From Methanobacteriales archaeon HGW-Methanobacteriales-1 (lineage in GTDB: Archaea > Methanobacteriota > Methanobacteria > Methanobacteriales > Methanobacteriaceae), in assembly GCA_002839705.1 (NCBI GenBank), contig PGYO01000001.1, positions 124,001 to 188,000 of the forward strand: a stretch of 64,000 bases of DNA, written 5' to 3'. The notes under the pieces were generated by a model. The model had not been told where the DNA came from. It saw only the letters and a list, made by a program, of their open reading frames with translations, and did not search any database. The position numbers and the translations under genes were made by a program. Below are positions 1-64,000 of the stretch, piece after piece. The first letter of the stretch is position 1. Every line of letters begins with the position of its first letter.

Positions 1-44
1 ATAGATGGCCTGCTGTAGGAAGCGCGGCTAGTATAATTGTTTAA
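1..44 (+). CDS. rpl14p: Ribosomal protein uL14, C-terminal end only
   Basis: The frame beginning at base 3 reads WPAVGSAASIIV then stop at 42-44, which matches the usual end of archaeal uL14. uL14 normally stands directly before uL24 in the archaeal spc-type operon, as here. The rest of the gene lies left of the window. Confidence 0.85.
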   Translation, partial: RWPAVGSAASIIV

Positions 45-54
45 TGGTGATTAA

Positions 55-408
55 ATGTCAAAACAACCTAGAAAACAAAGGAAATACATTTACAATGCAC
101 CTTTACATGCACGCCACAAACTAATGAGTGTAACCTTAAGCAAGGATCTTCGAGAAGAATTTGGTCGAAGATCTCTTCCTGTGAGAACTGGGGACACTGT
201 GCAGGTTATGCGCGGCGATTTTAAAGATCACGAAGGAAAAGTGGAAAAAGTAGACCTGAAACACTACCGTGTACGAGTAGAAGGTGCTACTACACAAAAA
301 CCTGACGGAAATCCAGTTTTCTTCCCAATTCACCCATCTAACTTGGTTATTGTGGAAATGGATTTAAAAGACGAAAAAAGAAACAAAATTATGGAAAGGA
401 AGGGATAA
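55..408 (+). CDS. rpl24p: Ribosomal protein uL24 (L24p)
   Basis: Large-subunit protein that binds 23S rRNA early in assembly. The 117-residue product has the basic archaeal N-terminus and a KOW motif (around residues 42-65, [16 protein letters not shown]). GGTGA at 46-50 precedes the ATG. It lies 10 bases after uL14 and 1 base before eS4, so the three are surely one transcript. Confidence 0.97.
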
Positions 409-409
409 T

Positions 410-1138
410 ATGGCAAAGATGGGATCAAGAAAACATCTTAAGCGTTATAAATCTCCTAAACACTGGCCCATTCATCCAAAAGAAGATAAATGGACAGTTA
501 AACCTGCTGCTGGACCTCACGCAATAGAAAGTTCACTACCTTTATTGATTGTCATTAGGGACATTCTGGGAATTGCTGATAATTCCCGGGAAGCTAAGAG
601 AATCATTAACAATGGTGAGATACTGGTAGATGGTGAAGTAAGGAAGGACTATAAATTCCCTGTTGGTTTCATGGATGTATTACAGATTCCTAAAAATGGT
701 GGAGTCTACAGAGTACTGCCTGATGCAAAGGGAAGATTAATTTTACATCCTATCACACAGGAAAATGTAGAATTTAAATTATGTAAAATTGAAAACAAAA
801 CCACTGTTAAAGACGGTAAAACCCAACTTAACTTACATGATGGCCGGAACTCTATTACTGAGGATCAGCTTTCTGCGGGTGATGTGGTAAAGCTCAAAGT
901 ACCTGAACAAGAAATTTTAGAAGCTATAAAATTCGAAGAAGGTATTATTGGTCTGGTTACTGGTGGTAAACACACGGGTGAGATTGGTAAAATTAAGGAA
1001 ATTAACATTACCAAATCTTCCATGCCTAACACAGTTGTTATGGAAACTGAAAATAATAAAACTTTCCTAACATTAAAAGATTATGTTTTCGTTATTGGAA
1101 AAGACGAACCTGTTATTTCACTTCCTGGAGGAAACTAA
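410..1138 (+). CDS. rps4e: Ribosomal protein eS4 (S4e)
   Basis: Small-subunit protein found in archaea and eukaryotes but not bacteria. The 242 residues are the usual length. An S4-type RNA-binding segment lies near residues 43-105 and a KOW-like stretch ([15 protein letters not shown]) near residue 180. AAGGAAGGGA precedes the ATG inside the uL24 end. The uL5 ATG follows its stop codon with no gap, indicating coupled translation. Confidence 0.97.
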
Positions 1139-1645
1139 ATGAACCCAATGGAAGAAGTAATAATAGCCAAAGCCACCATGAATATTGGTGTTGGTGAAGG
1201 TGGAGAACAATTGGTCCGGGCTGAAAAGCTTTTAAATGCTATGACTGGCCAGAATTCTGTTCGAACTTACTCTAAAGTTACTAATCCTGAATTCGGTATA
1301 AGAAAACATCAACCCATAGCTTGCAAAGTAACCTTAAGGGGCGAAAGAGCAGATAAAGCTATTAAAATGATATTAGATGGTATAGGTAACAAACTGAAAT
1401 CAAGACAGTTTGATGCTCAGGGTAATGTTTCATTTGGAATAAATGAACATATTGATATCCCTGGAATGAGGTATGATCCAGATATTGGTATTTTTGGAAT
1501 GAACTTATCAATTACCTTTGAAAAACCAGGATACCGAATCAAAAGAAGGAAAATTCAACGGAAAAAAATCCCAGCTAAACACATGGTAAAAAAAGAAGAA
1601 ACCATGAAATTTATGCAGGAAAAATTCCAGGTTAAGATTGTTTAA
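1139..1645 (+). CDS. rpl5p: Ribosomal protein uL5 (L5p)
   Basis: Large-subunit central protuberance protein that contacts 5S rRNA. The 168 residues open with [20 protein letters not shown], the conserved uL5 entry strand. The ATG at 1139 abuts the eS4 stop. An ATG two codons later (1148) is also possible but has no better ribosome binding site. Confidence 0.96.
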
Positions 1646-1656
1646 GGGTGAGATTT

Positions 1657-1800
1657 ATGCCAAGAAAATACGGAAAGGCATCCAGAAAATGTTCAAGATG
1701 CGGAGATCACTCTGCTCTGGTTAGAAGATACGGGCTCATGTTATGTAGACAGTGCTTCAGAGAACTCGCACCGAAAATCGGATTTAAAAAGTACAACTAG
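1657..1800 (+). CDS. rps14p: Ribosomal protein uS14 (S14p), zinc-binding form
   Basis: A 47-residue small-subunit protein. Four cysteines in two CxxC pairs (C12, C15, C30, C33) form the zinc site of the archaeal and C+ bacterial form. GGGTGA at 1646-1651 precedes ATG 1657, and the stop is TAG at 1798-1800. The length and the position between uL5 and uS8 are standard. Confidence 0.96.
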
Positions 1801-1821
1801 TACAGGAAAGAGGTGTTTAAT

Positions 1822-2214
1822 GTGACTCTTATGGATCCTCTCGCAAATGCCCTGACTAATATGCGAAACAATGAGTTGCAGGGAAATGGAAAATGTAATA
1901 TTTCCCCTGCTTCTAAATTGATAGGGCGAGTCTTAAGGACTATGCAAAAAGAAGGCTACATTGGTGAATTTGAATATGTAGATGACGGCAAAGCTGGAAA
2001 GTTCATAGTGGACTTAGAAGGTAATATTAACCAATGTGGGGTTGTAAAACCTAGACATGCCGTTAAGAAAGATGAATTTGAAAAATTCGAAAAAAGATAC
2101 TTGCCAGCTAAAAATTTCGGAATAATTATTGTTACCACCCCTCAGGGAATAATGACCCACAAAGAAGCTAAAGAAAAGGGTATTGGTGGCAGATTACTGG
2201 CATATATATATTAG
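1822..2214 (+). CDS. rps8p: Ribosomal protein uS8 (S8p)
   Basis: Small-subunit protein that binds the central domain of 16S rRNA. I place the start at GTG 1822 ([13 protein letters not shown]), because GAGGTG at 1810-1815 sits at normal distance from it and the conserved N-terminus begins there. A GTG at 1813 in the same frame overlaps that binding site and is unlikely. From 1822 the product has 130 residues, the usual length. Confidence 0.95.
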
Positions 2215-2222
2215 GTGATATG

Positions 2223-2756
2223 ATGGTTCTCGCAGCTGTAATTCGGGAAGAAATTGAAGTCCCGGAAGGTGTAAATATTACCCTAAATGATGAGGTAAAT
2301 GTTAATGGGCCTCAAGGAAAACTTTCCAGGAAGTTCATTTACCCAAACATCACCATAAAACAAGAAGAAGATAAAGTAGTCCTGGAAACTCAGTTTCCTA
2401 AAAAACAGGATAAAGCAATGATAGGCACTATCCGTTCACATATCACTAATATGATTCATGGTGTAACTGATGGATTTACTTATCATATGAAAATTGTATA
2501 CGCTCACTTTCCTATGACTGTTAAAGTGACTGGAAATAAGGTCATGATTGAAAACTTCCTTGGGGAAAGATATCCTCGTACTGCTAAAATAGTGGGAAGT
2601 GCAAAAGTCCAAGTAAAAGGTGAAGAAGTAACAATTACGGGCATTAATAAGGAAGATGTGGGTCAAACCATGGCTAATCTGGAACAAGCCACTAAAATTA
2701 AGGGAAGAGATCCCAGGGTTTTCCAGGATGGTATTTACCTTATTAGTAAAGAATAG
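2223..2756 (+). CDS. rpl6p: Ribosomal protein uL6 (L6p)
   Basis: Large-subunit protein near the sarcin-ricin loop. Two ATGs follow each other (2220 and 2223). GGTGA at 2214-2218 leaves only one base before the first but four before the second, and the product MVLAAVIREEIEVPEGV fits the family start, so I choose 2223. It overlaps nothing and follows the uS8 stop by 8 bases. Confidence 0.95.
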   Translation: MVLAAVIREEIEVPEGVNITLNDEVNVNGPQGKLSRKFIYPNITIKQEEDKVVLETQFPKKQDKAMIGTIRSHITNMIHGVTDGFTYHMKIVYAHFPMTVKVTGNKVMIENFLGERYPRTAKIVGSAKVQVKGEEVTITGINKEDVGQTMANLEQATKIKGRDPRVFQDGIYLISKE

Positions 2757-2784
2757 GGCTATTGAAAACTTATCGGTGATTTGA

Positions 2785-3111
2785 ATGAAGAAAAAATTCA
2801 AAAGGCAAGAATATGCCAGATATAAAAAGCTTGGTCAAAAGTGGAGAAGGGCCCGGGGAAAAACCAGTAAAATGAGGAGATATGAAAAGGGTAAACCTGC
2901 CATGCCTACTGTTGGTTATGGATCTCCAAAAGCTACAAGAGGTTTGCATCCTTCTGGTTATCAAGATATTCTTGTTTGTAATGTAAAAGAATTGGAAAAA
3001 TTAGATCCTAGTATTCAAGCAGGAAGAATTAGTTCCACTGTTGGAAAAAGAAAAAAGGAAATGATGTTATTAAAAGCAAAAGAACTTGGCATTAAAATAT
3101 TTAACAAATAA
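2785..3111 (+). CDS. rpl32e: Ribosomal protein eL32 (L32e)
   Basis: Archaeal/eukaryotic large-subunit protein of 108 residues, starting with the basic stretch [20 protein letters not shown]. The conserved segment [12 protein letters not shown] is present. GGTGA at 2774-2778 precedes the ATG. It ends the first uninterrupted part of the operon: the next gene is almost 400 bases away, although eL32 and eL19 are usually adjacent in relatives. Confidence 0.94.
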
Positions 3112-3508
3112 TGCCCAGTTTTTGAGCTATGTCCATAATTGGAATTTAATATAATTATAAAAATAATTATAAAAATTTAAATAAAATCTTGTAAAATACA
3201 TTGATTATAATTTAAATCATTAATTCAAAATTATAGAATAAATTATTGGACATATGGATTTGGTTAAAGGGAAATTTAAATAATTTCAGTGCATTGAATC
3301 TGTGATTAACATGATTTTTGATAATTATGGTTTCAATGGTACTCATGTTAAAACCAATCCAATGAAATGCGTTGCATTTCATGATAAAGGGTATACTTGA
3401 ATCTAATGGATAATATGTAATTAAATGGATTAATATTAATTATTATATTAATAAATTCATGTTTCAAGTCATTTTATCAGCTCAACGCTGAAAAAGGAGG
3501 TTTCTTAA
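3112..3508 (+). other. 397-base gene-free gap inside the ribosomal operon with inverted repeats
   Basis: No credible open frame is present. TATGTCCATAATT (3128-3140) pairs with AATTATTGGACATA (3241-3254) with one bulged base, spanning about 127 bases. A perfect palindrome ATGAAATGC-GTT-GCATTTCAT lies at 3362-3382, and a small hairpin TCAGC-TCAAC-GCTGA at 3477-3491 directly precedes the AAAGGAGG binding site of eL19. The gap probably holds a second promoter for eL19 onward and possibly a structured RNA. That function is inferred. Confidence 0.5.
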
Positions 3509-3958
3509 ATGAATCTTACTACTCAGAAAAGATTAGCTGCAGATATCCTGAAAGTAGGGGTAAATCGTGTATGGATTGATCCTGAACAAATAGAAGAAGT
3601 TTCACGGGCCATAACCAGGGAAAGCGTGAAGCAGCTAATAGACAACAAGGTAATTAGGGCTAAACCTCAACAAGGTATAAGCAGTTACAGGTCAAAGAAA
3701 ATAGCCCAGCAAAAAAGCAAGGGAAGAAGAAAAGGTAGAGGTAGTATAAAAGGAGCAAAAGGTGCTCGAAGACCCAAGAAAGAAGCTTGGATGACTACCA
3801 TAAGGGCCCTGAGAAAGGACCTTAAACAGATGAGAGACGACCGGGAAATTAATACTACTACGTATCGTAAACTCTACAGAATGGCAAAGGGCGGTGCCTT
3901 CAGAAGTAAATCTTACATGAAAACCTATGCCCGGGATCATGACTTGCTCAGGAAGTAG
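3509..3958 (+). CDS. rpl19e: Ribosomal protein eL19 (L19e)
   Basis: Archaeal/eukaryotic large-subunit protein of 149 residues with the typical start [20 protein letters not shown] and a very basic middle ([20 protein letters not shown]). The strong binding site AAAGGAGG (3493-3500) lies 8 bases before the ATG. It opens the second half of the spc-type block. Confidence 0.96.
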
Positions 3959-3969
3959 GAGGAATTAAG

Positions 3970-4551
3970 TTGGCACACGGATCAAGATATAAAGTAGCAT
4001 TTAGAAGAAGAAGAGAAGGAAAAACTGATTATCATGCCAGATTAAGATTAATCGATCTTGACAAGTCAAGACTGGTTGTCAGAATTTCAAATAATCACGT
4101 TATTGCTCAAATAATCAATGTGGCAGAATCTGGTGATGAGACTGTTGTTTCAGCTCATTCCAAAGAACTACAAAGATTAGGATGGTTGGCTGGAACTAAA
4201 AATACTTCAGCAGCTTATTTAACCGGTTACTTATGTGCTAAAAAAGCTTTAAGTAACGGTGTTGAAGCAGCTGTTTTAGATATTGGTTTAAAACCAGCAA
4301 TCAAAGGCTCAAAAGTTTTTGCAGCTCTTAAAGGTGCATCTGATGCAGGTTTACATGTTCCTCATGGGGAATCTATTCTCCCTGATGAGAGCAGAATAAC
4401 CGGTGAACACATAGCGGAATATGCTAAGTCTTTAGATGAAGAAGAGCTCAAGAAAAAGTTCTCCCAATATTTAGATAAAGGACTTTCACCAGTTGATTTA
4501 CCTGATCACTTTGAAGATATGAAGAAAAAGATTGACGAGGCTGAGGTATAA
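3970..4551 (+). CDS. rpl18p: Ribosomal protein uL18 (L18p)
   Basis: 5S rRNA-binding large-subunit protein, 193 residues (the long archaeal form). It begins at TTG 3970 ([20 protein letters not shown]), preceded by AGGAGGAA that overlaps the end of eL19. No in-frame ATG lies nearby, so TTG is the start. Confidence 0.96.
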
Positions 4552-4553
4552 TC

Positions 4554-5198
4554 ATGAACTATAACAAAGAAGAGTGGGAGCCTAAAACTAATTTAGGACG
4601 CTTAGTTAAGGAAGGAGTAATTACTGATATCGACGAGATATTTGAAAAAGGACTTCCTATAATGGAGCTAGAAATCGTAGATAAGCTTCTCCCAGATCTA
4701 GAAGAAGAAGTTATGGATGTTAACCTGGTTCAAAGGATGCATAAATCCGGAAGAAAAGTTAACTTCCGAGTTATCGTAGCTGTTGGAAATAAAGACGGTT
4801 ATGTTGGATTAGGTCAAGGTAAAGCTAGAGAAGTTGGACCTGCTATCAGAAAAGCTGTTGATGACGCTAAATATAACATAATTAAAGTTAGAAGAGGCTG
4901 CGGAGACTGGGGTTGTGTTTGTGGAAGAGAACACACAGTTCCATTCAAAGTGTCTGGAAAAAGCGGAAGTGTCAGGGTTACTATAATGCCTGCTCCTGGA
5001 GGAGTAGGACTGGCTATAGGAAATGTTGGAAAAACCATCATGAAACTTGCTGGAATAGATGATCTATGGTCCCAAACCAGCGGTCAAACCCAGACTACAG
5101 TTAACTTTGCCAGTGCAACCTTTGATGCATTAAAACAGTTGAGCAGAGTCAAAGCCCAGAAAAAAGATTTAAAAAATCTGGGTGTTTGTACCAGCTAA
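4554..5198 (+). CDS. rps5p: Ribosomal protein uS5 (S5p)
   Basis: Small-subunit accuracy protein near the mRNA entry site. The 214 residues carry the S5 double-stranded RNA-binding segment ([20 protein letters not shown]) and the C-terminal fold with [12 protein letters not shown]. It starts 2 bases after the uL18 stop. The cysteine-containing loop CGDWGCVCG is typical of the archaeal protein. Confidence 0.97.
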
Positions 5199-5219
5199 TA
5201 ACAGTTAAATGGTGATAAT

Positions 5220-5678
5220 ATGCTAGCAGTAGTAAGGGTAAGAGGTACTGTCGGTGTCAAAAAAGACATCGCAGCTACCATGGATATGTTAAGACTCACC
5301 AGGATTAATCACGCCGTTCTAATCAATGAAAACCCAAGTTACAAGGGAATGCTCTTGAAATCTAAGGATTATATAACTTGGGGTGAAATTGATCTAGAAA
5401 CTTTAACTCAACTCATTACAAAAAGAGGACGAGTTGCTGGTGGAGACAAAATCACTGATGAATATATAAAGGAAAATACTGAATATTCTTCTATTGAAGA
5501 ATTTGCTAAGGCAGTTCTCGAATCTGAAATAACATTAGAGGATGCTAATATAAAGCAAGTATTCAGATTACACCCTCCAAGAAAAGGATACGAAGGCGTT
5601 AAAACTGCTTTCCAAGAAGGTGGAAGTCTAGGATACAGAAAAGAAGAAATTAGGGCACTCATCAAAAAGATGGTGTAA
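5220..5678 (+). CDS. rpl30p: Ribosomal protein uL30 (L30p)
   Basis: Large-subunit protein in its long archaeal form (152 residues; bacterial uL30 has about 60). The N-terminal strand [17 protein letters not shown] and the C-terminal [14 protein letters not shown] are family features. GGTGA at 5212-5216 precedes the ATG. Confidence 0.96.
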
Positions 5679-5790
5679 TCCTAATTTATTATATTCAATC
5701 AATTAATCCAAATCCTGAAAATAGAAATTTTAATAGAATATTTATTATTATTAAAATTTCAATTTAATTAAAGTCCAGGAGAATTTTAAA

Positions 5791-6228
5791 ATGATTAGAA
5801 CTAAACGGAAAATAAACAAAATGAGAGGGTCCCGAACCATTGGTGGTGGCTGTTCTAAGAAACGAAGAGGAGCAGGTCACCGTGGTGGAAGAGGTATGGC
5901 TGGAAGCCACAAACACCGTTGGACTTGGATTGTAAAGTACGATCCAAAACACTTTGGAAAATATGGTTTCAAAAGACCTCAAAAATCAGTAAAAGATGTT
6001 ATCCCTGTAAATTTAAGTTACTTGGATGAAAAATCAGAGCAATTACTTGAACAAGGATTGGCCAAAAAAGAGAATGATGTCATTGTAATTGATGTCACTG
6101 ATCTTGGATACAACAAAGTATTAGGCCAAGGAAAAATTACTAAAGCTCTTTTAGTAAAATCCCCTGAATTCTCTGGATTAGCTGAAAAGAAAATCCAGGA
6201 AGCTGGTGGAGAATCAGTAACTCTCTAA
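5791..6228 (+). CDS. rpl15p: Ribosomal protein uL15 (L15p)
   Basis: Large-subunit protein, 145 residues. The glycine- and arginine-rich N-terminus (RKINKMRGSRTIGGGCSKKR, then GAGHRGGRGMAGSHKH) is diagnostic. AGGAG at 5777-5781 precedes the ATG. A 112-base AT-rich gap separates it from uL30, with no sign of a gene. Confidence 0.96.
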   Translation: MIRTKRKINKMRGSRTIGGGCSKKRRGAGHRGGRGMAGSHKHRWTWIVKYDPKHFGKYGFKRPQKSVKDVIPVNLSYLDEKSEQLLEQGLAKKENDVIVIDVTDLGYNKVLGQGKITKALLVKSPEFSGLAEKKIQEAGGESVTL

Positions 6229-6278
6229 TTTTTTATTTATTTATTTTTAGTAAAATTTTTATTAAGGAGTGAATCTAA

Positions 6279-7622
6279 TTGATAGAGAAACTACAGCCGA
6301 TTTTTTCTATTTTACCCCAGGTAAAAAACCCAGAACACCGCATTTCATTTAAGGAAAAACTGAAATGGACCGCAATAATACTGGTATTATATTTTATACT
6401 CACTCAAGTCCCATTATATGGATTAAGTCCTCTTGCTGTTGATCAATTTGCTCAATTGAGAGCAGTTGTGGCAGGTAGTTTTGGATCCATTTTGACTCTG
6501 GGTATAGGACCTATTGTATCAGCATCTATTGTGTTGCAGTTGCTTGTAGGTGGTAAAATCTTAAATCTGGACCTTTCCCAGCATGAAGATAAGGCTTTGT
6601 TTCAAGGAGCTCAAAAACTTCTGGCTATCATATTTACACTTTTTGAAGCTATGGTTATGGTATTAACTGGAGCGATAGCAGCTATAGGTCCACAATATAT
6701 CTGGATTCTTATATTGCAAATGACTATTGGGGGGATTTTAATAATCTTTCTAGATGAAGTTGTTTCCAAATGGGGATTTGGAAGTGGAGTTGGTCTTTTC
6801 ATTGCAGCGGGTGTATCCCAAGAAATTATTGTAGGATCTTTTAATGTACTTTCTTCACCAACACAACCTGGTGTTCCTGCGGGAAAAATACCTGCATTCA
6901 TATACTCATTGACCACTGGAACTCCGTCATTTGACTATTTACTTCCAGTATTTGCAGTTATTATAGTATTTTTGGTAGTAGTATATGCTGAAAGTATGAG
7001 AATAGAAATCCCATTATCTTCTGGTAGAGTTAAGGGAGCCAGAGGAAAATACCCTTTAAGATTTATATATGCTAGTAATATGCCTGTTATTTTGGCCAGT
7101 GCATTATTACTCAATGTGCAGCTATTTGCCAACATTTTCCAGAAAATTGGATACCCTATTTTAGGAACTATATCCAATGGACAAGCGGTCAGTGGTCTGG
7201 CTTATTTATTAACTCCTCCACGTAGTTTGGATATGCTAATAACCGAGCCGTTACATGTTTTAGTTTATGGTATAGTGTTTATAGCAATATGTATATTGTT
7301 TGCAGTACTTTGGGTGGAATTAAGTAATATCGGACCTAAAGCCGTTGCTAAACAACTTCATCAAATGGGAATGCAGATTCCTGGTTTTAGAAGCAGTAGA
7401 AGGCAGTTTGAAAAGATTTTACAGAAATACATACCTGCTATAACTGTACTGGGTGGTGCATTTGTAGGTCTTCTTGCCTTTGGAGCAGACCTTACCGGAG
7501 CTTTAGGTGGAGGTACTGGTGTGCTACTTACTGTGGGAATTGTTTACCGATTGTATGAAGAGATTGCACAGGAACAACTCATGGATATGCACCCTATGTT
7601 AAGAAAATTCTTAGGAGACTAA
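6279..7622 (+). CDS. secY: Protein translocase channel subunit SecY
   Basis: Central pore of the Sec translocon in the cytoplasmic membrane, moving and inserting unfolded proteins. The 447 residues have about ten hydrophobic helices. Family features include the plug-region stretch AGSFGSILTLGIGPIVSASI and the cytoplasmic loop ESMRIEIPLSSGRVKGARGK. The start is TTG 6279 (MIEKLQPIF), preceded by AAGGAGTGA. Its position after uL15 is the universal one. Confidence 0.97.
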   Translation: MIEKLQPIFSILPQVKNPEHRISFKEKLKWTAIILVLYFILTQVPLYGLSPLAVDQFAQLRAVVAGSFGSILTLGIGPIVSASIVLQLLVGGKILNLDLSQHEDKALFQGAQKLLAIIFTLFEAMVMVLTGAIAAIGPQYIWILILQMTIGGILIIFLDEVVSKWGFGSGVGLFIAAGVSQEIIVGSFNVLSSPTQPGVPAGKIPAFIYSLTTGTPSFDYLLPVFAVIIVFLVVVYAESMRIEIPLSSGRVKGARGKYPLRFIYASNMPVILASALLLNVQLFANIFQKIGYPILGTISNGQAVSGLAYLLTPPRSLDMLITEPLHVLVYGIVFIAICILFAVLWVELSNIGPKAVAKQLHQMGMQIPGFRSSRRQFEKILQKYIPAITVLGGAFVGLLAFGADLTGALGGGTGVLLTVGIVYRLYEEIAQEQLMDMHPMLRKFLGD

Positions 7623-7655
7623 CCTTATTGAGTTAACTTATTAGGAGTTATGTAA

Positions 7656-8213
7656 ATGAAAGTAGTTGTTATTGCAGGAATTCCTGGATCTGGAAGTACT
7701 ACGATTTTGGAACATGCATTAGAGAACCTTGATTATATAAATATTAATTATGGGGATGCAATGCTACAGATTGCTCAGGCAAAGGGGATTGTGGAAGATA
7801 GAGATGAATTGAGAATGCTTTCCCCGGATGTACAAAAAGAGATTCAAAAAAGTGCAGCAAAAAGTATAAGAGAAAGGTCAAAGCAAAATAACATAATCGT
7901 GGATACGCATTGCACTATTAAAACACCTGCTGGTTTTTTACCAGGGCTTCCAAAATGGGTTTTAGAAGAGCTCCAACCAGATATTTTCGTGTTAATAGAA
8001 GCAGATGCTGACGAGATTTTACTAAGAAGAATTAGTGATACTACTCGTACGCGAGACATGGAAATGTTAAAGGATATCAACCTTCACCAAGAAATGAATA
8101 GATCCGTTTCCATGGCCTATGCAGCACTTACTGGTGCAACAGTGAAAATAATTGAAAACCATAATGACCAACTGGATAATTCCGTTGCTAATATGGTGGA
8201 AACTTTAAAATAA
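7656..8213 (+). CDS. adkA: Archaeal adenylate kinase
   Basis: Converts ATP + AMP to 2 ADP. The 185-residue product has the P-loop GIPGSGST (residues 8-15) and the archaeal AdkA layout rather than the bacterial one. TTAGGAGTT precedes the ATG. It follows secY by 33 bases, the same arrangement as in other methanogens. Confidence 0.94.
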   Translation: MKVVVIAGIPGSGSTTILEHALENLDYININYGDAMLQIAQAKGIVEDRDELRMLSPDVQKEIQKSAAKSIRERSKQNNIIVDTHCTIKTPAGFLPGLPKWVLEELQPDIFVLIEADADEILLRRISDTTRTRDMEMLKDINLHQEMNRSVSMAYAALTGATVKIIENHNDQLDNSVANMVETLK

Positions 8214-8305
8214 TGAGATTAAATAAAATAATTGAATTAATTAAAACTTATCTAATATAACTAAAAAAGTCATCTACTATGATTTCTTAAAAAGAGGAAA
8301 TAAAA

Positions 8306-8887
8306 ATGGTTTTTGAAAATGTGATTCAAGGAATTTATGGTGTTCTTAATTCGATTTTTTCACCAATTATTGCTATGGATCCAAATCCACATAACCCCCT
8401 ATTCACAATTTTTCTGATTTCCACATTTGTGGCCTTTGTTATAACTCTGGCTAACAAATTATTGGTTGATCAAGATAAATTAGAATCAATAAAAAAAGAA
8501 ATGCAAGAATTCCAACAGGAAATGAGGGAAGTTCAGAAATCTGGCGACTCTAAATCCATGGAAAAAATGCAAAAGCAACAGATGGAAATGATGGGAAAAC
8601 AAAAAGACATGATGACCATGTCCTTTAAACCAATGATTGTAACTATGGTTCCCATTCTTATTGTATTCTGGTGGATGGCTCAACAGCCCCAAATTTCACA
8701 CACTGTAGTAGAACTTCCTCAAATAGCATATTATGTGTTGTTAGTTCCTATTTGGCACATGTTTTATCATACCGCAGCCACTACTCCTCAGGGCCCATAT
8801 ATTGAATGGTTAGGATGGTATATATTATGTTCATTTGCCATGTCGCAAATATTCCGTAAGTTCATGGGCTTAAAAGGAGGAATGTAA
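8306..8887 (+). CDS. EMC3/TMCO1-like membrane insertase (DUF106)
   Basis: 193 residues with a hydrophobic helix at about 31-50, a Met/Gln/Lys-rich coiled coil at about 55-103, then further helices (about 110-128 and 140-185). This is the layout of archaeal DUF106 proteins, members of the Oxa1/YidC/Get1/EMC3 superfamily thought to insert membrane proteins. Its place next to secY supports a role in membrane protein insertion. The family assignment comes from pattern and context, not a database search. Confidence 0.85.
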   Translation: MVFENVIQGIYGVLNSIFSPIIAMDPNPHNPLFTIFLISTFVAFVITLANKLLVDQDKLESIKKEMQEFQQEMREVQKSGDSKSMEKMQKQQMEMMGKQKDMMTMSFKPMIVTMVPILIVFWWMAQQPQISHTVVELPQIAYYVLLVPIWHMFYHTAATTPQGPYIEWLGWYILCSFAMSQIFRKFMGLKGGM

Positions 8888-9006
8888 TTTTCTAATGAAA
8901 TATTTTAAATTTATTAATTAATCTATTAATTTAAATTATTTTTAAATCTGAAATATTACTCATAATTATATTTTCATATGATAAATTAATATTTAGGAGA
9001 GATTAA

Positions 9007-9273
9007 ATGCCAGCAAATAGATTTAGATCCAGATCATACAAGAGGACTTTTAAAAGGACTCCTGGTGGAAAAACAGTTTTAAGATACAAAAAGAAAAAAC
9101 CCAGCAAGCACGTTTGTGGTGAGTGTGGGAAGTTACTTCATGGTGTCCCTCGAGGACGACCATATGAGATAAAAAAATTAGCAAAGACTAAAAAACGACC
9201 TAACCGACCTTACGGTGGATATTTATGTTCTGAATGTTCTCGTAAACTCTTTAAAACAGAGGCAAGGTCCTAA
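9007..9273 (+). CDS. rpl34e: Ribosomal protein eL34 (L34e)
   Basis: Archaeal/eukaryotic large-subunit protein of 88 residues. Two cysteine pairs (CGEC and CSEC) suggest a bound zinc. TAGGAGAGATTAA precedes ATG 9007. Its last base is the first base of the cytidylate kinase start (TAATG overlap), so the two are translationally coupled. Confidence 0.95.
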
Positions 9274-9791
9274 TGATCATAACAATCGGTGGTTTAGCAG
9301 GCACTGGTACAACCACTGCTGCTAAAATACTGTCTGAAAATTTAGACATTCCTTTTGTCTCTGCAGGAGATATTTTCCGGCAGATGGCAGCTGAAAAAGG
9401 AATGGATGTATTGGAATTCAGTAAACTTGCCGAAGATGACATAAATATTGACACTGAAATTGATCATAGACAGGCTGAAATGGCTAAAAAGTCAAAAGAT
9501 CTGATTGTTGAAGGAAGACTTTCTGCATACTTTGTGGATGCCGATGTAAAGGTGTGGATGATAGCTCCTTTTGATGTACGTTCTGAAAGAATTAGTCAAA
9601 GGGAATCCAAATCTGTAGAAATCGTAAAGAAAGAAATTCGAATACGTGAAGATAGTGAAGCTCTCAGATATGAAGAGATTCATAATATTGACATTAACAA
9701 TTTAGACGTATATGATTTAATCTTGAATACTAATAGTTTTCAAGCTAATAGCGTCGCCGAGATAATAGCAAAAGTTACAAAGGTGATTTAA
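9273..9791 (+). CDS. cmk: Cytidylate kinase
   Basis: Phosphorylates CMP/dCMP to the diphosphate. The 172-residue product has the P-loop GGLAGTGTTT (residues 5-14) and the short archaeal length. The start overlaps the eL34 stop by one base. It sits between eL34 and eL14, a common archaeal arrangement. Confidence 0.93.
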   Translation: MIITIGGLAGTGTTTAAKILSENLDIPFVSAGDIFRQMAAEKGMDVLEFSKLAEDDINIDTEIDHRQAEMAKKSKDLIVEGRLSAYFVDADVKVWMIAPFDVRSERISQRESKSVEIVKKEIRIREDSEALRYEEIHNIDINNLDVYDLILNTNSFQANSVAEIIAKVTKVI

Positions 9792-9792
9792 T

Positions 9793-10020
9793 ATGCCAGC
9801 AATAGAAGTAGGAAGAGTATGTATTAAAACCGCAGGCAGAGAAGCCGGCGAAAAATGTGTAGTTGTAGATATAGTTGATGAAAAATTCGTAGAAGTTGTA
9901 GGAGTTTCTGTAAAAAACCGCAGATGCAACATACAACACTTGGAACCTGTAGACCAAGTATTAGAAATTAAATCAGAAGATCCTGAAGAGATCAAAAAAG
10001 AGCTAGAAGCTCTTGAATAA
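9793..10020 (+). CDS. rpl14e: Ribosomal protein eL14 (L14e)
   Basis: Small archaeal large-subunit protein, 75 residues, with a KOW-like fold beginning MPAIEVGRVCIKTAGREAGE. AAAGGTGA upstream overlaps the end of cmk, whose stop is one base before this ATG. The C-terminus ends in an acidic helix (EDPEEIKKELEALE). Confidence 0.94.
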   Translation: MPAIEVGRVCIKTAGREAGEKCVVVDIVDEKFVEVVGVSVKNRRCNIQHLEPVDQVLEIKSEDPEEIKKELEALE

Positions 10021-10030
10021 ATGATCTTTT

Positions 10031-10172
10031 TGGCGTTGATATATGTTTAGTTGAGGGATATTCTGTTTTAATTGAAGTTAATTATGATTTAGATATTTTC
10101 ATAAATTAAATTTTATTCCAAAACAAATAAAAAACATAAATAGATGACTCATTTTCATGCTAAAATCAACGC
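10031..10172 (+). other. Long-span inverted repeat between eL14 and cbf5
   Basis: GGCGTTGAT (10031-10039) and ATCAACGCC (10164-10172) are perfect complements about 125 bases apart in an otherwise very AT-rich gap. They could close a structured RNA or form a leader stem ahead of cbf5. I found no convincing C/D or H/ACA boxes, so its nature is open. Confidence 0.35.
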
Positions 10173-10202
10173 CTATTAAGGTTATCTCTTAAGGTTATTC
10201 AA

Positions 10203-11165
10203 ATGGAAAATTTTCTTATCAAGGCCGAAAGTGAAACTAATCCTGAGTATGGATGCTGGCCTGAATCTCGTCCCATAGAAGATCATTTGCGAAAAGGAAT
10301 TATCAACCTGGACAAACCGTCTGGACCTACTTCTCATGAAATTGATTCATGGGTGCGCATAATTCTTAATGCTCAAAAGACTGGACATGGTGGGACTTTA
10401 GATCCTAAGGTTACGGGTATTCTACCTATTGGGATAGATAATGCCACTAGAGTAATACAATTATTACTCGCGGCTGGAAAAGAGTATGTCTGTCTAATGC
10501 GACTTCACAGGGAGATTGATGAGCCGCAAATTAGAGAGATATTTGATGAATTCCAAGGTAAAATTTTCCAAACTCCTCCCTTAAAATCTGCGGTTAAGCG
10601 AGAATTAAGGGTTAGAACTGTTTATTATGCAGATATTCTTGAAATTGATGGTCAACATGTTCTTTTTAAAATTGGATGTGAAGCTGGAACTTACATACGT
10701 AAATACTGTCACGATATTGGTGAAGCCCTAGGAATAGGTGCCCACATGGCAGAATTGAGAAGAACTAGGGCAGGATCTTTTGTTGAGGATGACACACTCA
10801 CCACATTACATGATCTTACTGATGCTTATCATTACTGGAAAGAAGATAATGATGAATCTTTAATTAGAAAATGTATTTTGCCTATGGAAAAAGCAGCGGA
10901 TCATCTTCCTAAGGTTATTATTCGAGATTCAGCGGTTGATGCTATTTGTCACGGAGCTAAATTAGCTTCTGGTGGTATTTTGAGTCTTAATGCAGATATA
11001 AAAAAAGGAACTACGGTAGCAATTCAAACTCTTAAAGGAGAACTCGTAGCTTCAGGAAAAAGCTTAGAGACTGCAGAGGAAATAATAGAATCTGATACAG
11101 GCATAATGATTGATGTAAAAAAGGTTTTTATGGAACCTGAAACATATCCTAAACTATGGAAATGA
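10203..11165 (+). CDS. truB: tRNA/rRNA pseudouridine synthase Cbf5 (TruB family)
   Basis: Catalytic subunit of archaeal H/ACA ribonucleoprotein that also makes pseudouridine 55 in tRNA. The 320 residues contain the TruB core with the catalytic aspartate in GHGGTLDPKVTG, the segment CEAGTYIRKYCHDIGE, and a C-terminal PUA domain (from about residue 235). TTAAGGTTATTCAA precedes the ATG. Length and PUA domain favour Cbf5 over bacterial TruB. Confidence 0.95.
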   Translation: MENFLIKAESETNPEYGCWPESRPIEDHLRKGIINLDKPSGPTSHEIDSWVRIILNAQKTGHGGTLDPKVTGILPIGIDNATRVIQLLLAAGKEYVCLMRLHREIDEPQIREIFDEFQGKIFQTPPLKSAVKRELRVRTVYYADILEIDGQHVLFKIGCEAGTYIRKYCHDIGEALGIGAHMAELRRTRAGSFVEDDTLTTLHDLTDAYHYWKEDNDESLIRKCILPMEKAADHLPKVIIRDSAVDAICHGAKLASGGILSLNADIKKGTTVAIQTLKGELVASGKSLETAEEIIESDTGIMIDVKKVFMEPETYPKLWK

Positions 11166-11431
11166 GTAATGAATAAAATATTAATTCTCATTGATTTATC
11201 AAGAATTTTAATTGAATTTACTCAATGTTTTCTCTAAACTCCATAAAAAATAAACTATTAATCTATTTAATACTCAAATTAATTCATTAATGAAAATGCT
11301 ATTTTTCATAGCTATTTTATGAGTTAAATACCAAAAACTATAAACTATAAAAGAATGATATATTTTTTTACTAGTTATAAAACGGTTTAATGTTGTAGTA
11401 ATTATAGGTTATTTAGCCCATATTCTCACAG

Positions 11432-11518
<87 letters not shown>

Positions 11519-11530
11519 TATTGGTATATA

Positions 11531-11633
11531 GCAAGTTTTAAAGTATTTTTAAGACTTGCCCCTATGACAATATTTTGCACGTTAAATAAATTGACACATG
11601 AATAATGAAAAAAAACAGACATTAGTTAATGTC
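11531..11633 (+). promoter_or_regulatory. Two hairpins in the leader of the uS13 operon
   Basis: GCAAGTTTTAAA (11531-11542) pairs with TTTAAGACTTGC (11548-11559) with one G-U wobble, loop GTATT. A second perfect hairpin, GACATTA-GT-TAATGTC, lies at 11618-11633. They sit between tRNA-Ser and the uS13 start. They could end the tRNA transcript or serve as a ribosomal-protein-responsive leader; the sequence alone does not decide. Confidence 0.45.
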
Positions 11634-11687
11634 TTGAATTTGCACTTTCCCGTTGCGAATTCGCTCTATAATTGGAGGTTAAATAAA

Positions 11688-12143
11688 ATGGAAGACGATT
11701 TTAATCATATGGTTCGTATTGCCCGAAGAGATGTAAACGGTAATAAAACCATAGAAAATGCTTTAACTGGTATTAAAGGTGTTGGGAATGCATTATCCCG
11801 AGCAATCAGTATTGCAATGGGCTTTGACCTTGATCAAAAAATGGGATATCTTTCTGATGAAGATGTTTTAAAAATTGAGGAAGCATTAAAAGACCCTCAA
11901 AAATATGATGTCCCTGAATGGATGTTAAACCGCCGTAAAGATTACGTAACTGGTGAAACTAAACATTTAATTGAATCTGATCTTGTAATGATTCTTCGAG
12001 ATGACTTAAACAGAATGAAGAAAACTCGAAGTTACAAAGGAAGAAGACACGAAGTTGGTTTACCCGTTAGAGGACAAAGGACCAAATCTACATTCAGAAA
12101 AGGTTCTTCTGTTGGTGTAAGAAGAAGGAGAGGAAGGCAATAG
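11688..12143 (+). CDS. rps13p: Ribosomal protein uS13 (S13p)
   Basis: Small-subunit head protein. I choose ATG 11688 because TTGGAGGTT at 11672-11680 precedes it and the conserved N-terminus ([20 protein letters not shown]) starts there. The frame is open further upstream but that part has no ribosomal character. The 151 residues include the helix-two-turn-helix [14 protein letters not shown] and the basic tail GVRRRRGRQ. Confidence 0.96.
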
Positions 12144-12191
12144 ATCTATTTAAGATCATTGTCAAATAAAAACTATTAAGGAGATATGGTT

Positions 12192-12728
12192 ATGGGACAT
12201 CCACGAAAAGCAAGGAAAAAGTACGATACTCCTCCTCACCCATGGAATGCTGAAAGGATTAAGGAAGAAAATAAGTTGGCAACCAAATACGGCTTAAGAA
12301 ATAAGAAAGAAATTTGGAAAGCCGAAACTATGGTGCGTAGATACAGAAGGGATGCTAGGTACTTACTTGGTCTTTCTACTGAACACACTGAAGGGGAAAG
12401 GGAACAGCTATTAGGACACTTAATCCGATTTGGAATGTTAGGAGAAAATGCTCACCTAGACAACGTTTTGGATCTAACTGTAGAAGATGTTCTTCGAAGA
12501 AGATTACAAACTATGGTTCACCAAAAAGGTCTATCTAGAACTGCTAAAGAGGCCAGAATCTTTGTTGTCCACGGACACATTGCCTTAAATGGTAAAAAGA
12601 TTGATTCACCAAGTTATATGGTAAAAAGAGGCGAAGAAGATAATATAGGTTATTATGCTTCATCCCCAGTGGCCAAACAATTCCAAACCAAGCAAGAAAA
12701 TAAACCTGCTGAGGAAAAAAATAATTAA
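12192..12728 (+). CDS. rps4p: Ribosomal protein uS4 (S4p)
   Basis: Small-subunit assembly and accuracy protein, 178 residues, with the S4 RNA-binding domain ([20 protein letters not shown]). AAGGAG at 12178-12183 is only two bases from ATG 12186 but eight from ATG 12192, and the family starts [14 protein letters not shown], so I use 12192. Confidence 0.96.
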
Positions 12729-12739
12729 GAGGCGTTATA

Positions 12740-13132
12740 ATGGCTGAAAAAGAAAAATGGGGTATTGCTAATATTTACTCATCATTTAACAATACAATAA
12801 TAACCATTACTGATGTTACTGGAGCCGAGACCATTACTCAATGGTCTGGTGGAAAAGTTGTAAGAGCTGACAGACAGGAATCATCTCCTTTCGCTGCTAT
12901 GGAAGCTGCCACAAGAGCTGCTGACGATGCTAAAGAAAAAGGAATTGTAGGACTGCACATTAAAGTACGTGCTCCAGGTGGAAACGGTCCTAGAACTCCA
13001 GGACCTGGTGCTCAAGCTACTATACGGGCTTTAGCCAGAGCAGGAATACGAATAGGTAAAATTGAAGATGTAACTCCCATACCTCACGATGGTACCGGAA
13101 GGCCTGGAGGTAAGAGAGGAAGAAGGGTCTAA
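12740..13132 (+). CDS. rps11p: Ribosomal protein uS11 (S11p)
   Basis: Small-subunit platform protein, 130 residues, with conserved segments [19 protein letters not shown] and [26 protein letters not shown] at 12729-12734 precedes the ATG. The Rpo3 start follows one base after its stop. Confidence 0.97.
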
Positions 13133-13133
13133 T

Positions 13134-13925
13134 ATGGAGATTGAAGTCAAAAAGAAGAATGAGAATGAACTCGTTTTCACGATCAGCGGTGCGGATTTGT
13201 CTTTTGTCAATGCTATTCGTAGAGTATGCATGATGGAAGTTCCTAAAATGGCAATTGACGACGTACACATTATTAAAAATGACTCTGCCATGTTCGACGA
13301 GGTTCTAGCCCATAGATTAGGATTGTTACCTATGGTATCTGATTCTGAATCTATTGAAGGTCTGGTATTACCTGAAGAATGTGACTGTGAGGATTACTGC
13401 TCTAAGTGCAGTGTTTCTCTGGTTCTAAAGAAAAAAGGACCTGGAGTTGTTTATTCCAAAGACTTATCTTCAGAAGACTCAAGAATAAAACCAGTTTATG
13501 ATACTATACCTCTTCTGAAACTCAAAGACGATGATGAAGTTGAATTAGAAGCAACTGCCCAATTAGGGATTGGAATGGAACATGCTAAATGGGAACCAAC
13601 CACTGCTTGTGCCTATAAATTCTATCCTCAAATAACTATTGGTGAGGGTTGTGAGGGATGTCAAAAATGTGCCGATGTCTGCCCTAGAGGAGTTCTTGAA
13701 TTCGATGAAAAGGCTAAAGAAGTCAAAGTAGTTGATTTAGAAAACTGTTCCATGTGTAAAAGTTGTTTCAGAGCATGTGAAGCTCGAAGAATAAATATCG
13801 GGTTTGATGACCAGAAATTCATTTTCACGATCGAAACTGACGGTTCAACACCTCCGGAAGAGGTTTTAATCAAAGCTTGTGACGTTTTATCAGAAAAAGC
13901 GGACAAGATTATTGATATTTTGTGA
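13134..13925 (+). CDS. rpo3: RNA polymerase subunit Rpo3 (D) with two 4Fe-4S motifs
   Basis: Assembly platform subunit of archaeal RNA polymerase (bacterial alpha homologue), 263 residues. The start ATG 13134 follows the uS11 stop, with AAGAGAGGAAGAAGG as the upstream purine stretch. A ferredoxin-like insertion (about residues 168-225) has two complete four-cysteine sets: [11 protein letters not shown] and [11 protein letters not shown]. Two clusters are known in methanogen Rpo3, for example Methanosarcina, whereas many archaea keep one or none. Cluster occupancy is inferred from the cysteines. Confidence 0.96.
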
Positions 13926-13938
13926 AGGAGGCTAATCA

Positions 13939-14304
13939 ATGGTAAGAAAAATTATCAAGACTAACCCTAACATTACTGAACTTATTAGGAATCTTAAGAA
14001 AAAATCCAACTCAGAAGAAGCAGCTATCTGGAAAGATGTTGCAAAAAGGCTGGGAAGATCTACTCGTAGAAAAGCTCAAGTTAACTTATCTACTATAAAT
14101 AGACATTCCAGTGATGATGAAACAGTTTTAGTACCTGGAAAAGTTTTAGGAAGTGGAGATCTTAACCACAAAGTACAAGTGGTAGCTCTAGGCTTCTCTA
14201 AATCAGCCCAAGAAAAAATTGAAAGTGCAGGTGGAGAGTGCCTTGATATTGGTACCGCTATGGAACAAAATCCTAAAGGTAGCAACATCAGAATCTTAGA
14301 ATAA
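13939..14304 (+). CDS. rpl18e: Ribosomal protein eL18 (L18e)
   Basis: Archaeal/eukaryotic large-subunit protein, 121 residues, related to uL15. GAAGGAGG (13924-13931) precedes the ATG. Its place after Rpo3 and before uL13 is the archaeal standard. Confidence 0.96.
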
Positions 14305-14321
14305 AATAACGTGGTGTTTTT

Positions 14322-14744
14322 ATGATTATCGACGGAGACGGACACATCTTGGGAAGACTTGCCAGTGTGGTAAGTAAAAAACTTCTCGATGGAGAAAATG
14401 TGGTAGTGCTCAATGCAGAGAAGATAATTATCACTGGATCAACGGATTGGGCTTACGCCAGATACAAACAAAGACTCGACAGGGCTAGTATCTCTAACCC
14501 TAGGAGAATGGGTCCTAAATATCCTAGAAGACCAGATGATATATTCAGAAGAACTGTAAGAGGAATGATACCTTACCGGAAAACTTCAGGTAGAGCAGCT
14601 TACAAAAACCTTAAGGCTTTTGTTGGTGTTCCTCGTGAATTTTTGGAAGTAGAGGCTTCTAAAGTTCCTGAAGCTCAAGCAAGGGATATTAAGAAAAATA
14701 CAGATCTTGGAGAAATTTCTAAGCTTTTAGGAGCTAAATTTTAA
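14322..14744 (+). CDS. rpl13p: Ribosomal protein uL13 (L13p)
   Basis: Early-assembly large-subunit protein, 140 residues, starting [20 protein letters not shown] and containing [26 protein letters not shown] at 14311-14316 precedes the ATG. Confidence 0.97.
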
Positions 14745-14777
14745 TCTAAAGATTATATTTAATTAGGATGTGTAACG

Positions 14778-15179
14778 ATGAAGAAAGTTGTTCATACAAG
14801 TGGAAAAAGGAAAACTGCCATTGCTAGAGGCACATTCCACGAGGGAAAAGGAAGGATTCGGATAAATAAATGTCCTGTAGAACTCTACGATCCAGAACTT
14901 GCCCGCCAGAAAATTGCTGAACCAATAACCTTAGCTGGTGATGTCATTAATGATGTTGACATTGATGTTAAAGTCATTGGTGGAGGAGTTATGGGTCAAG
15001 CTGAAGCGGCCCGTATGGTTATTGCTAAAGGCCTGGTCCAGTGGACCAATGATATGGATCTCAAAGAAAAGTTCGTCCAGTACGATAGAACTATGCTCGT
15101 AGGAGACCCTAGACGTTCTGAACCTAAGAAATATGGTGGAAGAGGCGCTCGAGCACGAAGACAGAAGAGTTATCGATAA
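14778..15179 (+). CDS. rps9p: Ribosomal protein uS9 (S9p)
   Basis: Small-subunit protein whose basic tail reaches the P-site tRNA. The 133 residues end in [17 protein letters not shown], the invariant C-terminus. The opening [16 protein letters not shown] is also typical. A poly-T stretch just after the stop (15189-15196) may end some transcripts. Confidence 0.97.
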
Positions 15180-15270
15180 ATTCGATAATTTTTTTTCATA
15201 TTTTTTATCCATACAAATTTATATTAATTCGTATTAAAAATATAATAAAAAAAAAGATTGATGATTTGTT

Positions 15271-15438
15271 ATGATCCCAATACGATGTATAAGCTGTGGT
15301 AAAGCAGTTTCAGCATATTTTGATGAATATCAAAATAGGACCGCCGAAGGTGAAGATCCTAAAGTGGTTTTAGATGATCTGGGACTTTCCAGATACTGTT
15401 GTAGAAGAATGTTAATTGCCCATGTTGAGACCTGGTAA
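15271..15438 (+). CDS. rpo10: RNA polymerase subunit Rpo10 (N)
   Basis: Small zinc-binding subunit of archaeal RNA polymerase (eukaryotic Rpb10 homologue), 55 residues. The zinc ligands are C6 and C9 in RCISCGK and the adjacent pair in YCCRRM. It lies between uS9 and tRNA-Pro; the tRNA begins only three bases after its stop, so the tRNA must be released from or transcribed within this gene. Confidence 0.95.
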   Translation: MIPIRCISCGKAVSAYFDEYQNRTAEGEDPKVVLDDLGLSRYCCRRMLIAHVETW

Positions 15439-15476
15439 AAGGGGACCGTAGGGTAGCTTGGTCCATCCTCCCAGCC

Positions 15477-15602
15477 ATTGAACAATTTAAAGTTATGTAT
15501 TAAGCATAATTGGTCTATTATTTGCCAATTATAATGAGTTATTCCAGATAATTTAAGAAATTTTAATATTTATCGGGATTAATATAATTCTTTCAACTGG
15601 AA
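15477..15602 (+). other. tRNA-Pro intron 1 (126 bases, between tRNA positions 32 and 33)
   Basis: Its flanks form a complete bulge-helix-bulge: outer helix ATCCTC (15465-15470) with GGGGAT (15604-15609), central helix CCAG (15471-15474) with CTGG (15597-15600), bulges CCA and AAC, each cut after the second base. The outer helix uses bases that later become the anticodon and part of intron 2, so this fold exists only in the unspliced precursor. The intron interior is AT-rich with no clear guide-RNA boxes. Confidence 0.88.
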
Positions 15603-15607
15603 CGGGG

Positions 15608-15653
<46 letters not shown>

Positions 15654-15892
15654 TCCCATCATTTTAACTTCAGTTATTCTTGTTAAGGAATATAATATAA
15701 AATATTATAAAATTCTTGATAAGTTTAATAACTCGAAAGTTTAATAATATTATATCTCAACTCAGATGCAAGAATTATATTTTTTAATCAAGTGATTCAA
15801 CATTACAGATTTAAATTTATTGATTCCTGCTGAATTTACGAATTCAAAAAGAATTCAAAGAATCACCTTAATGATCTTGGAGGAGAGATTTA

Positions 15893-16066
15893 ATGGTATC
15901 AAGTAAATTAACCCGATTTGAAAAAGCTAGAATTATAGGTGCAAGAGCTCTTCAGCTTTCTATGGGAGCAAAACCTTTAGTTAAGGTACCTGACTCTCTG
16001 GACCCTATAGACATAGCTACTTTAGAACTTAAAAAGAAAGTTATCCCTTTAGATATAAGAAAATAA
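15893..16066 (+). CDS. rpo6: RNA polymerase subunit Rpo6 (K)
   Basis: 57-residue archaeal RNA polymerase subunit (bacterial omega / eukaryotic Rpb6 homologue). The conserved core [20 protein letters not shown] is present. TTGGAGGAGAG precedes ATG 15893. It follows tRNA-Pro and precedes enolase, the order I expect for Methanobacteriales. Confidence 0.95.
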
Positions 16067-16106
16067 CCACTAATTAAACCACTATTTTTTCATAAGAGGT
16101 GTTTTT

Positions 16107-17357
16107 GTGGATAGCGTTATTGAAGACGTCCGTGTACGTAAAATTTTAGATAGTAGAGGAAACCCTACTCTAGAAGTGGATGTCATAACATGGAATGGTT
16201 TTGGCCGTGCCGCTGCACCCAGCGGTGCCAGTACTGGTTCCAGAGAAGTTGTGGCCTTCCCTGAAGGTGGGGTAGACAAAATAATCGGTGAAGTAGAAGA
16301 TGTAATATCTTCTGAATTGATTGGAATGGATGCCGAAGACCTGCAAGATATCGATATGGTCTTAAAAGAAATTGATGGAACTGAAAATCTTTCCTCAATT
16401 GGTGGTAATACCACTGTGGCTGTTTCCATGGCCGTGGCCAAGGCAGCTGCTGCATCATATAATATGCCCCTATATAAGTTTTTAGGAGGCAATATGAAAA
16501 CTGAAATTCCATATCCTTTAGGTAATATGATTAATGGGGGAGCGCATGCTGGTAAACACGCTCCAGATATTCAGGAATTTTTAATTGTTCCTGTAGGTGC
16601 CAGCAACATTACTGAAGCAGTATTTGCAAATTCTAATGTTCACAAAAGATTAAAAGAGCTTATTCAAGTCAAAGATAAATTTTTCACTGGTGGAAAAGGT
16701 GATGAAGGTGGATGGGCCCCTAATATTTCAAATGACGATGCCTTAGAAATGCAGGCTAAAGCCTGTGAAGAAGTCGGAGATGAAATGGGAATTAAAATAA
16801 GGCCTTCTCTGGACATGGCAGCTAGTGAAATGTGGGATACTTCCCAGGAAAAATATATCTACGGCCAAGAGAACATTGCTCGAGATACTGGAGAGCAAAT
16901 TGAATTTGTAAAAGAAATTATTGAAACTTACCATATGTTATATGTGGAAGATCCACTGGATGAAGCTGACTTTGCTGGATTCTCAGAATTGACAGCTAAA
17001 ATAGGAGATAAATGCCTTATTTGTGGTGATGACCTTTTTGTAACTAACAAGAATATATTACAGGAAGGAATTGATCAGAAGTCTGGAAATTCTATTATAA
17101 TTAAACCTAATCAGATTGGAACTCTCACTGACACTTATGAAACTGTTAAATTAGCTAAAGAGAATCAATACGTTCCTGTAGTATCGCACCGTTCTGGTGA
17201 AACTACTGATGAAACTATTGCCCATCTAGCTGTTGCTTTCTCAGCTCCTTTAATAAAAACTGGAGCTTTAGGTGGAGAAAGAATAGCTAAACTAAATGAA
17301 CTTATACGTATTGAAGAAGAGCTTTCCAATCCTTCAATGGCTATTTTGGATAAATAA
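16107..17357 (+). CDS. eno: Enolase
   Basis: Interconverts 2-phosphoglycerate and phosphoenolpyruvate in glycolysis/gluconeogenesis. The 416-residue product carries [16 protein letters not shown], the metal and catalytic region around VEDPLDEAD, the lysine in IIKPNQIGT, and [15 protein letters not shown]. The start is GTG 16107 after AAGAGGTG (16095-16102). The neighbouring ribosomal and polymerase genes are its usual partners in archaea. Confidence 0.97.
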
Positions 17358-17700
17358 GTTTTGACTTAATTGGTCAATTGAATAATTAAATCATTAATTA
17401 TTCATTATTTTTATTTATCAAACTAAAAAACCCATGATTTTTCAAATTATATGGTCTATTGAAGTTATTACAATCATAGTTCAGTTTATTTGAACTTTAA
17501 GAATATTAAAACGGTAATCTTATAGATTATCCTAACTGTATATAATCAAAGTAAACTGAATAGGAATATTTAATACTGATGATTTTATAAAGTTGACGAG
17601 TTTAATCTATTAAATTGTTGAAAAAATGCATCATGTTAATCTATCTATAATGTTAGAATTACAGAGCTATTATTAAAAATTTTAAAAATGAGGTGATATT
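17358..17700 (+). other. 343-base gap with nested inverted repeats before uS2
   Basis: No gene seen. TTCAGTTTA (17480-17488) pairs with TAAACTGAA (17552-17560), and inside it GGTAATC (17513-17519) pairs with GATTATCC (17525-17532) with one bulge. A leader structure or small RNA for the uS2 transcript is possible. The rest is plain AT-rich DNA that should hold the uS2 promoter. Confidence 0.4.
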
Positions 17701-18297
17701 TTGTCAGAACTATTAATCCCACTGGACAAGTACTTAGCAGCAGGTTTACACATTGGAACTCAACAGAAAACTGGAGATATGGAAAGATACATCTATCGAG
17801 TAAGATCTGATGGTTTGTATGTTTTGGATGTTCGCAAAACCAATGATAGGATCATTGAAGCATCAAAATTCTTAGCCAAATACGACGTTGATGATATATT
17901 AGTTGTATCTACCCGACAATACGGACAAGCTCCTGTAAAAAAATTCGGGCAAGTTACCAGTGCTAAAACTATACCTGGACGTTTCATACCTGGAACTTTA
18001 ACCAATCCTAATTATGCTAAATTCATAGAACCAAAAGTACTGGTTGTAACTGATCCTAGATCTGACTCTCAGGCCATTATTGAAGCTAAACAAATAGGAA
18101 TTCCTGTTGTTGGTCTATGTGATACTGAGAACTTACTAGGTAATGTTGACTTTGCTCTTCCTGTTAACAACAAAGGTAGAAAGGCTATTGCTCTTGTTTA
18201 CTGGTTACTGGCCAGACAATTATTAAGGCAAAAAGGCATAATTAAAGAAGATGAAGACTTAGATATTCCAGCTACTGAATTTGAGCTGAAAATCTAA
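17701..18297 (+). CDS. rps2p: Ribosomal protein uS2 (S2p)
   Basis: Small-subunit protein, 198 residues, the compact archaeal form. TTG 17701 is the start ([20 protein letters not shown]), with GAGGTGAT at 17691-17698 as a strong binding site. Conserved segments [11 protein letters not shown] and [11 protein letters not shown](I)EA are visible. Confidence 0.96.
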
Positions 18298-18449
18298 TAA
18301 CTTAAATTTTTTAATTAAATTGTATCAAATAAATATTCATAAATTAAAATTCAATAATTGAATATATTGTAATTTAATTATTGAATTGATTTATTAAAGA
18401 TTATTAAACATTAAAATATTATAAAAAGATTAAAATCGGCAGTGATTTT

Positions 18450-19289
18450 ATGATAAGGAAACCTGCAGTGGCAGGAATTTTCTATGAAGATGATCCGGAA
18501 TCTCTAAAAAAGAGAATTGAATGGTGTTTTAAACATAGTTTAGGTCCTGGACAAATTCCTGAAGAGGGCAAAAATCGCGAAATAAAAGGTGTTGTTGCGC
18601 CCCATGCAGGATTTATTTATTCTGGACCTGTTGCTGCCCATTCTTATTCTGAGATTGTAAAAGACGGCTTTCCAGAAACTTTTATTATATTATGTCCTAA
18701 CCATACTGGAATTGGTTATGGGGTTTCTGTTGCAAAGGAAGGAGTTTGGAGTACTCCCTTAGGCGATGTTGAAATAGACATGGAATTTGCCAATGAATTA
18801 TTGAACGATTCCGGCATTATTGATTCTGATTTAACCGCACACTCTCAAGAACACAGCTGCGAAGTTCATATTCCTTTTTTACAATATTTCCAAAAGGAAT
18901 TTAAAATTGTGCCTATATCTATATGGATGCAGGATTTGGAAACTTCCCATGAAATTGCTAGGGCTTTAATAAATGCAATACAGAAACTTGAAAGAGATGT
19001 AGTTATCATTGCCAGCACGGACTTTACTCATTATGAAACTCAGGAAGTAGCTTCTAGAAATGACCATTATGTTTTGGAATCAATTGAAAAAATGGACGAA
19101 AAACAGATGATGGATAGAATTTCTAAACTTAATGTTACTATGTGTGGCTATGGCCCCGTAGCAACCACAATTTTAGTTTCTAAGATGCTAAATGCCTCTT
19201 GTGGAAAACTATTGAAATATGCTACTAGTGGTGATATCACTGGTGATTTTTCGTCTGTAGTGGGATATGCTTCAGCTGTTTTTAAGTAG
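18450..19289 (+). CDS. MEMO1-family protein (AmmeMemoRadiSam system protein B)
   Basis: 279 residues of the MEMO family, related to class III extradiol dioxygenases. PHAGFIYSGPVAAHSY (near residue 51), the central EHSCEVHIPFL and STDFTHYE carry the conserved histidines of the putative metal site. The function in archaea is not established; in many genomes the family travels with an AMMECR1 protein and a radical SAM enzyme, but neither is adjacent here. It stands alone between uS2 and the mevalonate kinase. Confidence 0.9.
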   Translation: MIRKPAVAGIFYEDDPESLKKRIEWCFKHSLGPGQIPEEGKNREIKGVVAPHAGFIYSGPVAAHSYSEIVKDGFPETFIILCPNHTGIGYGVSVAKEGVWSTPLGDVEIDMEFANELLNDSGIIDSDLTAHSQEHSCEVHIPFLQYFQKEFKIVPISIWMQDLETSHEIARALINAIQKLERDVVIIASTDFTHYETQEVASRNDHYVLESIEKMDEKQMMDRISKLNVTMCGYGPVATTILVSKMLNASCGKLLKYATSGDITGDFSSVVGYASAVFK

Positions 19290-19473
19290 TAACAATTCAT
19301 TAGCGAATGGATTCAATTACTATTTAAAGCACTAATATTGGAATTAGGATATTTTGTTTAATCTAATGCCGTAAAATATGCTATAATAATGCTACAATTT
19401 ACTAAATCTTTTTTAAACAGTGATACAATATTTACATATACAATTTATTTATATAGATATCTTATCGATTTAT

Positions 19474-20439
19474 ATGCAATCTGTAGCTTCTGCACCGGGA
19501 AAGGCCATTCTTTTTGGTGAGCATGCTGTTGTTTTTGGTAAACCAGCTATTGCTTTCGCAGTTGATAGAAGGGCCACCATAACCATAAAGAAAGGAAGTA
19601 TAGATACTACTTTTGATTCTCCTATTTTAAATCTAAAAGCAGAACTTGACTTGATTGAGGGGAATATAAAGTTAATTAAAGGCCATTCAGGTATTGTGAA
19701 ATATGTTCTTGAGGCTGTTTTAAAACGGCATGATGGATCACCTATTGATATAATATTGGATATGGAAATGCCTATTGGAGCAGGACTAGGATCCTCAGCT
19801 GCAGTTACGGTGGCCACTCTAGCTGCTCTGGAGAATTATCATCAAAGAGATATTTCTGTTTCTAAAATTGCTAAAATGGCTCATGAAATTGAGATTAAAG
19901 TTCAAAGATCAGCTAGTCCTCTTGATACTACAATTAGTGCATTTGGTGGTATAATTTATCTATCGGAACATTCTGAAGTTATTCCTTTGAAATTAGATTT
20001 AGAAGATTCCATGGTGATTGGTTATACTTCCAGCAGAGGCAACACCGGTGAAATGGTTGCTGGTGTAAAAAAAAGAAGAGATTTAAATCCAGAAATTATG
20101 GATCCCGTCATTGATTCTATAGGAAATATTACAAATAAAGCAAAATCTTTACTTAACCTGGAAAACTTAAGTAATGAGAAAATGGAAGCATTGGGAGAAT
20201 TAATGAATATTAATCATGGCCTTCTTGATGCTATAGGAGTAAATACTCTTGAACTCTCAGATATGGTTTATATTGCTCGTAAAGCTGGAGCTATAGGATC
20301 TAAAATTACAGGTGCTGGTGGTGGGGGCAGTATAATTGCTTTGTGTAATGGTGATGGGGAGCGGGTTCTTCTTGAATTGAAAAAAAAGGAAAATGCCATA
20401 AAAGCTGATTTTTCAAGAAAAGGCATAATAATCCATTAA
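19474..20439 (+). CDS. mvk: Mevalonate kinase
   Basis: Phosphorylates mevalonate in archaeal lipid precursor synthesis. GHMP-kinase motifs are clear: SAPGKAILFGEHAVV at the start, GAGLGSSAAVTVA in the middle and GSKITGAGGGGS near the C-terminus. I place the start at ATG 19474 (MQSVASAPGK), because the in-frame 18 codons upstream encode an unrelated hydrophobic stretch. No Shine-Dalgarno is evident, so the mRNA may be leaderless. Confidence 0.95.
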   Translation: MQSVASAPGKAILFGEHAVVFGKPAIAFAVDRRATITIKKGSIDTTFDSPILNLKAELDLIEGNIKLIKGHSGIVKYVLEAVLKRHDGSPIDIILDMEMPIGAGLGSSAAVTVATLAALENYHQRDISVSKIAKMAHEIEIKVQRSASPLDTTISAFGGIIYLSEHSEVIPLKLDLEDSMVIGYTSSRGNTGEMVAGVKKRRDLNPEIMDPVIDSIGNITNKAKSLLNLENLSNEKMEALGELMNINHGLLDAIGVNTLELSDMVYIARKAGAIGSKITGAGGGGSIIALCNGDGERVLLELKKKENAIKADFSRKGIIIH

Positions 20440-20585
20440 ATTAAGATGTTTAATTTACTTATATACTGAAATAGTTAATAGGATGAAATATTTGAATAAT
20501 ATTCAAGAATATTTAATTAATATTGTAATATCTACATATAATGTCCATTAAAACAATTATAGTTTATATACTTAAGGTGCAAATT

Positions 20586-21404
20586 ATGATGATTTTAAAG
20601 CTTGGTGGAAGTATAATTACTGAAAAAGGCGCTAAAACGCCCACTATAAATAATAAAAATCTCAAAAGAATATCTAAAGAAATTAAAAATGCTTTAAATC
20701 ATCTTAATATCAATGATTTTAATGGATTAATTATTGTTCATGGTGCAGGGTCCTTTGGACATCCATTTGCCAGTGAATATAAAATTGGAAATACAATTTC
20801 CAGTGAAGCAGAATTTGAAAAAAAGAAAATTGGATTTTCTTTAACTCAAAAATGGGTTAAAAAATTAAATAGTATAGTATGTGATGCTCTCATTGAAGAA
20901 GGGATTTCTGTAGTATCTATACAACCTTCTTCATTTATAATTACTAGAAATAAAAGAATTGAACTAGCAGATTTAGACATAATAAAAAAATATCTTGAAA
21001 ATGGTTTTGTTCCAGTTATATATGGAGATGTAGTTTCTGATTTAGAAGAAACTATTAAAATGGCTGTGGTTTCTGGAGACCAAATCATAAATTATCTTGC
21101 CAAAAATTTAAGGCCTGAAAGAGTTATTTTAGGTACAGACGTAGATGGAGTATATAATAAAAATCCTAAAAAATACTCAGATGCTGAATTAATTTCAGAG
21201 CTTAGTTCATTAAAAGACCTAGAATCACTAGATTCCACCACAAATATTGATGTCACTGGAGGTATGGTTGGAAAAATTAAAGAACTTTTAGAACTAGCTG
21301 AACTGGGAATAAAATCAGAGATTATTAATGCTGAACACGAAAATATTGTTAAAAACGCATTGTCTGGTGAAAAAGTTCTGGGAACTACTATAAGAAAGAA
21401 ATAA
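20586..21404 (+). CDS. ipk: Isopentenyl phosphate kinase
   Basis: Phosphorylates isopentenyl phosphate to IPP, the step that marks the archaeal variant of the mevalonate pathway. Amino acid kinase fold with ILKLGGSIITEK at the N-terminus and IVHGAGSFGHP carrying the catalytic histidine. ATG 20586 follows TTAAGGTG with good spacing; the frame extends 15 codons upstream without family similarity. It follows mevalonate kinase, as in related methanogens. Confidence 0.94.
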   Translation: MMILKLGGSIITEKGAKTPTINNKNLKRISKEIKNALNHLNINDFNGLIIVHGAGSFGHPFASEYKIGNTISSEAEFEKKKIGFSLTQKWVKKLNSIVCDALIEEGISVVSIQPSSFIITRNKRIELADLDIIKKYLENGFVPVIYGDVVSDLEETIKMAVVSGDQIINYLAKNLRPERVILGTDVDGVYNKNPKKYSDAELISELSSLKDLESLDSTTNIDVTGGMVGKIKELLELAELGIKSEIINAEHENIVKNALSGEKVLGTTIRKK

Positions 21405-21848
21405 ACAGCTTAAAATATTAAATTAGATATATAATTAATATAATAAATTTGCTTAAAATTATTTAATAATGCTTTAAATTCTTTATTAAAAGTTCATGAT
21501 TATTAATTTCAATTTAAATTAGCATCAATGTTAATATAATTACTCAATTAAAATTATACTTAAGAAAAATAAAAATAACACAAAAATAATCAATATTATA
21601 TATTAAGTGTTACTAAATAATTTAAACGATCAATGAATATCACAAATAATTCTTAATATTCTGATAAAAACATAATTATCGCATAAAACATTAATTTGGT
21701 GGTAATAAATACCAAAAAAATCCCTATTAATTTGAAATGTTTATAAAAGTATTTAAAATTGTCTGGATTAGTTTGGGCTTTATTATTCCTGATTATTTAA
21801 ACGATTATTTAATAAATCACAAATGATTAATTACAAAGGGACGTTAAA
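21405..21848 (+). other. 444-base AT-rich gap before the IPP isomerase gene
   Basis: No gene found in either direction. A short hairpin GGTA-ATAAA-TACC lies near 21702-21714, and TTTATAAAAGTATTTAAAA near 21740-21758 could serve as a TATA region for the isomerase-RNase J-prenyltransferase group. Confidence 0.4.
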
Positions 21849-22901
21849 ATGATTTCAGATAGGAAGTTGGAACATTTATTACTATGCGCGCACTGCGATG
21901 TGCAGTATAAGAATAAAAAAACAGGGTTTAATGATATAGAATTTATTCATAGAGCATTGCCCGAATTAAACAAAGAAAAAATTGACTTAAGTACCGAGAT
22001 TTTAGGAAAAGAACTAAATTCTCCCATAATTATTTCTGCAATGACTGGTGGCCATCCATCAGCTTTACCATTAAATAGAGAATTAGCTAAAGCAGTTGAT
22101 AAATTAGGTATTGGTATGGGTTTAGGAAGCCAGAGAGCTGCTATTGAAAATCCAGAACTTATTAATACTTATGATGTGGCCAGAAAAGAAGCACCTTCTT
22201 CCCTTTTAGTTGGGAATATAGGGGCTCCTCAAATAGAATATGCACATCAAGCAGTTGAAATGATTGATGCTGATGCTTTGGCAGTTCACTTAAATCCTTT
22301 ACAAGAATCTATTCAGCCTGAAGGTGATATAGATGCCACTGGATTTTTAGATTCTATTGGAGAAATAGTAAAAACGGTAGATGTTCCAGTAATTGCTAAA
22401 GAAACCGGAGCTGGAATTTCCTTTGAAGACGCAGTACTTTTAGAAAAAAAAGGTGTTGATGCTATAGATGTGGCCGGTTCTGGAGGAACCAGTTGGGCTG
22501 CAGTGGAAACTTACCGCGCTGATGATACTTATATGGGTGATTTATATTGGGATTGGGGAATACCTACAGTCGTTAGTACGGTGGAAGTAACTCAGTCAGT
22601 TAATATTCCAGTATTATCTTCTGGAGGAATAAGGAGTGGCTTAGATGCTGCAAAAGCAATTGCTCTCGGAGCTGAATCTGTGGGAATTGCTTTACCTGTA
22701 TTAAAAGAAGCTTATATTGGTTATAAGGAAATAATAAATGTTATTGAAAGATTCCAAGAGTCTTTAAAAGTTGCTATGTTTCTTGTCGGAGCATCTAATT
22801 TAGAGGAATTAAAATCATCTAAATTAATTATAAGGGGCCAAACAAGAGAATGGTTACAAGAAAGGGGCTTTGATACACAAAAATACGCAAGGAGGTCATA
22901 A
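21849..22901 (+). CDS. fni: Type 2 isopentenyl-diphosphate delta-isomerase
   Basis: FMN- and NADPH-dependent isomerase that makes dimethylallyl diphosphate from IPP. The 350 residues carry the conserved [38 protein letters not shown] and [19 protein letters not shown] segments of the TIM-barrel family. AAAGGGACG precedes the ATG. One base separates its stop from the RNase J start. Confidence 0.96.
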
Positions 22902-22902
22902 C

Positions 22903-24252
22903 GTGAGCGTAGAAGTTATTGCTATCGGTGGATATGAAGAAATAGGAAAGAACATGTCTGCTGTGAAGGTAGGAGACGATGTAGTAATATTTGACATGGG
23001 AATCCACCTGGACCGATTACACATTCATGAAGATACTGATATATCACGGATGCATAGTTTAGATTTAATTGAAAGAGGGGTTATTCCAGATGATACTCTG
23101 ATGAAAGATGTCGATGGAAAGGTAAGGGCTATTGTATTTACCCACGGGCATCTGGATCACATTGGTGCGGTAGCCAAGTTGGCCCATAGATATGGGGCAC
23201 CCATTATTGCTACACCTTATACTCTAGCACTTTTAGAGAGAACTATCAAAGGAGAAAAGAAATTTAGTGTTTCCAACAGGTTACAGGTTTTAAATGCTGG
23301 TGAGAAATGTCAAATATCTCCGGACATAACCTTGGAGTTTATTAATGCTACTCACAGTATTCCTCAGGCAGTTATGGCAGCTTTGCATACTTCTGAAGGA
23401 ATAGTGGTATATGCGAATGACTTTAAATTTGATAATCACCAGAAAATATCTTCTCCACCAGACTACAGTCGGCTAAGAGAACTGGGACGAAAAGGAGTTC
23501 TAGCACTCATAGTAGAGACTACAAGAGCAGCAGAGATGCAAGAAGTAAAGACGCACTCTGAAAAAGTAGCTAAAATGGTCTTAGAGGATATTATGTTAGG
23601 TCCAATGGAAGAAAAGGAGGGAATGGTGGTCACCACTTTTTCTTCACATATTGAGCGAATTCAAGCCATTAGTGATATAGCAAGCCAGAGCGATCGTCAA
23701 ATGCTACTTTTAGGCCGTTCTATGGAAAGATACTGCTCTCTAGCAGAGACTATGGGCATTCTTAAACTTCCTGCTAATGCAAGTATTTATGGAAGTCCTA
23801 AATCTGTAAGCAAGGCGCTTGCGCGGGCAGAAGATAAAAGAGAAGATTATTTATTAATTACAACCGGTCACCAGGGAGAACCTGATGCATTACTACCTCG
23901 TATTGCTAATGCAAAAACTCAATTTAATATTCAAAGAGGAGACAATGTAGTAATATCTGCTCCGGTTATTCCTAATCCTATGAATATAGCAAATAGAAAT
24001 CTTATGGAAAGACGTTTAGGTTCTAGTGGGGCCAGAATATACAGCAATGCTCACGTTTCAGGGCATGCTGGAAGAGAGGATCACCGGGACTTTATAAGGA
24101 TGTTAAACCCAGTACATATCATTCCATCACATGGAGATCTTCATATGTTATCTGCTTATGCAGAACTTGCTGAAGAAGAAGGGTATAAAATGGGTAATGA
24201 TGTTCACGTACTTAGAAATGGACAAGCACAAGTTTTTGATGGAGGGGTTTGA
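22903..24252 (+). CDS. rnj: Archaeal ribonuclease J (metallo-beta-lactamase/beta-CASP)
   Basis: 5'-3' exoribonuclease of the beta-CASP family. The 449 residues contain the metal motif [12 protein letters not shown] and the later [13 protein letters not shown] and IPSHGD segments. GTG 22903 is the start, with AAGGAGGT at 22889-22896; an upstream in-frame TTG inside the isomerase gene has no binding site. The stop overlaps the next start (TGATG), so translation of the prenyltransferase is coupled. Confidence 0.94.
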
Positions 24253-25241
24253 TGAGTGAAGTAATCAAAATTCTAAAAAAATATTCTGCAAGCATTGATC
24301 ATGAAATTGAAGAAGCATTATCAACAATTAATCCAAAGGCACTTCGTGATTCATCAAATCACCTTACAAGCGCTGGCGGGAAAAAAATAAGGCCGTCACT
24401 TGCAGTTTTAAGTTGCCAAGCTGTTGGCGGAAAATCAGAATATGCTTTAAAAACAGCAGCAGCAATAGAATTGATCCATACTTTTTCATTGATTCATGAT
24501 GATATAATGGACAAAGATGACATGCGCAGAGGAGAACCATCAGTACATGTTCTTTGGGGCGAACCTATGGCTATTTTAGCAGGGGACACTCTTTTTTCTA
24601 AGGCATTTGAAACAGTTATCAGGACAAAAATTGATGATTCATCTTATAAGCGAGTTAATGAAGCTTTAGCAGTAGTGGTTGATTCATGTATAAAAATATG
24701 TGAAGGTCAAGCTTGTGATATGAGCTTTGAAGAGCAATTTGATGTTAAAGAGTCAGAATATATGGATATGATCTACAAAAAAACCGCTGCATTAATAGCT
24801 GCTGCTACTAAGGCCGGCGCTATTATGGGTGGAGGAAATCCTGATCAAGTGGATGCCTTATCCGAGTATGGTAGATTAATTGGTCTCTCCTTCCAGATAC
24901 AAGACGACTATTTGGACGTTATAAGTGATGAAGAATCATTAGGAAAACCTGTGGGCAGTGACATTGTTGAAGGAAAAATGACTTTAATGGTGGTTAAGGC
25001 ATTAGCCGAGGCTTCTCCAGAAGATAAAGAAACTCTAATTACTATTCTCAAAGAAAATAATCCTGATCGGGTAGATGAAGCCATAAGTATCTTTGAAAAA
25101 TATGGTTCCATTCAATATGCTCATGATTTGGCCCTGGATAATGTGAAGAAAGCGAAGGAACTACTCGATATATTGGATGATTCTGAAGCAAAAGATGCAC
25201 TTTTATTGATTGCTGATTTTGTTTTACAAAGACGGCATTAA
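24252..25241 (+). CDS. idsA: Short-chain isoprenyl (farnesyl/geranylgeranyl) diphosphate synthase
   Basis: Condenses IPP units into the C15/C20 chains used for archaeal ether lipids. The 329-residue product has the two aspartate-rich motifs (HDDIMD in the first half, QDDYLD in the second) and [12 protein letters not shown]. The start ATG 24252 overlaps the RNase J stop by one base. Chain length cannot be read with certainty; this family in Methanobacteriales is bifunctional. Confidence 0.94.
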
Positions 25242-25577
25242 AATAATTAATAATAAATTGTTGCATTATAATTAATTTAAGAAGATTTAATCAGAATAAT
25301 TTATTCAGAGATAAAATAATCACAGTATTCTAAAAATTAGACAATTAGTTTAAATTATTGAATTTTCTTAAATTTTATTAATTCTTATTTAAAAGTTTTA
25401 AATTATATATTTTATATTTTAATTATATTCAATTTATTATATCGGATATTAATTAAAGTCAGATTTCTAACGAATTACTGTTCCAATCAGGCAACATAAT
25501 TAATTGACCTGCAAGGAATTTATATTCTGGGTTATTTTCAATATTTAAAGATAGAAATCTATTCAATGGGTGGTTCT
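25242..25577 (+). other. 336-base AT-rich gap before gltX
   Basis: No gene, repeat or clear structure seen. It presumably carries the end of the isoprenoid operon and the gltX promoter. Confidence 0.4.
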
Positions 25578-27296
25578 ATGAGTGATTTAGAAAATGTGAT
25601 TTATAAATATTCTTTAATTAATGCAGTTAAACATAAGGGTAAGGCCAATGAGGGTGCTGTGGTTGGTTCAATAATGAGTTCTGAACCGGAACTCAGAAAA
25701 GAATCCAAAAAAATTGTTCCCCTAGCAAAATCAGTAGTTGAAAAAGTCAATTCCATGAGCTTTGAAGATCAATCATTGGAACTTGAAAAATTAGGTGGAA
25801 AAGTAGAAGAAAAAAAGAAAACTGAGGAAAAGGGCCTAATTGATCTACCTGAACCTCATAAAAATGTTGTTTTAAGATTTGCCCCTAATCCAAGCGGACC
25901 GCTACATATTGGTCATGCCAGGGCAGCTGTTTTAAACCATGAATATGCAAAGCGGTACAATGGTAAATTAGTACTGCGTATTGAAGATACAGATCCACGT
26001 AGAGTTTACATGGATGCTTATGAAATGATTCCTGAAGATCTGGCCTGGATGGGTGTTGAATATCAGGAAACATTTATTCAAAGTGATAGAATTTCTATAT
26101 ACTATGATTATGCAAAAAAACTCATTGAATTGGGCCAGGCTTATATGTGCTCCTGTGATGGGGGAGAATTCAAGAAGTTAAAGGATAATTGTCAGCCTTG
26201 TCCCTGCAGGGACTCTTCTATAAAAGAAAATCTTAAATTTTGGGAAGAAATGTTCAATATGGATGAAGGTGACGCTGTTTTAAGAGTTAAAACTGATATA
26301 AATCATAAAAACCCCGCGATTCGAGATTGGGTTGCTATGAGGATTGTAGATGCTGAACATCCTAGAATCGGTTTTAAATACAAAATTTATCCTATGATGA
26401 ATTTTTCAGTGGCTGTAGATGATCATTTAATGGGCGTAACTCATGTTTTAAGAGGAAAAGACCATTTGGCCAATTCGGAAAAACAATCTTATCTTTACAA
26501 TCACTTTGGATGGGAAATTCCAGTATTTATTCACTACGGACGACTTAAAATGGATGATGTGGCCTTAAGTACTTCACAAGCCCTCAGTGGAATTGAAGAA
26601 GGAAAATATTGGGGATGGGATGACCCTCGTTTAGGAACTATTAGGGCTATTGCCCGAAGAGGAATCACTCCAGATTCCATTCAGGAATTAATGAAGGAAA
26701 TTGGGACTAAAATTTCTGATTCAATTATAAGTTGGAAAAAAGTTTATGGATTAAACCGTAATATCCTTGAGGAAACTGCAAATCGTTATTTCTTCGTGTG
26801 GAATCCAAAGAGAGTCACTATCCAAGATGTTCCAGATAACGCATGTCAGACTATTGAAAGACCGCTCCATCCTGACTTTTTAGAGAGAGGAGAACGGAAT
26901 TTATCATTTAATGGTGAAGTTTATTTGTCACAAGATGATTTAAAATCTGGAAATTCACAAAAACATGAATCTGAAATTAAAGCTGGAAACGATGGAAAAA
27001 TCTTAAGATTAATGGATGCCGTAAATGTTTCTCTCAATGGTGAAAATGTTATCTATCACAGCCAATCATTTGAAGAAGCCCGTTCTATAAAGGCCCAAGT
27101 GGTTCAATGGGTTCCTGCTGATGATAATATTTCTGCAGAAGTGGTAATGCCGGATGCAAGCATTGTTGAAGGCTTTTGTGAACCGGATTGCAGAAAACTT
27201 TCAGTAGATGATGAAGTCCAATTAGAAAGATTTGGATTTGCTCGGGTTGATGAAATAACATCAGAAAAGATAAAATTCTACTTCACCCATAAATAA
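25578..27296 (+). CDS. gltX: Glutamyl-tRNA synthetase, archaeal type
   Basis: Class I aminoacyl-tRNA synthetase charging tRNA-Glu and, in archaea, tRNA-Gln for later amidation. The 572 residues contain the HIGH signature (PSGPLHIGHARA, near residue 105), a cysteine cluster CSC..CQPCPC in the insertion, and the second signature as LSTSQ. ATG 25578 is chosen over 25566 because GGGTGGTT lies between them. The residue after LSTS is Gln where I expect Lys in archaeal relatives. Confidence 0.95.
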   Translation: MSDLENVIYKYSLINAVKHKGKANEGAVVGSIMSSEPELRKESKKIVPLAKSVVEKVNSMSFEDQSLELEKLGGKVEEKKKTEEKGLIDLPEPHKNVVLRFAPNPSGPLHIGHARAAVLNHEYAKRYNGKLVLRIEDTDPRRVYMDAYEMIPEDLAWMGVEYQETFIQSDRISIYYDYAKKLIELGQAYMCSCDGGEFKKLKDNCQPCPCRDSSIKENLKFWEEMFNMDEGDAVLRVKTDINHKNPAIRDWVAMRIVDAEHPRIGFKYKIYPMMNFSVAVDDHLMGVTHVLRGKDHLANSEKQSYLYNHFGWEIPVFIHYGRLKMDDVALSTSQALSGIEEGKYWGWDDPRLGTIRAIARRGITPDSIQELMKEIGTKISDSIISWKKVYGLNRNILEETANRYFFVWNPKRVTIQDVPDNACQTIERPLHPDFLERGERNLSFNGEVYLSQDDLKSGNSQKHESEIKAGNDGKILRLMDAVNVSLNGENVIYHSQSFEEARSIKAQVVQWVPADDNISAEVVMPDASIVEGFCEPDCRKLSVDDEVQLERFGFARVDEITSEKIKFYFTHK

Positions 27297-27399
27297 TTTC
27301 ATATTTATGAAGGATATTAATTTAAGATAAAATATTTAAATTTAATGTAATTTATCATTAAATTCACTAAAATAATATTAAAAAGGATAATGTGGTATT

Positions 27400-28635
27400 A
27401 TGCCAGTAAAAATAAATGAAAACTATTTATTGCTTAAAAGCAGCTATATATTCGCTGAAATTAATCAAAAAGTGAATAAATTCCAGGAAGAAAATCCAGA
27501 TGCACCTATTATTCGTATGGGGATAGGTGATGTAACCCGTCCTTTGCCTCAAGCAGTCATTAAAGAATTCCATAAAGCAGTGGATGAAATGGGTCATGGT
27601 GAGACTTTTATGGGTTATGGGCCTGAACAAGGTTATTCTTTTTTAATAAATGATATTATTGAAAATGATTTCTTACCAAGGGGCATAGAACTCTCTGAGG
27701 ACGAGGTTTTTGTGAGTGACGGTGCCAAGTGTGACACTGGTAACGTACAGGAAATATTTGGTCTGGACAATGTGATGGCTGTTACTGATCCTGTTTATCC
27801 GGTTTATGTGGAAACTAATGTGATGGCTGGTAGAACAGGCCCTATGGGTGAAGATGGAAGATATGAAAAGCTGGTTTATCTCCCTTGCACCGCGGAAAAT
27901 GATTTTGTGCCGGGGTTACCATCAAAACCAGTGGATTTGATTTACTTGTGTTTTCCTAACAACCCAACTGGAACCACATTAAATAAAAATCAAATGGCAA
28001 AATGGGTGAACTACGCTCGGGAAAACAAGGCTATAATTCTTTTTGATGCCGCTTATGAATCTTACATCACTGAAGATGACATTCCTCATAGTATTTATGA
28101 AATAGAAGGAGCCAAAGAGGTGGCCATAGAATTTAGAAGTTTCTCTAAAAACGCAGGATTCACTGGAACCAGATGTGCGTATACTGTAGTGCCTAAAGAA
28201 CTCATGGGATATGATGAAGAAGGTAATGCTCAGGCCATTAATCCTTTGTGGAATAGAAGGCAAACCACTAAATTCAATGGTGTTTCTTACCCAATCCAGA
28301 AAGCTGCAGCAGCAGTTTACACTCCCGAAGGACAAAAAGAAATTGATGAATCAATTGAATACTATATGAAAAATGCAGCCATCATCAGGAAAAGCTTAAT
28401 AGAAATCGGTTTGCAAGTTTACGGTGGTGTAAACTCTCCTTATATATGGGTTAAAACTCCAGAAGGCATGGATTCCTGGGGATTCTTTGATTTACTATTG
28501 ACTGAATCCAACGTAGTAGGAACTCCTGGTGTGGGTTTTGGCCCAAGTGGAGAAGGTTACTTCCGCATCACAGCATTTAATACTCTGGAAAATACAAAAG
28601 AAGCTATGGAACGGATTTCAAAATTATCCATCTAA
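27400..28635 (+). CDS. dapL: LL-diaminopimelate aminotransferase
   Basis: PLP enzyme making LL-diaminopimelate directly from tetrahydrodipicolinate in lysine synthesis. 411 residues; conserved [19 protein letters not shown] and the PLP-lysine region [16 protein letters not shown]. It ends the conserved plus-strand block. The next gene is convergent, with T-rich tracts between (28636-28660 and 28739-28756) suited to ending transcription both ways. Confidence 0.95.
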
Positions 28636-28765
28636 ATTTTCTTTTTCTATTTTAAAAATTAAATGGTTTCATAAAAGTCTTTTTATGGAAATTACTTAGA
28701 TTATTATTTTTAAATTACTGGATCACATTTGGATTTTAAATTTTTTTATTATATATTATATTAGT

Positions 28766-30484
28766 TTAAATCCTATCTTCATAATTCACTTCTTTAAATT
28801 TGATTATAAATGAAGTTCCATGGGATGTATCAAGAATCAGATCTCCATTAATTTGTGTTATTAATGAATTTACAAGTAGTAAACCTAAAGACTTTGTATT
28901 TTTGTAATCTAATGATTCGGGAATTCCTATACCATTATCACTCACTTTAAGAGTAAAAAATTCTCCCTTTTTATAGAAATCAATTGTTATTTTACCTTTT
29001 TTTCCTTCAGGAAACGCATATTTGAATGCATTTGAAACAAGCTCGGTTAATATTAGGCCGCAGGGAATTGCAGTATCAATATTTACTTTAATTTTTTCGG
29101 CATTTATCTTCAGTTCAACAAGATTCGGGTCAGAAACATATGTTTTTAAAAGATCTAAGGATAAACTGTTAACGTATTCACCAAAATTAATACTAGAAAG
29201 GTTTTCTGATTGATAAAGTCGTTCATGTATCATGGACATAGATCTTACTCTATTTTGACTCTCTTTAAATATATCCGCAGCATCCGGATCCTTAATCTGT
29301 CGTGATTGTAAACTTAAAAGACTGGATATGATTTGCATGTTATTTTTGACCCGGTGGTGGATTTCTTTGAGAAGCACTTCTTTTTCTTCTAATGATTCTT
29401 TTATTTTTTCTTCTGCTTTAACTCGTTTTAAAATTTCATCTTCTGCAGCATTATAAAGATGGTTAATTTCTCTAAAAGAGATTATTTGTCGGATGATTAC
29501 TAATACAATAATCAGAGTTCCCATCCATATAACTTGCTCTAGATTGGTTAACTGATTCTGATGATAACTCCAGGCAAATGTCACATAAGCTAAAATTATC
29601 CAAATAAATGGTAAATAAGATGTCCATTCTGGTTGAATTACTTTTTCATCAGATTTATTTTTAGATTTATTCTGGATTTCCTTTTGTTTTTGAATAGAAT
29701 TATTGGCCTGAAGTATTCCGGCCAATCCTATAAGTAAAAATCCAGTTATCCAGCCAATATCTATCAAACTGCCTGATTCAAAAGTTCCTTGACTTGATTG
29801 ATAAATAAAAAATATATCACTAATTATTTGAAAAATTATCCCTGAAGCTAATAAAAATAATGGATTTTCTTTTATACTACTAATCCTACTATAAATCATG
29901 TTTAACAAAGCGAATAATAGCATAAAATCTAAAATAACGTAAGTTAAAGATACATATGTGGTGGGGATGTTTCCTTCTATATTTATGAACATGGGGACAA
30001 TTAGAAATGTCCACAATAATAATCCAGTAGTTATTACAACAACTGAAATATCTAAAATAATTTTTGATAGATCTAATCTGTTAAAACGAGCTTGGGGCAA
30101 TAAAAATATTCCTAAAACAAATAATGGATAATATGCTAAATAAAATATGTCAGAAATGGAAAAAATAGGACTTTGATTTAAATAAAGCTCAATATATCCC
30201 CATGAGATATCTCCAAGAGTAAAAAATAACTGTCCGATACCTAAAATAAACCAGGCCAAATATACTCTTTTTCCATATACTTTTGAAAGTTTGGCAGCGT
30301 ATAACAAACTAATTACTGCCAATAAATTTATTAGAGGAGTAATTATGTCGCTGAAAGCTGATTTAATATAAGTATCATCTCTAAAAAATAGGATGGTGAT
30401 TGTAAATATGATTAAAATTATTAGGGATAATATTGATGCACTTCTGAAAGAAATCGTTCCATCTCTATTTATTAAAATTGCCAT
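28766..30484 (-). CDS. Membrane-bound sensor histidine kinase (HisKA_2 type)
   Basis: 572 residues. The N-terminal half is a membrane domain of roughly nine helices up to about residue 330, with no large outer domain, so it may sense the membrane or a small ligand. A coiled linker leads to the phospho-acceptor helix LLKEIHHRVKNNMQIISSLL (HisKA_2), then the ATPase domain with LTELVSNAFKYAFPEGKKG, SDNGIGIPES and SLGLLLVNSLI. ATG 30484 is chosen because TTGGAGAG precedes it. No response regulator is adjacent, so its partner lies elsewhere. Confidence 0.92.
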   Translation of the reverse strand: MAILINRDGTISFRSASILSLIILIIFTITILFFRDDTYIKSAFSDIITPLINLLAVISLLYAAKLSKVYGKRVYLAWFILGIGQLFFTLGDISWGYIELYLNQSPIFSISDIFYLAYYPLFVLGIFLLPQARFNRLDLSKIILDISVVVITTGLLLWTFLIVPMFINIEGNIPTTYVSLTYVILDFMLLFALLNMIYSRISSIKENPLFLLASGIIFQIISDIFFIYQSSQGTFESGSLIDIGWITGFLLIGLAGILQANNSIQKQKEIQNKSKNKSDEKVIQPEWTSYLPFIWIILAYVTFAWSYHQNQLTNLEQVIWMGTLIIVLVIIRQIISFREINHLYNAAEDEILKRVKAEEKIKESLEEKEVLLKEIHHRVKNNMQIISSLLSLQSRQIKDPDAADIFKESQNRVRSMSMIHERLYQSENLSSINFGEYVNSLSLDLLKTYVSDPNLVELKINAEKIKVNIDTAIPCGLILTELVSNAFKYAFPEGKKGKITIDFYKKGEFFTLKVSDNGIGIPESLDYKNTKSLGLLLVNSLITQINGDLILDTSHGTSFIIKFKEVNYEDRI

Positions 30485-30667
30485 AAATTCTCTCCAAGAT
30501 TGCAAAAATTTTCTATTTTTAATATAAAATTAATTACTAAAAATGTCATTGATTGTAAATTTTAGTAAGGTTATATAAATAATAGATTAATAAAAGTCAA
30601 TTATTCGGATATAATACTTTGTTACTACTAATTATAAAATAAAATAAAAATTAATTAAAGTAATTTA

Positions 30668-31417
30668 TTAGTTTTTCAAGTCACTGTACAGGTATTGGTA
30701 AGTAAAAGCCGCTAATATGGCACCAATTACTGGTCCTATCACATAAATTGGGAAATAGTACCATAAGTTACTTCCACCAAATATTAAATCACCTAAATAT
30801 GGGCCAAATGTTCTGGCGGGATTTAAAGACGACCCAGTAATATTTCCAAGGGTAGTGATAATTCCTGCTACGGTTAATCCGATAATTAGGCCTGCAAATC
30901 CAGATGGTGCTTTTCTATCCACAGCCACGCCCATAATGGTTATCATTAAAAGAAACGTGCCTATGGCCTCGGCAATTATGGCTGGAAAATACCCGATTCC
31001 AGGAAACGGGGCTGTAGCTCCTAAACCACCTACTGTAACAGCATTCATCCCTACTATTGATGCGAATAATATACTGGCCACACTGGCCCCAGCTAACTGG
31101 GCAACTATATAAGGTCCTACATCACGGGAAGGGAACTTTTTTATAGACCATAATCCCAAGGTGACTGCGGGATTTATGTGACAACCAGATATTCTCCCAA
31201 ATGCATAAATACTGGCCATTATTGCTAAACCAAATGCTAGCCCAATGGCTAACCAATCTGCAAATCCACCTAAAGTACCAATACCTATATTAAAGCTGTT
31301 AGGAGGTGTTTGACCTTTACTAATCATTAAAGTAATTACTGCAGCCCCAGCACCGAAAAATACCAGAAAGAATGTCCCTATAAATTCTGCCAGTGATCTT
31401 TTTGCTATGGAAACCAT
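30668..31417 (-). CDS. aqpM: Aquaporin (AqpM-like)
   Basis: Membrane channel for water and possibly small gases or glycerol. 249 residues with six hydrophobic helices and both asparagine boxes: SGCHINPAVTLG and GSSLNPARTFGP. Length and the opening SLAEFIGTFFLVFFGAGAAV match archaeal AqpM. Its start overlaps the stop of the DUF2180 gene by one base, so the two are one operon. The ectoine genes 3 kb away hint at osmotic adaptation, but no direct link is visible. Confidence 0.93.
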   Translation of the reverse strand: MVSIAKRSLAEFIGTFFLVFFGAGAAVITLMISKGQTPPNSFNIGIGTLGGFADWLAIGLAFGLAIMASIYAFGRISGCHINPAVTLGLWSIKKFPSRDVGPYIVAQLAGASVASILFASIVGMNAVTVGGLGATAPFPGIGYFPAIIAEAIGTFLLMITIMGVAVDRKAPSGFAGLIIGLTVAGIITTLGNITGSSLNPARTFGPYLGDLIFGGSNLWYYFPIYVIGPVIGAILAAFTYQYLYSDLKN

Positions 31418-31629
31418 TAAGATCCCTCTTTAAGTGCCCCGTAACAATAGTGGCATAAAATTCTTGGCAAGGTTTTATCCATTTTTTCCGCGGGAAATGG
31501 ATAGCCCCCGGACCATACTTCTGTTTCTTCTCTTATGGAATGTTTCATGCACAAACCCATTCCACAAACAATGCAAATGGCCACGGCATCACTATCTTTT
31601 CCTTCTTCTGCACAGATGTAACATTTCAT
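31417..31629 (-). CDS. Small cysteine-rich protein (DUF2180)
   Basis: 70 residues with metal-binding pairs: MKCYIC at the start, ICIVCGMGLCMKH in the middle and CHYCYG near the end. This matches the methanogen DUF2180 family of unknown function. ATG 31629 follows GGGGTGA at five bases. Its stop overlaps the aquaporin start, and the pairing is common in Methanobacterium as far as I recall. Confidence 0.8.
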   Translation of the reverse strand: MKCYICAEEGKDSDAVAICIVCGMGLCMKHSIREETEVWSGGYPFPAEKMDKTLPRILCHYCYGALKEGS

Positions 31630-31709
31630 TTTATTCACCCCAATTAATTTAATTTTCTAAATTATTTAATTCAAAAAATAAATTTATGAATTAATTTAAT
31701 GGATTGAAA

Positions 31710-33209
31710 TTACACTGCTTCTTTCCATTGGCAGTGGGAGTGTCTGAAGTCCACTAATGATGCGGCTGCACAGTTTTTACAAGTTCTAGCTGGGGATGCA
31801 GCACTTTCTTTGTGAAGAGCTATGATATTGGTCATTAATGTGGCCGTGACCGGTTCACTGGTTAATAAACACGGATAATCTGCTAATCTCATTAATGATG
31901 AGTATCGGACTGTAATAGCGCAGGCAGGATATGTGTATCTCTGTGGATTCATAACAACTTCATTGTTATCTACAGGAGTTAAATCTACTTCAAATCCGGC
32001 AATTTTAGGTTTCAATGGTCCTGGAGAACCATTTTTAACTCTTCTAGCTTTATCTAGATGGCCCCAACCTCGATATATCATATCCATGAAATCACAGTTA
32101 TGAAGCTCGGCTGCTGCTCCACGGTCTGGTTTGAGCTGTACAAAGTTATGGAATCTTTTGGTTAAAAGATCAACCACCATAGGTGCATTAAAACCGTCTA
32201 ATTCTAATATGTACTCCACTGCACATGCTGATGAACCAGTGGCCAGTGATAATATTTCATATTCACTTTTAAAATTAGTTAATTCGTTGTGTAGTGTTTG
32301 ATCCATAACATCGGTGGTAGCTTCAATTATGGCCATGGTCATATCATCTTTACACATATTAAATGTGGACTGGGCAATATGGTGTGAAATATCTCCTACA
32401 CAGTAGGCCGGCACAGTTAGTATATTTGCATAATGCACATTGTCATCCACGGCATTTTTTACAGTCTTTTCCATTTTTTGACGGTACTGGGTCATATATG
32501 CCCTAACATCAAATGAAGTGTGGCCTAAGGAGTCCATTAATTTGGCCTGAGCATCAACAGGTTCTTGATAGATGTATTTGACCATTTCTATTTCTTTCTC
32601 CACAGCCTGGCTTACAGTAGAGCCTTTTTCAATTTCACTACCAAATACTTCTCCTATCCCATAAGAGGTATTCATTCCCCAGGATTTTGCTGATAATATG
32701 GCCTGTTTATGGGCTTCTGGCATATCTGTAGTTTTTAATATTTGATTTACTATATTACTGGTACTTCCTGGAATCAAGGCAAAATCGACTACACATGTTG
32801 GCCCATAGAATCCGCCGTATCTACGCACTACTTCTCGTCCAACTAAAGCCTCTGCTTTGGAAATTGCATCAATAAATTTATTCATGCTTTTTTCAAATTC
32901 AGGGTCTTCATCTCTTAATATTTCCAGAATTACCGGGGTCTGATAATGTTCTACAAAAGGATCGTCTTCAGGCCGTATGGTATCTGTTAAGCTGGTTAAA
33001 ATGTTGTAATGGGATGTAACAGAGTCCACATGCAAATCTATTACTGATTTACTCTGATCACCAACTGCTTTCATTTTTTGTACAACATCAAAGTAGGCTT
33101 TTGTGTCTTTTATATGGAATTTTGATCCCCTCTTTGATTTTACAGTGTCAACATCTGCTCTTTGTGCAGATATTGCTTCTTTAACCATTTTTTCATATAC
33201 CTCTGACAT
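31710..33209 (-). CDS. DUF2193 protein, conserved in methanogens
   Basis: 499 residues without signal peptide or membrane helix. I recognise it as the DUF2193 family, of unknown function. It is mostly alpha-helical with scattered cysteines and ends in ARTCKNCAAAS..DFRHSHCQW, which looks like a metal site. GGAAGGTGATTTA precedes the ATG, and a TATA-like TATAAATAC at 33251-33259 stands upstream. It is monocistronic and divergent from the TRAM gene. Confidence 0.75.
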   Translation of the reverse strand: MSEVYEKMVKEAISAQRADVDTVKSKRGSKFHIKDTKAYFDVVQKMKAVGDQSKSVIDLHVDSVTSHYNILTSLTDTIRPEDDPFVEHYQTPVILEILRDEDPEFEKSMNKFIDAISKAEALVGREVVRRYGGFYGPTCVVDFALIPGSTSNIVNQILKTTDMPEAHKQAILSAKSWGMNTSYGIGEVFGSEIEKGSTVSQAVEKEIEMVKYIYQEPVDAQAKLMDSLGHTSFDVRAYMTQYRQKMEKTVKNAVDDNVHYANILTVPAYCVGDISHHIAQSTFNMCKDDMTMAIIEATTDVMDQTLHNELTNFKSEYEILSLATGSSACAVEYILELDGFNAPMVVDLLTKRFHNFVQLKPDRGAAAELHNCDFMDMIYRGWGHLDKARRVKNGSPGPLKPKIAGFEVDLTPVDNNEVVMNPQRYTYPACAITVRYSSLMRLADYPCLLTSEPVTATLMTNIIALHKESAASPARTCKNCAAASLVDFRHSHCQWKEAV

Positions 33210-33457
33210 TAAATCACCTTCCGGATAAAATTTTAAGATATTTTTGGCCGTATAAATACATTTTATATTTTGTTTTTGCGACTTAATGTTATTTTCTATA
33301 TTTTTGTATTAATGAAATTTTATTTTCAATCCAGATTTGAGATAATTGTCTTGTTATATGGCACCTGATTTTATTATTACTTTATTTTTAAGGATTCTCA
33401 CCATAACTATATATAGTGCATCATACACAGTTTTATTAGTCATTAAGTTGACTAATA
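33210..33457 (+). promoter_or_regulatory. Divergent promoter region between DUF2193 and TRAM genes
   Basis: On the minus strand GTATTTATACGG (33249-33260) is a TATA-like box for the DUF2193 gene. On the plus strand CTATATATAG (about 33405-33414) is a strong TATA box about 45 bases before the TRAM start, leaving a leader of about 20 bases. Confidence 0.55.
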
Positions 33458-33697
33458 TTGGATGTGAAAAATTTGTTTGGAAATAATTACGGTAATGACA
33501 ATAGAGGTAATTCTTCTCCTATTAATGAAGGAGACGAATATGATGTTAAAATTGAAGATATGGGAAGAGACGGAGACGGAATAACCCGTATTGAAGGTTT
33601 TGTGATTTTTGTTTCAGGCGCTAAAGTTGGCGATGAAGTAAAAATTAGAATTAACGCTACTAGAAGGAACTTCGCCTTCGCTGAAATAGTAGAATAA
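33458..33697 (+). CDS. Small TRAM-domain RNA-binding protein
   Basis: 79 residues: a glycine/asparagine-rich tail ([13 protein letters not shown]) followed by a single TRAM domain ([20 protein letters not shown] to the C-terminus). Stand-alone TRAM proteins of methanogens bind RNA and some act as cold-induced chaperones. The start is uncertain: TTG 33458 gives this length, GTG 33464 is two codons later, and neither has a good binding site. Confidence 0.88.
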
Positions 33698-33939
33698 ATT
33701 TAAATTTATAATTTTCTATTTACAATATTTACAAGAAGAATTTTTTTCTACTTGTGAATTTTTAATTTGAATAATTATAATTTTAATTCTTTTATATTTT
33801 TAGTTTTGACTTTATTTTTTTAAGATATTTATTTTGTTATATTCTGTTGTTTATTTGCTTTTTAAGTGTCTTATTTTTTGTATAATTTTTATTACTATTT
33901 TCATAATTTATAATATATATTGATCTTATAATTTGTGCT

Positions 33940-34443
33940 TCATTTTTGCAATATAGTTTTTTTAAAAGAAAAAGCATATAATTGTTGGATATCGAGTATT
34001 ATTCTATTTTTTCTTGTAAATATGGATAATTGTCTTTAAAATAAGTCCAAAAGTCCTTAATATTCCTACCGTCTTGTATATGTTCTTTGGTTCTGTTCTA
34101 ATGAATATTTTGACTTCTGAGTCATATTTTTCTTCATATCTTTCATGAATTGTTTTAATGGCTTTTGAAAATGTTAAAACATTATTTTTACCGTTTTCTG
34201 ATTTTCCTGGATGAATTTCAATTGAATAATGTTTTATTTCAAGAAAATCAATGATATTAAAATATGGTTTATAAAATCATTGACCCAACTGGGATTAAAC
34301 CAGTTTAATTTACTAATAACTTTTTTAATCCCATTTCTCCTAAAAACTGGGTCTTTGTGTAAAATATATTTAATTTGTATTGGATCTGGGTTTGTGTATA
34401 ATTTATCTATATTTCCCTTATTGATAATAGAACATTTAATCAT
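33940..34443 (-). pseudogene. Decayed gene, possibly a TIM-barrel (sugar isomerase/endonuclease IV-like) protein
   Basis: Minus-strand coding sequence broken by at least three frame changes. Reading from 34443, one frame gives INKGNIDKLYTNPDPIQIKY; another at about 34109-34240 gives LEIKHYSIEIHPGKSENGKN; a third at 33999-34100 gives NRTKEHIQDGRNIKDFWTYF; a fourth near 33950-33998 gives ILDIQQLY. Together these read like one protein of about 165 residues. The fold guess rests on the pattern only. An overlapping plus-strand hydrophobic frame (34229-34450) is a by-product. Confidence 0.6.
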
Positions 34444-34639
34444 TCATTAAATACTAATTTTTATTATTATTTAACATTAATTAAATTTTGCTATTTATTT
34501 TAATTTATAAATTATTCTGAGGACAATGAAGATTTTATGAAGTTGTTTAGAAATTTTTGAAGAGTAAAAAAAGTAAATTATTTTTGATACCTCTTTTTTG
34601 AAAATAAAGTATCTTTTTTTTAAAAATAGAAGTTAAATA

Positions 34640-35020
34640 TTAGTATGAACCATCTTTATCGTGTATTTCATCACCTAAGAGGGCGGGATTAAAAACACAT
34701 ACTAATCTGAGATCTTTATCAAATGCCCGAAGATAATGGCGGTCATTTTTATCAAGTGCATACATGGTACCAGGCTTTATGGGATAAATAGTCCCATCTT
34801 TAGTTGTTTCAATTTCTCCTTCACCTTCAATACAATATACTGCTTCTAAATGATTTTTATACCAGATTAGAGTTTCTGTGTTAGGGTAAATTACGGTTTC
34901 ATGAAAAGAAAACCCCATATTGTCTTCTTGTAGAATTAAACGTCTACTAACCCAGTTACCATTCTCTGCAAAAACCTCACGACTGCTATTTTTAATATCT
35001 TCAATATCTCTAACTATCAT
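34640..35020 (-). CDS. ectC: L-ectoine synthase
   Basis: Cyclises N-gamma-acetyl-diaminobutyrate to the compatible solute ectoine. 126 residues of the EctC cupin family; segments ENGNWVSRRLILQEDNMGFS and YCIEGEGEIE are typical. The start lies 11 bases inside the end of ectB, indicating coupled translation. It is the last gene of the ectABC operon; no ectD hydroxylase follows. Confidence 0.94.
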   Translation of the reverse strand: MIVRDIEDIKNSSREVFAENGNWVSRRLILQEDNMGFSFHETVIYPNTETLIWYKNHLEAVYCIEGEGEIETTKDGTIYPIKPGTMYALDKNDRHYLRAFDKDLRLVCVFNPALLGDEIHDKDGSY

Positions 35021-36293
35021 GGTTTAAACCCTTTAAAACGGCTTCTCTTCGTTCTAGCACAGCTTTAATGGAATCATCTATGATCTGTAATCCTTCTTGA
35101 AGTAAATCATTTTCAATGGTTAATGGAGGCAATAATTTTAGTACATCATCATTAGCACCAGCCAGTTCAATTAAAAGGCCTCTTGAAAATGCTTCTTCTG
35201 ATACTTCATTACAAAATCCTTTTAATGGAATTTTAAGCCCATATATTAGTCCTTTGCCACGCACATCTGCCTCAAGTTCGGGGTATTGATTTTTTATTTC
35301 TATTAACTTTTCTTTAACCATATTTTCTTTAGTGTAAACTGTTTTAGATAGAGTATCATTTTCCCAGTAACTCAAAAGCTCAGTAGCTGCTACAAAAGCA
35401 AGATTATTGCCTCTAAATGTTCCTGTATGTTCGCCAGGTTTCCACTGGTCAAGTTCAGATTTCATGAGGACCATAGACAAAGGTAAACCCCCACCTATGG
35501 ATTTTGAAAGAGTTATAATGTCTGGTTTAATTCCAGAACTTTCAAAACTAAAAAAATTCCCTGTCCTACCATTTCCAACTTGAATATCATCGACAATAAG
35601 TAATATATCGAAATCTTTACAGATTTGTTCTATTTCTCTAAGCCATTCATCACTGGCTACATTTACACCACCTTCGGCCTGAATGGTTTCAAGAATTATT
35701 GCAGCAGGTAGATCCACACCACTACTTTGATCTTCCAGAAATTTTCGCAAATATTGGGATGTATTCACATCTTCACCAAAATAGCCATCAAATGCCATGA
35801 AACTAACATTACTTCTATTAATAAATGCTTCGTCTCGGTAAAAAGCATTTGCTGTTATGGCCATGGATCCCATAGTTAGCCCATGAAATGCGTTGGTAAA
35901 TGCAATAATATTTGATCTACCTTTAACCATTCTTACTAACTTTAAAGCTGATTCAACGGCATTTGTACCTGTGGGGCCAGAAAATTGTATTTTATATTCC
36001 ATATGTCGGGGATGTAAAATGATATCATAAAATTTATCTAGGAATATTTTTTTGGCTGTGGTAGCTTTATCCAATCCATGAATAATTCCATCGTCCTTTA
36101 TATAATTTATAAGGGCTTCAGAAACTATGGGATTATTATGACCATAGTTTAAAGTCCCAGCACCTGCAAAAAAGTCAATATATTCTTTTCCCTGTTCGTC
36201 ACATAATGTTGAACCTTTTGCTTTCTGAAATATAACAGGAAAACTTCTTACATAACTTCGTACTTGCGATTCAAGTTTTTTAAACGTTTTCAT
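35010..36293 (-). CDS. ectB: Diaminobutyrate--2-oxoglutarate aminotransferase
   Basis: PLP enzyme converting aspartate semialdehyde to L-2,4-diaminobutyrate, first committed step to ectoine. 427 residues, class III aminotransferase. Visible are FSGPTGTNAVESALKLVR, the aspartate in LLIVDDIQVGNGRTG and the PLP lysine in ITLSKSIGGGLPLS. It lies between ectA and ectC. Confidence 0.95.
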   Translation of the reverse strand: MKTFKKLESQVRSYVRSFPVIFQKAKGSTLCDEQGKEYIDFFAGAGTLNYGHNNPIVSEALINYIKDDGIIHGLDKATTAKKIFLDKFYDIILHPRHMEYKIQFSGPTGTNAVESALKLVRMVKGRSNIIAFTNAFHGLTMGSMAITANAFYRDEAFINRSNVSFMAFDGYFGEDVNTSQYLRKFLEDQSSGVDLPAAIILETIQAEGGVNVASDEWLREIEQICKDFDILLIVDDIQVGNGRTGNFFSFESSGIKPDIITLSKSIGGGLPLSMVLMKSELDQWKPGEHTGTFRGNNLAFVAATELLSYWENDTLSKTVYTKENMVKEKLIEIKNQYPELEADVRGKGLIYGLKIPLKGFCNEVSEEAFSRGLLIELAGANDDVLKLLPPLTIENDLLQEGLQIIDDSIKAVLERREAVLKGLNHDS

Positions 36294-36347
36294 ATAATCA
36301 CTACTATCACAAATGATTTTTCATGTCTAAAACAAATATTCTCCTAA

Positions 36348-36854
36348 TTAATTTATGGGCCCTATTTGAAGGAGTAATTCTTCCTCGTGATCTGATTCAC
36401 CAAATAGATCTTGTGGAAAAAAAGGGATTTTTTTGAGATTAGTATCCATTTGAGAGGTAAGTTTTTTAAATAAAGACATCGAAGCCGTATTTGAGGGAGT
36501 AACTGTTGTTTCAATGAATTTAATACTTTTAAGATTATTTCTCAGGAGGATATCATTCAACATACGGGTTGCAATCCCCTGTCCTCTTATAGATGGACTT
36601 ACTGCTACTTGCCATATAAAAAGTGTTTCTTTTTGATTTGGTTTTATATAAGCAGAAACATATCCTACTAGTTCATTATTTAATTCTGCAATTGCACTGG
36701 TTTGATCAAAATGAGCACATATCAGGAGATAATTATATAATGAGTTAACATCCAGTGGTTGACATATTTGAACTAATTGAAAAATAGGATTTCCATCTTT
36801 TAATCGAGGTTTTCTAATTTTTATAGACCTATTCTCATAATTTTCAGGACCCAT
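36348..36854 (-). CDS. ectA: L-2,4-diaminobutyrate acetyltransferase
   Basis: GNAT-fold acetyltransferase making N-gamma-acetyl-diaminobutyrate. 168 residues; KPRLKDGNPIFQLVQICQPL and the acetyl-CoA site VSPSIRGQGIATRML fit EctA. The first gene of ectABC. No Shine-Dalgarno precedes the ATG, but AGTATTTAAGG lies about 29 bases upstream as a TATA box, so a leaderless mRNA is likely. Confidence 0.93.
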   Translation of the reverse strand: MGPENYENRSIKIRKPRLKDGNPIFQLVQICQPLDVNSLYNYLLICAHFDQTSAIAELNNELVGYVSAYIKPNQKETLFIWQVAVSPSIRGQGIATRMLNDILLRNNLKSIKFIETTVTPSNTASMSLFKKLTSQMDTNLKKIPFFPQDLFGESDHEEELLLQIGPIN

Positions 36855-37400
36855 ATAATAATCTATTTTTCTTCTTCCTTAAATACTATTCTCATAAATT
36901 AGACATTATATGGCTTTAAAATAGGTGCGGGGTATTAAATGAACTTATTAATACAATTTTTGGTCACTTCATTAGGGGGAATTTAGTTTTTAATACATTG
37001 ATAAAGATATTTGCATAATGTTCGTTATAGGTTAGTTTAGCGAAGTTAAATATAATTATTTTAAGGAAATTTAATGGAAGATTAACATTAAAAACAGGCC
37101 TATTTAAACAAGGACATATAGTTCAGTGGCTAATTTATCATAGGGTTTTCAGGTTTTAGTTAAATTAAGCAAAAAAATTACAATTTGGAACATTCTTTTT
37201 TAAATCTAAAAATTCAATTGGTTCAACAATTTGATAAAAGTAAAAGAGTTCCACTAAATTTCTAATAGCTATAAATTTATATTTGAATAAGAAAATTCAA
37301 TTTCTAAATAGTAAAAATGAATATTTCCAAAATAAGTATAAAATGAAAATAATTTATTTAGATATTAATTTCTATTGCTAGAAAATCAGCTAAAATTAAT
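36855..37400 (-). other. 546-base region upstream of ectABC
   Basis: Contains the likely ectABC TATA box on the minus strand (about 36877-36888). The remainder is AT-rich with no gene, regulator or tRNA that I could support. Confidence 0.4.
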
Positions 37401-37607
37401 TTATTCAATAGAAATACATTCCCAAGGCTGGGCCTCAGTATCTATAGTGGCGAATAATTCTTTTTCAACATCCTTGAATAGATCTTCACAAGTGAATTCT
37501 AAATCGGCTGATTTTTGAACAGGATACATTTTTCCTCTTCCACTTTTAACAACTATCTCTCCTTCTCGGGTTATGCCTACTACTAATTGTTTTATTTCTT
37601 TTGCCAT
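37401..37607 (-). CDS. Small hypothetical protein
   Basis: 68 residues from ATG 37607 (MAKEIKQLVVGITREGEIVV), preceded by GGTAGGTTGA. Basic N-terminus, acidic C-terminus, no signal peptide. The codon use looks like a real gene, but I do not recognise the family. It is monocistronic. Confidence 0.6.
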   Translation of the reverse strand: MAKEIKQLVVGITREGEIVVKSGRGKMYPVQKSADLEFTCEDLFKDVEKELFATIDTEAQPWECISIE

Positions 37608-37820
37608 GTTAGTCAACCTACCAAAACTTTTTAAAATATCTTGTAAAATAAATTTTTTATAAAAATTAGAAAAGTTATAGTTATCATTTGATTTGTGATC
37701 CTACTTCAAATCAAACAATAACTAAATCACTCATTTAGGGCAAACCTAAACAAGCAATTATTATATTGTTAAACTTGCTATTTAAATATCCGGTTAAAAA
37801 AATATAAAAAATAAATAAAT

Positions 37821-38306
37821 TTAATTCAGTAAATAAACTGAATAATTCAAATAAGACGCGATACTAACCCAAATCAAATAAGGCACTAAAATAAGGCCTG
37901 CTGGTTTGGATATAATATAAAATGCAAATATATTGACCCAGATGGCAATCCATAGGAAGAATATAATGGCCATTCCACCTATTATGGAGTGCAATCCAAA
38001 GAATACCAGTGACCAGGCCAAATTAAGGGCCAATTGCACTGCGAAAATTATTATGGCATAACGAACGTCTTTTCTTTCTAATCCTTCTCTCCAGACTAAA
38101 AATAGAGCAATTCCCATCAGAACATACAAAGTTGACCAGATTGGCCCAAATGCCCAGTTCGGTGGAGTCCATTCAGGTTTGGCCAGGGTGGAATACCATG
38201 TTGTAATTTCAGGTAAGGTGGCCAGGCTTCCAATAGTTCCAGTTACAAATACAATCAAAATTGAAAAGATTAGTTTGGGTATTTCTTTAATATTGAAACT
38301 TTCCAT
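37821..38306 (-). CDS. tspO: TspO/MBR-family membrane protein
   Basis: 161 residues with five hydrophobic helices and the tryptophan-rich TspO signature (TTWYSTLAKPEWTPPNWAFG, then WSTLYVLMGIALFLVWREG, and NLAWSLVFFG). TspO proteins bind porphyrins and respond to stress or redox state; their role in methanogens is unknown. GGAGATAAAAA precedes the ATG. It is a single-gene unit. Confidence 0.94.
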   Translation of the reverse strand: MESFNIKEIPKLIFSILIVFVTGTIGSLATLPEITTWYSTLAKPEWTPPNWAFGPIWSTLYVLMGIALFLVWREGLERKDVRYAIIIFAVQLALNLAWSLVFFGLHSIIGGMAIIFFLWIAIWVNIFAFYIISKPAGLILVPYLIWVSIASYLNYSVYLLN

Positions 38307-38709
38307 TTTTTATCTCCATATAGTTATAATCAAAATTTCAAGAAAACTGACTTTATTTATAATAATATTTTGTTTTTTAATTCTTATTAAGTTTTTTAAC
38401 AGTGATTTGTTTTGTTTTTTTAATCGAGAAATTGAATGAGTGGAGATTACAAACACAAATTGAAGAAATGTTCGTATATGATGTAGATACCCTATACTGG
38501 CTGATTTAAATTAGGTGTATTTTTAAGATTTTCTATTTGGTCTAAAAATAATGGAATTTTATTATTTGATTTTAGAATAAATAATGACTTAAAAAAATTT
38601 AATTTTTTTTCTTGAAAATATTTCTTAAAAAAATCTAGTGTGTTTTATTTAAATCTGAAATTTTTAAAATTGAAAAAGAATAGAAAATAAAAATTAATAA
38701 AAGAATTTT
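38307..38709. other. 403-base gap without genes
   Basis: Very AT-rich. No frame longer than a few dozen codons makes sense. The left part should hold the tspO promoter and the right part the end of the zinc-ribbon transcript. Confidence 0.4.
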
Positions 38710-38904
38710 TTATTTTTTATTTCTGCAATCAAAACACAAATCTGTGTCCTTATTGGTTTTAAATATTTTTCCACATTTTTTGCAATTGATCTGTCGCAGA
38801 GTTGATTCTTTATCTACAATATCCAGTGAACACGAACACTTCCAACCCATTTTCCCTTTAAGTTCGGCCTCAAAGGCTTTATCTACTTCACAATCTTTAG
38901 CCAT
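38710..38904 (-). CDS. Small zinc-ribbon protein
   Basis: 64 residues with KCSCS, INCKKCGK and LCFDCRNKK: three cysteine pairs able to hold one or two zinc ions. AGAGGTGATGTT precedes the ATG. It lies 19 bases after the MFS exporter stop on the same strand, so the two are probably co-transcribed. Function unknown. Confidence 0.75.
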   Translation of the reverse strand: MAKDCEVDKAFEAELKGKMGWKCSCSLDIVDKESTLRQINCKKCGKIFKTNKDTDLCFDCRNKK

Positions 38905-38923
38905 AACATCACCTCTACTTATT

Positions 38924-40315
38924 TTAAAAATTACTTTTTGTTGTTTCTAATTGTTCCTTTCTACTTTTTAATCCCATGGCCAGGCCAAGAATTACTATTC
39001 CCACAAAGGCTATCAACAAATAAGCAGTTTCATATCCCGATAATCCAGTTTGGGATGCAATCACGGTTCCAATAAATGCACCTCCAATTAACTGCCCGAC
39101 ACTAGAATTTATATTTATAAGTGCCTGTCCAGAAGCTCTTTCTTTAGGAGGGCTTTCTGAAAGCATTATATATCTTAATGGAGATCCTAAAATAGTTATT
39201 AGGCCCATACCCATTATCACTTCAGATATCATAAAAATATAAGTATTGCTAGCCAGAAGCGAAATCATAATCATTCCAACAATTAGCAGAAATGATCCCA
39301 CTAAAATAATTATTTTAGATCCCAACCGGTCCAGTAATAATCCTATCAGCGGTGCACAAATAGTCATGGTCAAAACCAGAGGAATTAACATAAAACTGGC
39401 ATCGGTAATGGACAAACTAAATGCTGCCACTGCAAAACTGGGAATAAATACAATTGCAGACTGGGATAAACCAGTACCAATGGAAATTCCGGTGGCCAAT
39501 CTAACCTCTTTATTGGATAGAAGATCAACCTGAATAATAGGATCATCAGACTTCTTTTCTACTTTCCATAGCACAGGGATTAGTAGTAATGCCAGTAATA
39601 GGAAAGGCCACACTTTTAATGAAATAAAACTTCCCAAGAAATTTCCAGTTTCTATCTGATTGACTCCATATGCCAGAGAAGTTACTAATACACTAAGAAC
39701 AATGGTACCTTTCCAGTCAAAGTCAGATACCCACTTTTTCTTGGTCACTGGTAGAATAAAGAAGCTTAATATAATAACTAACAGTGCTATGGGTAAATTA
39801 ATTATAAATAACCATTGCCAACTGTATTTTAATAGCAATCCTCCTAATATTGGCCCAATGACAGCTGAAAATCCAAATACGGACCCTATAATTCCTAAAG
39901 CCCCACCTCTCTTTTCAGGCGGAAAAGTGTCTCCAATGAATGCGCTGGCCACCGGGAATATTCCCCCTGCACCAAATCCTTGGATGGCCCTACCCAAGAG
40001 CATCATCTCAAATGAAAATGAAAATGCAGTTATGGCTGAACCAATGGCGAATAAAGTAACATCTAAAATATAAATTGATCGCCGACCATACATATCTGAA
40101 AGTTTGGCCATTAATGGCGTCCCAATCATGAAGAATAAAATATAAATGGCAAATACCCATGATGCAGAACGTGCATTTATATTGAAAAATGATTCCATGG
40201 ATGGTAGGGCCGGACCAACAATTCCTATATCCAGCGCCCCCATAAACACTCCCAAGAATAGTAAAATCAGAACTTTATTTCTGTCTTTAGCACCAAGAAC
40301 TTTTTTTTCATCCAT
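38924..40315 (-). CDS. MFS multidrug-type efflux transporter (DHA2/EmrB-like)
   Basis: 463 residues with about 14 hydrophobic helices. MFS signatures are visible: KLSDMYGRRS between helices 2 and 3, and motif C-like GFSAVIGPILGG in helix 5. The 14-helix layout and MESFFNINARSASW region point to the DHA2 drug:proton antiporters. The substrate cannot be predicted. Confidence 0.88.
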   Translation of the reverse strand: MDEKKVLGAKDRNKVLILLFLGVFMGALDIGIVGPALPSMESFFNINARSASWVFAIYILFFMIGTPLMAKLSDMYGRRSIYILDVTLFAIGSAITAFSFSFEMMLLGRAIQGFGAGGIFPVASAFIGDTFPPEKRGGALGIIGSVFGFSAVIGPILGGLLLKYSWQWLFIINLPIALLVIILSFFILPVTKKKWVSDFDWKGTIVLSVLVTSLAYGVNQIETGNFLGSFISLKVWPFLLLALLLIPVLWKVEKKSDDPIIQVDLLSNKEVRLATGISIGTGLSQSAIVFIPSFAVAAFSLSITDASFMLIPLVLTMTICAPLIGLLLDRLGSKIIILVGSFLLIVGMIMISLLASNTYIFMISEVIMGMGLITILGSPLRYIMLSESPPKERASGQALININSSVGQLIGGAFIGTVIASQTGLSGYETAYLLIAFVGIVILGLAMGLKSRKEQLETTKSNF

Positions 40316-40612
40316 ATTAAAAAATAGTCTTTGATTATCAAATACTTTTTGTCATGGTAGCAATTATAAGATTTTTTTTATTTTGGAAAATGTGTTTAAT
40401 ATGGTATGATTTTTATATAATTTTTATTTTACAATAAAATTAGAGATTAAAGTAAATTAAATATTATCACTATTATTTTTTTACATAATTCGATTAATTT
40501 AAATAGGAGTATTAAGTACACATTAATAAAGTTGAATTAAGTTGTATTCGAAAAATTATAAAATAATAATAATAAAATTTCAGATTATTAATTTAGCTAA
40601 ATTCAGAGCATT
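40316..40612 (+). other. Divergent AT-rich spacer
   Basis: 297 bases between the exporter (minus) and the secreted hydrolase (plus). Several TATA-like tracts but no single convincing promoter. No gene seen. Confidence 0.35.
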
Positions 40613-41203
40613 ATGAAAAAATATATAAATTTAATATTCCTAGCATTGATACCTATTCTTTTTGTATCTCCTGCTATGGCCTGGTCAGTAACCAACCATC
40701 ATGATATTACAGAGCAGACATATTATTCACTGCCTGAGAATGTATCCAAAAATCTTAATTTAGATTTAATGATAGATGGTTCAGATGATCCAGATACTAA
40801 ATTCTTAGATTTTAAATACCATGTTTATCCGTATAATCTTGAAAAGGCTAAATACTGGTTAAGTCAGGGAAAAATTAGTTATAAAAACGGTAATTATAAT
40901 TATTCTAGCTATTGCTATGGAGTGGCCACTCATTATATATCGGATGGTCTTGCTGGCCCTCATTTTGAAAGTGGAACGTCTAAACCTTTTCATACATTAT
41001 ATGAAATTAGGGCGATGTTTTTAAAAGCAAAAATATCTTATTATTCGGGGAATTTAGATTCTATTTTCCAAAAAAATCACCTAAAAACCAAAGAAAGCTG
41101 GGAAAATTGGATAAGTGAAGGTGACGATTCAAATATTCAATATGACCTTAATAGGGCAGGCAGCGCATCTTATAGTGCGGTTTATAACTCTATAGAAAGT
41201 TAA
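40613..41203 (+). CDS. Secreted zinc-dependent phospholipase C/S1-P1 nuclease-like protein
   Basis: 196 residues with a signal peptide (MKKYINLIFLALIPILFVSP, cleavage near AMA-W). The mature start WSVTNHHDITEQ, the middle FKYHVYPYN and HYISDGLAGPHFESG resemble the tryptophan and histidine metal ligands of zinc-dependent phospholipase C. It is shorter than the bacterial enzymes. Activity is inferred. The ribosome binding site is weak. Confidence 0.65.
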   Translation: MKKYINLIFLALIPILFVSPAMAWSVTNHHDITEQTYYSLPENVSKNLNLDLMIDGSDDPDTKFLDFKYHVYPYNLEKAKYWLSQGKISYKNGNYNYSSYCYGVATHYISDGLAGPHFESGTSKPFHTLYEIRAMFLKAKISYYSGNLDSIFQKNHLKTKESWENWISEGDDSNIQYDLNRAGSASYSAVYNSIES

Positions 41204-41262
41204 TTTATTAGTATGATTAGATTAATCATATCTTCAAGCTATTATTCTATTTAATTTTAATT

Positions 41263-41850
41263 TTACTTCTTTTCATTATTAATGTGTTTTTTATCTTCGG
41301 ATATTTTTTTAGGAAATATTCCCTTCATTTTTTCTAAAAAACCTTCTTCTTTTTCTCCTTTTAACTCTTTTATTAAATCTTCCTTAGAATTTATCTCTTT
41401 TTTAGCCTCTAAAAGTTCTTTATTTTTTCGTTTGAGTTGGGTTTCAATCTCCAAATATTCCTTCTCATATTTTGTTTTGACTTGAGAAAATTCTTTTTCT
41501 ATTTTCTTTAATTGTGAAATTTTAGTATCTGCGTTTATAGCAGTATAATACTCCAGCTTCACTTTAAGTTCTTTCAATTCCCTTTCCAGAGCAATATTTC
41601 GTTCAAGATAATCATCATATTCTAATTTGCGCTGTTGCAAGAGTTTATCAATTCTGAAATAGTCTTCAGACTTAATAATAGCTACTTCTTCGGCACATGA
41701 AAATGGTTGGTCGTTTTTTAAAGGTATTACATACTGTTTAGAATTGTAAGTATGTATTTCACCAGTTTTAACTTTCTTTTGAGTTTTGTGATTATAACAC
41801 TTTATTTTGGAATGTGCAATTTTTATCAAAGGCTCGTAGGGAAGTAACAT
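41263..41850 (-). CDS. Coiled-coil hypothetical protein
   Basis: 195 residues. The N-terminal 60 residues form a small domain (two cysteines at CYNHK and FSCAEE), then an almost continuous Lys/Glu-rich coiled coil (about 63-170) and a charged tail. GAGGTCTGATA precedes the ATG. I do not recognise the family. No signal peptide, so it is probably cytoplasmic. Confidence 0.6.
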   Translation of the reverse strand: MLLPYEPLIKIAHSKIKCYNHKTQKKVKTGEIHTYNSKQYVIPLKNDQPFSCAEEVAIIKSEDYFRIDKLLQQRKLEYDDYLERNIALERELKELKVKLEYYTAINADTKISQLKKIEKEFSQVKTKYEKEYLEIETQLKRKNKELLEAKKEINSKEDLIKELKGEKEEGFLEKMKGIFPKKISEDKKHINNEKK

Positions 41851-42187
41851 TATCAGACCTCGATTATATGATGATAATTTTAAAAATCTACTGATAAAAT
41901 TTCAGATTAAAACATTATCTTAATTCTAAGCATCTAAAATGGTATCTATCAACATATAAATAAATTTAGAGAGTTTATTTAATTACTAAATAGATAATTA
42001 TAATATGTTTATAATTATTAAAAATTATAGGTTCATTTTACAGCTCACAGTTTAAATTGTTCACATATTGAAAATATTTTCTAGGTTACAATACTAAATA
42101 ATAGTTAATACAAAAATAATAACAGAAATATATCGTTTTAAATAAAATTATATTGAATATTTAATTAGAATTTTCGAGGGTAAAAAA
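41851..42187. other. 337-base divergent gap
   Basis: AT-rich DNA between a minus-strand coiled-coil gene and the plus-strand DUF6448 gene. No gene or clear structure. It should carry both promoters. Confidence 0.35.
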
Positions 42188-42694
42188 ATGGTTTCAAACT
42201 GCGATTCTATGGGTGGGCCAGTAGTAAAAGCTGCAGAAATGGCACTTGAAATGGAAAATGTAAATCACATACTTCCTTATGTAAATGAAGAGGATGAAAA
42301 TGAGATAAAGTCTGCATTTGAAAAAGCATCCTTTGTAAGGGAACTTAATGCGGATGCTGCTGATCTGGCTGATTATTGGTTTTTTGAAACGGTTGTTCGT
42401 TTGCATTTAAAAGGAAAAAATGAACCATTCTGTGGAATCAAATCCTCCAAAGATGATTTAAGTCCTATCATGAGAAAAGCAAAGATGGCCATGGATGAAG
42501 AAGACCTCACAGATTTATTTGAGTTTTTATCTGCTAAGCTGGAAACTGAGATGAGAAAAAGGTTCATGGAAGTTTTAAATAGCAAAGACTATGATTTTAA
42601 TGAAGTGGATGAGGCCCGAGAGTATGTAAATTCTGTAATTGAATTTGTATCTTATGTGGATGATGTTCAAAGGTTTTTACATTTTAATGATTGA
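42188..42694 (+). CDS. DUF6448-family protein
   Basis: 168 residues, all helical. The start NCDSMGGPVVKAAEMALEME and the repeat-like KMAMDEEDLTDLFEFLSAK match the family I know as DUF6448 (usually HCDTMDGPV at the start). Function unknown. Many relatives are secreted, but no signal peptide is seen here. GAGGGT precedes the ATG. Confidence 0.7.
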   Translation: MVSNCDSMGGPVVKAAEMALEMENVNHILPYVNEEDENEIKSAFEKASFVRELNADAADLADYWFFETVVRLHLKGKNEPFCGIKSSKDDLSPIMRKAKMAMDEEDLTDLFEFLSAKLETEMRKRFMEVLNSKDYDFNEVDEAREYVNSVIEFVSYVDDVQRFLHFND

Positions 42695-42831
42695 TTAAAA
42701 TCCCTAGATTTTCAGGATATGATTTTGAATATCAATCGGGTGTTTCATTGGAAAATATGAAAGAAAGAGAGGACTTCTCACTTAGAAAACAAATCTCTAA
42801 AAATAAATTAATATAATAAAAATAATTAATT

Positions 42832-43995
42832 TTAAGATCTTTTCATCATTATATCCATTATACTAGATTTTCTTTTATTTTTATTTTCACTAGATGATTG
42901 CATACCTGGCATCATGAGGTTAGGTGAAGATAAAAATTCTTTATTGGCCCTATCTGTAATCTCTTTAAAAATCATTTTATAAGCCTCGCACTGGTGATCT
43001 ACACTTTTTATCTCCATTTTTTGAGATTCTTTATCCATAGTTAAAGCATTGTATGGACAACCACCTCTACAGAACTTTATATAAGAACAATCTGCACATT
43101 CATCATCTACTAATTTTTCCCAGTCTCTTAAGCTTTTTAGAGATTCTGATTTAGATAATTCTTCCATGGTAGGATGATCACGCACATTTCCCATTACATA
43201 TTCTTCCATTCCAACAAAACGATAACAAGGATATATATTTCCATCAGGGCCTATGGCAAAAGTATCGCCTACACAGTCGGCATAGGTACAAACGACCCCT
43301 CGGCGAACAAAAACTCCTTTACAGAGATGGTCAATATTTTTAATCTCTATTTCACCCATGTGTTCTAAATACTGATCTAAAAGATAAATTAGTAATTCCC
43401 CGTACTCTTCTGGAGATATGGTCCACTCTTCAGGGTCTTCACTTCTAAGTGATGGTAGGGCGGGGTGTAATTTAAGATCAAGATTATTATCTAAAAAGAA
43501 ATTAAATATAGCTTCTTTTTGAGCAATAGAACTGGATGTGAAAGTACTTATAAAACTAACATTTAATCCTTTTTCTTTAGCTATTTTATAACCTTGCATT
43601 GTTTTTTCAAAATAGCCTGAACCTCTCTGGGAATCATTTATTTCAAGGGGCCCATCTAAGCTGGATCCAATGGGAATATTATATTCTGCAAAAAGCTCGG
43701 CAATTTCTGGAGTCATTAACCATAAATTAGTTTGAATTGCGAAAGCAGGATTTAAATCACTTAATTCCTGACTTAATAATTCAAGTGCTTTTTTATAGAA
43801 TTCATATCCTGCCAGTAGGGGCTCTCCGCCATGAAAAGTGAAAGTTACTGGTTCTTTTCGGAAATTTTTTAACCATTCCACAGTCTCTTCGACTATTTCG
43901 ATATCCATAAGTTCAGATTCTTTGTCCACACCCCAGCAGTAACTGCAATTGGAGGGACAGTCCATAGAAGGAATTAACATAACATGAAAGGCCAT
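42832..43995 (-). CDS. Peptide-modifying radical SAM/SPASM enzyme (anaerobic sulfatase-maturase-like)
   Basis: 387 residues. The radical SAM cluster motif is C13-x3-C17-x2-C20 (DCPSNCSYCWG), followed by FTFHGGEPLLAG. A C-terminal SPASM domain has CTYADCVGD, CYRF, and CADCSYIKFCRGGC for auxiliary Fe-S clusters. I believe it belongs to the methanogen 'peptide-modifying' group (TIGR04083-like), which modifies a ribosomal peptide. A TATA-like TATTTATAAAAA region lies about 75-90 bases upstream. No obvious cysteine-rich precursor gene is adjacent. Confidence 0.88.
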   Translation of the reverse strand: MAFHVMLIPSMDCPSNCSYCWGVDKESELMDIEIVEETVEWLKNFRKEPVTFTFHGGEPLLAGYEFYKKALELLSQELSDLNPAFAIQTNLWLMTPEIAELFAEYNIPIGSSLDGPLEINDSQRGSGYFEKTMQGYKIAKEKGLNVSFISTFTSSSIAQKEAIFNFFLDNNLDLKLHPALPSLRSEDPEEWTISPEEYGELLIYLLDQYLEHMGEIEIKNIDHLCKGVFVRRGVVCTYADCVGDTFAIGPDGNIYPCYRFVGMEEYVMGNVRDHPTMEELSKSESLKSLRDWEKLVDDECADCSYIKFCRGGCPYNALTMDKESQKMEIKSVDHQCEAYKMIFKEITDRANKEFLSSPNLMMPGMQSSSENKNKRKSSIMDIMMKRS

Positions 43996-44128
43996 TTAAA
44001 CACCGTTTACCTGATTATTATTTAAAATAATTATCTTAATTGACTATTGGTTGTTTTTCAGTATATAGTTTTTATAAATAGTACAATTAATTTTTAATTA
44101 TTTTTAAAATCTTAAAATAAGTATTATG

Positions 44129-44205
44129 GAGGGCCCTTAAACATTTTATAAAAAGGGGGGGGTCAAAATGAGATTAAGGACCCTCTATAACCAATAAAAT
44201 GGTTA
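44129..44205 (-). ncRNA. Stem-loop element 1 with conserved TAACCA hairpin
   Basis: Read on minus: hairpin TAACCA-TTTTAT-TGGTTA (44205-44188), then GAGGGTCCTTAA (44185-44174) pairing with TTAAGGGCCCTC (44140-44129) around a loop with a run of eight C. The one non-Watson-Crick pair is a G-U wobble if transcribed from minus but a C-A mismatch from plus, which favours the minus strand. A non-coding RNA is inferred. Confidence 0.5.
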
Positions 44206-44238
44206 CCTTGATATGTATTGATATTTTAATTTAATAAA

Positions 44239-44323
44239 GCCCTTAGATCCTATAATTTATATTATGGAGTGAGACGATACAACTTATAATGATCTAAGGG
44301 CAAATAACCAAATAAAATGGTTA
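44239..44323 (-). ncRNA. Stem-loop element 2 with conserved TAACCA hairpin
   Basis: Same plan as element 1: TAACCA (44323-44318) and TGGTTA (44310-44305), then an 11-base perfect stem GCCCTTAGATC (44301-44291) with GATCTAAGGGC (44249-44239). The stem sequence differs from the other copies but pairing is kept, which suggests selection on structure. The loop contains TCTCACTCC. Confidence 0.5.
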
Positions 44324-44383
44324 AAGTGATGTTTTTATTTCTTTTTAAATTCTAATATGAAAATTTTAAACATGATAGAAACC

Positions 44384-44431
44384 TCAGAAAATGTTTTTAT
44401 TCGGGGAGGTGAACACCAAAATTTTTTCTGA
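44384..44431 (-). ncRNA. Stem-loop element 4 with CACCTCCCC loop
   Basis: On minus, TCAGAAAA (44431-44424) pairs with TTTTCTGA (44391-44384). The loop holds TTCACCTCCCCG, nearly the anti-Shine-Dalgarno sequence. It lacks the TAACCA hairpin. It lies about 75 bases downstream of the promoter-like repeat at 44504-44527. Confidence 0.4.
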
Positions 44432-44503
44432 AGTATTCTAACAATAAATGAAATGGATATTCCTTTGATTAATTAAACCATCCCATAAATTCTTTTTTGT
44501 GAT

Positions 44504-44527
44504 AGACCTTAAAAGTAGTTTTTCCCA
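44504..44527 (-). promoter_or_regulatory. 24-base repeat, copy 1 (putative promoter for the stem-loop cluster)
   Basis: The minus strand reads TGGGAAAAACTACTTTTAAG followed by GTCT. It is identical to 46599-46622 in front of the ABC exporter. TTTTAA is a plausible TATA core. The stem-loop elements lie downstream of it on the minus strand. Confidence 0.5.
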
Positions 44528-44655
44528 CTTTAGGCCCAAATCATACACAAATTTCCAGTGTAACTTGTTTTAAATAATATTTTAAATAATCAAGTTCTTA
44601 ATATGGAAATCTAATTGAAATTAATATCTTAACCTTATCTTTAATTTTAAAAGAA

Positions 44656-44723
44656 AAAGGGCACTTAAAATGCTGCAAAGGAGGTTAAATGAATAAGTGC
44701 CCTTTCTTATAACCAAATGGTTA
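44656..44723 (-). ncRNA. Stem-loop element 3 at the end of the ABC operon
   Basis: Starts on the stop codon of the ABC ATPase gene: TAACCA (44723-44718) and TGGTTA (44715-44710), then AAAGGGCACTTA (44705-44694) pairing perfectly with TAAGTGCCCTTT (44667-44656), followed by TTCTTTT. The loop contains AACCTCCTTT. It may act as a terminator, a small RNA, or both. Confidence 0.5.
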
Positions 44724-45392
44724 CTTTGAATTTGTTATTTGACCGTCTCGAACTTCAATAGTTCTATCGGCCATGTCTGCCACATATGTTTCGTGAGTTA
44801 CCAGGATTAAAGTAACATTCTCAGCTTTATGAATTTTTTTAAGAACATCTAAAATCACATCGCCTGTTTTAGAATCAAGTGCTCCAGTAGGCTCATCGGC
44901 CAAAATTATGGATGGATGATTAACTAATGCTCGGGCAATGGCTACTCTTTGCCTTTCTCCTCCAGAAAGCTTGGTAGGGAACTGGTTAATTTTAGATGAC
45001 AAATTAAGAGACTCTAAAATGCTATTAGCCCTTTTAATCATATCTTCATCACTTATATCTGTGTGGATCATGGGTATTTGTACATTCTCGGAGACAGTTA
45101 AATTGGGTATCAGGTTATGTAACTGAAATATAAAACCGATTTCTTTAGACCTAAAATGGCTGAAATCCTTTTTTTCCATTAAGTCAATGCCAGCAACATT
45201 TATGGATCCTTCATCGGCTTGATCCAGTGCACCTAACATATTTAAAAGAGTTGATTTACCGGACCCTGAAGGCCCAATAATGGAAACAAACTCTCCTTTT
45301 TTAATTTCTAGATTTAGGTTGTCTAAAGCAATTGTATTTCCGTCGTCATACAATTTTATTAAATTTTTGATTTCAATTATATTTTTATTCAT
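44721..45392 (-). CDS. ABC transporter ATP-binding protein (MacB/LolD-like)
   Basis: 223 residues with Walker A GPSGSGKST, Q-loop FIFQLHNLIP, signature LSGGERQRVAIARAL, Walker B IILADEPTGALDSK and the H-loop LVTHETYVA. It partners the FtsX-type permease, whose stop overlaps its start by 8 bases. Substrate unknown; the linked peptide-modifying enzyme makes peptide export a reasonable guess. Its stop codon is part of stem-loop element 3. Confidence 0.95.
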   Translation of the reverse strand: MNKNIIEIKNLIKLYDDGNTIALDNLNLEIKKGEFVSIIGPSGSGKSTLLNMLGALDQADEGSINVAGIDLMEKKDFSHFRSKEIGFIFQLHNLIPNLTVSENVQIPMIHTDISDEDMIKRANSILESLNLSSKINQFPTKLSGGERQRVAIARALVNHPSIILADEPTGALDSKTGDVILDVLKKIHKAENVTLILVTHETYVADMADRTIEVRDGQITNSK

Positions 45393-46581
45393 AACGCAAC
45401 GCCTCGGTAGGTGCTAATCGGGAAGCCCGATATGCAGGATATAGTCCACCAATTACTCCCATTAAAAGACCTATGCCTAATGCTTTGATGAATAATGTCA
45501 ATGAATATGTTGGTTGAATGAATTGTAGCATGTTAGACAGACTTAATATCTCAACAACACCCACTCCAACTAATATTCCAACAATGGATGCTATTAGGGA
45601 TAGTATCAATGATTCTCCAATTATCATTACCATTACCCATTTTTTAGTCCAACCTACAGCTTTTAATACTCCAATTTCTCTAGTTCTTTCTGAAACTGAT
45701 TTAATCATAGTAATTACAACTATTATTCCTCCAATAAAGATGGCCAGAAGTGAGATTCCCCAGACCGCGGATTTTATAATATCCATTCCAGAGTTCATTC
45801 TATCCATTCCTGATAGTGAAGTAGAAGTTGACAAATCACTGTAGGTGCTTTCGATAGTGTCTGCTGTTTTATTGGCAATACTACTGTCTGTTGTTTTAAC
45901 CAGGACAGAAGAGACTTTTCCAGTATTATTGGTCAGATTTTGTAAGGTACTCAATGACATTATAATACCATTGTCCTGCATTGTTTCTCCAGTTTCATAA
46001 ATTCCAACAATTTTAAAAGTCTGATTGGAAATGGTTACTGTATCCCCAATTGTTTTATTCTGACTCTCCGCTGCAGTTTTACCAATTATAACTTCATCGG
46101 CACTGGAATATGTGGAACCATTGGCCACTTTTACATCATACATTTCGAGATTTTTGGAATCCATTCCTAAAACGGTTGCTGGCATTGTCATACTTGGTTG
46201 ACCAGAGTTTGAACTGCCTGGCTGCTGGTCGGTATTATTCGTACTATTAGTGCTATCATCTGAAATACTGGACCTTAGAACCCCAGCAACACTTTCTACA
46301 CCTGAAATTTGGGCTATTTTATTAACCGTTGTTTCATTAATCAACTGCTGACTTCCTCCAAAACCTCCCGGGCCTCCACCCTGACCATTGTAACTGGCTG
46401 AAACCACTGAGAAGTCTGCTGCACCCGCGGTAAGAGCTTGTTCGGTAGATGTAGATAGTCCATCTGTAAGCAGCCCCAAACCCAGAATGGTAGCAATTCC
46501 TATGGCAATCCCAATCATGGCCAGGGAACTTCTAGCTTTGTTTCTAAAAATGTTTTTTAGAATTAAATTTCTATATTTCAT
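45385..46581 (-). CDS. ABC transporter permease (MacB/FtsX-like)
   Basis: 398 residues: one N-terminal helix, a large outer domain (about residues 40-270) rich in Asn, Ser and Thr, and three C-terminal helices, the MacB layout. The end of the protein holds GGLYPAYRASRLAPTEALRYE, typical of the family. ATG 46581 (MKYRNLILKNIFRNKARSSL) fits the family start; the frame is open further upstream but there overlaps a promoter-like repeat. No binding site precedes 46581, so the mRNA may be leaderless. Confidence 0.92.
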   Translation of the reverse strand: MKYRNLILKNIFRNKARSSLAMIGIAIGIATILGLGLLTDGLSTSTEQALTAGAADFSVVSASYNGQGGGPGGFGGSQQLINETTVNKIAQISGVESVAGVLRSSISDDSTNSTNNTDQQPGSSNSGQPSMTMPATVLGMDSKNLEMYDVKVANGSTYSSADEVIIGKTAAESQNKTIGDTVTISNQTFKIVGIYETGETMQDNGIIMSLSTLQNLTNNTGKVSSVLVKTTDSSIANKTADTIESTYSDLSTSTSLSGMDRMNSGMDIIKSAVWGISLLAIFIGGIIVVITMIKSVSERTREIGVLKAVGWTKKWVMVMIIGESLILSLIASIVGILVGVGVVEILSLSNMLQFIQPTYSLTLFIKALGIGLLMGVIGGLYPAYRASRLAPTEALRYE

Positions 46582-46598
46582 ACTTCTTTTTCTAAAAA

Positions 46599-46622
46599 AG
46601 ACCTTAAAAGTAGTTTTTCCCA
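46599..46622 (-). promoter_or_regulatory. 24-base repeat, copy 2 (putative promoter of the ABC exporter operon)
   Basis: Identical to 44504-44527. On minus, TTTTAA lies about 23-28 bases before the permease ATG at 46581, the spacing expected for a leaderless archaeal transcript. Confidence 0.5.
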
Positions 46623-46802
46623 ATTTGCACACAACTCTTACCTTAATTATACATAAATTATGTACAAATTGGAAGGGCCATGAAAAAATGGACTAAGGTA
46701 CAAATCGTAAACTTATAAAATAAACATTCAAAATAAAATAAAAAATTAATATTATAAATAAATAAGTAAATAAATAATTATTTGTTATTTATTCATTGAT
46801 TA

Positions 46803-47132
46803 TCATCTTCTAGTTAATTTAAATAATATGATAAGTGCAATTAACTGCACTATGTTAATTAATGTTAAGGGTAACCTGGCATGATTAATTTCAGGGCCTG
46901 GTGGTGGGCCGGGTATTGTAAATTGCAGTGCGGCAAATATTACTGAAATAACGTTTTGGAATAGTAAAAGCATTGAAAAGATAATTAGTCCCACTGTAAA
47001 GTCGGATTTGACTTCTTCATAAGTTTTCCAATAGGAATACATTAGAACTAGGAGCAGGGCAATATTTGCAAGTCCAATTACTAAAGCCACAACTGATAAT
47101 TCTATTAAGTGCCAAAATCCATCTATAATCAT
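46803..47132 (-). CDS. Small membrane protein, partner of the winged-helix regulator
   Basis: 109 residues with three hydrophobic helices and an [20 protein letters not shown] segment between the first two. Its start overlaps the regulator stop by four bases (ATGA). A paralogous pair stands at 50806-51406. Function unknown; the fixed pairing suggests that the membrane protein modulates the regulator or is its target. Confidence 0.7.
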
Positions 47133-47422
47133 AATTTTTCCCCATCAATGTCCAGTTTTTGCCAAATTTCTTTAAAATCTGCGTAATTTTCAATTATTTT
47201 GTCTGAAAGAAAATAAAGATCCCCATATTTCTTTCCAGAAGAAGTGACTACCTGATTTTCTTCCAAAACTTTTAAATGATGCCTTACTGTTTTGTAATTA
47301 AGATTTAATGATTCTGTTAATTGATTAGCATTATGAGGCTTTTTATTTAATTCGATTATTATTCTTCCTCGATTAGGGCCCCCAGTGGAACCGGCAATCA
47401 GCCACCATAATAATTTTTTCAT
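47129..47422 (-). CDS. Winged-helix transcriptional regulator (ArsR-like)
   Basis: 97 residues. The recognition-helix region reads [20 protein letters not shown], followed by a wing ([10 protein letters not shown]). The N-terminus [20 protein letters not shown] is typical of methanogen ArsR-like proteins. TAGGGATAAAA precedes the ATG. It may control the divergent or neighbouring exporter, but no operator was identified. Confidence 0.82.
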
Positions 47423-47533
47423 TTTTATCCCTAATCATAAATAATCTAATTTAGCTCAAAATTTGAATTAACATAATCATAGATAATATTTTCATAATTA
47501 TATACGATATTAAGATTCATGGTATTTAAAATA

Positions 47534-47704
47534 TTATTCTTCACTTTCCTTATTTTCACCAGATTCAAATACATAACCACATTTTTCGCAAACAATGGCC
47601 TTGGTGGTGGCATGTGCGAGGTGTTCATCCATCATCTTTCTTTGAACCGTTTTATCTTGACTTCCACATTCTGGACATTTTTTAAGTAATTCTTCCATTT
47701 TCAT
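47534..47704 (-). CDS. Small zinc-ribbon protein
   Basis: 56 residues: MKMEELLKKCPECGSQDKTV and later IVCEKCGYVF form a classic two-pair zinc ribbon, with an acidic C-terminus. GGTGATACA precedes ATG 47704, and a second ATG follows two codons later. It lies 24 bases after the CcdC-like gene on the same strand. Confidence 0.75.
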   Translation of the reverse strand: MKMEELLKKCPECGSQDKTVQRKMMDEHLAHATTKAIVCEKCGYVFESGENKESEE

Positions 47705-47728
47705 TGTATCACCAGTTAATTTAATGAT

Positions 47729-48148
47729 TTAATTTTCTTTAGTTTTTTTATGCTTTAAATATTTCCAATAAATAATCATTCTCCTGGAAACTACAGTTCC
47801 CAGAGTTATCATCAGAAAAAGGGCCAGAATCAAATCAACTTTGATAATACGGGCATTATTTAATATATTCTCCCGTTTATCTTTAAAAGGATAGTAACAA
47901 TCCATATCCACAGTTGCACGAGATCCCTTTAAAATTATTTTATCATCGCTTGCGCTGGTTTTAACATCCATAAATCTACCAATTATTAAACCGAGTATGG
48001 TTCCTACAAGAAAACCAAGCATTATAATGATAAAATCAAAAGCACTGGATATTTCACTTGATATAACTTGAATAGTTATTAAACCGAGGATTAATGGTAA
48101 AATAAACAAGCTCCATGGTTTAATTTTCCTTTCTCTTAATTGTAGCAA
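47729..48148 (-). CDS. Membrane protein, possibly CcdC/DUF1453-like
   Basis: 139 residues with about three or four hydrophobic helices (SLFILPLILGLITIQVISS, then FIIIMLGFLVGTILGLIIG, then LILALFLMITLGTVV). The overall plan resembles CcdC-type proteins, but I am not sure. The start is TTG 48148 without a good binding site. Confidence 0.5.
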   Translation of the reverse strand: MLQLRERKIKPWSLFILPLILGLITIQVISSEISSAFDFIIIMLGFLVGTILGLIIGRFMDVKTSASDDKIILKGSRATVDMDCYYPFKDKRENILNNARIIKVDLILALFLMITLGTVVSRRMIIYWKYLKHKKTKEN

Positions 48149-48318
48149 AATATAATAAAAATTATTATAATAACAAAAGACTCATTAGATGAAAAATCGC
48201 CTTCTGGGATTATAACTACCATAAACAGATATTTTACTTTAGATAATAAAAATTTACTTATTAAATAATATTAATTAATAATTTGATCTATATTTATAAA
48301 ATATAAATAAATTGGGGG

Positions 48319-49143
48319 TTAGAATGGGGCAAAAATACCCACAAATACTAACCAGGCCAGTGCTGTTTTTGCAATTAAACTTAATAGAATATAGACTTTT
48401 TCACCGTATAAATAGTCTTTCCACTTTCCAATACCTTTGTATTGAAGAATCATGTTTATAGAGAACGTATTGAACATGATGAAGTAAATTAAAAGTATTA
48501 GATAGACGAAAGTGGGTGGTGCAGTTTCTGAAGATCCTAAAGCAGCTACAAAATAAGCTGCCATCACTATCCACGGTGTAAATCCTGCTAAACATCCAAC
48601 TAGATATGGTGTCCAGTCTGTTTTTTTAGGATATTGATTTAATTTTTCCATTAGATATCCGCAAAGTATCATGATTGCATTAAGAACAAATATCATTACT
48701 AGTGACCATAAATCCCAGATTCCCAGGAACTGGGCGATTAAAACAATCATTATGGAGCTTGAAAGTGCGTATTCATACCATCGGTAAGGGTTTGTACCTT
48801 TTTTCAAGTTCTCATTGTATTGTTTATTCCTAACAAAAGCTATCACGAAATGAGCTACAGCGGAAATCAATAGAAACGATGCCAGAATTACTCCCAAGTA
48901 TCCCACGGTGAATACTACTTGAGGATCAGGCAGTACCTCGAATGTCGGTGGTCTTAAAGAAACAACTGTGAATTTTATGTAAAAAGTGTATATGTCCCGT
49001 GTCCATTCCAGCCATAATCCCAGGCCAATTAAAATTATTCCTTGAATTAAATGCAAGAATCCTGCACCAATGTTCCACTTTCGAAGACTTTCAAAGGTAA
49101 TTGGCGATTTGGCAATTAATTCCCTTCTAGTTTCATTATCCAT
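48319..49143 (-). CDS. Heliorhodopsin
   Basis: 274 residues, seven hydrophobic helices. Family hallmarks: RWYEYALSSSIMI in helix 3 with E124 at the Schiff-base counterion position, H31 and H98 near the positions of the two conserved pocket histidines, NTFSINMILQYKGIG in helix 6, and YILLSLIAKTALAWLVF in helix 7 with retinal lysine K259. The E-to-K spacing (135) is close to that of heliorhodopsin 48C12 (134). AAGGAGGGTTGAT precedes the ATG. Heliorhodopsins bind retinal with the N-terminus inside the cell and do not pump ions; their role is debated. No retinal-forming gene is in the window. Confidence 0.9.
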   Translation of the reverse strand: MDNETRRELIAKSPITFESLRKWNIGAGFLHLIQGIILIGLGLWLEWTRDIYTFYIKFTVVSLRPPTFEVLPDPQVVFTVGYLGVILASFLLISAVAHFVIAFVRNKQYNENLKKGTNPYRWYEYALSSSIMIVLIAQFLGIWDLWSLVMIFVLNAIMILCGYLMEKLNQYPKKTDWTPYLVGCLAGFTPWIVMAAYFVAALGSSETAPPTFVYLILLIYFIMFNTFSINMILQYKGIGKWKDYLYGEKVYILLSLIAKTALAWLVFVGIFAPF

Positions 49144-49257
49144 ATCAACCCTCCTTATATTACTAATAATTATGAACTTTAAAATTATTATAGTTAATGA
49201 ATATTGTTTAAAATGGAATTTAACTTGGAGTTTTGGAATTAAAAAATAAAATTAAAA

Positions 49258-49413
49258 CTAATCAATCTCAGCAATTTTTTCCACCACATATTTTCCACCA
49301 CAAGGGCATTCCTCAATTTGTTCTCCAATAGAATATGGTGGAACATCACTCTCAACTTCTAAAGTCCTTTCAGCCATACATAAATCACATTTAGCAGTTA
49401 TAATCCACATCAT
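49258..49413 (-). CDS. Small zinc-ribbon-like protein upstream of heliorhodopsin
   Basis: 51 residues: TAKCDLCMAERTLEV and ECPCGGKYVVEK give two cysteine pairs. GGAGGTCAGTAAA precedes ATG 49413. It lies on the same strand 114 bases before the heliorhodopsin gene. Function unknown. Confidence 0.7.
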   Translation of the reverse strand: MMWIITAKCDLCMAERTLEVESDVPPYSIGEQIEECPCGGKYVVEKIAEID

Positions 49414-49539
49414 TTTACTGACCTCCAGATTTAATACTTATTATTGATGAAATCTTTTGTTTTCATTTTTTTAAAATATTTAAACAATATTATATTTTGT
49501 TAAAACTATAATATTAATATTAAATATTAGGAGTATTTA

Positions 49540-50098
49540 ATGACTGAAAGTCCTTCTTATAATGTAGAGAAAAAAGATGGAAACGTCGAAATAAGGGAAT
49601 ACGAGGATTATATCTTAGCTCAGGTAGATGTGGAAGCTGATTATAGAAATGCATTGGGTATGGGATTTTCTATACTGGCTAACTACATCTTCAGAGGAAA
49701 TAAAAAGAAATCTAAAATTCCAATGACCACCCCCTGTAGCGGGTGTTAATGTTTCTGGTTCTGAGAAGATTCCTATGACGGTTCCTTGTTATTGAAGAAA
49801 AGGCGGGAAAAGAGATTTACCGTATTTCTTTCACTATGCCCTCAAAATACACTTTAGAAACAATTCCGGATCCAGATGATAGTCGAATTGAATTTAAAGA
49901 AGAAAAAAAACCAACGAATGGCAGTTATGAGATTTTCTGGAAGGGCCAAGGAAGATTTATCCATTAAAAAATAGGTGAATTAAAAATTTGGCTGGATAAA
50001 AATGGTATTGAACCAAGATCAAACTTCATTGTGGCCCAATATAATCATCCAGCAGTACCAGGATTTTTAAGAAAAAATGAGATAATTGTTAAAATATA
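49540..50098 (+). pseudogene. Broken SOUL-family heme-binding protein gene
   Basis: Starts normally (GGAGTATTTA then ATG; SYNVEKKDGNVEIREYEDYI), but the frame breaks after SKIPMTTP near 49730. It continues one frame over as PVAGVNVSGSEKIPMTVP, shifts again at about 49785 to EEKAGKEIYRISFTMPSKYT, and meets an in-frame TAA near 49965 before GELKIWLDKNGIE and the end at 50098. All parts match the SOUL heme-binding fold, so it is one gene with two frameshifts and a stop. Confidence 0.88.
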
Positions 50099-50427
50099 AT
50101 TTGAATAATAATTAACAATTATTGAATTTATAATCTTTCAATAATAAATTCTAAAAACAATCAAAAATGAGTAAAAATTTTAAAATTTTTACTTATTTCA
50201 TCCAGTCTTTTTGATTTTATTTAACCAAATCTTTCTTTTAGTTTATGAATAGCCAGGGCCAGGTCTTTTCGGGTCATTACCGCCATAGCATCTTCTAAAT
50301 CGTCCCAAGTCATTCCTTCCTTTGAAATTGTCCACAAATTCTTGTATTTCTTTTTCATCCATACAATCCCCTCTTTTAAATTTATATAATATATTTGGTT
50401 ATCATTAAATAAACAATTTAGGAAAAA
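49955..50427. repeat. Direct repeat A of the ~11 kb island
   Basis: About 470 bases that recur at 61085-61511 in the same orientation with a few indels. It contains the end of the SOUL pseudogene and the small minus-strand ORF. See the second copy. Confidence 0.9.
50221..50358 (-). CDS. Small ORF, copy A (45 residues)
   Basis: Reads MKKKYKNLWTISKEG then GMTWDDLEDAMAVMTRKDLA and LAIHKLKERFG. The C-terminal 32 residues are the same as in copy B at 61339-61443. An alternative start at 50362 (MDEKEIQEFVDNF) is in another frame that leads off the conserved part, so this copy may be frameshifted. GAGGGGATT lies upstream. Function unknown. Confidence 0.5.
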   Translation of the reverse strand: MKKKYKNLWTISKEGMTWDDLEDAMAVMTRKDLALAIHKLKERFG

Positions 50428-50474
50428 AATAAATTCATATTTATTTGGACAAAAAAATTAAAGTTTATTATGAA

Positions 50475-50564
50475 TTAAAATTTGAGCCGTTTTTTCAGCT
50501 CTTTTTTAGCCATTTTTTCTACTTTGAAATCATTTTTAATTAATGAATAAAAATCCTTAATCAT
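50475..50564 (-). CDS. Possible very small basic protein
   Basis: 29 residues (MIKDFYSLIKNDFKVEKMAK, then KELKKRLKF), lysine-rich and amphipathic. AAGGAT stands some distance upstream. It could be chance. Confidence 0.25.
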   Translation of the reverse strand: MIKDFYSLIKNDFKVEKMAKKELKKRLKF

Positions 50565-50663
50565 GGGCAAAATCCTTATTAAAGAGCTTATAAAGATTTA
50601 TAACAAAACAAATGAAAATTAATTAATTAACTGTGAAACAGAAACTGTAACTGTTCTGGAGAT

Positions 50664-50692
50664 ACTACAGGGGTAAAGTTTACTCCTGTAGT
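50664..50692. other. Strong inverted repeat
   Basis: ACTACAGGGGTAAA (50664-50677) pairs with TTTACTCCTGTAGT (50679-50692): 14 base pairs with a single mismatch or wobble and a one-base centre. It lies about 115 bases downstream of the membrane-protein gene stop. It may be a terminator hairpin, although no long T tract follows on the minus strand, or a protein-binding palindrome. Confidence 0.5.
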
Positions 50693-50805
50693 TAAAAAAG
50701 TTTCAAATTATATATTCACTTATACTTCATTTCTTGCAGAAATTGATCTATATTGCATAAAAGCTCACTATTTTTTCATTTTTACCTTAATAGATAACAA
50801 ATAAG

Positions 50806-51114
50806 CTATTCCCACGTAACTTTTATAAGAATTGAAAGCGCTATAAATTCGCTTAAATTAACTACAGTCATTACTGAATGTTCGAATGATCCCCAAAAGT
50901 GCTTATATATTATTAAGGTTAAAACAAACAGTAAATTGTGGACTAAAAGGAATACAGCGAATAATAGGAGACCTAAAGCAAATTTTGACTTAAAGTGATT
51001 GTAATTCTTCCAGTATACAAAAATTAATCCTAATATCAATATTATATTTCCTAGCCCAAAAACAAGGTCAATGGCACTTGAATTCCATATTTGACTTAAA
51101 ATTTCTATTAGCAT
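50806..51114 (-). CDS. Small membrane protein, paralogue of 46803-47132
   Basis: 102 residues with three helices. VYWKNYNHFKSKFALGLLLF parallels [20 protein letters not shown] of the other copy. It lies four bases after the paired winged-helix gene. Function unknown. Confidence 0.7.
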   Translation of the reverse strand: MLIEILSQIWNSSAIDLVFGLGNIILILGLIFVYWKNYNHFKSKFALGLLLFAVFLLVHNLLFVLTLIIYKHFWGSFEHSVMTVVNLSEFIALSILIKVTWE

Positions 51115-51118
51115 TATA

Positions 51119-51406
51119 TTATTCTCCTATTTTTAAATTATCCTTTATTTTTTCAAATATCTTGTAATTTGCTTCCATTTCATCAGAAATGAAAAATAAC
51201 GCCCCGTAACTTACTCCTTTAGTGCATATAATAACATTATTTTCTTCTAATAATCTTAGATGATGTTTAACTGTTTTGTAGTTTAAATTAAGCTCTTCAG
51301 AGATTTGATGGGCATTACATGGCTTTTCATCTATTAAATTTGTTATTTTAGCCCTGTTTATCCCGCCCTTACTACCCATGAAGAGCCACCATATCAGTTT
51401 TTTCAT
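51119..51406 (-). CDS. Winged-helix transcriptional regulator, paralogue of 47129-47422
   Basis: 95 residues from ATG 51406 (MKKLIWWLFMGSKGGINRAK), preceded by AGGGGATTAAT. The helix-turn-helix reads [20 protein letters not shown]. The frame extends ten codons upstream without homology to its paralogue. It is placed at the head of the surface-protein island and may regulate it. Confidence 0.8.
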   Translation of the reverse strand: MKKLIWWLFMGSKGGINRAKITNLIDEKPCNAHQISEELNLNYKTVKHHLRLLEENNVIICTKGVSYGALFFISDEMEANYKIFEKIKDNLKIGE

Positions 51407-51557
51407 ATTAATCCCCTGCTTCACTAAAAGATTCATAAAACACGAAAATTACTTAAAATCTTTTTTTATCTATTTATACTATAAATATCAATTTTTTTTG
51501 TATTATGTGGTATAATAATCTTTTTTATCATAATTTACTCATTATTTAAAGAATATA

Positions 51558-52460
51558 TTAGGAATAAATGTGTTCTATTGCTCCTTTACCGTTGTAATTT
51601 TTGGTGAATATATTTAATGAATTCACTAATTGACAGTTTTCTATATGAATAGCTCCCCCATGTCCATCTTTATCTATTATTCCTGCAATATTATAACTAA
51701 AAAATGAATTTTTAACTCTTAAATCTCCTTTTTTGATATAAATGGCCCCACCATTTTTATAAGCACTGTTATTTGCAAAATTACAATTATTTATAAATAA
51801 TGGGCCGCCATATGAATCAATTGCTCCTCCATTGCTTTTTGCGTTGTTGTTTCTAAATTCACAGATTTTAAGATGGACGGTTCCTGTTCCACTTTTAATT
51901 GCTGTGTTAAATTCACTGAACTGGCAGTTTAAAACATGTAAATTACCGCGCCAATTGTTAACTGCGCATCCATTATTATTGCCTTTGAATGTGCAGTTAT
52001 CCAGTAAAACTGTTGAATGAGAATTAAATAAAATGCTAGAATGGACTGTTGAATCGGATATTTCAAAGTTTATCCCTGTAAAACTGACTTTATGTCCATT
52101 AGAGATCCAAATTAGTGCTCCTTCAGGATATGAATCTATAATTGTGGCATTATCGCCCCTAAATTTCACACTATTTTCTATAGTTAAATCATGCTCGTAG
52201 TATATTCCAGGGCATAAAAAAAGAACTCCATTTTCATTTATAAATTCTAAGGCTGATTTAATGGTTTTTTTAGGTCCTGTTATCCCAGTTTGCCATGTAG
52301 GATCAGTTCCATCCCAATTATCATTGCCTGTAACTGGATTTAAATAGATTATTTGACTATCAGCATCTTTTGAAGAGATATTGACTGCATGAACCCCCGA
52401 AGCGAGCATACTTATACAAAGTAAGCTTGTTAAGACCGTCATTATAAATAAACTTTTCAT
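51558..52460 (-). CDS. Secreted parallel beta-helix (adhesin-like) protein
   Basis: 300 residues with a signal peptide (MKSLFIMTVLTSLLCISMLA). Then comes the motif IYLNPVTGNDNWDGTDPTWQ, followed by repeated strands such as LLDNCTFKGNNNG, LFINNCNFANNSAYKNGGAI, typical of pectate-lyase-like right-handed beta-helices found in methanogen adhesin-like proteins. It ends after the last turns without a membrane anchor, so it is short for this class. I use ATG 52460 because GAGGAAG precedes it. Confidence 0.8.
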   Translation of the reverse strand: MKSLFIMTVLTSLLCISMLASGVHAVNISSKDADSQIIYLNPVTGNDNWDGTDPTWQTGITGPKKTIKSALEFINENGVLFLCPGIYYEHDLTIENSVKFRGDNATIIDSYPEGALIWISNGHKVSFTGINFEISDSTVHSSILFNSHSTVLLDNCTFKGNNNGCAVNNWRGNLHVLNCQFSEFNTAIKSGTGTVHLKICEFRNNNAKSNGGAIDSYGGPLFINNCNFANNSAYKNGGAIYIKKGDLRVKNSFFSYNIAGIIDKDGHGGAIHIENCQLVNSLNIFTKNYNGKGAIEHIYS

Positions 52461-52519
52461 CTTCACTTCCTCAATCTAACATTTTAATCAATCTTCATTC
52501 TTCATTCTTAAATTTAAAA

Positions 52520-52571
52520 TTAAAAGTTTAAGTATATAAATTAAATTTTTAAAAGTTTAAGTATATAAATT
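52520..52571 (-). promoter_or_regulatory. Tandem TATA-containing repeat upstream of the beta-helix gene
   Basis: TTAAAAGTTTAAGTATATAA plus ATT occurs at 52520-52542 and again at 52549-52571. Each copy holds a TATATA core on either strand. Two stacked promoters, 29 bases apart, would suit the minus-strand gene starting at 52460. Confidence 0.45.
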
Positions 52572-52640
52572 TTTTGATTGATAAAGTGAAAAGATTGTAA
52601 ATATCTTTAACAAATTAGTGAAAATTAACCTGAAAAATAC

Positions 52641-52681
52641 ACTTTAAACTTTTTAATTTATATGGATTTTTCAAGAATTAA
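52641..52681. repeat. 41-base repeat, copy 1
   Basis: Identical to 53824-53864. It runs from ACTTTAAACTTTTTAATTT through ATATGGATTTTTCAAGAATT to AA and holds a TATA-like CATATAAATT on minus. It is located between the beta-helix gene and the membrane pseudogene. Confidence 0.8.
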
Positions 52682-52758
52682 CCATAATTATTTTTTAAAA
52701 TAAGGTTTGGATAAAGTTAAAGTGATTTGTATTAATTTAAAAAGTAAAATGATTTTAT

Positions 52759-53192
52759 TCAACCTTTCGGGTTAAATCTATGTATACATTTGTTAAAACA
52801 AGTGTAGTATGGAAATATTAGTTGTATAATATTCCCTAAAATAGGCCCTAAAATGGGTATAAAACCCAATAAAAGAGTTAAACCAAAGCTAATAATCAGT
52901 AAAGTTAAAATCATGGCTAAAACTTTTAATTTATTGTTCCAGAATAAATTGAATTCTCTTTTATTGAATCAATTACAGATTTTTCATTTATTACTATGGA
53001 CTGACAAACAAAGGCAAAAGGTAATACTAGAATACCTGCAGCTGAAATCCCTACAATAGCTGTAAGAAGTATGTCATCAGTTAAATACATCAATAAATTG
53101 CTTAATATGACCCCTATAACTGCAGGAACTATAAGTTGATATTTTCCTTAAATGAAAATAAGGATTTTTTGTAATAAATCAACTATATTCAT
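52759..53192 (-). pseudogene. Broken multi-pass membrane protein gene
   Basis: Begins MNIVDLLQKILIFI, hits an in-frame TAA, resumes KYQLIVPAVIGVILSNLLMY and AAGILVLPFAFVCQSIVINE, then shifts frame near 52935 to FWNNKLKVLAMILTLLIISF and FIPILGPILGNIIQLIFP, ending at 52759. The opening and the repeated hydrophobic helices resemble the methanogen DUF4013-type membrane proteins, but that label is tentative. At least one nonsense codon and one frameshift. Confidence 0.65.
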
Positions 53193-53391
53193 AGTATAGG
53201 CCTCCAAATGATACTATCTCGTAAAGTTCTTAATTTAAAGTAAAATGGATTTAGGCCATTTACTTATTTATTAAAATCTATTTTTAATGACTAATCTTAG
53301 TTGAAAGCTATTTTTATTCTGGCAGGATTAAACGATTTTTTAAGTATTCTTAAGTGGTTTAATATGTTCAAAGGTTCAATAGGAAATGAAC

Positions 53392-53793
53392 TTATTCTTG
53401 TACACTAAATGAACCTTGGAATGAACCCCATTTATTTATAGGTATTGTCCATCGAGTATATGTGTCGTGTATTTTATGTGATGAGTGTACATGCATTGCG
53501 TCCATGATATAATATTTACCATGGCCTCTATCTCTGATAGCCCATCCATCTAGATTTACTATGTATGATTTTAGATCTCCAGTTTGCCAGACTTCGCATA
53601 GTATGTAAGTATCACATGTACGATTGCAGACAGTATATCTTCCTACTAGGTTGTCAGTTATTTGTATTGGATCGTCAATGATTATAATTGGATTGTTAAT
53701 CTTTTGTGAGCTTACTGATGCTGCGGATGCTCCTGAGATCATGCTTAAACACAATATAAATAATATTAGTAGTGATGCTAATTTGAACTTCAT
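53392..53793 (-). CDS. Small secreted protein A (pair with 56284-56736)
   Basis: 133 residues with a signal peptide (MKFKLASLLILFILCLSMIS, cleavage near ASA). The mature part has NPIIIIDDPIQITDNLVGRY and DTYILCEVWQTGDL, shared with the other copy, then a histidine-rich stretch (MHVHSSHKIH). Two cysteines (CNRTC) are not found in its partner. AAGGT precedes the ATG, and the 41-base repeat with its TATA box lies just upstream. Function unknown. Confidence 0.7.
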   Translation of the reverse strand: MKFKLASLLILFILCLSMISGASAASVSSQKINNPIIIIDDPIQITDNLVGRYTVCNRTCDTYILCEVWQTGDLKSYIVNLDGWAIRDRGHGKYYIMDAMHVHSSHKIHDTYTRWTIPINKWGSFQGSFSVQE

Positions 53794-54314
53794 ATTTTTT
53801 TACCTTCTTTATTTGTTGATGATACTTTAAACTTTTTAATTTATATGGATTTTTCAAGAATTAAACAAGAATTATGCACTAATTATACATTAATTAGGCC
53901 ATAAATCTCTTTTATTTAAATTTAAGCTTAAAAACATACTACTTATCCAGGAGATAACGTATTCACCAAATAGTGGTTCAATAAACATTTCTTTTCTTTT
54001 TTTTAAGGATTTTAATCAGTTTTAGGATTTAATTTTGTTACATTATTATTTATAATGATTTGATTTATAGTAAATAAGATTTTCTCAAGAATTAAGCCAT
54101 AATTAGGCCTTAATTTACTATTTTGAGTAGCAGTAATAAATTGTATATAAAAAAATTATAATTTTATTAATTCAATTAGAAAAACTTTAAATATTAAAAT
54201 AACTAGCTATTATTAAGGCTATATTCAGTATCAATGAACTATTTTCTCTCAATAATTTGCTTTGAGGTGCATTTACTAACAGTTAACATGTTAATTTGCA
54301 TGAGGTGAGGAAAG
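53794..54314. promoter_or_regulatory. Divergent control region with repeated motifs
   Basis: 521 bases. Contains copy 2 of the 41-base repeat (53824-53864) as promoter of secreted protein A, followed by AAGAATTATGCACTAATTAT, and a shorter related copy at about 54080-54108 (TTTCTCAAGAATTAAGCCAT). The right end should hold the promoter of the PQQ-like gene. No gene seen. Confidence 0.45.
53824..53864. repeat. 41-base repeat, copy 2
   Basis: Identical to 52641-52681. On minus its CATATAAATT lies about 45-55 bases before the ATG of secreted protein A, making it a likely promoter. Confidence 0.8.
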
Positions 54315-56234
54315 TTGGAAAATCGAAAAATTAAGAAATTTATTACTTTTTTAATGTTGTTTGTAATGGTTACAGTGACTTTGTCTCCTGTAATTGCAAC
54401 TAATAGTACTGAACCGCAATGGATGCAACTAGGGCATGATAATCAGAATACGGGCCAGTCACCATATCAAGGACCTCAGAACAATACAACAAAGTGGAAT
54501 TATACTCCACCTGATGTAAATAGTGGAAGAATGAGTGATCCGGTTGTAGGTGCAGATGGTACTGTATATATTACTACGGGATTTGAAGACGATAAAGTTA
54601 AAATATATGCTCTTAATCCTAATGGAACCGAAAGATGGAATTATACAGCATATGAAGAAGGTTGGGCTGGAAGTATATCTGATCTGTCCATTGGCTTAGA
54701 TGGAACAGTATATTCTAAAGTGGTATTTGCGAAAGAATATATGGAGCAATTTACTAGGATATATGCTTTAAATCCGGATAAAACTCTTAAATGGATTTTT
54801 AATCTTACTGATGGAAATATAGGTGGTTTGCCTAGTAACTATATTTGTTCACCCATTATGGATAAAAATGGAACATTATATTTCAGCAATGAATTTACAG
54901 AAGAAGAGGAAGATAATGTCTTTGGTAACATTTATGCTCTTAGTAGTAATGGAACCGTAAAATGGAACTTTACACTTCCGGGAGTAATTTGTGGTATATC
55001 TCCATTAGCTATAGGTTCTGATGGAACAATTTATGTTACAAGTATTTGTGAGGTAGAAGAAGGGTATAAAACTACTCTTTATGCAATTAAAGACGCTAAA
55101 AATAAAGTTTTTGTCAAGTGGATGTATACTATATCTCAAGGTGAATTACAACACCGGAGCAATACTGCACCTTTAATTGCAAAAGATGGTACAATATATC
55201 AAGCAACTAATATCTTTAATTCAACAGAAAATAAAGAATATGCTTTTATTTATGCATTTAATCCTTCAGGGAACTTAAAATGGATATATAAACTAAATGA
55301 AACTGAAGATACATGGATAAACGATATTAGTGACTATGCTTTGGCATTAGGTCCGGATAACACTATATATTTCAATACTATAATTAAAAATGAAAGTCTT
55401 GAATTTGGTAAATTATTCGCTTTAAAGGATTTAGGTACCATTGTAGATACATTATGGAACTTTTCAACTTCAAATGCTGAACGCTTTAGTAGCGTGATAG
55501 TTGGTGGGGATGGAAAGATATATATTGGAAAATTTATTGACGATACTATCGATCCCATTAAATTCTATGCGTTAAATCCGGATGGATCTGTTAAATGGAT
55601 ATATAAAATTGCTTCAAGGTTTAATGAAGTACTGATCGAATTCTCGTCAGCATCAATTAGTTCAGACGGTACACTTTACATTAAGAACCATCAAAAAAGT
55701 GCTAATCAAATGATTAGCTCTATGCTTTATGCTATTAAAGGGCCTCAAGCAGATTTATATGTAAATACCGGCGTGAATAACAAGAATCCTAAAATCGGAG
55801 ATATTATAAAAATCACTTTTAAAATAGGGAACAAAGGACCGGATGAGGCATATAACACTATTTTCAAGTATGTGATCCCTAAAGGTTTGAAATATTTAAA
55901 TGCTATTGTGGATATGGGAACAGTTTCCTATGATTCAACAACAAGGACAATAACATGGAATCTTGGAAATGTGTCCGTAGGTGATCCTTATCTTTACTTG
56001 TATTTACAGGTTCTAAAAGCAGGTACTTATAAAATTCAGCCATCAGTAAGCACATTGACCTACGATCCAAAACTTTCAAGCAGTATTAGTACTATAATCA
56101 TTAATGCACAGCCAAAATCAGGTTCAACTGGTTCTAAAACTGTTGGAATGCAAAATACCGGACTACCTTTAGGAATGCTTGTTCTTGCAATTTTAATGGT
56201 TCTAGGATTATCTGTTAAAATAAAGAAAAAATAA
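54315..56234 (+). CDS. Surface-anchored PQQ-like beta-propeller protein with DUF11 domain
   Basis: 639 residues, start TTG 54315 after GAGGTGAGG. Signal peptide to about residue 30, then eight propeller blades, each with a GTVY/GTIY strand and a YALNPNGTxxW turn (e.g. IYALNPNGTERWNY, FYALNPDGSVKWIY). A DUF11-type domain follows (DLYVNTGVNNKNPKIGDIIK, about residues 477-590). The C-terminus is a helix and basic tail (NTGLPLGMLVLAILMVLGL) typical of methanogen surface anchors. Probably an adhesin or scaffold, not a PQQ enzyme. Confidence 0.85.
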   Translation: MENRKIKKFITFLMLFVMVTVTLSPVIATNSTEPQWMQLGHDNQNTGQSPYQGPQNNTTKWNYTPPDVNSGRMSDPVVGADGTVYITTGFEDDKVKIYALNPNGTERWNYTAYEEGWAGSISDLSIGLDGTVYSKVVFAKEYMEQFTRIYALNPDKTLKWIFNLTDGNIGGLPSNYICSPIMDKNGTLYFSNEFTEEEEDNVFGNIYALSSNGTVKWNFTLPGVICGISPLAIGSDGTIYVTSICEVEEGYKTTLYAIKDAKNKVFVKWMYTISQGELQHRSNTAPLIAKDGTIYQATNIFNSTENKEYAFIYAFNPSGNLKWIYKLNETEDTWINDISDYALALGPDNTIYFNTIIKNESLEFGKLFALKDLGTIVDTLWNFSTSNAERFSSVIVGGDGKIYIGKFIDDTIDPIKFYALNPDGSVKWIYKIASRFNEVLIEFSSASISSDGTLYIKNHQKSANQMISSMLYAIKGPQADLYVNTGVNNKNPKIGDIIKITFKIGNKGPDEAYNTIFKYVIPKGLKYLNAIVDMGTVSYDSTTRTITWNLGNVSVGDPYLYLYLQVLKAGTYKIQPSVSTLTYDPKLSSSISTIIINAQPKSGSTGSKTVGMQNTGLPLGMLVLAILMVLGLSVKIKKK

Positions 56235-56283
56235 GTATTTAATGGATTTTTTAAAGAAGAAATTTAAGGGGAAGTGTTTTTAT

Positions 56284-56736
56284 TTAAATATTTGCTGTTT
56301 TTATTTTTAATGGCATATTTATTTGTAAAGATGGAATATTTAGTTTTTCCGCGTTTATTGTGCCTTCAAAATTGGTCATTCCAGGGATAGGTATTTTCCA
56401 GGTTATGTAGTTTTCGTCCCATAAGATGGCATTTGAGGAGTGTAATGGTTGTATGACTGTTAAAAATTCATGTGTGGCGTCTCCTTTGATATATACTGTG
56501 TAAATTGGTGGTTCTACTCCCGAATAAGTGTTTTTTCTCCATATTTCACATAATATGTAAGCATCTTCCGTACCTGAATTGTAAACGGCATATCTTCCTA
56601 CTAAGTCCTCGTTTATGTTTATTGGATCATCAATTATATGGATTGGATTATCATTGATGATATTTTGGGCGTTTACAGGCATAATTACGGTTACTGCTAT
56701 AACCAGCATAAGTATTGATAGTATTTTCTTTTTCAT
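56284..56736 (-). CDS. Small secreted protein B (pair with 53392-53793)
   Basis: 150 residues, signal peptide to about residue 23. The mature part NPIHIIDDPININEDLVGRY and DAYILCEIWRKNTY parallels protein A. AGGAGGTTAAAAATAAT precedes the ATG. A related CATGAATTAGGCCAGAATTA motif lies about 60-70 bases upstream. Function unknown; convergent with the propeller gene. Confidence 0.7.
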   Translation of the reverse strand: MKKKILSILMLVIAVTVIMPVNAQNIINDNPIHIIDDPININEDLVGRYAVYNSGTEDAYILCEIWRKNTYSGVEPPIYTVYIKGDATHEFLTVIQPLHSSNAILWDENYITWKIPIPGMTNFEGTINAEKLNIPSLQINMPLKIKTANI

Positions 56737-56951
56737 ATTATTTTTAACCTCCTTTTATCTATGGAAAAATATGGGATTATCATTAAATAAGCATTTTTCA
56801 TGAATTAGGCCAGAATTATGCATTAATTATGCATTATTTGGGCCTAAAAAGTCTTGATTTTAAATGTTTAGAGTTACTATTTATTTTTATTGGGATTTAT
56901 TTATTAGATATTTGTTGATGGATTATTAGTTGATTATGGGTGAGTATAATA

Positions 56952-59900
56952 ATGAATTGTAAGTTTTTTTGGTTATTTGTAGTGATTTTTTTAATTATAT
57001 CTATTACGCCTGTTTCTGCGAGTTTGTCAAGTCAGGATTCTATGGATTTGGGAGATTATGCTGATACTCCTATTTCTGATAATTTTAAGGATGGTCTTGG
57101 TGATTATGCTTCTAAAGTGGAAATTCAGGATAATGGTGAAAATTTAGATAATATTAATGATGATTTGGATTTTGATAATGATTCGAAGGATAATGCGGTT
57201 TTGAGTGTTGAAGATAATGTTTCTAGTGTTTCTGGTTTTGATAATAAGGGTAATTGTGATTCTAAGGAGGATTCTGGTGCTTGGGGTTGGGTTTGTGATA
57301 ATCCTGGAAAAACTGCAGCTATTGCTGTTGGTGTGGTTGTAATTGCTGCTGCTGTCGTATTGGTAAGTGCTATAGGGTTTTTATCTTTTTTTAAAGGTTT
57401 TAAAACTAATTCTTTGTCAACTAAAGGTTTAGATGTAAAATCCGTGGTTAAGGGGGGTGGAAGTGTTGTAAGTGTTTCTAAACCTGTATCTGAGGTTGTT
57501 TTGTCTAGTGTGGAGCAAGTTAAGGTTAGTTTTGTGGATTCTATTGAAAAACCTGTTTTTACTGGTGATAAAATATTTAATGTCATAGATACTGCTGTAG
57601 GGCAAGCTAAATCTTCGGGGGTTGTAAGCAAGTCTGTTGGAGATATTAGTATTAATAATGGTTTAAATGGGAAGAGTAGTATTCATGTTTTGTCTGAAGC
57701 TGAATTAAACCGTAATCTTAGGCTTGATGCGATAGTGGCTAGGATGAAGCAAGGTAATCCTCTAGGTGAAGTTAAACAATCTTACTTAAAACCAAAAGTT
57801 AAATGGGGATCTAATCTGGATCAAGGCCTAAATAGATTTATTCCAGAAATTACAAGTACTTCAAACTCTCCGAAGGGGCTGACAGTTTCTGGTTATTCTG
57901 GTGGTTTAAAAGTTAATTATGCCTCTCAGGGTAGTCAAGTAACCACTGTGATGGATCCTGTTGTTAAGCAGTTGCATTTAAAAGCTTTAAGACCAGTAGA
58001 AACTATTTCAAAAACTTTTCCAAGCATATTTTCAGATAATATTGCTTCAGGGAAATCTTTAAACCTTAAAATCATGAATCTAAACTCTCCAGTAACAATT
58101 AATTCCTTTAATTATATTATTGAGCAAAATAACATATTTAACAATCTATTTAACGTTAATATGGTTAAATATGGGGTTATAAATGGTAATTTTGTAAACA
58201 TACAACTAAAAAATAGTATTAGTGGTTTGGAGTCTTTTAAAGAGGATATAATTTGGGATAAATTTCATTATTTGGATTTAAAGTCTGTAGAACAATTTTC
58301 AAGTCAATTGTATAATGTGAATGGTTTTAAATATGAAAAACAGTTAAATCAAAAGACTAATATTGGGTTAAATCCTCCTGAGCTACATTTAGATCCTTTT
58401 GGTTTTGTAGGTTTGGATTTGAATCTTCCAAACGCAGTTAAAAACCTAGAATTAATGGATGAAGCTGAAATAAATAATTACGCACGTTTTATTCATGATA
58501 AGCTTCTTTTAACCTTGGAAATCTATGGAATGCCTATTTATGGGGATTATACTTATTCTGTGCCTGTGGGGGATGTTGTTGAGTATTCAGAAAAAACTGG
58601 TGATAAAATTGCTTCAAAATTGGAAAAATTTGAGGATTTAACTAAAACAAACTCTCAAGAAGAGATAAAAACTCCTGAAAAAGCAGGGATACCTGAGACA
58701 GTTAATACTCCGTGTAATGGTGTTGTAAAGCAAATGGGTAGTAAATTCAAGGATTATAAATCTTTAAGTTGTAAGAGGAAAGTTAAAAAAGTAGATAATA
58801 ATAAAGTGGATCTTTTAAGTCAACATGCAAGTCATATTCTCGTTAAACGTGGTTTACAAGCTTGTGGTAACATTAATGGGTTGATTGCAAGAAATAAACC
58901 TGTAGGGGATGTTGCTATTCCTGTTAGTGGTGATCAAGAGTTTATTGGTGGTTTAGAGTATTTTATGTCGGATAATTTGGATTCTTGTTTTGATTTGAAA
59001 GTTTTAGGTATGGTTTTTGAGTCCATTGGTGCTGTTTCATCATTACTATCTAGTTTGGGTTATTTTCAGGTTAAATCCAGTGCTGGAGGTGTAGAAACAG
59101 GTAATGGTATTCAAAACACTCAACAAGGTGTTAATGTTCCTCAACAGGGTGGTGTTCAACAAAATATTCATAGTAGTCAACAGTCAACTCAGACAGTTAA
59201 TGTCCCAAATCAACAAAGTAATGCTCCCCAACAAGGTGTTAATCATCAAATAAATTTACAGCCACTTACAAGTCTGCAAACAAACAATAGGTTTGGTGAT
59301 AACCGATTACAATCAAACAGCCCAATACAAGACTCTGAATATGTAAATCTGCTCAAAAAATTTGAAAATAAAAAAGATGTTTATAATTTTTTAATAAGGG
59401 TTATTAAAGAAATAAATGCCCTTAAATCAGATGAATATAATCAAGAAACAGTTCTAGAACTACTAAGTCAAGAAAGTTCTATCATTTCATTAATTCCAAT
59501 GGATCAACAATTACATTTTCGTTTGATTTATAATGATTTATTATTAGAACAATCCAATCTGCTGGATAGGATGTTGCAGCGTAATCAACCATTAGTAAGA
59601 ACAGCACAACATGAACAAACTTTAAATGTTCATCGACAAGTTTTTTATCAACAAAATCAAGTAATCAATAATCCTATTAGGCAAATTCCGTATGTAAATG
59701 CACAGTTATCTACTAATGCTCATATAAACAACCAACAGTCTGCACAAGAACCATTAGTTCAACATCAAGGTAGACAGTTTTTAAATCAGCAATTGGGGCT
59801 TCAAGAATTTCGCAATCAGATAATAAGTAAAATAAAAAGGAATTTTTTAATTATAAAACAATTATATTCCCAATTAATACAAAAATTAAATGAAAACTTG

Positions 59901-60686
59901 TATCATGAGGTTAAAAGCATTTTAGAAGAAGAAAATATTAACTTAATGTATTATCCAAACCTTCTGAATTTGGAAAATAAACAAAATGATATACTTAATA
60001 AATTGAACATTTTAAAGTATAGTGTTGAGATAACACCAAATCAAATACAAAATCCAGAACAGACTCTTCCTCCAATACGGGAGATATTAGGAGAATTTTT
60101 TTCAAATTCTATACAACAACCTCAATTTTTACAGTATACATCGATTGATTTAACGCTAAATTCCATAAGACAACCTCAAGAAAATATTCGTTTATATTTG
60201 CTTAGCTTTGAAGAAAAGAACAAACATGAAATAGAGGAGATAATCAAATTTTATCGGGACCGTACTAATTTAGAATTAGCAACTATTGAAAGGGGTTATG
60301 ATTATATAGGGGATGGTTGTCTTAATGCAAATGCAAATGAAATTGTTGAGGTAGAGGAATATATATTGTATTTGCGATTTAAATTAAGTGCATTAGAACT
60401 TTGTTCGGCCCAGTATAATTATACTATTAATTCTTGTAGGGAAAATAAGGAAAAATACATTAAATTAAGAATAAAATATGAAAAATTATTGTATAAATTG
60501 AAATTAGGTAAAGATGCACAACATTTAGAAAAATTAATAAGTATTAATCAATTAGATCAACTAATTAGAACAACAGATTTAAATTTGCTTAATGAGTTAT
60601 TTTGGACAGATTATAAAGATAGCGGGTTACTTGATAGGCTTAATGGTTCAAAAATTATTAATAAACTAAAAAATTGGAAAACATAA
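56952..60686 (+). CDS. Very large unrecognised membrane/secreted protein
   Basis: 1,244 residues from ATG 56952 (GGGTGAG at 56938-56944; GTG 56940 overlaps that site). Order: signal or anchor helix (1-24), acidic Asn/Asp-rich linker (to about 100), a second helix KTAAIAVGVVVIAAAVVLVS (about 120-145), a long soluble part to about 650, a hydrophobic patch GMVFESIGAVSSLLSSLGYF, a Gln/Asn-rich stretch (about 715-790), and a helical charged C-terminus without an anchor. The first third uses many GGT/GTT/TCT codons and the last third is AT-richer, suggesting mixed origin. I do not recognise the family. Confidence 0.7.
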   Translation: MNCKFFWLFVVIFLIISITPVSASLSSQDSMDLGDYADTPISDNFKDGLGDYASKVEIQDNGENLDNINDDLDFDNDSKDNAVLSVEDNVSSVSGFDNKGNCDSKEDSGAWGWVCDNPGKTAAIAVGVVVIAAAVVLVSAIGFLSFFKGFKTNSLSTKGLDVKSVVKGGGSVVSVSKPVSEVVLSSVEQVKVSFVDSIEKPVFTGDKIFNVIDTAVGQAKSSGVVSKSVGDISINNGLNGKSSIHVLSEAELNRNLRLDAIVARMKQGNPLGEVKQSYLKPKVKWGSNLDQGLNRFIPEITSTSNSPKGLTVSGYSGGLKVNYASQGSQVTTVMDPVVKQLHLKALRPVETISKTFPSIFSDNIASGKSLNLKIMNLNSPVTINSFNYIIEQNNIFNNLFNVNMVKYGVINGNFVNIQLKNSISGLESFKEDIIWDKFHYLDLKSVEQFSSQLYNVNGFKYEKQLNQKTNIGLNPPELHLDPFGFVGLDLNLPNAVKNLELMDEAEINNYARFIHDKLLLTLEIYGMPIYGDYTYSVPVGDVVEYSEKTGDKIASKLEKFEDLTKTNSQEEIKTPEKAGIPETVNTPCNGVVKQMGSKFKDYKSLSCKRKVKKVDNNKVDLLSQHASHILVKRGLQACGNINGLIARNKPVGDVAIPVSGDQEFIGGLEYFMSDNLDSCFDLKVLGMVFESIGAVSSLLSSLGYFQVKSSAGGVETGNGIQNTQQGVNVPQQGGVQQNIHSSQQSTQTVNVPNQQSNAPQQGVNHQINLQPLTSLQTNNRFGDNRLQSNSPIQDSEYVNLLKKFENKKDVYNFLIRVIKEINALKSDEYNQETVLELLSQESSIISLIPMDQQLHFRLIYNDLLLEQSNLLDRMLQRNQPLVRTAQHEQTLNVHRQVFYQQNQVINNPIRQIPYVNAQLSTNAHINNQQSAQEPLVQHQGRQFLNQQLGLQEFRNQIISKIKRNFLIIKQLYSQLIQKLNENLYHEVKSILEEENINLMYYPNLLNLENKQNDILNKLNILKYSVEITPNQIQNPEQTLPPIREILGEFFSNSIQQPQFLQYTSIDLTLNSIRQPQENIRLYLLSFEEKNKHEIEEIIKFYRDRTNLELATIERGYDYIGDGCLNANANEIVEVEEYILYLRFKLSALELCSAQYNYTINSCRENKEKYIKLRIKYEKLLYKLKLGKDAQHLEKLISINQLDQLIRTTDLNLLNELFWTDYKDSGLLDRLNGSKIINKLKNWKT

Positions 60687-61084
60687 TATTAAAAGAATTC
60701 ACATGATAATTAACATTCTCACTTATGTTGGGAATTATTCTATTAATTATACTTAGTATTGCTATGTTAATTCGTTTAAAAAGATCTAAAAATGCAGTTG
60801 AAGCAGTTAAATAATTTAATAAAGAAATGAACTAAAATTATACAATTAATTTATTTTTTATTTCTTTTTAAGGGTTTATAATCATTATATCTAATTTAAA
60901 GAAATAAAATTGTTTACAAATTGCGGGTGTATTGATATGAAATTTCTAGGACTTATTAAAATACTTTTAGATCTCTATAAAGTAGATATTAATGAGTAAA
61001 TATTTCATTTATATTTATAATATAAAATGCAAATGTTCATATTGGATTTCAAAGTTTTGGAAGGTAATGTTTTGCTAATGATTA
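60687..61084. other. Gap after the large gene
   Basis: About 400 bases. Apart from the small hydrophobic frame listed separately (60725-60814) and a 20-codon frame near 60938 that I do not trust, nothing is seen. It leads directly into direct repeat B. Confidence 0.35.
60725..60814 (+). CDS. Possible single-helix mini-protein or anchor remnant
   Basis: 29 residues: MLGIILLIILSIAMLIRLKR then SKNAVEAVK. One membrane helix followed by basic residues, as at the C-terminus of surface proteins. No binding site, so it may be the leftover end of a lost anchor rather than a gene. Confidence 0.3.
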   Translation: MLGIILLIILSIAMLIRLKRSKNAVEAVK

Positions 61085-61230
61085 ATTTATCCATTAAAAA
61101 AATAGGTGAATTAAAAATTTGGCTGGATAAAAATGGTATTGAATTAGATCAAATTTCATTGTGGCCTAATATAATCATCCAGCAGTCCCCAGGGTTTTTA
61201 AGAAAAAATGAGATAATTGTTAAAATATAA
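61085..61230 (+). pseudogene. SOUL heme-protein C-terminal fragment
   Basis: Only the last 45 or so codons remain (GELKIWLDKNGIE, then PGFLRKNEIIVKI), with a compensating pair of frame changes between them. It is a duplicate of the end of the pseudogene at 49540-50098 and has no N-terminal part. Confidence 0.85.
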
Positions 61231-61338
61231 TTTAATGTAAAATAAATAATTTAATAATGCTTAATTTAAAATAAAAAAGATCTTAAATGATATAAATAAA
61301 GATTTTGAATCTTTACTTATTTGAACTATTTTAGATTT

Positions 61339-61443
61339 TTAACCAAATCTTTCTTTTAGTTTATGAATAGCCAGGGCCAGGTCTTTTCGGGTCATTACCG
61401 CCATAGCATCTTCTAAATCGTCCCAAGTCATTCCTTCATCCAT
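61339..61443 (-). CDS. Small ORF, copy B (34 residues)
   Basis: Reads MDEGMTWDDLEDAMAVMTRK then DLALAIHKLKERFG, with GAGGGGATTGT before the ATG and TTTATTTAATGATAA as upstream TATA region, both shared with copy A. Acidic front, basic amphipathic end. Compared with copy A it has an in-frame ATG and lacks about 45 bases, so it is the cleaner reading frame. Function unknown. Confidence 0.5.
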   Translation of the reverse strand: MDEGMTWDDLEDAMAVMTRKDLALAIHKLKERFG

Positions 61444-61626
61444 ACAATCCCCTCTTTTAAATTAATATAATAATATATTTGGTTATCATTAAATAAACAA
61501 TTTTAGAAAAATCTGAAAAATTCAGTCAAAAAAGTAATATAAAAATGAAAAATAATTGAAATATTAATCTAATAAAAAATTAAATAAATAAAAAACTTGT
61601 TTGTTTTTTTAAGTTTTTACATTTAT

Positions 61627-62685
61627 TTAGTATCTATAAACCTTTCTAAATTTATAGCTGCTAGCCAGGGCCATTTTTGATGAACTAGTATGGCCTTTAG
61701 TTAATATAGCAAACATTAATAAAGCGTCTTTATATCCAATAATTTTCCCTTTAAATCTGATATAACTTGGTGCTCTCTTGTATTTTCGCATATAACTATT
61801 TAAAGTAGCAGCTAGGCTTCTACAGTCGGTTTTACTTATGCTTCCCGAGAAAGTACTTTTAACATGGGAGTTTTTTGGCCCTTTAATATAAATTAATTTT
61901 TTTATGGGTCCGTTCATATAATAGGTACTCATTAAAAGGAAAGAAGTTAGTCTATATCCATTATAACTAGTTTTAAACACTCGTTTATTTTTATTTGAGG
62001 TATATATGCCGTATGCTACTTTGGCCATGGTTGCTGGGGAAATTTTATGGGTTGCTATTAATTTAGTGTCATAATATCTTCCAGAGCTACTGGTAAGACT
62101 TGGATAATTAGTGATTATATTGCTTATTGCATTGGCAATATATCGATTTTTGTAAGCCTGTGATTTACCTGCACAGTCAACATTGGGTTGTATGACCCAA
62201 ACTCCAGCATGTCTTAAAAATATATATGGTGTTTTAATTCCTGCAAAATACATGTTGGAAAAGTTATCATCCCAAGCCCTTCTAATAATAGAAGTAGTTT
62301 TTAAATTTAATTTGCCGGTATTGACAAAAATAACTCCTTTACTACTTGATGAAGCTAATTTGGCAACAACTTTCATGGTTCCAGGACAGCTGGCTGCCAT
62401 GTAAACAGCTACACCTTTTGATTTTGCAGAATATACTGCTCTTTCACCTTCTCCAGGGTGAGGAGCTTTAGGATCTACGGTAACGTTTACTTTATTTTTT
62501 AAAGTACCGTTTTCTATATATCCTTCAATGGAATGAAGATTAGAAACATCCTGCGAGCTGTTACCTGAAATACAATCTGAGGTAAGGAAAACGTCCGTCG
62601 CACTGACTGTGTTTGTAAATAGGAAACAACACCCTAAAAGTAATAAAAATGATAAAGCCAATTTTTGATTTTTTAGATTATACAT
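61627..62685 (-). CDS. Secreted protein with pseudomurein-binding-like C-terminus
   Basis: 352 residues with a signal peptide (LALSFLLLLGCCFLFTNTVS). The main part (about 30-170, VFLTSDCISGNSSQDVSN through GVWVIQPNVDCAG) is a globular domain I cannot name. The C-terminal half has TLNSYMRKYKRAPSYIRFKG and KDALLMFAILTKG, like the pseudomurein-binding repeat (a 'YI..NGKLP.YV' strand-helix unit). It probably attaches to the cell wall outside the membrane. No Shine-Dalgarno seen. Confidence 0.65.
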   Translation of the reverse strand: MYNLKNQKLALSFLLLLGCCFLFTNTVSATDVFLTSDCISGNSSQDVSNLHSIEGYIENGTLKNKVNVTVDPKAPHPGEGERAVYSAKSKGVAVYMAASCPGTMKVVAKLASSSSKGVIFVNTGKLNLKTTSIIRRAWDDNFSNMYFAGIKTPYIFLRHAGVWVIQPNVDCAGKSQAYKNRYIANAISNIITNYPSLTSSSGRYYDTKLIATHKISPATMAKVAYGIYTSNKNKRVFKTSYNGYRLTSFLLMSTYYMNGPIKKLIYIKGPKNSHVKSTFSGSISKTDCRSLAATLNSYMRKYKRAPSYIRFKGKIIGYKDALLMFAILTKGHTSSSKMALASSYKFRKVYRY

Positions 62686-62891
62686 AATATCAATATAAAT
62701 ATTACTTTTCTAATCGTTATAAATCTTGTTATAAAATTGGATGTTAATCATTATTTTAAATTTTCAACAATTTTTAATGACTAAATCTATGATTTAAATT
62801 AAAATTCAAAAAAATAAGATAAGATAAAAGGATTTAATTAAATAATTGGAAGAAATGTGCGCTTAAAAATTAAATATTTAGGATTATTTAA

Positions 62892-63881
62892 TCATTTAAC
62901 GTACTGTTTAACATTTTCTCTCACAATAGCAGATGCACCAAGAATTTTAATCTCTTTTAACATCTCTGGAAATTTATTTTTTGTAATTAGAACATTAAAT
63001 TGGGAAAAATTGCTACCTTTGGTTATGGTAGGTTCATCAGAACAGTAATCATTAGAGACAAGAAATGACTTAGTATCTTCTACTCTGTGATTAGCTATGT
63101 TAAATTTCACATCAAAATATTTTCTAGCTTTAATTGCACCAAATAATTGATCAAATATCATATGGGCCTTTTCTAACTTTTGCCCAGCACAAGCAGGGCC
63201 TGCATAAAGACCCGCACTTGATTCCATTATGGTATCAATAATTTTTAGGCCAGCTTTTCTCAAACTGCTTCCGGTTTGAGTATTATCTACAATTAAATCT
63301 GCTCCTTTTGCAATATAAACTTCTGTGGCACCGTCGGAATTTATTATTTGGACCAGGTCATTTTCCCCATCCCACAAACCTCTTATTTGGACCAGGGGAG
63401 TTTTGTCTCCAAAAATTTGCTGGTAACCTTCGTTTTCCATGAAAAATTGCTTTGTGAGGTTTGGATATTCTGTAAAACATAAAATTGGTGTTTTTTTATC
63501 TGAATTGGTCTGGAAAAACTCAGTAAGGGAATCATATGGGGCCTCATTTGGTACGGCAACAATTAATTTTGTTTGACCATAATCAAGATCTCCAATTTTT
63601 GTTATTAGATTCTCTTCAACATTTACAGATTCTTCACGCACCCAATCTTCACCAATGATTGATATATCCAGCATTCCTCTGTTTAATTCCACTGGGGCAC
63701 TTTGAGGGCGAGTTAAGTAGGACTTTATTTCAGAATCATTGGTAATGTCCATTTCGTTTTCTTCTTTACCAGGTTCATATCCTCTAACTTCGTATCCAGC
63801 ATCCACAAATAATTGATAAGTATTTCCCCTGTTTACATTGTTTAAGCTCCCTTTGGGGAGTCCGAGTACTATTTTCTCCAT
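62892..63881 (-). CDS. ATP phosphoribosyltransferase (HisG)-like protein
   Basis: 329 residues from ATG 63881 ([20 protein letters not shown]). HisG features: [25 protein letters not shown], and [20 protein letters not shown], the PRPP-binding loop being degenerate relative to D-x-V-x-TG-x-TLR. HisG catalyses the first step of histidine synthesis. This protein is longer than the usual methanogen HisG (about 290) and diverges in the middle, so it may be a paralogue with another role. A TATA box about 23-33 bases upstream implies a leaderless mRNA. Confidence 0.75.
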
Positions 63882-63903
63882 AATTAAATGCAAATAAAAT
63901 TAG

Positions 63904-63914
63904 TATTTATATTT
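63904..63914 (-). promoter_or_regulatory. TATA box of the HisG-like gene
   Basis: AAATATAAATA on minus lies about 23-33 bases before ATG 63881. That spacing puts the transcript start at or just before the ATG. Confidence 0.55.
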
Positions 63915-64000
63915 TTTGATATTTAGAAAAAAATAATAGCAATTGGAAGATATGTATTATTTTTATTAACTAATGTTCAAGTACCATTTATATTTTTAAA

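Follow-up and report, generated by a model that had tools for sequence, protein, structure and literature searches.

The locus considered here raises a simple question: on what does a radical SAM/SPASM enzyme act when it is encoded next to a MacB-like exporter and no precursor peptide is in view? The window, that is, the whole stretch of DNA analyzed, comprises 64,000 nucleotides of contig PGYO01000001.1 from Methanobacteriales archaeon HGW-Methanobacteriales-1. The first-pass annotation had read the pair as a peptide modifier with an adjoining exporter. The features of the locus are as follows.

42832-43995, minus strand: radical SAM/SPASM enzyme of NCBIfam family TIGR04083, proposed McrA maturase (profile score, cysteines, and fold)
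44120-44209, minus strand: two-hairpin element, copy 1 (z -4.16)
44222-44327, minus strand: two-hairpin element, copy 2 (z -6.09)
44365-44440, minus strand: fourth hairpin, with a C-rich loop, overlapping the short frame of the first-pass annotation (z -3.39)
44640-44727, minus strand: two-hairpin element, copy 3, overlapping the end of the ATPase gene (z -4.29)
44721-45392, minus strand: LolD/MacB-type ABC ATPase of the exporter cassette (PF00005 over its cut-off)
45385-46581, minus strand: MacB/FtsX-type permease of the cassette (PF12704 and PF02687 over their cut-offs)
46803-47132, minus strand: 109-amino-acid membrane protein of the cassette (open reading frame)
47129-47422, minus strand: ArsR-type helix-turn-helix protein that opens the cassette (PF01022)
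47534-47704, minus strand: TIGR04165 small CxxC...CxxC protein, predicted zinc ribbon (90.6 bits and adjacency in relatives)

The enzyme is a full-length member of TIGR04083 (rSAM_pep_methan): the listed open reading frame encodes 387 amino acids, and residues 4 to 385 match the NCBIfam profile at 622.7 bits against a curated cut-off of 300. A radical SAM core with the motif CX3CX2C (C13, C17, and C20) starts the chain, and eight SPASM cysteines (C236, C241, C257, C300, C303, C309, C313, and C336) provide for two auxiliary clusters, which places the protein in the radical SAM/SPASM class. The first-pass annotation was right that every cluster cysteine is present; none of the 87 sequences in the TIGR04083 alignment departs from Cys at any of the 11 positions. 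The Pfam matches consist of Radical_SAM, SPASM, and a weak Fer4_12, with neither a cobalamin domain nor an RRE (leader-binding) domain among them; some RiPP maturases also lack an RRE.

The nearest solved fold to the predicted structure is that of the anaerobic sulfatase maturase anSMEcpe (PDB 4K36-4K39; E 4e-21); the two folds agree for the greater part of the chain (TM of about 0.8), and their SPASM cysteines align. This likeness, together with TIGR03942 as the second-best NCBIfam family, would suggest that the enzyme activates sulfatases, but the TIGR03942 score of 187.5 bits lies far under the cut-off of 349.45, the sequences are only about 25% identical, and PF00884 has no match in the genome, compared with matches in 10 of 14 control genomes. 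For a genome that is 98% complete, these results already refute a sulfatase maturase role as far as that completeness allows, and we regard this explanation as scarcely credible. A protein-maturation role such as sulfatase activation had been named in advance as the outcome that would displace peptide modification: the sulfatase half of that alternative fails, while protein maturation is what the evidence favors, with McrA as the likely target.

A ribosomal peptide system, in which the enzyme would modify a cryptic peptide from the gap between the enzyme and ATPase genes and the MacB transporter would export the product, has in its favor that the enzyme and MacB genes adjoin here. MacB-type exporters serve some modified peptides, and bacteriocin and darobactin exporters are among the NCBIfam matches of the ATPase, all of them below their cut-offs; the best NCBIfam family, TIGR02211, also falls short (237.3 bits against 307.75). 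Pfam confirms that the neighbor is MacB-like in both permease and ATPase (the permease may start at GTG 46632 rather than at ATG 46581). The gap itself (43996-44720) spans 725 bp, and with ATG, GTG, or TTG starts the longest frame lying wholly within it has 36 codons, in agreement with the earlier failure to see a precursor there. The short frame that had been pointed out near 44337-44375 on the minus strand, MFKIFILEFKKK, does exist, with 12 codons, but it is not kept: in the sister genome G139 the frame is disrupted by an indel of one base. On the frame lengths and this break we rejected a RiPP precursor in the gap.

The exporter fares no better as a conserved partner of the enzyme. Sister genome G138 has no cassette yet keeps both the enzyme and the TIGR04165 gene, the ArsR-type gene is missing between these two genes in both G138 and G140, and the 331-bp gap of G138 holds a 64-nt stretch resembling the 3' end of the gene for the 109-amino-acid membrane protein. 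Judged by gene order, the cassette is a local insertion unrelated to the enzyme system, and we do not propose the ArsR-type protein as a component of that system. Because the insertion is missing in a sister species, a MacB-exported peptide product is without support. The original reading therefore stands for the class of the enzyme and falls for the exported peptide; the enzyme probably makes no such product, and we consider a RiPP system very improbable.

What the cassette separates from the enzyme is of more interest. The first-pass annotation had reported no cysteine-rich peptide, but one lies just beyond the interval that it covered: the 56-amino-acid product of 47534-47704 belongs to TIGR04165 (methano_modCys), its score of 90.6 bits standing against a curated cut-off of 60. 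The gene is about 3.5 kb upstream of the enzyme on the same strand, with four genes between them, whereas in 101 of 132 Methanobacteriales genomes it lies within 600 bp upstream, also on the same strand; it is the usual neighbor of the enzyme in this order. Methanobacteriales genomes with completeness of 90% or more and contamination of 5% or less number 90; all 90 have a TIGR04165 match and 89 a TIGR04083 match at E <= 0.001, a limit looser than the cut-offs. Such constancy, the family name methano_modCys, and the stretch R..D.H.AHA, which most sequences keep between the CxxC knuckles beyond what a zinc site needs, all suggest that the small cysteine-rich protein might itself be the substrate, its link to MCR being indirect. 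Several observations argue otherwise. TIGR04165 was found in none of three TIGR04083-positive genomes tested from another phylum, that of G151, which we take to be Halobacteriota, and a paralogue occurs in a different gene context. Genus g13 has the two genes widely spaced or on separate contigs, and the AHA motif is altered in both g13 sequences read. The model of the protein (pLDDT 71.8) has zinc ribbons as its top structural matches, none at E <= 0.001, so that with modest confidence it resembles a zinc ribbon and not a leader plus core; we found no evidence that it is modified. TIGR04165 as the substrate is accordingly an unlikely reading.

The distribution of the enzyme outside Methanobacteriales points to a different target. 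Almost all methane of biological origin comes from methyl-coenzyme M reductase (MCR), which bears a set of modified residues. An enzyme that matures it should be confined to genomes with MCR. In the G151 phylum, represented by 294 genomes, TIGR04083 occurs in 88 and mcrA scores over its cut-off in 128, and mcrA is found in 86 of the 88 TIGR04083-positive genomes; in the two exceptions, G299 and G317, there is no mcrA at E <= 1e-60. In 18 of these 86 genomes the TIGR04083 gene follows mcrA in the same orientation at a distance of 143 to 1,344 bp, where random placement would give roughly 0.04. Inspection by eye of 20 TIGR04083 loci revealed an mcrG-like gene at 18 and an mcrC-like gene at 17, and the enzyme gene therefore follows the mcr operon. 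The 18 adjacent enzymes occupy four places in the enzyme tree (five changes by Fitch parsimony), and the arrangement is thus found in several lineages. In G203 and G183 the enzyme is encoded near the gene for MCR component A2 (TIGR03269, 849 and 789 bits against 517.1). In G118 the enzyme has a neighbor with a pair of ABC ATPase domains that resembled component A2 at first, but the open reading frame reads as what we take to be the ribosome-recycling protein ABCE1 and was not counted.

These associations have their gaps. In 26 of the 86 genomes the gene shares a contig with mcrA at a distance above 15 kb, and in 36 it is on another contig, as might be expected if the target were some other methanogen protein, neither McrA nor TIGR04165, and adjacency reflected co-regulation only. 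Against this are the four separate tree positions, the component A2 neighbors, and the agreement of gene state with modification described below; we think such a target improbable, slightly more so than TIGR04165. Within Methanobacteriales, the enzyme is beside mcrA in none of the 13 genomes in which both were located. TIGR04083 was not detected at E <= 1e-60 in 42 of the 128 mcrA-positive genomes of the G151 phylum, including some close to positive ones: G395 (beside the ANME-2d-like G345), G155 and G165 (beside G175), G193, and G157. These absences among close relatives may stem either from incomplete assemblies or from true loss of the gene. The gene was not found in G365 and G414, presumably Methanococcoides burtonii and Methanolobus psychrophilus; in G360 it stands beside mcrA.

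If McrA is the target, the modification in question is most likely didehydroaspartate. Radical SAM enzymes that modify McrA, often encoded beside mcr, include Mmp10/MamA and MgmA, according to PMC5943407 and PMC11796369. Those are C-methylases of McrA arginine and glutamine from other families, whereas the window enzyme is a SPASM protein with no Pfam cobalamin domain. For didehydroaspartate, PMC7581889 (2020) and PMC8070964 (2021) state that no enzyme is known, and the portions searched of the MCR literature since 2020, a body that excludes preprints and most subscription papers, name none; the family names TIGR04083 and TIGR04165 do not occur in the papers searched.

Table 1 of PMC9081873 lists didehydroaspartate as present in M. 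marburgensis, M. barkeri, and M. acetivorans and as absent from M. wolfeii, two Methanococcales, ANME-1, and others, and PMC12413448 adds its presence in ANME-2c and ANME-2d. We compared this table with TIGR04083 alone. Three species could be read directly, and gene state agreed with the modification in all three. M. marburgensis (G142, with McrA identical to that of 3POT/5A0Y) has an intact gene, and M. acetivorans, a named control, is positive. M. wolfeii (G149, identified by MCR I at 550/550 to PDB 5A8K and MCR II at 554/554 to PDB 5A8W) has, in one assembly, an in-frame TAG at Tyr339, a position occupied by Tyr in all 86 other rows of the alignment; the stop removes the greater part of the final two predicted helices. 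Its TIGR04165 gene remains open despite the truncated enzyme gene, a further point against TIGR04165 as the substrate. Agreement extends to three of three groups represented by one relative each: the ANME-2d-like G345 is positive, the ANME-1-like G324 is negative, and M. jannaschii, the named control for Methanococcales, has no match at E <= 1e-60. In the second ANME-2d-like genome, G395, the gene was not found at that limit.

Over these six cases, whether species or nearest relatives, an exact test yields p = 0.1, which proves nothing alone. In addition, two of the eight Methanothermobacter copies are broken, including a frameshifted one in G147, presumably M. thermautotrophicus deltaH, and the M. 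wolfeii match is therefore weaker evidence within the genus. The gene-state comparison covers the six cases above; didehydroaspartate is also lacking in M. shengliensis, M. kandleri, and Ethanoperedens and present in M. barkeri and ANME-2c. For M. shengliensis, a search of 185 and 237 genomes with its own McrA gave a best match of 76% identity, which shows that neither set includes the species.

Taken together, the evidence suggests that TIGR04083 is probably an MCR maturase, most likely the enzyme that converts an active-site aspartate of McrA to didehydroaspartate, rather than the peptide modifier of its family name. The fuller reading, in which a cobalamin-free SPASM enzyme is the didehydroaspartate synthase, M. 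wolfeii is a natural knock-out, and TIGR04165 is a helper specific to Methanobacteriales, we hold to be slightly better than even. The enzyme would bind an accessible segment of McrA, unfolded or still nascent, and, like the anaerobic sulfatase maturase, would do so without a leader-binding domain. A 5'-deoxyadenosyl radical would abstract a hydrogen from the side chain of a single aspartate (Asp470 in M. acetivorans), a second electron would pass to an auxiliary [4Fe-4S] cluster, and loss of a proton would leave a Calpha-Cbeta double bond. In Methanobacteriales, the zinc-ribbon-like TIGR04165 protein may act as a partner, whether accessory or delivery factor, whose gene is separated in the window from that of the enzyme by an unrelated exporter cassette. 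anSMEcpe oxidizes a side-chain carbon by two electrons; its product is formylglycine, whereas that proposed here is a C=C bond in aspartate. The position of the anSME aspartate base, presumably Asp277, aligns with Tyr258 of the window enzyme, which counts against the proposal.

If the proposal is correct, a gene would be assigned to an McrA modification that has no known enzyme, and there would be a reason why M. wolfeii differs so oddly from M. marburgensis. A single deletion in a tractable methanogen would then suffice to test what the double bond does, and the public annotation as peptide modifying would be corrected.

The stem-loop cluster described in the first-pass annotation is real: each of the four hairpin stretches of the gap folds 3.4 to 6.1 standard deviations below its shuffles, with none of 200 shuffles as stable in any case, and the hairpins exceed chance. 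The three Rfam matches at E <= 1 fall short of their gathering scores, and we took them as chance. Across the whole genome the hairpin pattern has 11 matches, three of them in this gap, compared with 8 in a reversed control, and copy 1 has a related copy in G140.

The enzymes that install methylarginine, methylglutamine, thioglycine and methylcysteine in McrA are known, according to excerpts of PMC7581889, PMC11796369 and PMC7058361; the enzyme that forms didehydroaspartate was stated to be unknown in excerpts of PMC8070964 and PMC7581889, and the passages retrieved from the MCR literature since 2020 that mention this residue name no enzyme for it. In Table 1 of PMC9081873, didehydroaspartate is present in MCR I and MCR II of M. 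marburgensis and in M. barkeri and M. acetivorans, and is absent from M. kandleri, M. formicicus, M. wolfeii, M. thermolithotrophicus, M. shengliensis, ANME-1 and Ethanoperedens; an excerpt of PMC12413448 reports its presence also in ANME-2c and both ANME-2d enzymes. The DLQDQ stretch was kept in M. marburgensis, M. wolfeii, the source genome of the window and nearly all of 55 other aligned McrA rows, modified or unmodified; therefore, the target Asp does not separate modified from unmodified McrA.

The state of the gene for the radical SAM/SPASM enzyme (TIGR04083), the proposed didehydroaspartate synthase, was compared with these data. In M. marburgensis, whose McrA is identical to that of 3POT/5A0Y over 550 residues, the gene is intact. 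In M. wolfeii, whose MCR I is identical to 5A8K over 550 residues and whose MCR II is identical to 5A8W over 554 (two papers assign both PDB entries to M. wolfeii), an in-frame TAG interrupts the gene at the codon for Tyr339, a position occupied by Tyr in all 86 of the other sequences that have a residue there; the upstream gene for a small TIGR04165 protein is open. The enzyme model contains helices at residues 336-356 and 379-384, with a pLDDT of 35-72 beyond residue 360, and most of these predicted helices would be missing from the M. wolfeii product. Of the two named controls, M. acetivorans has TIGR04083 above the cut-off, and M. jannaschii has none at E <= 1e-60, with a weak match at E <= 0.001 that falls below the cut-off. 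TIGR04083 is present in G345, whose McrA is nearest to the ANME-2d chains 9QQT and 9QR1, and was not seen in G395, a near relative with a 1.6-Mb assembly, or in G324, whose McrA is nearest to ANME-1 3SQG. M. shengliensis was not represented in the genomes searched. This comparison covered the species and relatives named above, and the TIGR04083 gene alone; a rival gene could match the modification table equally well.

Disabling changes within the reading frame were found in 3 of the 131 above-cut-off Methanobacteriales genomes (TAG in M. wolfeii, TGA in G058 and a frameshift in G147), a count that excludes genes cut by contig ends and that of G116, which is in two pieces and below the cut-off. 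At this order-wide rate, the agreement in M. wolfeii would arise by chance in about 2% of cases; within Methanothermobacter, where 2 of 8 copies are disabled, the figure is 25%. G147 (locus L178), a single-contig genome of 1,751,377 bp, matches M. thermautotrophicus deltaH in size; its frameshift is either real or an old sequencing error.

The phylum of G151, which we take to be the Halobacteriota, was represented by 294 genomes; TIGR04083 was present in 88 of them and mcrA above the cut-off in 128. Of the TIGR04083-positive genomes, 86 of 88 have mcrA above the cut-off; no mcrA was found at E <= 1e-60 in G299 and G317. No TIGR04083 was found at E <= 1e-60 in 42 of the 128 mcrA-positive genomes, near relatives of gene-positive genomes among them. 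In 18 of the 86, the enzyme gene shares its strand with mcrA and lies 143-1344 bp downstream of it, against an expectation of about 0.04 under random placement, a rough estimate that assumes an average genome size of 2.5 Mb with 1.3 copies of mcrA. Across 20 loci (these 18 plus G444 and G370), mcrG was read by eye in 18 and mcrC in 17, which places the enzyme gene after the mcr operon. On a FastTree tree of 87 automatically aligned enzyme sequences, the 18 mcrA-adjacent enzymes occupied four places, with 5 state changes against an average of 16.6 when the labels were shuffled; they are thus grouped in clades and do not represent 18 independent events. The node uniting the G360-type clade with G385 had a support of 0.25. 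In G203 and G183, the enzyme gene is near that for MCR component A2 (TIGR03269, 849 and 789 bits; cut-off, 517.1). In the Methanobacteriales, the enzyme gene was beside mcrA in none of the 13 genomes in which both were located, which counts against a link to MCR.

The predicted enzyme fold is nearest to that of anSMEcpe (E of 4e-21, TM of about 0.8), and the sequence alignment extends over residues 10-346, SPASM cysteines included. In anSME, hydrogen is taken from a side-chain carbon and a second electron is handed to the auxiliary cluster. Formation of a Calpha-Cbeta double bond in Asp is likewise a two-electron oxidation, so this chemistry is feasible for an anSME-like enzyme; however, the position of the proposed Asp base of anSME, which we take to be Asp277, aligns with the invariant Tyr258, and the enzyme would therefore require another base. 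No extra leader-binding domain was seen in the sequence or model, as expected of a protein maturase, although this is not proof.

The first-pass annotation had read the enzyme as a peptide modifier next to a MacB-like exporter. The genes run downstream on the minus strand in the following order.

47704-47534, minus: CxxC...CxxC protein, 56 aa (TIGR04165, 90.6 bits; cut-off, 60)
47422-47129, minus: ArsR-type HTH protein
47132-46803, minus: membrane protein, 109 aa
46581-45385, minus: MacB/FtsX permease
45392-44721, minus: ABC ATPase
43996-44720, between the ATPase and enzyme genes: 725-bp gap with hairpins
43995-42832, minus: radical SAM/SPASM enzyme (TIGR04083, 622.7 bits; cut-off, 300)

A DUF6448 gene (42188-42694, plus) adjoins the enzyme gene on the opposite strand, as it does in G138, G139, G140 and G008. 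A second HTH and membrane-protein pair, like the first two cassette genes, lies at 50806-51436 on the minus strand.

The exporter cassette is an insertion. The sister genome G139 has the same four genes between the TIGR04165 and enzyme genes, the sister genome G138 has 331 bp alone, and G140 has two different genes; the transporter is therefore not a fixed member of the enzyme system. Within the G138 spacer, a 64-nt stretch matches the end (3') of the gene for the 109-aa membrane protein with 75% identity, and we interpret it as a deletion scar.

The earlier failure to find a precursor in the gap is borne out: the longest ORF wholly within 43996-44720 encodes 36 aa, and the 12-codon frame singled out there has a one-base indel in G139. 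Folding gave a two-hairpin element in three tandem copies (z-scores of -4.29, -6.09 and -4.16) and one further hairpin (-3.39) at 43996-44727 on the minus strand; the first hairpin motif is kept in triplicate in G139 and as a single copy in G140, and no Rfam family scored above its gathering threshold. We take these hairpins for RNA or DNA structures rather than a precursor. Two loops contain CCUCC, which resembles an anti-Shine-Dalgarno sequence, and a third contains a run of C. A 70-nt direct repeat with 73% identity (44484-44553 and 46579-46648) duplicates the permease-gene leader in the gap.

The claim that no cysteine-rich peptide was nearby did not hold; the interval considered stopped at 46581 and so excluded the TIGR04165 gene. 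Among 150 genomes of the order, TIGR04165 was above the cut-off in 135 and TIGR04083 in 131. In the 132 genomes listed with both genes (the TIGR04083 matches of G031 and G064 being below the cut-off), the TIGR04165 gene is within 600 bp upstream of the enzyme gene on the same strand in 101, often by 20-76 bp, 0.6-5 kb upstream in 4, including the window, just downstream in 1, more than 5 kb away in 4 and on a different contig in 22. Genus g13 accounts for 19 of the 26 in the last two classes; in its loci L033 (G127) and L049 (G118), the two genes are widely separated, and AYG has replaced the AHA motif that lies between the Cys knuckles. TIGR04165 had no match in the three enzyme-positive genomes of another phylum that were searched (G150, G151 and G152), nor did a custom-built profile match within their enzyme loci (L087, L089 and L090), and on these three the partner is not obligatory for the enzyme. 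Its model, built from a five-sequence alignment (pLDDT of 71.8), consists of three strands with two CxxC knuckles; structurally, it came closest to zinc ribbons of transcription proteins, with no match at E <= 0.001. A second TIGR04165 member in the source genome (64.5 bits; locus L095, contig C6, 6088-6324) lies downstream of a MOSC-like gene, as read by eye, on a different contig from the sole TIGR04083 gene.

Follow-up and report, generated by a model that had tools for sequence, protein, structure and literature searches.

C-rich stem-loops with anti-Shine-Dalgarno loop cores beside an ABC exporter operon in a Methanobacteriales archaeon: a candidate tandem RNA family

Masking of ribosome-binding sites by small RNAs is known from both bacteria and archaea. 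LhrC of Listeria monocytogenes is present in five copies, each with three CU-rich motifs, located in loops and single-stranded stretches, that block a Shine-Dalgarno site, and its target is the mRNA of a cell-envelope protein (PMC4132741). IsrR carries three C-rich regions and belongs to a low-GC genome (PMC9410917). In the archaeon Methanosarcina mazei, ribosome-binding sites are masked by sRNA154, through the anti-RBS loop 2, and by sRNA41 (PMC5867862), and also by sRNA162 (PMC3510493). The locus described here lies in a 64,000-nt stretch of the genome of Methanobacteriales archaeon HGW-Methanobacteriales-1 (the window). It resembles LhrC1-5, as well as IsrR, RsaE and RoxS of low-GC Gram-positives, in its redundant C- or CU-rich motifs on related copies, and it shares with the hosts of LhrC-type RNAs a low-GC genome where G-rich sequence is mostly Shine-Dalgarno. 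In contrast to the LhrC type, the host is an archaeon, the loops are larger and the stems longer, one copy sits in the 3' UTR of an exporter gene, no Rfam sequence similarity was reported, and expression and pairing are predicted. With the Methanosarcina mazei RNAs it has in common the archaeal host and the predicted masking of ribosome-binding sites, although it comes from another order and the Rfam search detected no similarity to them. Indeed, no family of Rfam 15 was at or near its gathering threshold, the best sub-threshold scores being far below the cut-offs, and the literature search did not find a tandem stem-loop family described for the Methanosarcina mazei RNAs. In the literature searched, the plan of the locus, tandem paralogues with large open loops, one of them in an exporter 3' UTR, is not described, and an earlier note on this DNA likewise knew of no archaeal family built in this way. 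The locus probably encodes a regulatory RNA of a kind well known in some bacteria and hardly described in this archaeal group.

The four stem-loops that the earlier note had described are present at the positions given in Table 1, far beyond what chance would produce. In particular, a scan of 744 kb of stretches of the source genome for perfect stems (11 bp or more, 5 or more GC pairs, loop of 15-60 nt) gave just four, of which E1 and E2 are two. Each of the four elements folds on the minus strand with a z-score between -4.1 and -7.0, and in 116 kb of intergenic sequence no run of C or G is longer than the C8 run of E3. E1, E2 and E3 share the small hairpin, which precedes the long stem on its 5' side when read on minus, and, as had been claimed, the sequence of the long stem varies between copies while its pairing is kept: the minus-strand stems differ yet are related (AAGGGCACTTA, TTTGCCCTTAG and GAGGGTCCTTAA, respectively). 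The loops of E1 and E3 on this strand both open with CATTTnnACC(T/C)CC. Loop lengths range from 26 to 41 nt, and the loops of E4, E3 and E1 are predicted to be unpaired, with several C-rich motifs on one putative RNA. As RNA, the anti-Shine-Dalgarno cores of the loops are CACCUCC in E4, ACCUCC in E1, GACCCCCC in E3 and CACUCC in E2.

Table 1. Features of the locus and of a second C-rich family. Positions are those of the window unless a contig is named; for elements, motifs and RNAs the strand is the supported reading.
Feature	Position	Strand	Description
E1	44656-44723	minus	Hairpin TAACCA-TT-TGGTTA (TAACCA-AA-TGGTTA read on plus), then perfect 12-bp stem AAAGGGCACTTA/TAAGTGCCCTTT; loop AACCTCCTTT, also given as TTCATTTAACCTCCTTTGCAGCATTT
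E2	44239-44323	minus	Hairpin TAACCA/TGGTTA, then perfect 11-bp stem; long loop holding CTCACTCC, with 16-nt stretch CTCACTCCATAATATA
E3	44129-44205	minus	Hairpin TAACCA/TGGTTA, then 12-bp stem with one imperfect pair; loop CATTTTGACCCCCCCC with C8 run
E4	44384-44431 (about 44382-44433)	minus	10-11-bp stem without the TAACCA hairpin; loop CACCTCCCC; GGTGTTCACCTCCCCGAATAAAA with CACCTCC, an anti-Shine-Dalgarno sequence
Promoter/operator-like motif TTGGGCCTAAAGTGGGAAAAACTACTTTTAAGGTCT	44504..44539	minus	Direct TTGGG/TGGG repeats about 11 nt apart and TATA-like box
Second motif copy	46599..46634	minus	Before the ABC permease start codon (46580)
Putative non-coding RNA with E4, E2 and E3	44100..44492	minus	Extent predicted from conservation and the promoter-like motif
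ABC exporter ATPase, MacB/LolD-like	44721..45392	minus	3' end of mRNA carries E1
Peptide-modifying radical SAM/SPASM enzyme, TIGR04083 family	42832..43995	minus	Neighbour of E3
Second C-rich RNA family	G000:C1:452372-452486, 467684-467791, 502467-502581 (L329, L333, L332)	minus	Intergenic

The position of the elements relative to the neighbouring genes bears on whether they act in cis. E1 sits in the 3' UTR of the ABC ATPase gene, starting at its stop codon, and the U-rich TTTTTCTTTT comes after the stem of E1 on minus, as would be the case if E1 ended or protected the exporter mRNA. On the same reading, which we consider rather unlikely, E4, E2 and E3 would terminate or protect a short transcript, or serve as a leader or attenuator of the radical SAM gene, the C-rich loops being incidental; in two genomes E3 does immediately precede the radical SAM promoter. 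However, a separate conserved TATA-like promoter of this gene lies between it and E3, at about 44065-44080, and the box is shared with a genome of the same genus (G002) which carries the radical SAM gene and in which the elements were not found. There is also no long U tract directly after the stems of E2 and E3, and a terminator search gave no site, the loops exceeding the length that its rule allows. The terminator or attenuator alternative of the earlier note fits E1 best, with its stop codon and U-rich tail, but the combination of GC stem, short loop and direct U tract of an intrinsic terminator was not found, E1 alone having a U-rich tail directly after the stem. The link to the radical SAM gene drawn in that note is one of position only: most relatives with the gene have no elements, a survey of the regions upstream of it in 60 relatives gave no additional ones, and in one genome the elements accompany the ABC operon without the radical SAM gene. 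Targeting by the locus of its own radical SAM or ABC start regions was rejected, the predicted duplexes being ordinary.

Two similar gene pairs, each for a small ArsR-like HTH protein and a membrane protein, are located at 46803-47422 and 50806-51436, and the first, which adjoins the ABC operon, may encode its regulator. At 47534-47704 there is a gene for a 56-aa zinc-ribbon peptide. In both G002 and G013 the TIGR04083 radical SAM gene has a homologue of this gene immediately upstream; the peptide gene may be the original neighbour of the radical SAM gene, from which the insertion of the ABC genes would have parted it here.

Homologues of the locus have a narrow spread. A search of 60 relatives returned long homologues in a genome of the same genus with the same context (G001) and in one of another genus (G013), while a third genome (G010) carries E3 alone, upstream of a radical SAM gene of 85% identity. 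When E1, E2 and E3 from three genomes were combined into a covariance model, with E-values from a shortened calibration, it matched these three and the source genome, i.e., 4 of the 139 genomes of the taxonomic family, and a scan of the 139 with the pattern TATAACCAN{2,8}TGGTTA plus stem gave only the same four. A covariance-model search, as the earlier note had proposed for Methanobacterium genomes, did recover homologues with their stems kept, in a small fraction of the family. ABC paralogues at 49-51% identity have no elements.

The match in G013 is a block: positions 51-3674 of its contig C49 (L258) correspond to 44046-47725 of the window at 91% identity, followed by unrelated genes, presumably hypD and others (named from sequence). 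The block comprises the ABC operon, the HTH/membrane gene pair and the element cluster and ends in a frameshifted zinc-ribbon gene; it has apparently moved between genera, unless the G013 bin is mixed. This movement, together with the three related tandem copies, could suggest mobile or recombination-site DNA such as a MITE or an attC-like site, a reading that is disfavoured and, in our judgement, very improbable. Indeed, the covariance search (E<0.5) placed the elements at a single locus in the source genome, rather than in the dispersed copies of a MITE, the ends of the block (44046 and 47725) are away from the elements, the spacers are constrained, and a phage and plasmid search gave no match; in viral contigs the pattern had 15 matches, 0 of them with the full structure.

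Between the source and G013 blocks, 1 of 128 nt has changed in the stems, with 0 changes in that of E1, as against 25 of 155 in the loops and linkers (p=2e-6). The cores GGAGGTT, GGAGGTGA and GGGGGGTC and the 16-mer of E2 are identical in the two, so that the loop cores are no more variable than the stems while adjacent loop bases differ, which argues against a purely cis-acting role with incidental loops. The spacers between the elements differ at 18 of 286 positions, compared with 30 of 96 in the spacer immediately upstream of the promoter-like motif (p=4e-9), indicating that the whole unit from the motif to E3 is constrained beyond its stems, although most of it was compared across two diverged genomes, one of which is possibly a mixed bin. 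This constraint is like that of the adjoining coding genes; indels that are not multiples of three argue against coding, and mini-ORFs as peptides were rejected as they are not conserved. Covariation points in the same direction as the invariant stems: four stem pairs are altered on both sides between copies or genomes, with 91.5% of cells paired, and E3 differs from its G010 counterpart by one G-C to A-U and one U-G to C-G change.

The strand of the putative RNA is supported as minus by several features of the sequence. The promoter/operator-like motif reads toward E4-E2-E3 and is conserved in G001 and G013, and before E3 in G010; with its second copy in front of the ABC permease gene, it suggests co-regulation of the ABC operon with the E4-E2-E3 unit, the RNA of which is predicted to start at about 44490. 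An ATG stands at the same offset from the motif at the permease gene and in the locus, where it opens a five-codon frame only. A 21-nt form of the motif, TTGGGnnTAAnnTGGGAAAAA, occurs 12 times in the source genome with up to 2 mismatches compared with 0 for its reversed control, many of these copies falling in coding sequence or being of uncertain relevance. The fold of one genome scored on the other is also informative, since fewer minus-strand pairs are lost than expected (p 0.027 and 0.023) and plus-strand pairs are not kept beyond expectation (p 0.12 and 0.53). In the source genome all four elements fold better on minus, but fold energy does not favour this strand for E1 of G013 and E3 of G010. 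The earlier note had relied on an imperfect pair that is G-U only on minus; this is true of the inner imperfect pair of E3 and of that of E4, but it is not decisive. Indeed, the outer pair of E3, in the extended stem, is G-U only on plus and the extension of E1 gives one of each, so that G-U pairs alone cannot settle the strand.

On the plus strand, the loops of E1 and E3 read as a Shine-Dalgarno sequence with an ATG (GGAGGTTAAATG, GGGGGGTCAAAATG) and that of E4 has the core GGAGGTGA, so that a plus-strand RNA could offer ribosome-binding decoys or mini-ORF leaders. This is improbable in our view, because the ATG of E3 is ACG in G013, the mini-ORFs are not conserved, the distance from Shine-Dalgarno sequence to ATG is 4-5 nt as against the 6-7 nt preferred by the genome, only the antisense of the ABC gene lies downstream on plus, and the conserved promoter-like motif faces the opposite direction.

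Read on minus, the loops are, by sequence, complementary to Shine-Dalgarno sites in general, as the ribosome-binding sites of the source genome are of the GGAGG type, 6-7 nt before the start codon. Possible targets were sought by simple sequence matches. The 16-nt stretch of E2 is perfectly complementary to the ribosome-binding site of a lipoprotein gene (L186:7646). The source genome and G001 each contain the 16-mer two times, once in E2 and once at the lipoprotein gene; in G002, which has no E2, it occurs once, at the lipoprotein orthologue, and in G013 it is found only in E2, with no such target there. However, 13 of 417 genuine start regions share at least 16 nt with another start region, and the match is thus suggestive only. 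A genome-wide pattern search with the E1 and E3 cores gave no outstanding target, nor did a search for E4 in a 29% sample of the genome. Accordingly, the comparison with translation start regions proposed in the earlier note yielded one 16-nt match, for E2, but nothing outstanding for E1, E3 and E4. The suggestion of that note that the elements are minus-strand small RNAs able to bind Shine-Dalgarno sequences is supported indirectly, by the promoter-like motif, the constraint on the whole unit, the better-kept minus-strand structure, the invariant cores and the one 16-nt complement. Specific targeting is weak statistically and is best taken as a suggestive lead. Several similar loops on one RNA could also serve to sequester a protein, as CsrB and RsmZ sequester CsrA by GGA loops. 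This we regard as quite improbable here, as the cores are not the same in all elements and a long specific complement exists for one loop, and we know of no C-binding regulator of this type in such a setting.

Other C-rich RNA candidates came to light when the sampled genome was scanned for orphan anti-Shine-Dalgarno sites. Three loci form a second family (Table 1), with a TATA-like box, a small hairpin TTTATC/GATAAA, a stem GGAAGATC../GATCTTCC, and CTCCCCCTC in the loop or GACCCCCCC in the tail. Besides the three copies in the source genome there is one each in G001 and G002, the latter with the same flanking genes as the copy at 467684, and the family is not in Rfam. It is like the E family in having a small AU-rich hairpin, a GC-richer stem, a C-rich loop or tail (CTCCCCCT, GACCCCCCC), an intergenic position and a TATA-like box, but there is no sequence homology between the two, and the copy common to three genomes has its C-tract after the stem and not in the loop. 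Single structures were also seen. At L291:6238-6304 (G000:C1, minus), a perfect 14-bp stem holds a fully open 39-nt loop, CACCTCCCTATTTTCACTCCTAACAACCCCTTTTTATTT, which contains CACCUCCC, CACUCC and ACCCC; adjoining it is a hairpin TGTGTGTAGTGAACACACA followed by TCACCCCC. At L298:7263-7315, an intergenic 10-bp stem TTTAGGGAAG with TACCTCCTGAATC in its loop is a candidate anti-Shine-Dalgarno hairpin. Such further structured C-rich cases make it less likely that C-rich loops arose incidentally, without being proof of function.

Collectively, these observations lead us to propose a structured, multi-loop RNA from the minus strand that would mask Shine-Dalgarno sites in the manner of LhrC and would be linked to the exporter operon, a proposal whose prospects we judge to be evenly balanced. 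In this proposal, a predicted regulated promoter at 44504-44539, of which the adjacent operon of the MacB-type ABC exporter has a copy too, would give rise to an RNA of about 360-400 nt that carries the stem-loops E4, E2 and E3, E1 being located separately in the 3' UTR of the exporter mRNA. A regulator of the ABC exporter, for which the ArsR-like protein encoded at 47129-47422 is a candidate, would act on both copies of the promoter. The rigid stems would present the open C-rich loops with their anti-Shine-Dalgarno cores exposed, and these may then pair in trans with the ribosome-binding sites of mRNAs and block their translation upon induction of the exporter, the target of E2 being perhaps the lipoprotein mRNA. 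A broader version is more tentative, and we doubt it as a whole: paralogous antisense stem-loops in tandem would share a common scaffold, each loop matched to a different mRNA at its ribosome-binding site and all of them co-induced with the exporter, and they would be one of several unrelated C-rich sRNA families that arose in the genus, an independent archaeal counterpart of the C-rich sRNAs of Gram-positives.

A compact and strongly constrained locus with anti-Shine-Dalgarno loops, a predicted promoter and a predicted target can be put to a direct test, and the second C-rich family hints that C-rich RNAs may be a favoured solution of low-GC genomes in both domains.
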